Of a stretch of 32,491 bases of DNA, positions 1-32,491 are shown one piece after another; positions within the stretch are counted from its first letter, which is position 1, and the number at the start of each line of letters is the position of its first letter. The notes under the pieces are model-generated. The model saw only the letters and a list, made by a program, of their open reading frames with translations. It did not search any database and was not told the DNA's origin. The stretch is taken from positions 10,562-43,052 of the forward strand of contig JAJZHH010000008.1 of assembly GCA_021804595.1 (NCBI GenBank), in the 5' to 3' direction. Position numbers and translations under genes: made by a program. Source of the DNA: Pseudomonadota bacterium. GTDB lineage: Bacteria; Pseudomonadota; Gammaproteobacteria; Burkholderiales; Burkholderiaceae_C.

Positions 1-36
1 GTCGGCAGCGTCAGTCGGCAGCGTCAGTCGGCGGCG
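1..36. repeat. 13-bp tandem repeat (about 2.7 copies), truncated at left edge
   Basis: gtcggcagcgtca gtcggcagcgtca gtcggcggcg; includes the ridA-family stop codon. Confidence 0.6.
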
Positions 37-383
37 ACCGCGGCCACCGCGACGACTTCGATGCGCCAGCGCGGATCGGCCAGCGCCGCCTGCACGGTGG
101 CGCGCGGCGGCGTGTTGGTCGGGTCGACCCAGGCGTCCCACACCGCGTTCATCGTGCCGATGTCGGCGATGTCGGCCAGATAGATCTGCACGCTGAGCAG
201 ATGCGACTTGCTGCTGCCGCATTCGCCGAGCAGGCGCTCGACGTGGCCGAGCACCTCGCGCGTCTGCGCTTCGATGCCGGCGTCGGGGTCGTGCTCGGCA
301 ACCTGGCCGGCCAGGCGCACGACGCCGTGGTGGATCGACGCTTCGCTGAGGCGGGCGCCGACGTGCAGTCGCTCGATGTTCAT
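24..383 (-). CDS. RidA family protein (reactive intermediate/imine deaminase)
   Basis: Translation [45 protein letters not shown]...[27 protein letters not shown]; RidA-type fold signature with conserved Arg in [10 protein letters not shown] is internal to the 24..935 ORF. Confidence 0.88.
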
Positions 384-427
384 CGGATCTCCTGGGGTTT
401 GCGGTGGGCCGGCTCTCGCGCCGGGAG

Positions 428-907
428 TCAGCGATCGAGCGGAATCAAGTGGGTGTCCTTGATCTCCTCCATCACGACGAAACTGTGCGACTCGGCGGCC
501 ACCGGCATGCGCTTGAGGATGTCGCCGATCAGGCCGCGGTATTCGCGCATGTCGCGCAAGCGGAATTTGACCAGATAGTCGAACGCGCCGGCGACCAGAT
601 GGCACTCGAGCACTTCGGGCATGTGCAGCAGCTCGCGACGCACGGCGTCGAACACGTCGGCCGACTTCGCCGCCAGCTTGATCTCGACGAACACCAGCAG
701 CCCCTTGCCCAGCGCGTCGGGCGCCAGCCGCGCGCCGTAGCCGGCGATCACGCCGGAGCGCTCCATGCGCTTGACGCGCTCGGCGCACGGCGACGTGCTG
801 AGGCCGACGCGAGACGCCAGCTCGGTCATCGTGATGCGTCCGTCGCGCTGCAGCACGTCGAGGATCTTGCGGTCGATGCGGTCGAGCTGATGTTTGTCGC
901 GGTCCAT
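428..907 (-). CDS. Lrp/AsnC family transcriptional regulator
   Basis: [49 protein letters not shown]: classic Lrp/AsnC HTH followed by RAM domain; divergent from dadA. Confidence 0.93.
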
Positions 908-1024
908 CGCGCCTCCGGCGGGTCTGTCCGTGCAATCTTAACTGCGTCCAAGCTTCATTACGGAAAACTTCACTACATATTCAACGATACAGTTCGCACT
1001 TTCCTGCATTCTCGGGCGTTTCCC

Positions 1025-2317
1025 ATGAAGGTCATCGTTCTCGGCGCCGGCGTCGTCGGCGTCACCACCGCGTACGAACTGGCGCGCGCGGGCGCCGAAG
1101 TCACCGTGCTCGAGCGCCGCGGCGGCCCGGCGCTGGAGACCAGTTTCGCCAACGCCGGCCAGGTCTCGCCCGGCTACTCGACGCCGTGGGCCGCGCCGGG
1201 CATTCCGCTGAAGGCGCTGAAGTGGATGTTCCAGCGCCACGCACCGCTGGCCATCCGCCCCGACGGCACGCTGTGGCAGCTGCGCTGGATGGCGTCGATG
1301 CTGCGCAACTGCAGCGGCGCACGCTACGCGCAGAACAAGGAACGCATGATGCGCGTGGCCGAGTACAGCCGCGACCGCCTGCGCGAGCTGCGCGCCGAGA
1401 TCGGCATCGGCTACGAGCACCGCAGCGAAGGCACGCTGCAGCTGTTCCGCAGCCAGGCGCAGTTCGACGCCGCGCAGCGCGACATCGCGGTGCTCGAGCA
1501 GTGCGGCATCGCCTACGAGCTGCTGCGCGCCGACGAACTCGAGCGCGTCGAGCCGGCGCTGGGGCGCGCGCGCGACCGTCTGGTCGGCGGCCTGCGCCTG
1601 CCCGGCGACGAAACCGGCGACTGCCAGATGTTCACCTCGGCGCTGGCCCAGGCGGCCACCGCGCTCGGTGTCGACTTCCGCTACGCGCAGAACGTGGTGG
1701 GCTTCGAAGGCGACGCGCGCCGCGTCCACGGCGTGCGCCTGGCCGACCAGGTGCTGCGCGCCGACGCCGTCATCGTCGCGCTCGGCAGCTATTCGCGCGG
1801 CCTGCTCGAGCCGCTGGGCATCGACTTGCCGGTGTACCCGATCAAGGGTTATTCGCTGACCGTGCCGCTGGTCGACGAAGCGCTGGCGCCGCGCTCGACG
1901 GTGCTCGACGAGACCTACAAGATCGCGTTGACGCGTTTCGACCAGCGCATCCGTGTCGGCGGCATGGCCGAGATCGCCGGCTTCGACCTGCGCCTGAACC
2001 CGCGTCGGCGTGAAACGCTGGAGATGGTCACCCGCGACCTGTTCCCCGGCGGCGACCTGCCAGCCGCCGAGTTCTGGACCGGGCTGCGCCCGATGACCCC
2101 CGACGGCACGCCGGTGCTCGGCGCGGCCGGCCCGGCCAATCTGTACCTGAACACCGGCCACGGCACGCTGGGCTGGACCATGGCCTGCGGCTCGGCGCGC
2201 TACCTCAGCGACGTCGTGCTCGGCCGCCGCCCCGAGATCAGCGGCGACGGCCTCGGCATCGAGCGCTACCGCCGCGGCGCGCAGCAGCCGCGCCACGGCG
2301 CCGCGCAGCCGGCCTGA
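1025..2317 (+). CDS. dadA: D-amino acid dehydrogenase (FAD-dependent)
   Basis: [69 protein letters not shown]: DadA signature; C-term [14 protein letters not shown]...[16 protein letters not shown]. Confidence 0.95.
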
Positions 2318-2324
2318 ACGCGGC

Positions 2325-2353
2325 GCGCGCGCCGACTCGACGTCGGCGCGCGC
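2325..2353. terminator. Stem-loop between convergent dadA and lysR
   Basis: 12-bp perfect inverted repeat GCGCGCGCCGAC-TCGAC-GTCGGCGCGCGC; no T-tract. Confidence 0.55.
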
Positions 2354-2366
2354 CTCAAGCCTCGCC

Positions 2367-3272
2367 TCAAGCCGCGCCGGACAGCGCCGCGTCGAGCATG
2401 TCGACGAAGGCGCGCGTCTTCGCCGGCATCAAGCGCCGCCCCGGGAACACGGCCCACGCCGGCGCCGCCGGCAGCTCCCACTCGGGCAACACCCTGAGCA
2501 GCTCAGCGCTGCGCAGCGCGTCGCGCGCGAACACGTCGGGCAAGGCGGCGATGCCGGCCCCGGCGCGAGCCAGCGCCTGCAGCAACTGCGGCGAGTTGGC
2601 CGCGATGCGCGCCGCGGGCGCGCCGCTCCAGCGCTGCGCGCCGCGTTGCAGGGTCCACGCCACCGGCTCGCGCTGACGGCCGAGCAGCAGCAGCGCCGCG
2701 TGGTCGGCAAGGTCCTCGGGCTGCTCCGGCATGCCGTGCTCGGCCAGGTAGGCCGGTGCCGCGTAAAGGCCGGCGGAGAACGCGGTCAGGCGGCGCGCCG
2801 CGAGCAGCGCATCGTCGGGCAGTTCGCCGACGCGCAAGGCCAGGTCATAACCCTCGCCGAGCAGGTCGATGCGCCGCGGCGACAGGTCGAGCTCCAGGTT
2901 CACGCCGGGATGCAGCGCGGTGAAGGCGGCGAGCATTTCAGTCAGCAACAGGCTGGCGACCTCGGCCGGCATCGACACGCGCAGACGGCCGACCGGACGC
3001 GCGCGGCGGTGCTCGCCCAGCGCGCGCGCGCCGTCGACTTCGTCGGCCAGCCCGCGCGCGTGCACCAGCAGCTCGGCGCCGAACTCGGTCAGCGCGAGCC
3101 GACGCGTCGTACGCAGCAGCAACCGCTCGCCCAGGCCTTCCTCGAGCACCGCGACGCGGCGCGACACCGTCGATTTGGGCAGCGCCAGCTGCGCGGCGGC
3201 CGCGCTGAAGCTCCCCAAGTCGACGACGCGGGCAAAGATCAGCAGATCGTCGGCGCCCCATTGTCCATTCAT
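2367..3272 (-). CDS. LysR family transcriptional regulator
   Basis: [65 protein letters not shown]: LysR HTH plus substrate-binding domain; upstream alternative start at 3290 (MGKIVP). Confidence 0.92.
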
Positions 3273-3360
3273 TGGAACAATCTTACCCAAAAAAGCGTCT
3301 TATTTTCCGATCCTGGAACGTCTAGAGTTTCATCCATACGAAATCCACCGGAGCCCCACG

Positions 3361-3960
3361 ATGAACATCCTGCAAGTCAACGCCAGCGCACGCGGCCAGG
3401 ACGCGAACTCGACACAGCTGGCCAACGCCATCGTCGAGCGACTGCGCGCGGCCCAGCCGCACGCCGCGCTGCGCGTGCGCGACCTCGGCAAGACGCCGCA
3501 TCCGGTGCTCGACGAGGCCGCGCTGGGCGCGCTGTTCACGCCAGCCGAGCAGCGCAGCGCCGAGCAGGCCGCACGCGTCGCGCTGGACGACGCGCTGATC
3601 GCCGAGCTGGCCGCCGCCGACGTCGTCGTGCTCGGCGTGCCGATGTACAACTTCGGCGTTCCGGTGCAGCTCAAGACCTGGATCGACGCGGTCGCGCGCA
3701 ACGGCGTGACCTTCCGCTACACCGAAAGCGGCCCGCAGGGCCTGCTCGGCGGCAAGACGGTGATCGTCGCGCTGGCGCGCGGCGGCCGCTATCGCGACAC
3801 GCCGGCCGACAGCCAGGTGCCCTACCTGAAGACCGTGCTCGGCTTCCTCGGCCTGAGCGACGTGCGCTTCGTTTACGCCGAGGGGCTGAACATGGGCGCC
3901 GAAGCCGCCGCCGCCGGCCACGCGCAGGCGCAGGCCGACATCGACGCGGCGCTGGCCTGA
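3361..3960 (+). CDS. azoR: FMN-dependent NADH-azoreductase
   Basis: [28 protein letters not shown]...[51 protein letters not shown]; AzoR/flavodoxin-like fold. Confidence 0.94.
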
Positions 3961-3977
3961 GTGCGGAGGACACGACG

Positions 3978-4829
3978 ATGAACGAGACCCCCATCCGGCT
4001 GCGCGGCGTCGAGGCGCAGGTCGACGGCGTGCAGACGCGCGACGGCGCCGGCGTGCGGCTCACGCGCGTGCTCGGCGCGTCGCTGCAGCGCCGGCTCGAC
4101 CCCTTCCTGATGCTCGACGCCTTCGCCAGCGACGACCCCGACGACTACATCGCCGGCTTTCCCGACCACCCGCACCGCGGCTTCGAGACCATCACCTATA
4201 TGGTCGAGGGGCGCATGCTGCACCGCGACAGCGCCGGCCACGAAGGCCTGCTCGAAGCCGGCGGCATGCAGTGGATGACCGCAGGCCGCGGCGTCGTGCA
4301 CTCGGAGATCCCGCAGCAGGAAAGCGGCCGCATGGAAGGCTTCCAGCTGTGGCTGAATCTGCCGGCAGACGCGAAGATGTGCGCGCCGTGGTACCGCGAC
4401 TTCAGCGCCGCTGAACTGCCGCGGCTGCGCACCGCGCACGGCGTCGACGCCGTCGTGCTCGCCGGCCGCTGCGGCGACGTGGCCGGGGCGATCACGCGCG
4501 ACGCCACCGCGCCGCTGATCGTCGATCTGCACCTGGACGCCGGCGGCCGCTTCGAGCAGCCGCTGCCCGGCGCGCACAACGCACTGCTGTACGTTTACCG
4601 CGGCGAGGTCGAGATCGGCGGCCAGCGCGTCGCGCAGCGCACGATGGCGGTGTTCGACAACGACGGCGACGCCTTGCGCATCGACGCGCCGCAGGGGGCC
4701 CGCGCGCTGCTCGTCGCCGGACGCCCGCTGCGCGAGCCGATCGCGCAGTACGGACCGTTCGTGATGAACACCGAGCAGCAGATCTACCAGGCGGTCAACG
4801 ACTTCCGCGCCGGTCGGCTCGGGGGGTGA
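3978..4829 (+). CDS. Pirin family protein
   Basis: DHPHRGFETITYMVEGRMLHRDSAGHEGLLEAGGMQWMTAGRGVVHSEIP: bicupin pirin with HxH...H.E metal ligands present. Confidence 0.94.
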   Translation: MNETPIRLRGVEAQVDGVQTRDGAGVRLTRVLGASLQRRLDPFLMLDAFASDDPDDYIAGFPDHPHRGFETITYMVEGRMLHRDSAGHEGLLEAGGMQWMTAGRGVVHSEIPQQESGRMEGFQLWLNLPADAKMCAPWYRDFSAAELPRLRTAHGVDAVVLAGRCGDVAGAITRDATAPLIVDLHLDAGGRFEQPLPGAHNALLYVYRGEVEIGGQRVAQRTMAVFDNDGDALRIDAPQGARALLVAGRPLREPIAQYGPFVMNTEQQIYQAVNDFRAGRLGG

Positions 4830-4840
4830 GCCGGGACCAG

Positions 4841-4950
4841 CCGATGCGCCTGCGCGCATCGGCGCGCCCGGCGAACGGCCTGGGGCCTCCGGCCCCAGCC
4901 TCCCCTGAGCGCGGCTTCGGAGCGGCCGCGCGCCGCGCGCCGCGCTCAGG
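4841..4950. terminator. Three consecutive perfect hairpins between convergent pirin and GGDEF genes
   Basis: CCGATGCGC-CTGC-GCGCATCGG (4841-4862); CTGGGGCC-TCC-GGCCCCAG (4880-4898); CCTGAGCGCGGC-N23-GCCGCGCTCAGG (4904-4950, overlapping the GGDEF gene stop codon). Confidence 0.55.
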
Positions 4951-6169
4951 CCTCCGCCACCGGCGCCAGGCGCCAGAGGCGGGGCTGGCCGCGCACGCCG
5001 ACGCTGCGCGCGCGGCCGCCGGCCTTGGCCGCGTACATGCGACGGTCGGCGATTTCGACCTGGCTGCGCCAGTCCTGCGGCGAGTCGGCGCGGGCCTCGG
5101 CCACGCCGATGCTCGCGGTGACCGGCGAGCCGTCCGGGCGGCGACCAAGGCCGCTGGCGATGATGCGGTCGATCACCGCATCGGCCTCGTCGGCATCGGC
5201 CGTCGGCAGTACGACGACGAACTCCTCGCCGCCCCAGCGAATCACGCTGTCACCCTTGCGCACCGCCTTGGACAGCGCCTGCGCGGCCTCGCGCAGCACG
5301 CGGTCGCCAACGTCGTGGCCGAAGGTATCGTTGACCGACTTGAAGTGGTCGAGGTCGAAGAACAGCAGCGACAGCGCGCTGGCGTTGATCGCCGCCAGCC
5401 GGAACTGCAGGTCGAGCACGTCGATGCCGGCGCGCCGCGTCAACGCCCCGGTCAGCGTGTCGTAGCTGGCGCGCATCACCTGCGCCAGCATGTAGCGCAA
5501 CTGGCCCAGCGCCGACAGCAGCGCCACGCCGAGCAGCAGCACCAGCAGCCACAGCGTGGCGATCGCGTGCGGCAGCACCGAGGCCGGGTGAAAGTTCATG
5601 CCGGCCAGCGCGACCGCCAGCAGCGGCAACGCGTAGGCATGGAATTCGAGCGCGGTCAGCGGAAACAGCGCCAGTCCGGCGACGATCACGAACGGCAGCT
5701 GCGCGTAAAGCTGCGCCGCCGCCAGCGCCAGCCCCTGCAGCGCGTAGGCATGGATCCAGTGCGCGGTGGCCAGGTAGAACAGCGGCGTGATCGCAAGCAG
5801 CGCGCCGAGCAGCACGCGCGCGCGGCGCAGGTCGGGCGCGCCGCGCGCCAGCCAGGCCAGCCCGAGCAGCGCCAGCGCCGAGACCGCGCGCGTCGCCAGC
5901 AGTTCGTTCCACAGTCCACGCGGCAGCACCAGCAGGTCGACCAGCGCCCACGCCGGGACCAGCAGCGCGAACAGCGCGGCGAAGCCGAACACGCGGCGCT
6001 GGATCAGCGCGGCGCGATGGCGCGCGATCGCCGGGCCGTGGTGCCGCGCGGAAACCAGCTCGCCGAGCTGTTCGAAGGTGCCCAGGCCCAACGTTGCGCA
6101 AAACCGCGCCACCCCCCGGCGCAGCCGGTTCGCGCGCGCCGGCGCTCCGCTCGCATCGCGCTCTTGCAT
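4946..6169 (-). CDS. Membrane-anchored GGDEF diguanylate cyclase
   Basis: Multi-TM N-terminus (FGFAALFALLVPAWALVDLLVL... LWLLVLLLGVALLSALG) then DTLTGALTRRAGI...DLDHFKSVNDTFGHDVGDRVL...RKGDSVIRWGGEEFVVVLP (GGEEF active site with RxxD I-site). Start ATG 6169 with upstream AAGGAGCGG. Confidence 0.92.
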   Translation of the reverse strand: MQERDASGAPARANRLRRGVARFCATLGLGTFEQLGELVSARHHGPAIARHRAALIQRRVFGFAALFALLVPAWALVDLLVLPRGLWNELLATRAVSALALLGLAWLARGAPDLRRARVLLGALLAITPLFYLATAHWIHAYALQGLALAAAQLYAQLPFVIVAGLALFPLTALEFHAYALPLLAVALAGMNFHPASVLPHAIATLWLLVLLLGVALLSALGQLRYMLAQVMRASYDTLTGALTRRAGIDVLDLQFRLAAINASALSLLFFDLDHFKSVNDTFGHDVGDRVLREAAQALSKAVRKGDSVIRWGGEEFVVVLPTADADEADAVIDRIIASGLGRRPDGSPVTASIGVAEARADSPQDWRSQVEIADRRMYAAKAGGRARSVGVRGQPRLWRLAPVAEA

Positions 6170-6526
6170 CGATTCCGCTCCTTGTCTCAGCGCACCTGCT
6201 CGGCGATCAGCGCGATCCCTCGCGGCTCCTGCGCCGGCGCGTCGCGCCCCAGCTTGATCGCAGCGGCCGGGCCGGCGACGAGTTCGCGCGCGGCGGCTTG
6301 GGACCACAAAGCGTCGGATCGCATCGTGGCGCCATGATAGGCAAGGCAGCGCGCGATGCCGCGTCGGCGGGCGCGACCTGCACAACTCTTGCTCCAGGTC
6401 AATCGTCGGTGCCGGTGGGCGCCGCGCGGCGCCCGCTCAAGCTGTCGCTCCGCTATAACCGGTGCCGGTCGCGCGCGCGCACTGCCGGCGCTGCGCGGCC
6501 AGCCCGCCCGAGACCCTGTCGCTCCC

Positions 6527-9500
6527 GTGACCTTGCAACGACCGCTGCGCGCGCTGGCGCATTCAAGCCTGCTGGCGCTGGCGGCGCTGCTCGCGCCGTG
6601 GCTGGCCTTGACCGCGCTGGCCGCCGGCCTGCTGCGCCACGAGGCCGATGCCGTGCGCCGCGAAATCGACACCCGCGCCCGCACCCAGGCCATCGCACTG
6701 GCGCAGCTCGTCGCCGGCCGGCTCAATACCCAGTACCGCGAACTGCAGTTCGCCGGCGTGGCGCTGCTCGGCCTGCACGACGACCCGCGCCATCCGGACG
6801 CGAACACGGTGCGCACGCTGCGTGAGTTCGCCTCGCTGCACCCGAACCTGTACGCCTTCAATGTGCAAGGCGCCGACGGCAACACGATCATCTGGTCGAC
6901 CCATCCGCAAAGCGCGCGGCCGATCACCGCCGCCCGCGGCTTCACCGCGCTGACCGCGCAACCCGACTTCCTGCTCGGGCGCGAGCGCCTGGCCACCCGT
7001 GCGCTGCAATCCAACGCCTCGCACGGCTGGAGCAGCGGCCACGTGATCACGATGCGCGTGCGCGTGCGCGGTGCCGACGGCAGCACCCGCTACTTCGTCG
7101 GCTCGCCGTACCGCGTCGAAGATCTGCTGCAGACCGCCGCGCTGCGCGGCGCGCCGTGGCGCCTGCGCGTCGTCGACCGGCGCGACGGTGCAACGATCGG
7201 CCAGATCGACGCGCACGGTGTCGAATTCCGTCGCCGCGGCGGCGCCGCGGCCGACGCGCCGGGAGCCACGGTCGCGGTGCCGGGCTACCCGCTCGAAGTT
7301 CGCGCGAACGCCCCCGCCGCCTACGTCTCCGCGTTGCTGCGCCGGACGCTGACGCCGCTGGCATGGTGGTTCGGCGCACTGCTCGCGGTGCTCGGCGCAT
7401 CGAGTGCTTTCGTCGGCCTGCTGCTGCGCCGCCTGGCCGCGCGCAACGCCGCGCTGGCCCACGCGTCGACGCTGCTGCAGCGATCCGGCGAGCTGCAGTC
7501 CTTCCTGGCCCAGGTCAACCAGGCGGCGGCAAGGCTCGACGACGAAGCCGTCTTCCTCGATGAGCTGTGCCGGCGGGCGATCGACGACGGCCGCCTGGCG
7601 CTGGCTTTTGTCGGGCGACCACGAGCCGACGGCACGCTGGAGTTCGTCGCCGGCGCCGGGCAGACCGACTATCTCGACGGACTGCTGATCTCGATCGCGC
7701 CCGACCGCGCCGAAGGGCGCGGCCCGGCCGGCTGCGCCTGGCGTGACGGTCGCGCCTACTTCAACGCCAGCTTCGCGTCGGCGCCGCTGGTGCCATGGCG
7801 CGAACGCGCCGCGCGCTTCGGCCTGCAGGCCAGCGCCGCGCTGCCGATCCGGCGCGACGGCGCCAGCTGGGCGGTGCTGATCCTGTGCCGCGGCGACGAC
7901 GTCGCGTTCGACCCGCCGATGCAGCGCCTGCTGCTCGAGCTGGCCGACGACGTCGGCCACGGCCTCGAGCGCATCGCGCACCGCCAGCGCCTGCGGCTGC
8001 TCGACACCGCGGTGGCGGCACTGTCGGACGGGCTGACGATCGCCGACCCGCAGCACCGGCTGATCTTCGTCAACGCAGCGTTCACGACGATCACCGGCTA
8101 CCGCCGCGACGAAGTCCTCGGCCGCAGCGCCGCGCTGCTGCAGGGCCGCGGCAGCGACGCCGAAGTCGTCGCGCGCATCGGCCAGGCCTTGCGCGACGGC
8201 ATCCGCTTCGACGGCGAACTGCTGAACCGGCGCCGCGACGGCACGCCGTTCTGGAACCATCTGCACATCGACCCGGTGCGCAATGCGCAGGGCGACCTCA
8301 CCCACTACATCGGCATCCAGCACGACGCCAGCCGCGAGCGTGAAGCGCTCGATCTGCAGCAGGCGCTGCTGGCCAACGCGCAGTCGGGCATCCTCATCGC
8401 CCGCCACCGTGCCATCGTCGCGGCCAATTCGGCGATGGCCGAGATGCTCGGCTGCGCACCGGCCGAGCTGATCGGCCGCGAAGCTCGCCGGCTCTATGCC
8501 GACGACACCGAAGCGGCCCGCGTCGGCGCTGCCTACGCGACGCTGCGCGAACAACGCTGGGTTGCGCTGTCCGGCGTACGCCTGCGCCGCGCCGACGGCG
8601 CCGCGCCGCTGTGCGACCTGCACGGCCGCCTGCTGTCGGACGGCGAGACCTCGGTGTGGACCTTCATCGACGTCACCGAACGCGAAGCGCAGGCGCAGCG
8701 CCTGCAGCGCGCGCAGCGGGTGTACCGCGCGCTGCTGGCAGCGGCCGACGCGCTGCTGCAAAGCGCCAGCGACTCCGAAATGATCGAGCGGCTGTGCGCC
8801 AGCCTGCTCGACGGCACCGACTTCAGCGCGATCTGGCTGGTGCGACCCGACGCGCAAGGCGTGTTCGGCACACTCGGCCGCGCCAGCGCGACGGCTGCCG
8901 GACTGGCCTTTCTCGATGCGCTGCGCGTGTCGCTCGACGACCCGCGCGCGCTGGTCGCGCGGGCCTGGCGCGAGCAGTCGACGACGATCCATCTGGATCA
9001 TCCGGCCGCCCACGCAGGCACCGAGCACGCCGACGCGCTGCGCCGGCTGGACTGGAACTGCGCGCTGGCCACGCCGGTGCCGAGGGCGCAGCGACCCTGG
9101 GGCGTGCTGGCGTTCACATCGAACGCCGCCGGCGGCTTCGACGACGTCACGCGCGCGGCCTGCGAGCAGGTCGCCGCACTGCTCGGCCACGGCCTCGACG
9201 AAGTCGACCGCAAACACGCGCTGCAGGCCCTGCAAAGCGCCGAGAGCCAGCGCGCGCGCACCGATGCGCTGACCGGGCTGCCGAACCGGCTGGCGCTCGA
9301 CGAATACCTGCCCGGCGCGCTGGCGCGGGCCGAGCGACGGCAATCGGTGCTGGCCGTCGGCATGCTCGACCTCGACGACTTCAAGCCGGTCAACGACACC
9401 TTCGGCCACGCCGCCGGCGACGCGCTGCTGCGCGCCTTCGCCGACGCGCTGCGTGCCCGCCTGCGCCGCGGCGACTTCCTCGCCCGCGTCGGCGGCGACG

Positions 9501-11809
9501 AATTCGTCGTCGTCTGCGAGAACCTCGACCGCGAACGCCACCTCGACGAACTCGGCGTCGCGCTCGATCGGCTTCACGGTGCGGTAGGCGCGCCGTTCGA
9601 CCTCGGCGACGGCCGCCGCGCGCAAGTCGGCATGACGATGGGCCTGGCCTGTTACCCGGTCGACGCCAGCGAGCCCGACGCGTTGCTGCGGCTGGCCGAT
9701 GCGGCGATGTACGCCAACAAGCTGCACAAGCTCGACCGCGCCAGCTGGTGGCGCGTCGGCACGGACGCCGAGACGGCCGACGGCGACAGCCGCGAGGCTG
9801 CGTTCGACCTGTTCGGCGTCGAAGCCGACGCACTGCTGGAATCGCTCGACGCGACGCTGCTCGACTCGCTGGCGGCCGAGCTGGTCGATGCACTCGCCGG
9901 TGACACGGCGGCGGCCGACGCGCGTGAGTCCATCCTGCGCGAGCTCGACCCCGCCGAACTCGCCGGCGCCGCGCGCGCGCTGGCCGCGCATCTGCGCGGT
10001 CTGCTGCGCCCGCGCACGACACGCGAGGCGCTGCAGGCCGGTGCCCGCGCGCTGGGCCGTACGCACGCGCTGGCCGGGGTATCAGCGGCCAGCATCGAGG
10101 AGGCCTTCGGCGTCTACGAGGACTTGCTGCGCGCCAGGCTGGAGGGCGCGCTGATCTCGTCGCGCCGGCGCTACCGCGTGCTGCGCGTGGCCACCGGACG
10201 ACTGCGGCTGGACCTGCAGACGCAGCTGGTCGCGATCGGGCAGACCTCGGCGCGCTATTTCGCGCTGCTCGAGCACTCGGGCAACACCGCGCAGCGCTGG
10301 GTCGACGTGCTGCCGGCGATGCTGCGCCAGCTGGGCGAGCTTCCCGGAGTGCGCCACGCCGTCGTGTTCCGCCCCGACGCGCACGGCACGCTGCGCGACG
10401 AGGCGGGGGTTGGCGCCGACTACGAAGCGTTGGCGGCGCGCATGCGCGGCAGCCGTCTGCACTTGACCCAGGACGACGCCGTCGACGAACTGCGCGAGCC
10501 GGTCGCGCTGGCCTGGTTCACGCGCCAGGTGCAGACCGTCGGCGCGCTCGCGCGCGATGGCCGGCTGGCGCACTGGCACGAGCTCGCGCGCGACGCCGGC
10601 TGGCGCAGCGCGGCGTGCGTGCCGATCGCCAGCGGCGACGACACCGACAGCGTGCTGGTGCTGTTCGGTGCCTACCCCCAGCAGTTCTCGTCGGACTGGA
10701 TGCGTTCGTGGCTCGAGCTGCTTCGAAACGGCATCGGCTCGCAATTCGCCGCATCCGCGCGCGGCCACCGCGCGATCGCGCCCGAGCGCCGCCGCGCACT
10801 GCGCGAGCTGCTGCACGGGCGCGGACTGCGCATGTGGGTGCAGCCCATCGTCGACCTGCAAAGCGGTGCGGTGACCAAGGTCGAGGCCTTGGCGCGGCTG
10901 CACGCGGCCGACGACGAAGTACTGCTGCCGGCGCAGTTCCTGCCCGCGTTCGGCGAGCAGGAGCTGCAGTCGCTGTTCCTGCAGGGCCTGGAACAGGCGC
11001 TCGACACCGTCCACGGCTGGCGCGAGGCGGGGCTCGACGTCGAGATCGCCATCAACCTGCCGCCGTCGACCCTGGCTCATCCCGATTGTGCGTCGTGGAT
11101 CGAGCAGGCGCTGCGCCGGGCCCAGGTCGGCGCGCGCCAGCTGGTGGTCGAAGTCCTCGAGAACGAAGAGATCGACCGCGCGCGCAGCGACGAGGCGATC
11201 TACGCGCTGGGCGCGCTCGGCGTGCGTCTGGCGCTCGACGACCTCGGCGCCGGCTACAACAGCCTGACGCGACTGGCCGCGCTGCCGATCGACACCGTCA
11301 AGATCGATCAGGGCCTGCTGCGCGGGCTGCGCGGCGATCCGGTGAAGACCGTGCGACTGCTCGCGACGCTGCTGCGCCTGGGCCAGCAGTTCGCGCTGCG
11401 CACCGTCGTCGAAGGCCTGGAAACCGACGACCACGTCGAGGCGGCGCAGCTGCTCGGCGCGCAGTTCGGTCAGGGCTATGCGCTGGCGCGGCCGATGCCG
11501 GCGGCCGATTTCCCGGCGTGGATGCGCGCCCGCGCTGCGCCGCGTCCGGCCGCCGACGGCGCGCTGCGCAGTTGGCTGGGCGCGCTGACCCATCAATGGG
11601 TCGCCGCGCGCGACCCGCTGCGGCTGCACGAGCCCGGCGTGCTCGAGTCGTGTGCGCTGACACGCTTCCTGCGCGAACGTGGAATCGACGACGCGCGAGT
11701 GCTCGACTGGCACGCGCGCGTGCACCTCGCCGCCCCCTCGCCGCAGCGAGACGACGCCGCCGAGGCCTTGCTGCAATGGCTGGCGCGTCGCGTCGCCGCG
11801 CCCGACTGA
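6527..11809 (+). CDS. Multidomain sensory GGDEF-EAL protein (TM / periplasmic sensor / TM / GAF / LOV-like PAS / PAS / GAF / GGDEF / helical middle domain / GAF / EAL / CZB-like tail)
   Basis: Open frame 6356-11809. Probable GTG start at 6527 just before the first TM (VTLQRPLRALAHSSLLALAALLAPWLALTALAAGLL); upstream in-frame ATG at 6356 gives a low-quality Arg-rich extension. RRGDFLARVGGDEFVVV (GGDEF with RxxD) and VEALARL...INLPPSTL...LALDDLGAGYNSL...VKIDQGLL...VVEGLET (EAL). Confidence 0.9.
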   Translation: MTLQRPLRALAHSSLLALAALLAPWLALTALAAGLLRHEADAVRREIDTRARTQAIALAQLVAGRLNTQYRELQFAGVALLGLHDDPRHPDANTVRTLREFASLHPNLYAFNVQGADGNTIIWSTHPQSARPITAARGFTALTAQPDFLLGRERLATRALQSNASHGWSSGHVITMRVRVRGADGSTRYFVGSPYRVEDLLQTAALRGAPWRLRVVDRRDGATIGQIDAHGVEFRRRGGAAADAPGATVAVPGYPLEVRANAPAAYVSALLRRTLTPLAWWFGALLAVLGASSAFVGLLLRRLAARNAALAHASTLLQRSGELQSFLAQVNQAAARLDDEAVFLDELCRRAIDDGRLALAFVGRPRADGTLEFVAGAGQTDYLDGLLISIAPDRAEGRGPAGCAWRDGRAYFNASFASAPLVPWRERAARFGLQASAALPIRRDGASWAVLILCRGDDVAFDPPMQRLLLELADDVGHGLERIAHRQRLRLLDTAVAALSDGLTIADPQHRLIFVNAAFTTITGYRRDEVLGRSAALLQGRGSDAEVVARIGQALRDGIRFDGELLNRRRDGTPFWNHLHIDPVRNAQGDLTHYIGIQHDASREREALDLQQALLANAQSGILIARHRAIVAANSAMAEMLGCAPAELIGREARRLYADDTEAARVGAAYATLREQRWVALSGVRLRRADGAAPLCDLHGRLLSDGETSVWTFIDVTEREAQAQRLQRAQRVYRALLAAADALLQSASDSEMIERLCASLLDGTDFSAIWLVRPDAQGVFGTLGRASATAAGLAFLDALRVSLDDPRALVARAWREQSTTIHLDHPAAHAGTEHADALRRLDWNCALATPVPRAQRPWGVLAFTSNAAGGFDDVTRAACEQVAALLGHGLDEVDRKHALQALQSAESQRARTDALTGLPNRLALDEYLPGALARAERRQSVLAVGMLDLDDFKPVNDTFGHAAGDALLRAFADALRARLRRGDFLARVGGDEFVVVCENLDRERHLDELGVALDRLHGAVGAPFDLGDGRRAQVGMTMGLACYPVDASEPDALLRLADAAMYANKLHKLDRASWWRVGTDAETADGDSREAAFDLFGVEADALLESLDATLLDSLAAELVDALAGDTAAADARESILRELDPAELAGAARALAAHLRGLLRPRTTREALQAGARALGRTHALAGVSAASIEEAFGVYEDLLRARLEGALISSRRRYRVLRVATGRLRLDLQTQLVAIGQTSARYFALLEHSGNTAQRWVDVLPAMLRQLGELPGVRHAVVFRPDAHGTLRDEAGVGADYEALAARMRGSRLHLTQDDAVDELREPVALAWFTRQVQTVGALARDGRLAHWHELARDAGWRSAACVPIASGDDTDSVLVLFGAYPQQFSSDWMRSWLELLRNGIGSQFAASARGHRAIAPERRRALRELLHGRGLRMWVQPIVDLQSGAVTKVEALARLHAADDEVLLPAQFLPAFGEQELQSLFLQGLEQALDTVHGWREAGLDVEIAINLPPSTLAHPDCASWIEQALRRAQVGARQLVVEVLENEEIDRARSDEAIYALGALGVRLALDDLGAGYNSLTRLAALPIDTVKIDQGLLRGLRGDPVKTVRLLATLLRLGQQFALRTVVEGLETDDHVEAAQLLGAQFGQGYALARPMPAADFPAWMRARAAPRPAADGALRSWLGALTHQWVAARDPLRLHEPGVLESCALTRFLRERGIDDARVLDWHARVHLAAPSPQRDDAAEALLQWLARRVAAPD

Positions 11810-11812
11810 CGC

Positions 11813-11835
11813 CGCCGCGGCTCAGTCCCGCGGCG
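11813..11835. terminator. Stem-loop between convergent GGDEF-EAL gene and methyltransferase
   Basis: CGCCGCGG-CTCAGTC-CCGCGGCG, perfect 8-bp stem, overlaps end of the methyltransferase gene. Confidence 0.45.
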
Positions 11836-12610
11836 CTCGCGTCGCGCGATGGAACGCGACCATGCCGCCCCAGACGCTTTTGCGGCAGCGCACGTCGGCG
11901 AAGCCGACCAGGCGCAGCACCGACGACAACTCCTCGGCGGTGTAGAAGTTGCTGATCGCGAGTTTGAAGTAGTCACGGCACTGGCGGGACGACGCGCTGG
12001 AGCCGAAGATCATCGCGGTCCATGCGACCGAAACGTGCAGAAACGCCAGATAGAGCCGCTCGATCACGCGCCGCCTCGGTTTGAGCATGTCGCAGTGATA
12101 GAACACGCCGCCGGGCTTGAGCACGCGCCGGATCTCGGGCAGCACGCGGTCGAGCTGCAAGTGGCGCGACGCCGCCTGCAGCGTGACCGCGTCGAAGGTC
12201 TCGTCGGCGAACGGCAGCCGGTGCACGTCGCCGATGCGGCTGTCGATCGCGACCCGGTAGTGCCGCGCGCGCCGCTGGCCCTCGTCCTGCATCTCGCGGC
12301 TGCGATCGATCGCGGTGACGCGGATTTCCGGCTGCCGGCGCAGCAACCGGATGCCGACGTCGTTGGTCCCGGCGCATACGTCGAGCAGCTTGTCACCCGG
12401 CGCGAGGCGCACGGTGCGGACGAACTGCCAGGCCCACACCTCCCACAGGCCGAAGCTGGCGACGACGTTGCCGGCGCGGTAGTACGACGGCACGTCCTTG
12501 AACACATCGGGTATCACCGCCGCCCAGGTGCGCGCGAACAGCGTGCGCCGACGCTGCTCGCGCCGCTCGAAGTCGGCCCTGCCGAGCACCGCCGATTCGT
12601 CTGCCGCCAT
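11822..12610 (-). CDS. UbiE-like class I SAM-dependent methyltransferase
   Basis: LAPGDKLLDVCAGTNDVGIRLLRRQPEIRVTAIDRSREMQDEG...VHRLPFADETFDAVTLQAASRHLQLDRVLPEIRRVLKPGGVFYHCDMLKP: UbiE-like Rossmann methyltransferase motifs, diverged. Confidence 0.85.
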   Translation of the reverse strand: MAADESAVLGRADFERREQRRRTLFARTWAAVIPDVFKDVPSYYRAGNVVASFGLWEVWAWQFVRTVRLAPGDKLLDVCAGTNDVGIRLLRRQPEIRVTAIDRSREMQDEGQRRARHYRVAIDSRIGDVHRLPFADETFDAVTLQAASRHLQLDRVLPEIRRVLKPGGVFYHCDMLKPRRRVIERLYLAFLHVSVAWTAMIFGSSASSRQCRDYFKLAISNFYTAEELSSVLRLVGFADVRCRKSVWGGMVAFHRATRAPRD

Positions 12611-12711
12611 CGCCCCACCCTCCGACCGAGTCGCGCCGCTGGCTGGACGCCGCGACGCCGCATGCTGCCAACGACGTGGAGTGAAGATACATCCGGCCGC
12701 ACCCGTGCGGC

Positions 12712-12766
12712 GCGCAAGCGCCCAGGCGCTTGCGCTGGGTCAAGCGCGCCGCCTCGCGGCGGCGCG
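12712..12766 (-). terminator. Two strong hairpins downstream of gdhA
   Basis: GCGCAAGCGC-CCAG-GCGCTTGCGC (12712-12735) and CGCGCCGCC-TCGC-GGCGGCGCG (12745-12766), immediately 3' of the gdhA stop on the minus strand. Confidence 0.55.
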
Positions 12767-12777
12767 GCGAGACCGCT

Positions 12778-14088
<1,311 letters not shown>

Positions 14089-14184
14089 GGAAGGATCTGA
14101 ACGGGTTGTCGAAAGGGGAATGGGGCGAGGTGACGCCCCATGGACAGGGACCGCGCCAGCTCGTGGCCGAGCGCGGACTTCGGC

Positions 14185-14214
14185 ACTATAAGCACGCTCG
14201 CCCGAGCGTTCCAA
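14185..14214 (-). promoter_or_regulatory. Predicted sigma70 promoter of gdhA with an inverted repeat in the spacer
   Basis: Minus strand: TTGGAA-N18-TATAGT; spacer contains ACGCTCG-CC-CGAGCGT (14194-14209 on + strand, abutting the -35). Confidence 0.55.
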
Positions 14215-14234
14215 TGCCGTTTGGGGATAATGTC

Positions 14235-14249
14235 ATGCAAAATTTGCAT
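14235..14249. promoter_or_regulatory. LysR box (T-N11-A, perfect dyad)
   Basis: ATGCAAAATTTGCAT: 7-bp perfect arms around one central base, in the divergent gdhA/lysR intergenic region. Confidence 0.7.
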
Positions 14250-14269
14250 AAAACCCGAGCTCGCCTCTG

Positions 14270-15184
14270 ATGGACACGAAATGGCTTGAGGACTTCATCA
14301 CGCTGGCGGAAACGCGTTCTTTCTCTCGCGCGGCCGAATTGCGCAACGTCACCCAACCCGCGTTCTCGCGCCGCATCCAGGCCCTCGAAGCCTGGGTCGC
14401 GACCGCGCTGGTCGACCGCACGACCTACCCGACACGGCTGACCGCAGCCGGCGAGACCTTTCATGCGCAGGCGCTGGCGATGCTGTCGCAGTTGAGCGAG
14501 ACGCGCGCGCTGCTGCGCGGCCACGAGCGCCAGGACGCCGGCATCGTCGACATCGCGATGCCGCATACGCTGGCGCTGACCTTCTTCCCGCCGTGGCTCA
14601 AGGAGCTGGAAGCCAGCACCGGCGCGCTCGACACCCGCGTCACCGCGCTGAACGTGCACGATGCGGTGATCCGCCTGGTCGACGGCGGCGCCGACCTGGC
14701 GCTGGTCTACCACCACCCGCGCCAGCCGGTTCAGCTCGACCCGTCGCGCTACCAGATGCTGCAGCTGGGCAGCGAGGCCATCTATCCCTACGCGCGCTGC
14801 GACGCCGCCGGCCAGCCGCTGCTGCGCCTGCCCGGCGCGCCGGGACAGCCGGTGCCCTTCCTCGCCTACGCGCCCAACGCCTACCTCAAACGCATGGTCG
14901 ACCTCATCGTCGACGGCATGCAGCCACGCCCGCTGCTGCACACGCGCTGCGAGACCGACATGGCCGAGGGCTTGAAGGCGATGGTGCTCGAAGGCCACGG
15001 CGTCGCCTTCCTGCCGGAAAGCGCTGTGCGCCGCGAACTGCGCCAGCGCCAGCTCGCCTGCGCCGGCGCCGAATACTCGATGCGCATGGACATCAGGCTG
15101 TACCGCGAACGCGGCCGCTCGCGCAAGGACGCGGTCGAGGCGTTGTGGGAGACCTTGTCGGCGCGACTCGGGGCGCCGGCGTGA
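14270..15184 (+). CDS. LysR family transcriptional regulator, divergent from gdhA
   Basis: MDTKWLEDFITLAETRSFSRAAELRNVTQPAFSRRIQALEAWVATALVDRTTYPTRLTAAGE: LysR HTH and effector domain. Confidence 0.93.
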   Translation: MDTKWLEDFITLAETRSFSRAAELRNVTQPAFSRRIQALEAWVATALVDRTTYPTRLTAAGETFHAQALAMLSQLSETRALLRGHERQDAGIVDIAMPHTLALTFFPPWLKELEASTGALDTRVTALNVHDAVIRLVDGGADLALVYHHPRQPVQLDPSRYQMLQLGSEAIYPYARCDAAGQPLLRLPGAPGQPVPFLAYAPNAYLKRMVDLIVDGMQPRPLLHTRCETDMAEGLKAMVLEGHGVAFLPESAVRRELRQRQLACAGAEYSMRMDIRLYRERGRSRKDAVEALWETLSARLGAPA

Positions 15185-15224
15185 GCGCTGCGCCACGCGC
15201 GGCGATCGCTTATGCTTGCCGCCG

Positions 15225-16040
15225 ATGGACACCCTGCCCCGTACCCAGCTGATCCGCGGCCCGAAGTCGCTGCTGGCCGCCCATGTGCGCGGCGCCGACG
15301 ACGCCCCGGCCGTCGTGCTGTCGCATTCGCTGCTGACTTCGAGCGCGATGTGGGACGTGCAGGCAGCACGGCTGGCCGCGCGCGGCTGGCGCGTGGTCGC
15401 GCTCGACACCCGCGGCCACGGTGCATCGCCGCCGGCACCACCCCCTTACCGCATCGGCGAGCTGGTCGACGACGTCGTCGCGGTGCTCGACGCGCTGGCC
15501 ATCGAACGCGCGCACTATGTCGGGCTGTCGCTGGGCGGCATGATCGGCTTCGGCCTGGGCATCGAACACCCCGAGCGCGTGCTCAGCCTGGTGCTGTGCG
15601 ACACCCGCGCCGACGCACCGCCGGCCTACGCCGCGCCGTGGGACGCGCGCATCGCGCTGGCCCGCGCCGAAGGCTGCGCGGCGCTGGCCGAAGCAACGCT
15701 GGAGCGCTGGTTCGGTCGCGCCTTCGTCGACGCGCACGCCGACGTCGCCGCGGCGATCGGCCAGCTGATCGCGGCCACCCCGGTCGACGGCTTCGAAGGC
15801 TGCGCGCGCGCGATCCAGGGACTGGACTGGCTGGCCCGCGTCGAGCGCATCGCGGCGCCGACCACGCTGCTGGTCGGCGAGCGCGACGGCGACCTGCCGC
15901 AGGTGCTGGCCGGGCTGCGCGGACGCATCGCCGGCGCCGAGCTCGAAGTCATCGCCGACGCCGGCCACCTGGCCAACGTCGACCAGCCCGAACGTTTCAA
16001 CGCGGCGCTGCTGCGCCACTTCGCGCGCGTGGCGGGCTGA
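15225..16040 (+). CDS. Alpha/beta fold hydrolase (3-oxoadipate enol-lactonase-like)
   Basis: VVLSHSLLTSSAMWDVQAARLAARGWRVVALDTRGHGASPPAPPPYRIGELVDDVVAVLDAL...YVGLSLGGMIGFGLG (nucleophile elbow) ... ADAGHLANVDQPERFN. Confidence 0.88.
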   Translation: MDTLPRTQLIRGPKSLLAAHVRGADDAPAVVLSHSLLTSSAMWDVQAARLAARGWRVVALDTRGHGASPPAPPPYRIGELVDDVVAVLDALAIERAHYVGLSLGGMIGFGLGIEHPERVLSLVLCDTRADAPPAYAAPWDARIALARAEGCAALAEATLERWFGRAFVDAHADVAAAIGQLIAATPVDGFEGCARAIQGLDWLARVERIAAPTTLLVGERDGDLPQVLAGLRGRIAGAELEVIADAGHLANVDQPERFNAALLRHFARVAG

Positions 16041-16046
16041 AGCCGA

Positions 16047-16063
16047 GCGCGACGATGTCGCGC
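16047..16063. terminator. Stem-loop between convergent hydrolase and MFS genes
   Basis: GCGCGAC-GAT-GTCGCGC, perfect 7-bp stem. Confidence 0.45.
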
Positions 16064-16086
16064 CAGCGCCGATGCATGGCGTCGCC

Positions 16087-17367
16087 TCAGCCCGCGGCCA
16101 ACGCCGCCGGCCCGGCGCTGCCGCGAATGCGCAGCACCAGCACCGACGCGACCAGCCCCAGTGCGCCGAACGCGATCGTGCAGACGGTGTAGGTGCCGAA
16201 GTCGGCGCGCATGATGCCGCCGGTCAAGGCCGCGAACGCGGCGCCGATCTGATGCCCGGCGACGACCCAGCCGAACACGATCGGCGCCCTGGCGCTGCCG
16301 AATACGTCGTGCGTCAGCCGCACGGTGGGCGGCACCGTCGCCACCCAGTCCAGGCCGTAGAACAACGCGAACACCGACAGGCCGGTGTCGCCCATGCCGA
16401 AGGAATACGGCAGGTAGATCAGCGCCAGGCCGCGCAGCGCGTAATAGCCGAACAGCAGCTTGCGACTGCTGTAACGGTCGGACAGCCAACCCGACAGCGT
16501 CGTGCCGAGCAGGTCGAGCGCGCCCATGCTGGCGAGGATGCCGGCGCCCTGCACCGGCGTCAGCCCATGGTCGCCGCACATCGCGATGAAGAAAGTCCCG
16601 ATGTAGCCGTTGGTGGTCGCGCCGCAAATGAAGAAGCTGAAGAACAGCAACCAGAACTCACGCACCTTCGCCGCTTCGCGCAAGGTCGCGAAGGCCATCG
16701 CGATCGGGTTGCCGCGCGGCGTCTGCGCCAGCGTGGCGGCGTCGGCCGCCTCGCCGAAGCGTGGCAGGCCCAGCGTGGCCGGCTGCTCCGGCATCAGCGC
16801 ATAGACCAGCGGAATGACGATCGCGGCGCCGCCGGCCACGGTCCAGATCACCGGGCGCCAGCCGAAGTGCTCGGCGATGTAGGCCAGCCCCGGCAGGAAG
16901 ACGAGTTGCCCGGTGGCCGAGCTCGCCGTCAGCAAACCCATCGCCAGACCGCGCCGGGCGACGAACCAGCGATTGACCACGACTGCGCCGAGGGTCATCG
17001 CGGTGACACCGGTGGCCCCGCCGACGACCAGCCCCCAGATCAGCCACATCTGCCAGCTGTGCCGCATCCAGGCGGAACACGCCACCGCCACCGCCAGCGC
17101 CCCGAGCGCGCTCAGCACGGTCCGGCGCAGGCCGAAATGCTGCATCGCCGCGGCCGCGAAAGGCCCCATCAAGCCGAACAGCGCGAGGTTGAGCGACAAG
17201 GCCCCGGAGATGCTCGCCAGGTTCCAGCCGAAGCTGGTCTGCAGCGGTACCAGCATCACGCTGGGCGCGGCACGCGTTCCGGCCGTGATCAGCATGACCA
17301 GGAAGGTCACACCCAGCACGACCCAGGCGTAATGGAAGCGAAGACGACGGTGCGCGGCGACGAACAT
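16087..17367 (-). CDS. MFS transporter
   Basis: ~12 hydrophobic segments; MFVAAHRRLRFHYAWVVLGVTFLVMLITAGTRAAPSVMLVPLQTSFGW...GWLSDRYSSRKLLFGYYALRG. Confidence 0.9.
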   Translation of the reverse strand: MFVAAHRRLRFHYAWVVLGVTFLVMLITAGTRAAPSVMLVPLQTSFGWNLASISGALSLNLALFGLMGPFAAAAMQHFGLRRTVLSALGALAVAVACSAWMRHSWQMWLIWGLVVGGATGVTAMTLGAVVVNRWFVARRGLAMGLLTASSATGQLVFLPGLAYIAEHFGWRPVIWTVAGGAAIVIPLVYALMPEQPATLGLPRFGEAADAATLAQTPRGNPIAMAFATLREAAKVREFWLLFFSFFICGATTNGYIGTFFIAMCGDHGLTPVQGAGILASMGALDLLGTTLSGWLSDRYSSRKLLFGYYALRGLALIYLPYSFGMGDTGLSVFALFYGLDWVATVPPTVRLTHDVFGSARAPIVFGWVVAGHQIGAAFAALTGGIMRADFGTYTVCTIAFGALGLVASVLVLRIRGSAGPAALAAG

Positions 17368-17518
17368 CGGGCGACGGGTTCGAGAACGAAGCCGCCATTG
17401 TCGTGGAAGCCGCGACCGCCCGCCGGCCGAGCAGCGTCACCGGCAGTTGCCCGTAGCGTGGCAGCCGCGTCGATCAGGTCCGCGGAACCAACTCACCTCG
17501 GGTGAGCGCGGCCTGGAT

Positions 17519-19132
17519 TCACAAGGTCGATTCGATGCGCACCATTTCGCGCGCGATGTCGTCGGCCGGCAGCGCCGAGTGCTTGGCCAGCCAGATCACG
17601 ACCAGGCTCCAGATCGCGACCAGCACGACCCCGGGCCAGAAGCCCAGCAAACCGTAGCCGCCGCCGACGTCGCCCACCGCCGACAACACCCACATGCCGC
17701 CGAACCACGCCAGCAGCCAGGAGATGTGCTTCCAGCCGAATTCCGCCGCCGGCTTGCCGGCGACGACGTGATACCACGCGGCGTACAAGGCGAAGCCCAC
17801 GGCGACGACGATGAACAGGAAGGAGTTGGTCACGTACCCGGTCCAGTAGACGATCCAGTTGCTGGCGATGAACGCCAGCGGTGCGATCAGGCCGGCGCCG
17901 GGCAGGCGGAACTGACGCTCCAGCTCCGGCTGGCGATCGCGCAGGATCAACAATACGACCGGGCCGAGACCATAGGTCAGCACGGTGACCGAAGTGATGT
18001 AGTTGACCATTTTCTGCCAGGCCGGAAACGGCAGCAGGAACAGCACGCCGACGACCCACATCACCAGCACCGACAGCAGCGGAACCTGCGAATCGTTCAA
18101 CCGCGTCAGCCAGCGCGGCCCGGCGCCGAGTTCGCCGACCGCGAACAGGATGCGCGAGCCGCCGGTGACGTACATCAGCCCGGTGCCCCCGGGCGAGATG
18201 TACGCGTCGACGTACAGCACGGTGGCCAGCCAGCCCATGCCGAGACTGGCGGCCAGGGCCGCGAACGGGCCGGCATCGCCGGAGAACGCCACCGACGACC
18301 AGCCGTGCGCGATGTCACTGGGGCGCAGCGCCGACAGATAACCCAGCTGCAGCAGGATGTAGACCGCCGCCGACAGCAGCACCGAGCCGATCACCGCCAA
18401 GGGGATGTTGCGCCCCGGATTCTCGCTCTCACCGCCGAGGTCGATCGCGGTGCGGAAGCCCAGATAACTGAACACGATCCCCGCCGCGGGCAGCGCCAGG
18501 AAAATGCCGTCGAAGCTGTAGCCGCTGCGGTTGGCGTTCCACACCGACTCGCCGGCCGGCCAGTGGATGTGCGCGCCGACCGCGACCAGGGCCAGCGCGG
18601 TGACCAGCGGCACCGCGATCTTCCACCAGGTGATCACCGAGTTCACGCCCAGCAGCTTGCGCACCGCCATCAGGTTCAGCAGCGCGAACACGCCGAGCAG
18701 CACCGAACAGGCGATGAAGCCGGGAACCGACAGCATGCCCGCGCTGTGCGGCTGCAGAAAATACGGCAGGTAGTTGTTCGCGTAGGTCACGACGGCCTCG
18801 GCCTCGACCGCCGGCACCGCGACGTAGGCCAGGAACAGCATCCAGCCCCACAAGCGCCCCAGCGCGTCGCCGTGCGTCGCATGGCTCATGTGCACCAGCG
18901 CGCCCGAGCGGGGGAACAGCGCGGCGAGTTCGGCGAAGCACAAGGCGATGAGCATCACGATCACCGCGCCGACGACCCAGCTCCACAGGCTGAGCGGCCC
19001 GGCGATGCGCGAGGCGTGGAACGCTCCGAACAGCCAGCCGGAGCCGATCATGCTCGTGGTGCTGGCGAACAGCAGTCCGATGACGCGCGCGTCGCGGCGC
19101 AGACCCGATGTGGCCGCTTGATGGGTGCCCAT
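17519..19132 (-). CDS. APC family amino acid permease
   Basis: RVIGLLFASTTSMIGSGWLFGAFHASRIAGPLSLWSWVVGAVIVMLIALCFAELAALFPRSGALVHM: APC superfamily N-terminal signature; ~12 TM; strong SD GGGAGGAAATC before ATG. Confidence 0.93.
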   Translation of the reverse strand: MGTHQAATSGLRRDARVIGLLFASTTSMIGSGWLFGAFHASRIAGPLSLWSWVVGAVIVMLIALCFAELAALFPRSGALVHMSHATHGDALGRLWGWMLFLAYVAVPAVEAEAVVTYANNYLPYFLQPHSAGMLSVPGFIACSVLLGVFALLNLMAVRKLLGVNSVITWWKIAVPLVTALALVAVGAHIHWPAGESVWNANRSGYSFDGIFLALPAAGIVFSYLGFRTAIDLGGESENPGRNIPLAVIGSVLLSAAVYILLQLGYLSALRPSDIAHGWSSVAFSGDAGPFAALAASLGMGWLATVLYVDAYISPGGTGLMYVTGGSRILFAVGELGAGPRWLTRLNDSQVPLLSVLVMWVVGVLFLLPFPAWQKMVNYITSVTVLTYGLGPVVLLILRDRQPELERQFRLPGAGLIAPLAFIASNWIVYWTGYVTNSFLFIVVAVGFALYAAWYHVVAGKPAAEFGWKHISWLLAWFGGMWVLSAVGDVGGGYGLLGFWPGVVLVAIWSLVVIWLAKHSALPADDIAREMVRIESTL

Positions 19133-19171
19133 GATTTCCTCCCGGGGTTTATCGCTCGGCGCGCGTCATCT

Positions 19172-19204
19172 GGCGCAATAAGCGCCGAAAAAACACGTGC
19201 ACGT
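19172..19204 (-). promoter_or_regulatory. Two dyads upstream of the APC permease (candidate operators)
   Basis: GGCGC-AATAA-GCGCC (19172-19186) and the perfect palindrome ACGTGCACGT (19195-19204). Confidence 0.4.
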
Positions 19205-19535
19205 TCAATGTCGCACCGAGCCGGTCCGTTTGCCGTTATTTTTAGCCCATTTTTCGACGGACGAAGTAACAAAACGCGAACCCGTCCCGCGGCGGCCGCC
19301 GCCGCGGCGCGCAAACCTACCTCGCAAGCCGTCCGCGGCCGACGCGCCGGCGGCATGGGGATTTGAATCGCCGCGGTCGAATCGCACGCGGATCGCTGAA
19401 TTCCCCGCCCGAATCGGGGGACCTCATTTCCCGGCCATCATTTCCCGAGCCCCATTTGAACAGGGCGCAAGCGATTCATCATCGAATCGTTGCGTATTAA
19501 TACGCGCGCATATCGCCGGCGCCGCCCAAAAGCAA

Positions 19536-19557
19536 AGCCCCGCGCCACGGCGGGGCT
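19536..19557 (-). terminator. Terminator of tRNA-Arg
   Basis: Minus strand AGCCCCGC-CGTGGC-GCGGGGCT followed by TTGCTTTT. Confidence 0.7.
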
Positions 19558-19588
19558 CGCGGCCATCAGATCGTCGACGGCAAGGCAT

Positions 19589-19664
19589 TGGCGCGCCCGG
19601 CTGGGATCGAACCAGCGACCCTCGGCTTCGGAGGCCGATACTCTATCCACTGAGCTACGGGCGC
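19589..19664 (-). tRNA. tRNA-Arg (anticodon CCG), CCA encoded
   Basis: Minus strand GCGCCCG TA GCTC AGTGGATA GAGT A TCGGC CTCCGAA GCCGA GGGTC GCTGG TTCGATC CCAGC CGGGCGC G CCA: full cloverleaf; anticodon CCG at 19629-19631. Confidence 0.96.
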
Positions 19665-19845
19665 GTCGGGAAAGCGGCGCTGCGGCGACACGGCGGGGGT
19701 CGCGCAGCGCATCGCTGCCGAAAGGCAATGGAGCAGTATATCAGCACGCGCCGGCGGGGCCTTACCGATTCCGCGCGCGCCGCGCAGGCTCTATCATGGC
19801 CGCGATTGTCAGATCTTGATTTCGTTCAACCCGCATTCGCCGACC

Positions 19846-20436
19846 ATGAGCGCACACGACCCCAAGCCCGCCCACGACGACAACAGCGACCTGCCGTTCG
19901 CGCCGACGCTGCGCAAGACCATCATCATCCTGCTCGTCGGCTTCGCCACGCCGGTCATCGTGCTGCTGCTGCTGGTGCACTTCATTTCCGCCGGCGCGCC
20001 AAGCGAAGCGAACTCGACCGTCGCCTCCGACACCGCGCCGGTCGGCCAGGTCGCGGTGGCGTCGGCCGCATCGAACGCGGCGACGACTTCGGCCCCGACC
20101 GCGGCCCCCGCCGCCGGCACGTCGACGCCCGCCGCCTCGACGGCGGCGGCGCCGGCCGCGGCGACCACCGTCGCCGACGCCGACGCCAGCGCCGGCAAGG
20201 CCCTGTACAGCTCGACCTGCATCGCCTGCCACGGCGCCGGCATCGCCGGCGCGCCCAAGGTCGGCGACAAGGCGGCGTGGGCGCCGCGCATCGCGCAAGG
20301 CCTGGCGGTGCTCGACGACCACGCCATCCACGGCTTGCAGGGCAAGGCGGGCGTGATGCCGCCCAAGGGCGGCTCGACCGCCAGCGACGACGACGTCAAG
20401 GCCGCCGTCGCCTACATGGTCGCGCAGTCGAAATAA
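19846..20436 (+). CDS. Membrane-anchored class I cytochrome c (cytochrome c5 type)
   Basis: TM segment TIIILLVGFATPVIVLLLLVHFI, Ala/Thr/Ser-rich linker, SAGKALYSSTCIACHGAGIAGAPKVGDKAAW...GLQGKAGVMPPKGG (CxxCH plus distal Met). Confidence 0.92.
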   Translation: MSAHDPKPAHDDNSDLPFAPTLRKTIIILLVGFATPVIVLLLLVHFISAGAPSEANSTVASDTAPVGQVAVASAASNAATTSAPTAAPAAGTSTPAASTAAAPAAATTVADADASAGKALYSSTCIACHGAGIAGAPKVGDKAAWAPRIAQGLAVLDDHAIHGLQGKAGVMPPKGGSTASDDDVKAAVAYMVAQSK

Positions 20437-20442
20437 GCGCGC

Positions 20443-20459
20443 GAGCGCGCTCCGCGCTC
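20443..20459. terminator. Stem-loop between convergent cytochrome and hypothetical genes
   Basis: GAGCGCG-CTC-CGCGCTC, perfect 7-bp stem. Confidence 0.45.
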
Positions 20460-21030
20460 ACAGCGCCGCGTCGGCCGACGGGCTGACGCGGTAACCGAGC
20501 TGCTGCGCCGGCGGCGTCGCGCCCAGCGGCCGCAGCGCCAGCGGCTCGCGTCCGGGCTGGCACAGGCGCTGCAGGCCGTCGTCGATCCACGCGCCGAGCG
20601 CGGCCAGGTCCTGGCCGTGCACGATGCCGGGGCCGGCGTCGGTCTCCAGGTACAGCCGCCCGCTCGCGTCGAGCCACGCCGCGCGCGGCGTGCAGCAAGC
20701 TCCGGCGTGCGTCAGCCAGCGCCCGTCGGGCTGCAGCCGCAGCACCAGCGGCGCCGTGTCGAGCTCGACGTACACGCGCTGCGGCCCGTTCTGGAAATAC
20801 CAGTAGCCGTCGCCGGCGGCGAGGTAGTTGCGCGCGATGAAGCCGATCAGGCCGGCGTGCTGCAAGCGCGTCGCGCCGTCGCGCAGCCAGCCGCCGTCGG
20901 CCGCGCGCGGCCACGGCTGCGCCGCGGCGCTGCGCAGCCACCAGTCGCCGCGGCTGTCGAGCCCCAGCCAGCCGGTGCAGGCCGGAACGTCGGGCCAGCG
21001 CAGCAGGGCTCGGCGAACGGAATCGTCCAT
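20458..21030 (-). CDS. Conserved hypothetical protein
   Basis: MDDSVRRALLRWPDVPACTGWLGLDSRGDWWLRS...LIGFIARNYLAAGDGYWYFQNGPQRVYVELDTAPLVLRL; ATG start, last gene of a tight minus-strand cluster. Confidence 0.78.
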   Translation of the reverse strand: MDDSVRRALLRWPDVPACTGWLGLDSRGDWWLRSAAAQPWPRAADGGWLRDGATRLQHAGLIGFIARNYLAAGDGYWYFQNGPQRVYVELDTAPLVLRLQPDGRWLTHAGACCTPRAAWLDASGRLYLETDAGPGIVHGQDLAALGAWIDDGLQRLCQPGREPLALRPLGATPPAQQLGYRVSPSADAAL

Positions 21031-21040
21031 CGCGGCTACC

Positions 21041-21994
21041 TTAACCGCGACCGGAAAAGAACGCCAGCAGCCGCTGCGGTACCCAGTCGATGCGCCCGGG
21101 CGGCGCGCCGCGCGCGAAGCCGACGTGGCCGCCATGCGCCGGCTGCTCGAGCGTGACCGGCGTCGACGCGCGCGTGGGCAGCGCGTGCGCGGGCAGGAAG
21201 GGGTCGTTGCGCGCATTGAGCACCAGCGCCGGCAGGCGGATCTCGCCCAGCCGCGGGCCGGCCGACGCGCGTCGCCAGTAGTCGAGCGCGTCCTTGAACC
21301 CATGCACCGGCGCGGTGAAAGCGTCGTCGAAGGCGTGCAGGTCGCGCGCCGCGGCGATTCGCGCGACGTCGGCCAGACCCGGGTGGCGCCGCGCCAGCGC
21401 GATCGCCTTCGGCTTCAGCGTGCGCAGGAACATGCGCGTGTAGACCAGCCGGTTGAAGCCGCGGCCGATCGCCGCGGCGCCGGCGGCCAGGTCCAGCGGC
21501 GCGCTGACCGCGGCCACCGCGTCGACGCTGCGCGCGGCCTGCGCGCCGGTTTCCTGCGCCCAGCGCAGCAGCGCGTTGCCGCCGAGCGAGACGCCGGCGG
21601 CAACCATCGGCCCGGCGTGCGCGGCGCGCAGCCGGCGCAGCATCCAGTCGATCTCGACCCAGTCGCCCGAGTGGTAGGCGCGCGGGGCGCGGTTCAGCTC
21701 GCCCGAGCAACCGCGGAAATGCGGCAGCGCCAGGCTCCAGCCGGCGTCGGCGCAGGCCTGCGCGAGCGCGCCGGCGTAATGGCTGCGCGACGACCCCTCG
21801 AGGCCGTGGAACAGCACCAGCAGCGGCGCGTCGGCGGCCGCCGCGTCGACGCGGTCGACGTCGACGAAATCACCGTCCGGCGTATCCCAGCGCTGGCGCT
21901 GCCAGCGGGGCCTGGGGCGATGCGCGAACAGCGCCGGCCAGATCGTCTGCAGCTGCCCGCCGGGCAGCCAGCGCGGCGCGCGGTAGCCGTTCAA
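21041..21994 (-). CDS. YheT family alpha/beta hydrolase
   Basis: MNGYRAPRWLPGGQLQTIWPALFAHRP...VLFHGLEGSSRSHYAGALAQACADAGWSLALPHFRGCSGELNRAPRAYHSGD...GVSLGGNALLRWAQE: YheT-type signature. Confidence 0.92.
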   Translation of the reverse strand: MNGYRAPRWLPGGQLQTIWPALFAHRPRPRWQRQRWDTPDGDFVDVDRVDAAAADAPLLVLFHGLEGSSRSHYAGALAQACADAGWSLALPHFRGCSGELNRAPRAYHSGDWVEIDWMLRRLRAAHAGPMVAAGVSLGGNALLRWAQETGAQAARSVDAVAAVSAPLDLAAGAAAIGRGFNRLVYTRMFLRTLKPKAIALARRHPGLADVARIAAARDLHAFDDAFTAPVHGFKDALDYWRRASAGPRLGEIRLPALVLNARNDPFLPAHALPTRASTPVTLEQPAHGGHVGFARGAPPGRIDWVPQRLLAFFSGRG

Positions 21995-22440
21995 TGCAGC
22001 CGCTCGTGCTGCGCCAGCAGCTCGGCGGCTTCGTGCGCGGTGGCCGGGCTCGCGTGATGCAGCACCAGCCGCCAGCCGTCGGGGCCCTTCAGGTAGACGT
22101 TGGTCGCCAGCACCAGCGCGTAGCGCTGGCCTTCGTCAGCGTCGGCCAGCTGCACGCGCTCGAGCACGTTGTGCACCGCGCAGCCCAGCGCCACCGTGCG
22201 CACGACACGCTCCGGGAACACCTGCAGCGCGCCGTCGGCCAGCACCTGCTCGAAGCCGTGACGGATCGCGGCGACGCCGACCAGGCGCGGTCCGCCCGGG
22301 TGCACGCACACCGGTTCGTCGTCGTCGGACCACAGGCGCATCAAGGCGTCGAGATCGCCGCGCTGCAGCGCTTCGTAGAACGCGGCCTCGGCGGCTTCGG
22401 CCGACGCCGGCGCGGCATGGCTGGACGGGGGCTGGGCCAT
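21991..22440 (-). CDS. SnoaL-like / NTF2-fold protein
   Basis: EAAFYEALQRGDLDALMRLWSDDDEPVCVHPGGPRLVGVAAIRHGFEQVL...YALVLATNVYLKGPDGWRLVLHHAS; overlaps yheT by 4 nt. Confidence 0.87.
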   Translation of the reverse strand: MAQPPSSHAAPASAEAAEAAFYEALQRGDLDALMRLWSDDDEPVCVHPGGPRLVGVAAIRHGFEQVLADGALQVFPERVVRTVALGCAVHNVLERVQLADADEGQRYALVLATNVYLKGPDGWRLVLHHASPATAHEAAELLAQHERLH

Positions 22441-22446
22441 CGCGCG

Positions 22447-23322
22447 TCAGCTGAACACGACGGTCTTGTGACCGTTGAGCAGGATGCGGTGCTCGACGTG
22501 CCAGCGCACCGCGCGCGCCAGCACCTGGTTCTCGACGTCCTGGCCGACCGCGGTCAGCGCGTCGACGTCGAGGCTGTGGTCGACGCGTTCGACCGCCTGT
22601 TCGATGATCGGGCCCTCGTCGAGGTCGGCGGTGACGTAGTGCGCGGTGGCGCCGATCAGCTTCACGCCGCGCTGGTGCGCCTGCGCGTAGGGCCGTGCGC
22701 CCTTGAAGCTGGGCAGGAAGGAATGGTGGATGTTGATCGCGCGCCCGGCCACGCCGGCGCAGAACTCGGCGCTGAGGATTTGCATATAGCGCGCCAGCAC
22801 CAGCAGGTCGACCTGGTGCTCGGCGATCAGCGCCTCGATGCGCTGCTCCTGCGCGCGCTTGGCGGCCGCGTCGGCGCCGGCGGCCAGCGGCTCGTGGTGG
22901 AACGGCACGTCGTAGTGCGCGGACAGCGCGGCGCAGTCGCGGTGGTTGGAGACGACGCCGACGACGTCCATCGGCAACTGGCCGGCACGCCAGCGGAACA
23001 GCAGGTCGTTGAGGCAGTGCGCCTGGCGGCTGACCGCGATCAGCACCCGTGCGCGCCGCGCCAGCGCGTGGATGTTGGCGCGCATGCGGAAACGCTGCGT
23101 GAGCCCGGCGAACAGCAGTTCGAGCTTGTCGGCGCTGTCCAGGTGCGCCGGCGCCGAGAAATGCACGCGCATGAAGAACAGGCCGGTCGCGGCGTCGCCG
23201 AACTGCTGCGAATCGATGATGTTGCAGCCGGCCTGGAACAGCACGCCGGAGACCGAATAGACGATGCCCTTGGCGTCGTCGCACGACAGGGTCAGCACAT
23301 AATCGAAGGCATTCTCGGGCAT
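22447..23322 (-). CDS. purU: Formyltetrahydrofolate deformylase
   Basis: ACT-like N-term YVLTLSCDDAKGIVYSVSGVLFQAGCNIIDSQQFGD and formyl-transferase core YMQILSAEFCAGVAGRAINIHHSFLPSFKGARPYAQAHQRGVKLIGATAHYVTADLDEGPIIEQ. Confidence 0.96.
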   Translation of the reverse strand: MPENAFDYVLTLSCDDAKGIVYSVSGVLFQAGCNIIDSQQFGDAATGLFFMRVHFSAPAHLDSADKLELLFAGLTQRFRMRANIHALARRARVLIAVSRQAHCLNDLLFRWRAGQLPMDVVGVVSNHRDCAALSAHYDVPFHHEPLAAGADAAAKRAQEQRIEALIAEHQVDLLVLARYMQILSAEFCAGVAGRAINIHHSFLPSFKGARPYAQAHQRGVKLIGATAHYVTADLDEGPIIEQAVERVDHSLDVDALTAVGQDVENQVLARAVRWHVEHRILLNGHKTVVFS

Positions 23323-23398
23323 CGCGGGCAACTCGGGCGGAAGACGAAGCCGTCTATTGTAGAAACTCCGCCCGAGCGCCGACGCGCGCCGCGCGCCG

Positions 23399-24421
23399 TC
23401 ACAGCCGCGCGACCACCGCCTTGGTGAAGGTCTCGGTGCTGGCGCTGCCGCCGAGGTCGCCGGTGCGCACCTGATCGACGTTGAGCACGTCGCTGACGGC
23501 CTGGCGCAGCCGCGTCGCCTTGTCGTGCTCGCCGACGTGGTCGAGCATCAGCCCCGCGGCCAGCATCAGCGCGGTCGGGTTGGCGATGCCGCGCCCGGCG
23601 ATGTCGGGCGCCGAGCCGTGCACGGCCTCGAAGATCGCCGCGTCCTGGCCGATGTTGGCGCCCGGCGCCATGCCCAGGCCGCCGACCAGCCCGGCGGTCA
23701 GGTCGGACAGGATGTCGCCGAACAGATTGGTCGTGACCAGCGCGTCGAACTGCCAGGGGTTGGTCACCAGCTTCATGCAGCAGGCGTCGACGATGACGTC
23801 GTCGAGCGCGATGCGATCGGCGTACTTCTCCTTGTGCATCTGGTAGGCGGTTTCCAGGAAGATCCCGGTCAGCGCCTTCATGATGTTGGCCTTGTGCACG
23901 ACGGTGATTTTCTTGCGCCCCAGCGCGATCGCGGTGCGGAACGCGTAGTCGAGGATGTGGCGCGAGCCCTGGCGCGTGTTGACCCCGGTGGCGATGGCCA
24001 CAGCGTGCGGGTCGTCCTCGATCGGGATGTAGTGCTCGTAGCCCATGTACAGGCCTTCGACGTTCTCGCGGAACACGAGCAGGTCGATGTTGTCGAAGCG
24101 CCCGCCGGGGATCATCGTGCGCGCCGGGCGCATGTTGGCGAACAGCTTGAATTCCTCGCGCAGGCGCACGTTCGACGAGCGATAACCGCCGCCCGACGGC
24201 GTTTCCAGGGGCCCCTTGAGCGCCAGCCGGGTGCGGCGGATGCTGTCCAGCGTGGCTGGCGGCAGCGGATCGCCGGCGGCCTTCACGCCGCCCAGGCCGG
24301 CGACCTGCGAATCCCAGGCGAACGGCGCCTGCAGTGCGTCGAGCACGGCCAGCGTGGCGTCCATGATTTCGGGGCCGATGCCGTCGCCGGCGATCAGGGT
24401 GGCGGGGATGCTGTGGCTCAT
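23399..24421 (-). CDS. NAD-dependent isocitrate dehydrogenase-family protein (IDH/IPMDH superfamily)
   Basis: TLIAGDGIGPEIMDATLAVLDAL...DLLVFRENVEGLYMGYEHYI...NLFGDILSDLTAGLVGGLGMAPGANIG...AVHGSAPDIAGRGIANPTA. Confidence 0.92.
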   Translation of the reverse strand: MSHSIPATLIAGDGIGPEIMDATLAVLDALQAPFAWDSQVAGLGGVKAAGDPLPPATLDSIRRTRLALKGPLETPSGGGYRSSNVRLREEFKLFANMRPARTMIPGGRFDNIDLLVFRENVEGLYMGYEHYIPIEDDPHAVAIATGVNTRQGSRHILDYAFRTAIALGRKKITVVHKANIMKALTGIFLETAYQMHKEKYADRIALDDVIVDACCMKLVTNPWQFDALVTTNLFGDILSDLTAGLVGGLGMAPGANIGQDAAIFEAVHGSAPDIAGRGIANPTALMLAAGLMLDHVGEHDKATRLRQAVSDVLNVDQVRTGDLGGSASTETFTKAVVARL

Positions 24422-24474
24422 GCGGGTCTCCTCGGGCGGTGGTCGGCGCCTGCCTGCGGCGCACTTTACCCGAG

Positions 24475-24495
24475 GATAAGCCGCGCAAGCTTATC
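24475..24495. promoter_or_regulatory. Inverted repeat upstream of the idh-family gene
   Basis: GATAAGC-CGCGCAA-GCTTATC, perfect 7-bp arms, AT-rich for this genome. Confidence 0.45.
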
Positions 24496-24549
24496 GCTGG
24501 CTGACGCAGCACAAGGCGACCGATCCTGCAACGGCCCTCCCCGTCGCGC

Positions 24550-25329
24550 TCAGGCCGGCGGGTCGAGGAAGCCGCCGGCGCGGAAGGTCAGCACCAGGGT
24601 GTCGCGCCAGCCGGGCGCGTCGGCGTGCAGCGGCTGGATCGGCGTGGTCTCGTGGATCACCCGCGTGTCGTCGAGCAGCACCGCGCTGCCCGGCTGCTGC
24701 AGCGTGAAGCGCACGCCGCGCGCGCCGTCGAGTTCGAACACGCGGCTTTCGCCGCCGCGGATCGCGTGGCGCCGCGCGAGCACGACGGCGACGAAGTCGA
24801 CGCCGTCGCGATGCGCGCCTTCCGGCGTCGGTCGACCGACGCCGTCGCTGGTGTCGATGCGGAACTGGTGCGCTTCGACGAACCAGCGCGACACGCCGCG
24901 GCGGCGCGCGAACACGGTGCCGAGTCCGCTCAGCAGCGCGCGCCAGCCGGGCAGCGCGAGCAAGGCTTCATCCAGCGGCTCGTACCAGCGCACCATGCCG
25001 CCGTGCAGTGCGTTGTAGTCCAGCGGCTGGAAATGCGCGCGGTGCGGCGCCTGCACCAGCAGCGCGCCGCCCGGCTGCGGCTCGAGCACGAAGCTGCCGT
25101 GGCGCCGGCGCCGGTAGTGGCCGCCGTCCTTCAGATAGGCGTCCGCCGGCAGCGCGTCCCAGCTCGGCAGCGCCGGCGCCAGCGCGTCGGCCGGCATCGC
25201 GCACAAGGCGCCCAGCGCGTCGGCGTCGAGCAGGCAGAAGCCCTGCGCGGCCAGCCGCTGCCCGACCGCGGCGTCCAGCGGCCCGCTGGCCGCCGGCAGC
25301 GCATCGAAACTCGGTCCGAGGTCGTGCAT
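24550..25329 (-). CDS. 2OG-Fe(II) dioxygenase family protein (amino-acid-hydroxylase-like)
   Basis: [30 protein letters not shown]...[22 protein letters not shown]...[10 protein letters not shown]: HxD...H iron triad and Arg typical of the PF10014 2OG-Fe dioxygenase family. Confidence 0.83.
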
Positions 25330-25350
25330 CTCAGCTCCTGGATCGAGGCC

Positions 25351-27123
25351 TCAGCCGGCGCCGCGCAGCGTCGTCGTGCGGTTGAAGACCACGCGCCCGG
25401 CGCGGTGGTCGACCGCGTCGGCGACGAAATAGCCGTGGCGCTCGAACTGGAAATGCGTGCCGCCCGGCGCGCGCGCGGCGTCGGGTTCGACCCAGCCCTG
25501 CGTCGTGCGCAGGCTGTCGGGGTTGAGTTCGGCGATGAAATCGGCGCCGCCGGCGCCCGGGTGCTCGGTGGCGAACAGCGCGTCGTACAGCCTGAACTCG
25601 GCGGCGACCGCGTCGGCCGCGCCGACCCAGGTGATCACGCCCTTGACCTTGACCGCGTCGGCCCCGGGCGTTCCGCTCTTGGTGTCGGGGACCAGCCGCG
25701 CGCGCACTTCGACGATGCGCCCGTCGGCGTCGCGCTCGGCGCCGAGGCACTCGATCACGTGACCGTACTTCAGGCGCACGCGGTTGCCGGGGAACAGCCG
25801 GAAGAAGCCCTTCGGCGGCTGCTCGACGTAGTCGCCGCGCTCGATCCACAGTTCGGCGCCGAGCTTGAACTGGCGTCGGCCGCGCTCGGGCTGGTGCGGA
25901 TGCACCGGCGCGCTGCAGTCGTCCAGGCGTCCGCTGCCGATCACTTCGTCCCAGTTCACCAGCACCAGCTTGAGCGGGTCGAGCACCGCCATCGCGCGCG
26001 CCGCGTGCGGCTCGAGGTCGTCGCGCAGCGCGCCTTCGAGGGTCGAATAGTCGATCCAGGCGTCGGATTTGGACACGCCGATGCGCTCGGCGAACAGCCG
26101 CAGCGCGCCGGCCGAATAGCCGCGCCGGCGCAGCCCGGCCAGCGTCGGCAGCCGCGGATCGTCCCAGCCGTCGACGTGGCCGTCGGCGACCAGCTGCGCC
26201 AGCTTGCGCTTGCTGGTCACGACGTGGGTCAGGTTCAGCCGCGCGAACTCGTACTGGTGCGGCAGCGGTGGCGCGAGCAGGCCGAGCTCGGCCAGGTGGG
26301 CGAGCAGCCAGTCGTAGAACGGACGCTGGTCCTCGAACTCGAGCGTGCAGATGCTGTGGGTGATGCGTTCGAGCGCGTCCTCGATCGGATGCGCGAAGGT
26401 GTACATCGGGTAGATGCACCAGCGCGTTCCGGTGCGGTGGTGCTCGGCGAACTTGATCCGATAGATCGCTGGGTCGCGCAGATTGATGTTCGGCGACGCC
26501 ATGTCGATCTTCGCGCGCAGCACCATGCTGCCTTCGGCGTGGCGGCCGTCGCGCATCTGCGCGAAGCGCTCGCGGCTTTCGGCCGCCGGGCGCTCGCGCC
26601 AGGGGCTGTCGACGCCGGGCTCGGTCAGCGTGCCGCGGCGGCGCCGCATCTCGTCGGCGCTCTGCTCGTCGACGTAGGCCAGCCCGGCGTCGATCAGCGC
26701 GCACGCGGCGCGGTGCATGAAGTCGAAGTAGTCGCTGGCGAAATACTCGTGGCTGACTCCGGCGGCCACCCAGTCGAAACCCAGCCAGCGCACCGCGTCG
26801 CGGATCGCGCGCACGTACTCGTCGTCTTCCTTGTCCGGGTTGGTGTCGTCGAGGCGCAGATGGCACACGCCACCGTAATCGCGCGCCAGGCCGAAGTTCA
26901 GGCAGATGCTCTTGGCGTGGCCGATGTGCAGGTAGCCATTCGGCTCGGGCGGAAAGCGCGTGCGGATGCGCGCCGCGTCGAGCGGCGCGTCGGCCAGCGC
27001 GAGCGCGTCGCCGGGAACGCCGGCGTAGCGGCGGCCGTCGAGGCGACCGGCGGCCAGGTCGGACTCGATGATCTGGCGCAGGAAGTTCGAGGTCTTGCTG
27101 GTCGCGGTATCCGGGGCTTGCAT
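25351..27123 (-). CDS. glnS: Glutaminyl-tRNA synthetase
   Basis: [28 protein letters not shown]...[52 protein letters not shown]: class I GlnRS HIGH region. Confidence 0.97.
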
Positions 27124-27133
27124 GCGCGGTCAC

Positions 27134-27149
27134 GGGCCGTCGACGGCCC
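27134..27149. promoter_or_regulatory. 16-bp perfect palindrome in the glnS leader, followed by TTTT on the + strand
   Basis: GGGCCGTCGACGGCCC then TTTTCTG; only 10 nt upstream of the glnS ATG. Confidence 0.5.
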
Positions 27150-27216
27150 TTTTCTGGGAGAAAACCCCTATTGTCCTTCATGCGGCGGGGTCGTGGCCAC
27201 GCACGCCGTGGCGCCG

Positions 27217-27231
27217 CCGCGGTCACCGCGG
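27217..27231. promoter_or_regulatory. Dyad in the glnS/yebC divergent region
   Basis: CCGCGGT-C-ACCGCGG, perfect 7-bp arms, ~13 nt upstream of a TAAAAT -10-like element (27245-27250) for yebC. Confidence 0.35.
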
Positions 27232-27348
27232 TGCACGGGGGACGTAAAATCGGGCGCCGCCGCCGTTTCAGCGGCGCCGCCCGATGCCTCGGGCCCCTCC
27301 CACCGACACCAGCGGCGCGCGGCGCGCGCCCGAAAGCGAGACCCAGCT

Positions 27349-28071
27349 ATGGCCGGCCATTCCAAATGGGCCAACATCCAGCACCGCAAAGGCCGTCAGG
27401 ACGAAAAACGCGGCAAGGTCTGGACCAAGATCATTCGTGAAGTGACGGTCGCCGCCAAGCTCGGCGGCGGCGACGCCAACACCAACCCGCGGCTGCGGCT
27501 GGCGCTGGAGAAGGCGCGCGAAGCCAATATGCCCGCCGACAACCTCAAGCGCGCGGTCGATCGCGGCACCGGCAACCTCGAAGGCGCGCATTACGAGGAA
27601 ATCCGCTACGAAGGCTACGGCCCCGGCGGCGCCGCGCTGATCATCGACTGCATGACCGACAACCGTGTGCGCACCGTCGCCGAAGTGCGTCACGCGCTGT
27701 CGAAGGCCGGCGGCAACCTCGGCACCGAAGGCTCGGTGGCGTTCCAGTTCCGCCATTGCGGCCAGCTGCTGTTCGCCCCCGGCACCGACGAGGAGCGGGT
27801 CATGGAAGTCGCGCTCGACGCCGGCGCCGACGACGTCGCCTCGCTCGACGACGGCTCGATCGAAGTGCTGTGCGAAGCGAACGACTTCGAAGCGGTGCGC
27901 GCGGCGCTGGAAGCCGCCGGGCTCAAGCCCGAGTTCGCCGAGATCGGCATGAAGCCCGGCGTCGAAGTCGAGCTGCAGGGCGACGACGCCGAGCGCATGC
28001 AAAAGCTGGTCGACGCGCTCGAGGACCTCGACGACGTGCAGCGCGTCGACCACAACGCGATCCTGCCGTGA
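27349..28071 (+). CDS. yebC: YebC/PmpR family DNA-binding regulator
   Basis: [70 protein letters not shown]. Confidence 0.96.
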
Positions 28072-28076
28072 CCACG

Positions 28077-29357
28077 ATGAAACTCCTTGTCATCGGCTCC
28101 GGCGGCCGCGAACACGCGCTGGCGTGGAAACTGGCGCAATCGCCGCGGGTGAAGAAGGTCTACGTGGCGCCGGGCAACGGCGGCACCGCGACCGAGCCGC
28201 GGGTCGAGAACCTGCCGATCACCGACATCGCCGAGCTCGCCGACTTCTGCGTGCGCGAGAACATCCACCTGACCGTCGTCGGCCCCGAGGCGCCGCTGGC
28301 CGCCGGCGTGGTCGACGCGTTCCGCGCGCGCCGGCTGCGCATCTGGGGTCCGACGCGCGCGGCGGCGCAGCTCGAGAGCTCGAAGGCGTTCGCCAAGGCG
28401 TTCATGGAGCGCCACCGCATCCCGACCGCGCAGCACCGCACCTTCACCGACGCGCAGCAGGCGCACGCCTACATCGACGCGCACGGCGCGCCGCTGGTGG
28501 TCAAGGCCGACGGGCTGGCCGCCGGCAAGGGCGTGGTCGTCGCCACCGACGTCGAGCAGGCGCACGCCGCGGTGCGCGACATGCTCGAGTCCAACGTCTA
28601 CGGCGTGCAGCACGGCAGCGACGGCGCGCGCGTCGTCATCGAGGACTTTCTCGACGGCGAGGAAGCCAGCTTCATCGTGCTGGTCGACGGCCGCCACGTG
28701 CTGCCGCTGGCGTCGAGCCAGGACCACAAGCGGCTGCGCGACGGCGACCAGGGGCCGAACACCGGCGGCATGGGCGCGTACTCGCCGGCGCCGGTGGTCA
28801 CGCCCGAAGTGCACGCGCGGGTGATGCGCGAGATCATCAATCCGACGGTGCAGGCGATGGCCGCCGAAGGCCATCCCTACACCGGCTTCCTCTACGCCGG
28901 CTTGATGGTCGACGCCCACGGCCAGGCGAAGACGCTGGAGTTCAACTGCCGGCTCGGCGACCCGGAAACGCAGCCGATCCTGATGCGGCTGAAAAGCGAT
29001 CTGGTCGACGTGCTCGACGCCGCGCTCGACGGCGAGCTCGACCGCGTCGAGCTGCAATGGGACCGGCGCACCGCGCTGGCCGTCGTGATGGCCGCGCCCG
29101 GCTACCCGGAAGCGCCGCGCCTGGGCGGCGCGATCGACGGCATGCCCAAGGCCGTCGACGATCTGCGCGTGTTCCACGCCGGCACCCGGCTCGACGACGG
29201 CGTGCTGCGCACCAGCGGCGGTCGCGTGCTCGCGGTGACCGCGCTCGGCGACTCGGTGCGCATGGCGCAGACGCGCGCCTACGAAGGCGTGCGCGGCATC
29301 GCATTCGACGGCATGCAGTTCCGCGGCGACATCGGCCACCGCGCGATCAAGCGCTGA
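28077..29357 (+). CDS. purD: Phosphoribosylamine--glycine ligase
   Basis: MKLLVIGSGGREHALAWKLAQSPRVKKVYVAPGNGGTA...GPNTGGMGAYSPAPVVTPEV...EFNCRLGDPETQPILMRLKSDL. Confidence 0.97.
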   Translation: MKLLVIGSGGREHALAWKLAQSPRVKKVYVAPGNGGTATEPRVENLPITDIAELADFCVRENIHLTVVGPEAPLAAGVVDAFRARRLRIWGPTRAAAQLESSKAFAKAFMERHRIPTAQHRTFTDAQQAHAYIDAHGAPLVVKADGLAAGKGVVVATDVEQAHAAVRDMLESNVYGVQHGSDGARVVIEDFLDGEEASFIVLVDGRHVLPLASSQDHKRLRDGDQGPNTGGMGAYSPAPVVTPEVHARVMREIINPTVQAMAAEGHPYTGFLYAGLMVDAHGQAKTLEFNCRLGDPETQPILMRLKSDLVDVLDAALDGELDRVELQWDRRTALAVVMAAPGYPEAPRLGGAIDGMPKAVDDLRVFHAGTRLDDGVLRTSGGRVLAVTALGDSVRMAQTRAYEGVRGIAFDGMQFRGDIGHRAIKR

Positions 29358-29359
29358 AC

Positions 29360-29380
29360 GGGCCGGGCGCAGCCCGGCCC
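29360..29380. terminator. Stem-loop between convergent purD and CaiB-family gene
   Basis: GGGCCGGGC-GCA-GCCCGGCCC, perfect 9-bp stem. Confidence 0.6.
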
Positions 29381-29394
29381 TGGGGGCCCTCCTC

Positions 29395-30642
29395 TCATAC
29401 CACGCCGTCGGCACGCAACGCCGCGAGGCGCGCGTCGTCGACGCCGAGCTCGGCCAGTACTTCGGCGTTGTGCGCGCCCAGCGCCGGGCCCAGCCAGCGC
29501 GTCGCCGCCGGCGTGGCCGAGAACTTCGGCACGATGCCGGGCAGCTGCACCGCGGTGCCGTCGGCCAGCCGGTGCGGCTCGATCATGCCGCGGGCCTGGA
29601 ACTGCGCGTCGGCGACGATGTCGGCGATGCTGTAGATGCGCGCGGCCGGCACGTCGGCGTCGCGCATCGCGCGCACCACGGCGTCGGCGTCCAGGCCTGC
29701 GGCCCAGTGCTGGATCGCCGCGTCGATCTCGGCGGCGCGCGCGATGCGCCCCGGGTTGGCGGCCAGATCGGGGGCCGCGGCGAGGTCGTCGCGACCGATC
29801 GCTCGCATCAGCCGCTGGAAGATCGCGTCGCCGTTGCCGGAGATCTGCACCCATTCGCCGCCGCGGCTGCGGTAGACGTTCGACGGCACGATGCCGGGTA
29901 TCGCGGTGCCGGTGCGCTCGCGCACCTGGCCGCCGACGCTGTACTCCATCAGCGTGCTTTCCATCAGGTTGAACACCGACTCGAGCAGCGCGACGTCGAC
30001 CACCTGCCCCTCGCCGCCGCGGCTGCCGTCCCAGCGCCCGCCGGTGGCGTCGCGATGGCGCAGCGCGGCCAGCGCGCCGGCCACCGCGTGCAGCGCGGCG
30101 ATCGAGTCGCCCAGCGACAGGTTCGCGCGCATCGGCGGCAGCGCCGGGTCGCCGGTGACGTAGCGCATGCCGCCCATCGCTTCGGCGATCGCGCCGAAGC
30201 CGGGCTGGCGGCTCATCGGCCCGCTCTGGCCGAAGCCCGAAATGCGCACCATCACCAGGCTGGGGTTGGCCTGGCGCAGCGCATCCCAGCCCAGGCCGAG
30301 CTTCTCGAGCACGCCCGGGCGCATGTTCTCGACCACGATGTCGGCGCGGCGCGCCAGCTGCAGCGCGATCTCGCGCCCGGCCGCGGCCTTCAGGTCCAGC
30401 GTGATGCAGCGCTTGTTGCGCGACTGCGCCGCCCACCACAGCGAGGTGCCGTCGTGCAACTGGCGCCAGCTGCGCAGCGCGTCGCCGCCGCCGGCGTGCG
30501 CCGGGGCCTCGACCTTGACCACGTCGGCGCCGTATTCGGCCAGCAGCCGGGCGGCGAACGGCCCGGCGATCAGACTGCCGAGTTCGAGCACGCGCACGCC
30601 GCGCAAGGGACCTGCGGGTGGCGGGATCTGAGTGGTTTGCAT
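29395..30642 (-). CDS. CaiB/BaiF family CoA-transferase
   Basis: GPLRGVRVLELGSLIAGPFAARLLAEYGADVVKVEAPAHAGGGDALRSWRQLHDGTSLWWAAQSRNKRCITLDLKAAAGREIALQLARRADIVVENMRPGVLEKLGLGWDAL. Confidence 0.94.
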   Translation of the reverse strand: MQTTQIPPPAGPLRGVRVLELGSLIAGPFAARLLAEYGADVVKVEAPAHAGGGDALRSWRQLHDGTSLWWAAQSRNKRCITLDLKAAAGREIALQLARRADIVVENMRPGVLEKLGLGWDALRQANPSLVMVRISGFGQSGPMSRQPGFGAIAEAMGGMRYVTGDPALPPMRANLSLGDSIAALHAVAGALAALRHRDATGGRWDGSRGGEGQVVDVALLESVFNLMESTLMEYSVGGQVRERTGTAIPGIVPSNVYRSRGGEWVQISGNGDAIFQRLMRAIGRDDLAAAPDLAANPGRIARAAEIDAAIQHWAAGLDADAVVRAMRDADVPAARIYSIADIVADAQFQARGMIEPHRLADGTAVQLPGIVPKFSATPAATRWLGPALGAHNAEVLAELGVDDARLAALRADGVV

Positions 30643-30683
30643 GGAATCGATTCCGCAGAGCTTGAACACACGCCAGCGCGGCT

Positions 30684-32491
30684 TCACGCCTGCCACTGGC
30701 TCCAGGCGCGCTCGATGCGCTTGACCGACACCGGCGCCGGCGTGCGCAGCTCCTGCGCGAACAGCGCCACGCGCAACTCCTCGAGCATCCAGCGCAGCTC
30801 GACCAGTTTCGCGTCGGCGGCGCCGGCGGCGAGCTCGCGCTTGAGGCGCGCGAGCAGCGGCGCCATGTCGGCCTGGCGCTGCGCGTCACGCGCCGGGTCG
30901 GCGCGGAACTTGTCGAGCCGCAGCTGCACCGCCTTCAGATAGCGCGGCAAATGGCCGCGCGCGGTCGCCGGCACGTCGAGCATGAAGCGCCGCGGCACCA
31001 GCGCCTGCAGCTGCGCGGCGACGTCGGCGTGCAGCGCCGGCTGCGCCTTGAACGTCGCCAGCTTGCGGTTGGCCGCGGCCCACTCGGCGAGCACGGTGCC
31101 GGCCAGCCGCGCCATTTCGGCGGCCAGCAGCTGCAGCCGCGGCCGCCCTTCGGCCAGCCGCGCGGCAAAAGCCGCGGCGTCGCCGGGCAGCGGCTCGGCG
31201 AGGAAGGCCAGGTCGAGCGCGGCGTCGATCACCTGGCGCCGCAGATCCTCGGCGCTGCCCAGGGGCATGTACAGCATCGCCGCGGCCTGCAAACCCGGCA
31301 GGTTCTTCTCCGCCGCCTTCAACGGTTCGCGCAGCTGCAGCGCGAACAGCCGGCGCAAGCCGGCGCGGTGCAGCTGCTGGGCCGCCTCCGGGGTGTCGAA
31401 CACGTCAAGCTCGACGTGGTCGCCGCGGTCGACCAGGCCGGGGAAACCGACCAGGGTCTGGCCGCCGCGGCGGATCTCGAGCAGTTCGGGCAGCGCGCCG
31501 AAAGTCCACGCCGTGTGGCGAGCGGTGTCGGCCGCCGCGGCCGGCGTGTCGGCTGGGCGCGCGGCGTCGCCGCGATCGACGCCCTTGCGCGACGCCGCCG
31601 CGGGCGCGGCGCCGCGGCCACCGGAACGCCCTGCCGGCGCCGCGCCAGGCTCGCGCGTCGAGGGCTCGGCAGATGCCGGCGCCGCCGCCTGCCCGCGCAC
31701 CGCGTCGCGGAACGCCACGCGCGCGGCGTCGGCCAGCTCGGCGCGCAGCCGCGCCAGGTTGCGCCCCATCGCCAGCTGGCGGCCGTCGGCGTCGACCACG
31801 CGCAGATTGAAGCGCGCGTGCGCGCCCAGCGCGTCGGGCTTGAAGTCCTCGGCGCGCGGAATCAGCCCGGTGCGCTCGCGCACCCGCGCGCGCAGCGCGT
31901 CGAGCAGATCGCCTTGCGCGTAGTGCTCGGGCGCGGCGAGCTGCTCGGCGAGCTCGCGCGCAGTCTCGGCCAGCGGCACCAGGCGCGAGCGCAGCTTCTG
32001 CGGCAGGCTCTTCAGCAGCGCCGCGACCTTGTCGCCGAGCATTCCCGGCACCAGCCAATCGAGCCGTTGCTCCGGGATCTGGTTCAACGCCGCCAGCGGC
32101 ACCGTCGCGGTGACGCCGTCGCGCACGCCGCCGGGGTCGAAGCTGTAGCTCAGCTGCAGCTCGAGGCCACCGACGCGCAGCCGCGTCGGGAAGGCCTCGG
32201 TGGTGATGCCGGCGGCTTCGTGGCGCATCAGCGCGTCGCGCTCGAGGAACAGCAGCCGCGGCTGCTCGCGCTGCGCGTCGCGGTACCAGGCGTCAAAGCT
32301 GGCGCCGCTGCAAACGTCGGCCGGAACGAAGCGCTGGTAGAAGGCCTCGATCAGCGCGCCGTCGACCAGCAGGTCGCGCCGGCGCGCGCGGTCCTCGAGC
32401 GCCTCGATCTGCTCGACCAGCTTGCGGTTGTGGGCCAGGAACGGCCAGCGGCAGTCCCACTCGCCTTCGACCAGCGCGTGGCGGATGAACA
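30684..32491 (-). CDS. hrpA: ATP-dependent RNA helicase HrpA, C-terminal part (5' end beyond window)
   Basis: DUF3418-type C-terminus: FPTRLRVGGLELQLSYSFDPGGVRDGVTATVPLAALNQIPEQRLDWLVPGMLGDKVAALLKSLPQKLRSRLVP...; frame open through the right edge (...FLERDALMRHEAAGI). Confidence 0.93.
   Translation of the reverse strand, partial: FIRHALVEGEWDCRWPFLAHNRKLVEQIEALEDRARRRDLLVDGALIEAFYQRFVPADVCSGASFDAWYRDAQREQPRLLFLERDALMRHEAAGITTEAFPTRLRVGGLELQLSYSFDPGGVRDGVTATVPLAALNQIPEQRLDWLVPGMLGDKVAALLKSLPQKLRSRLVPLAETARELAEQLAAPEHYAQGDLLDALRARVRERTGLIPRAEDFKPDALGAHARFNLRVVDADGRQLAMGRNLARLRAELADAARVAFRDAVRGQAAAPASAEPSTREPGAAPAGRSGGRGAAPAAASRKGVDRGDAARPADTPAAAADTARHTAWTFGALPELLEIRRGGQTLVGFPGLVDRGDHVELDVFDTPEAAQQLHRAGLRRLFALQLREPLKAAEKNLPGLQAAAMLYMPLGSAEDLRRQVIDAALDLAFLAEPLPGDAAAFAARLAEGRPRLQLLAAEMARLAGTVLAEWAAANRKLATFKAQPALHADVAAQLQALVPRRFMLDVPATARGHLPRYLKAVQLRLDKFRADPARDAQRQADMAPLLARLKRELAAGAADAKLVELRWMLEELRVALFAQELRTPAPVSVKRIERAWSQWQA

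Follow-up and report, generated by a model that had tools for sequence, protein, structure and literature searches.

The window analysed here, a 32,491-nucleotide stretch of a Burkholderiaceae_C contig, encodes a large GGDEF-EAL protein containing a domain that, on the simplest reading, is a LOV domain by descent in which alanine has replaced the flavin-adduct cysteine. Full-length orthologues in a genus of another family carry the cysteine at the same place. The best overall explanation, on which we are almost evenly divided, is a Cys-less LOV domain that works as an adduct-free flavin sensor. The domain had been noticed earlier from the sequence alone, and with profile, fold and orthologue comparisons added, that observation is confirmed and better supported than the sequence alone could show.

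Architecture of the host protein

The protein is encoded by a single open reading frame in which the Pfam domains follow in the order GAF, PAS, PAS, GAF, GGDEF, GAF and EAL. Its parts are:

6356-11809, plus strand: open reading frame, 1817 aa, encoding the multidomain GGDEF-EAL protein
6527-7525, plus strand: N-terminal membrane/periplasmic sensor region (no Pfam match)
7541-7966, plus strand: GAF1 (Pfam GAF_2, residues 396-537)
8000-8350, plus strand: LOV-derived domain without adduct Cys (residues 549-665)
8357-8725, plus strand: second PAS domain, PAS2 (carried by all six same-genus orthologues and by none of the four in g126)
8753-9220, plus strand: GAF2 (Pfam and orthologue alignment)
9257-9730, plus strand: GGDEF domain, motif intact, RVGGDEFVVV (Pfam)
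9743-10225, plus strand: protoglobin / globin-coupled-sensor domain (below the Pfam cut-off here, clear in orthologues)
10226-10765, plus strand: GAF3 (Pfam and orthologue alignment)
10793-11494, plus strand: EAL domain, EAL motif present, KVEALARL (Pfam)

Both signature motifs of a dual GGDEF-EAL c-di-GMP enzyme are present, with Pfam scores of 132 bits (GGDEF) and 171 bits (EAL). The protein occurs in 6 of the 28 genomes of the window's genus (g1; the query itself is G000) and in 4 of the 7 genomes of g126, a genus of another family (f20) in the same order. The true start probably lies nearer the GTG at 6527, about residue 58, because homology to the orthologue in G025 begins there; the protein would then be about 1760 aa long. 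The region 6527-7525 is confined to the query's close clade (72% identical in G025; the G019 copy ends with its contig), and in the orthologue alignment G012, G022 and the g126 proteins lack it. Upstream lies a divergent membrane-type GGDEF gene (4946-6385, minus strand), the longest ORF of which extends over the beginning of the large one. The earlier note had assigned the LOV-like domain to residues ~490-610, which is wrong, as the domain spans residues 549-665; the DNA coordinates it gave were right.

A LOV domain rather than a generic PAS domain

The proposed affinity of the domain to LOV rather than to generic PAS is borne out by profile scores, fold, tree position and the Cys-bearing full-length orthologues. 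When the domain alone was searched against NCBIfam profiles, YtvA_fam scored 100.7 bits and the LOV of blue-light histidine kinases 97.3, followed by NifL at 73.0 and sensory_box at 64.0. Nearly all of the best 60 matches in a sequence search of solved structures were LOV or LOV-derived, the clear exception being MmoS (3ewk), which ranked second. Modelled with AlphaFold2 from an alignment that included 24 related domains, the domain has a predicted LOV-like fold (pLDDT 91.7); LOV domains abound in that alignment, and the model therefore does not count as evidence separate from the sequence comparison. Fold matches of the model in the PDB place LOV domains first, led by a Meiothermus LOV (9vf7; TM ~0.9, 40% identity), with Brucella LOV-HK and the Cys-to-Ala protein CagFbFP also among the top matches. 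CagFbFP (Chloroflexus aggregans, C85A, e.g. 6rhf) shares with the query the exchange of Cys for Ala, 42-45% identity over ~100 residues and an rmsd of 0.7 A to the model; unlike the query, it is engineered, and its motif GRNARFLQ is otherwise intact.

As a background we used 220 distinct PAS/LOV domains drawn from 157 fetched loci, a sample that leans towards LOV, one of the collection scans having used the peptide [RK]DG[TA]PFWN. Within this LOV-leaning sample, 75 of the 88 Cys-bearing domains combine Asn94, Asn104 and Gln123 (YtvA numbering), as against 13 of the 132 Cys-less ones, and the Asn/Asn/Gln set exceeds chance. N104 is present in 100% of the Cys domains and 19% of the others, and Q123 in 85% and 17%, respectively; among the non-Cys domains, 47% have the Asn of NRRKDG. 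Other Cys-less domains with the full set come from Halomonas, Marinobacter, Methylococcaceae, Methyloversatilis and one haloarchaeon, and the class is widespread. A protein at a separate locus (L091, from an Ignavibacteriae MAG) has three tandem LOV-type domains in residues 1409-1775, of which the first two (GKNRDYLQ and GKNRDFLQ) have no Cys and the third reads GKNCRFLQ.

Orthologues and probable loss of the adduct cysteine

The g126 orthologues (G253, G313, G352 and G353) align with the query from GAF1 to the C-terminus, with the LOV domain likewise between GAF1 and GAF2 and the same Asn/Asn/Gln. They differ in having neither the second PAS nor the periplasmic domain, and in possessing the adduct Cys together with Asn61, Phe64 and Arg467 (AsLOV2 numbering): all four read GRNCNFLQ, with TGC as the Cys codon, and retain both Asn, the Gln and the second phosphate-contact Arg. 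The earlier note would have given up its reading had the closest homologues been non-LOV PAS domains lacking Asn/Asn/Gln; outside the genus they are instead Cys-LOV domains with the full set. Across the six same-genus carriers, the Cys position holds A in the query, P in G019, A in G025 and L in G012, G022 and G024. An assembly or sequencing error at this codon is ruled out, six separate genomes being without the Cys.

In a careful 72-row domain tree from which the active-site columns had been removed, and which replaced a poorer quick tree of 114 rows, the ten domains (six same-genus and four g126) form one group with support of 100/99. Its neighbours in the tree are Cys-LOV domains, and nearly all other PAS fall elsewhere. 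The ten whole proteins likewise group together at 98/99. When the same-genus domains were placed beside other PAS in the 107-column domain alignment, the AU test gave p 0.315 with the careful tree and p 0.607 with the poorer quick one. Because this domain-only test did not reject the alternative, what argues for descent is the orthology of the whole proteins, along with the profile and fold scores.

These p values are among the points that speak for a generic PAS, or a FAD-redox PAS of the NifL/MmoS type, that merely resembles LOV. Such a domain would share with NifL, Aer and MmoS the PAS fold and a possible flavin redox input without an adduct; the NifL score of 73 bits, the second rank of MmoS 3ewk and the commonness of the NRRKDG Asn (47% of non-Cys domains) would also fit. 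However, YtvA_fam stands 27 bits above NifL, the FWN and GIQ residues are LOV-typical by the N104 and Q123 frequencies, and a Cys-LOV occupies the same place in the full-length orthologues. Unlike the LOV relatives, NifL, Aer and MmoS score lower in profiles and are not the closest relatives of the query. From the profiles and orthologues, we judge a generic PAS to be very unlikely.

The cysteine was with high probability lost in the window's genus rather than gained. Loss is simpler because Cys-LOV domains surround the ten-domain group, the rooting of which is unsettled. The three same-genus branches and g126 form a polytomy that fits one loss or several, and the PAS2 shared by all six same-genus orthologues favours a single loss; in their other parts, the trees need several independent losses of the Cys. 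We suggest that an ancestral GAF-LOV-GAF-GGDEF-globin-EAL protein carried the adduct Cys, which would have been lost in the window's genus and kept in g126. A class-wide sample scanned for intermediates yielded zero further clear orthologues. The spread of the protein is patchy, covering two families (g1 and g126), and no copy turned up in the remaining families sampled across the order and class; horizontal transfer is possible.

Residues of the flavin pocket

The four codons named in the earlier note are in frame in the ORF at 6356-11809 and encode Ala592, Asn624, Asn634 and Gln655, which confirms the Asn/Asn/Gln retention and the Ala in place of Cys that it had described. The LOV positions are as follows:

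8126-8128, plus strand: Ser591, at the position of LOV Asn61 (YtvA) / N449 (AsLOV2)
8129-8131, plus strand: Ala592 (GCC), at the adduct-Cys position (TGC Cys in four other-family orthologues)
8132-8134, plus strand: Ala593, at the first phosphate-contact Arg (R63 YtvA / R451 AsLOV2)
8141-8143, plus strand: Gln596, equal to LOV Gln66 (YtvA), kept
8180-8182, plus strand: Gly609, at the second phosphate-contact Arg (R467 AsLOV2; Arg in the G012, G022, G024 and g126 orthologues)
8225-8227, plus strand: Asn624 (AAC), flavin-ring Asn kept (Asn94 YtvA)
8255-8257, plus strand: Asn634 (AAC), flavin-ring Asn kept (Asn104 YtvA)
8318-8320, plus strand: Gln655 (CAG), N5-facing Gln kept (Gln123 YtvA; Leu in G012, G022 and G024)

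In the helix motif, GRSAALLQ against the canonical GXNCRFLQ, Leu594 also stands at the position of LOV Phe64. Four losses had been overlooked: Asn61 to Ser591, Arg63 to Ala593, Phe64 to Leu594 and the second phosphate Arg (R467) to Gly609. The same Ser, Ala, Leu and Gly are found throughout the query clade (G000, G019 and G025), which retains Gln66, Asn94, Asn104 and Gln123. In G012, G022 and G024, Gln123 has become Leu, and in the latter two Gln66 is His. A substitute Cys was looked for throughout the query domain, which has zero Cys and also zero Met; this absence makes a flavin-Cys adduct impossible.

Natural Cys-less LOV domains are already known: Yee et al. (2015) list ~70, with Ala, His or Pro replacing Cys (PMC4682037). 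The published filter for such domains demands at least 9 of 10 other conserved residues, those listed being G59, N61, R63, F64, L65, Q66, N94, N104 and Q123 (PMC4682037); the query keeps six of the nine listed, having changed at the other three (N61S, R63A, F64L), and so fails it. Five Cys-bearing LOV domains in our collected set also score only 6, and both phosphate Arg are missing in only 3 of 67 non-redundant Cys-LOV domains, e.g. a Billgrantia domain with GRSCSFLQ and Gly at the second Arg. The losses are therefore no proof of an empty pocket. The query resembles the LOV* domains (BAT-LOV*, haloarchaea; PMC4682037) in keeping the flavin-ring residues while the Cys is replaced, by Pro in BAT and G019 and by Ala in the query. 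It differs from them in having also lost Asn61, Arg63, Phe64 and the second of the phosphate Arg, and in retaining 6/9 filter residues, fewer than the filter demands. Natural BAT-LOV* shows modest flavin binding, slow photoreduction and a shape change upon reduction, and restoring its Cys (P188C) did not form an adduct (PMC4682037). Because of this last result, the A-to-C reversion that had been proposed as a check would not be decisive.

Selection and the flavin-free alternative

Simple Nei-Gojobori estimates among the three nearest species (G000, G019 and G025) give dN/dS values of 0.26, 0.19 and 0.17 for the LOV-derived domain. These lie near those of GAF1 (0.16-0.22), GGDEF (0.22-0.33) and EAL (0.22), and below those of PAS2 (0.42-0.61) and GAF2 (0.41-0.58). 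Because dN/dS is low, the domain is constrained and presumably functional, and the same value would be expected of a flavin sensor or of a structural relay. Decay of the domain is unsupported at a dN/dS of 0.17-0.26. We also looked for special conservation of the flavin pocket and found none: in the query clade 16 of 18 pocket positions are invariant versus 69 of 94 in the rest, and across all six same-genus orthologues the figures are 6/18 and 36/94.

In an alternative that we consider nearly as likely as flavin binding, the domain is LOV by descent and flavin-free today: having lost the Cys and the phosphate clamp, it would serve within the GAF-PAS-PAS-GAF stack as an ordinary PAS module for relay or dimerisation, or bind another small ligand. 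It would account for the loss of the Asn61, Arg63, Phe64 and Arg467 equivalents besides the Cys, for sister orthologues with Gln lost and Gln66 changed to His, and for pocket residues without extra conservation, and a relay would give a low dN/dS too. On the other hand, the query clade retains Gln66 and all three flavin-ring residues, and the existence of Cys-LOV domains without both Arg (3/67) means that Arg loss alone does not prove the absence of flavin.

A proposed adduct-free flavin sensor and the place of light

That the query domain binds flavin is a proposition we hold with slightly more doubt than belief. In the adduct-free flavin sensor that we tentatively prefer, the domain would act within the cytoplasmic stack, still under selection, and would hold flavin via the ring contacts Asn624, Asn634 and Gln655. 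Reduction of the flavin, chemically or by light, may then shift Gln655 and the beta-sheet, and this shift may alter the GGDEF/EAL output in a direction that we can only suppose. The usual input would be redox state rather than light.

Light sensing by the domain is less likely than flavin binding. If it occurred, it would be through a flavin semiquinone formed by photoreduction, as in Cys-less VVD and YF1, which signal in this way (PMC4682037). Retention of Gln655 would suit such a mechanism, as would a second LOV domain in the same genome, which has its Cys, so that flavin light sensing probably exists in the organism. Yet the natural Cys-less BAT-LOV* combines poor photoreduction with modest flavin binding (PMC4682037), and the phosphate contacts are missing in the query; we consider light sensing here improbable. 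Of the earlier proposal of a redox or light input to c-di-GMP output, the LOV origin stands, and flavin or light signalling is plausible but weakened because of the unnoticed losses (both Arg, Asn61 and Phe64, with the Gln gone in three of six same-genus orthologues) and the failed Cys-less filter.

Gln-less LOV receptors, including one LOV-diguanylate cyclase, do work (Dietler et al. 2022, PMC9098866). The Gln-less LOV-GGDEF receptors resemble our protein as natural LOV-to-c-di-GMP proteins missing a residue thought essential, but they keep the Cys and lose the Gln (PMC9098866), whereas the query has lost the Cys and kept the Gln.

Most of the natural Cys-less LOV domains are known as isolated entries in databases, and we found a biochemical study for only one. 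The query adds one with Cys-bearing orthologues: the same multidomain protein has the Cys in one genus and is without it in another, and the consequences of adduct loss for cofactor, input and c-di-GMP output could be compared between orthologues. A bolder and rather unlikely proposal is that one orthologous enzyme spans a natural series, from a blue-light receptor that forms the adduct (g126) through a Cys-less flavin redox sensor (query clade, which keeps Asn/Asn/Gln) to a flavin-free PAS (G012, G022 and G024, without the Gln too), with the heme-type globin sensor retained throughout. If so, a change from light to redox input would be dissectable in otherwise matched proteins.

The globin domain and other sensors in the genome

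The protoglobin profile PF11563 matches the best orthologue at E 2.8e-10 and the query, searched as a domain alone, at 0.012, below the cut-off. Fold matches of the region are DosC, HemAT and AfGcHK at E 0.002-0.1, and the F-helix His is invariant in six orthologues. Putative heme-based gas or redox sensing by this domain is a possible second input. Elsewhere in the genome there are nine protoglobin matches above the Pfam cut-off.

Just one further strong LOV match exists in the genome, at G000:C61:15249-15638 (minus strand; loci L002, L164 and L187); it has the Cys (GRNCRFLQ) and lies in a GAF-LOV-GAF-GGDEF-EAL protein. Ser replaces its conserved Gln (GLSTD), which makes it a natural Gln-less LOV like those of PMC9098866. 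In its G013 and G020 relatives, Met occupies the Gln position.
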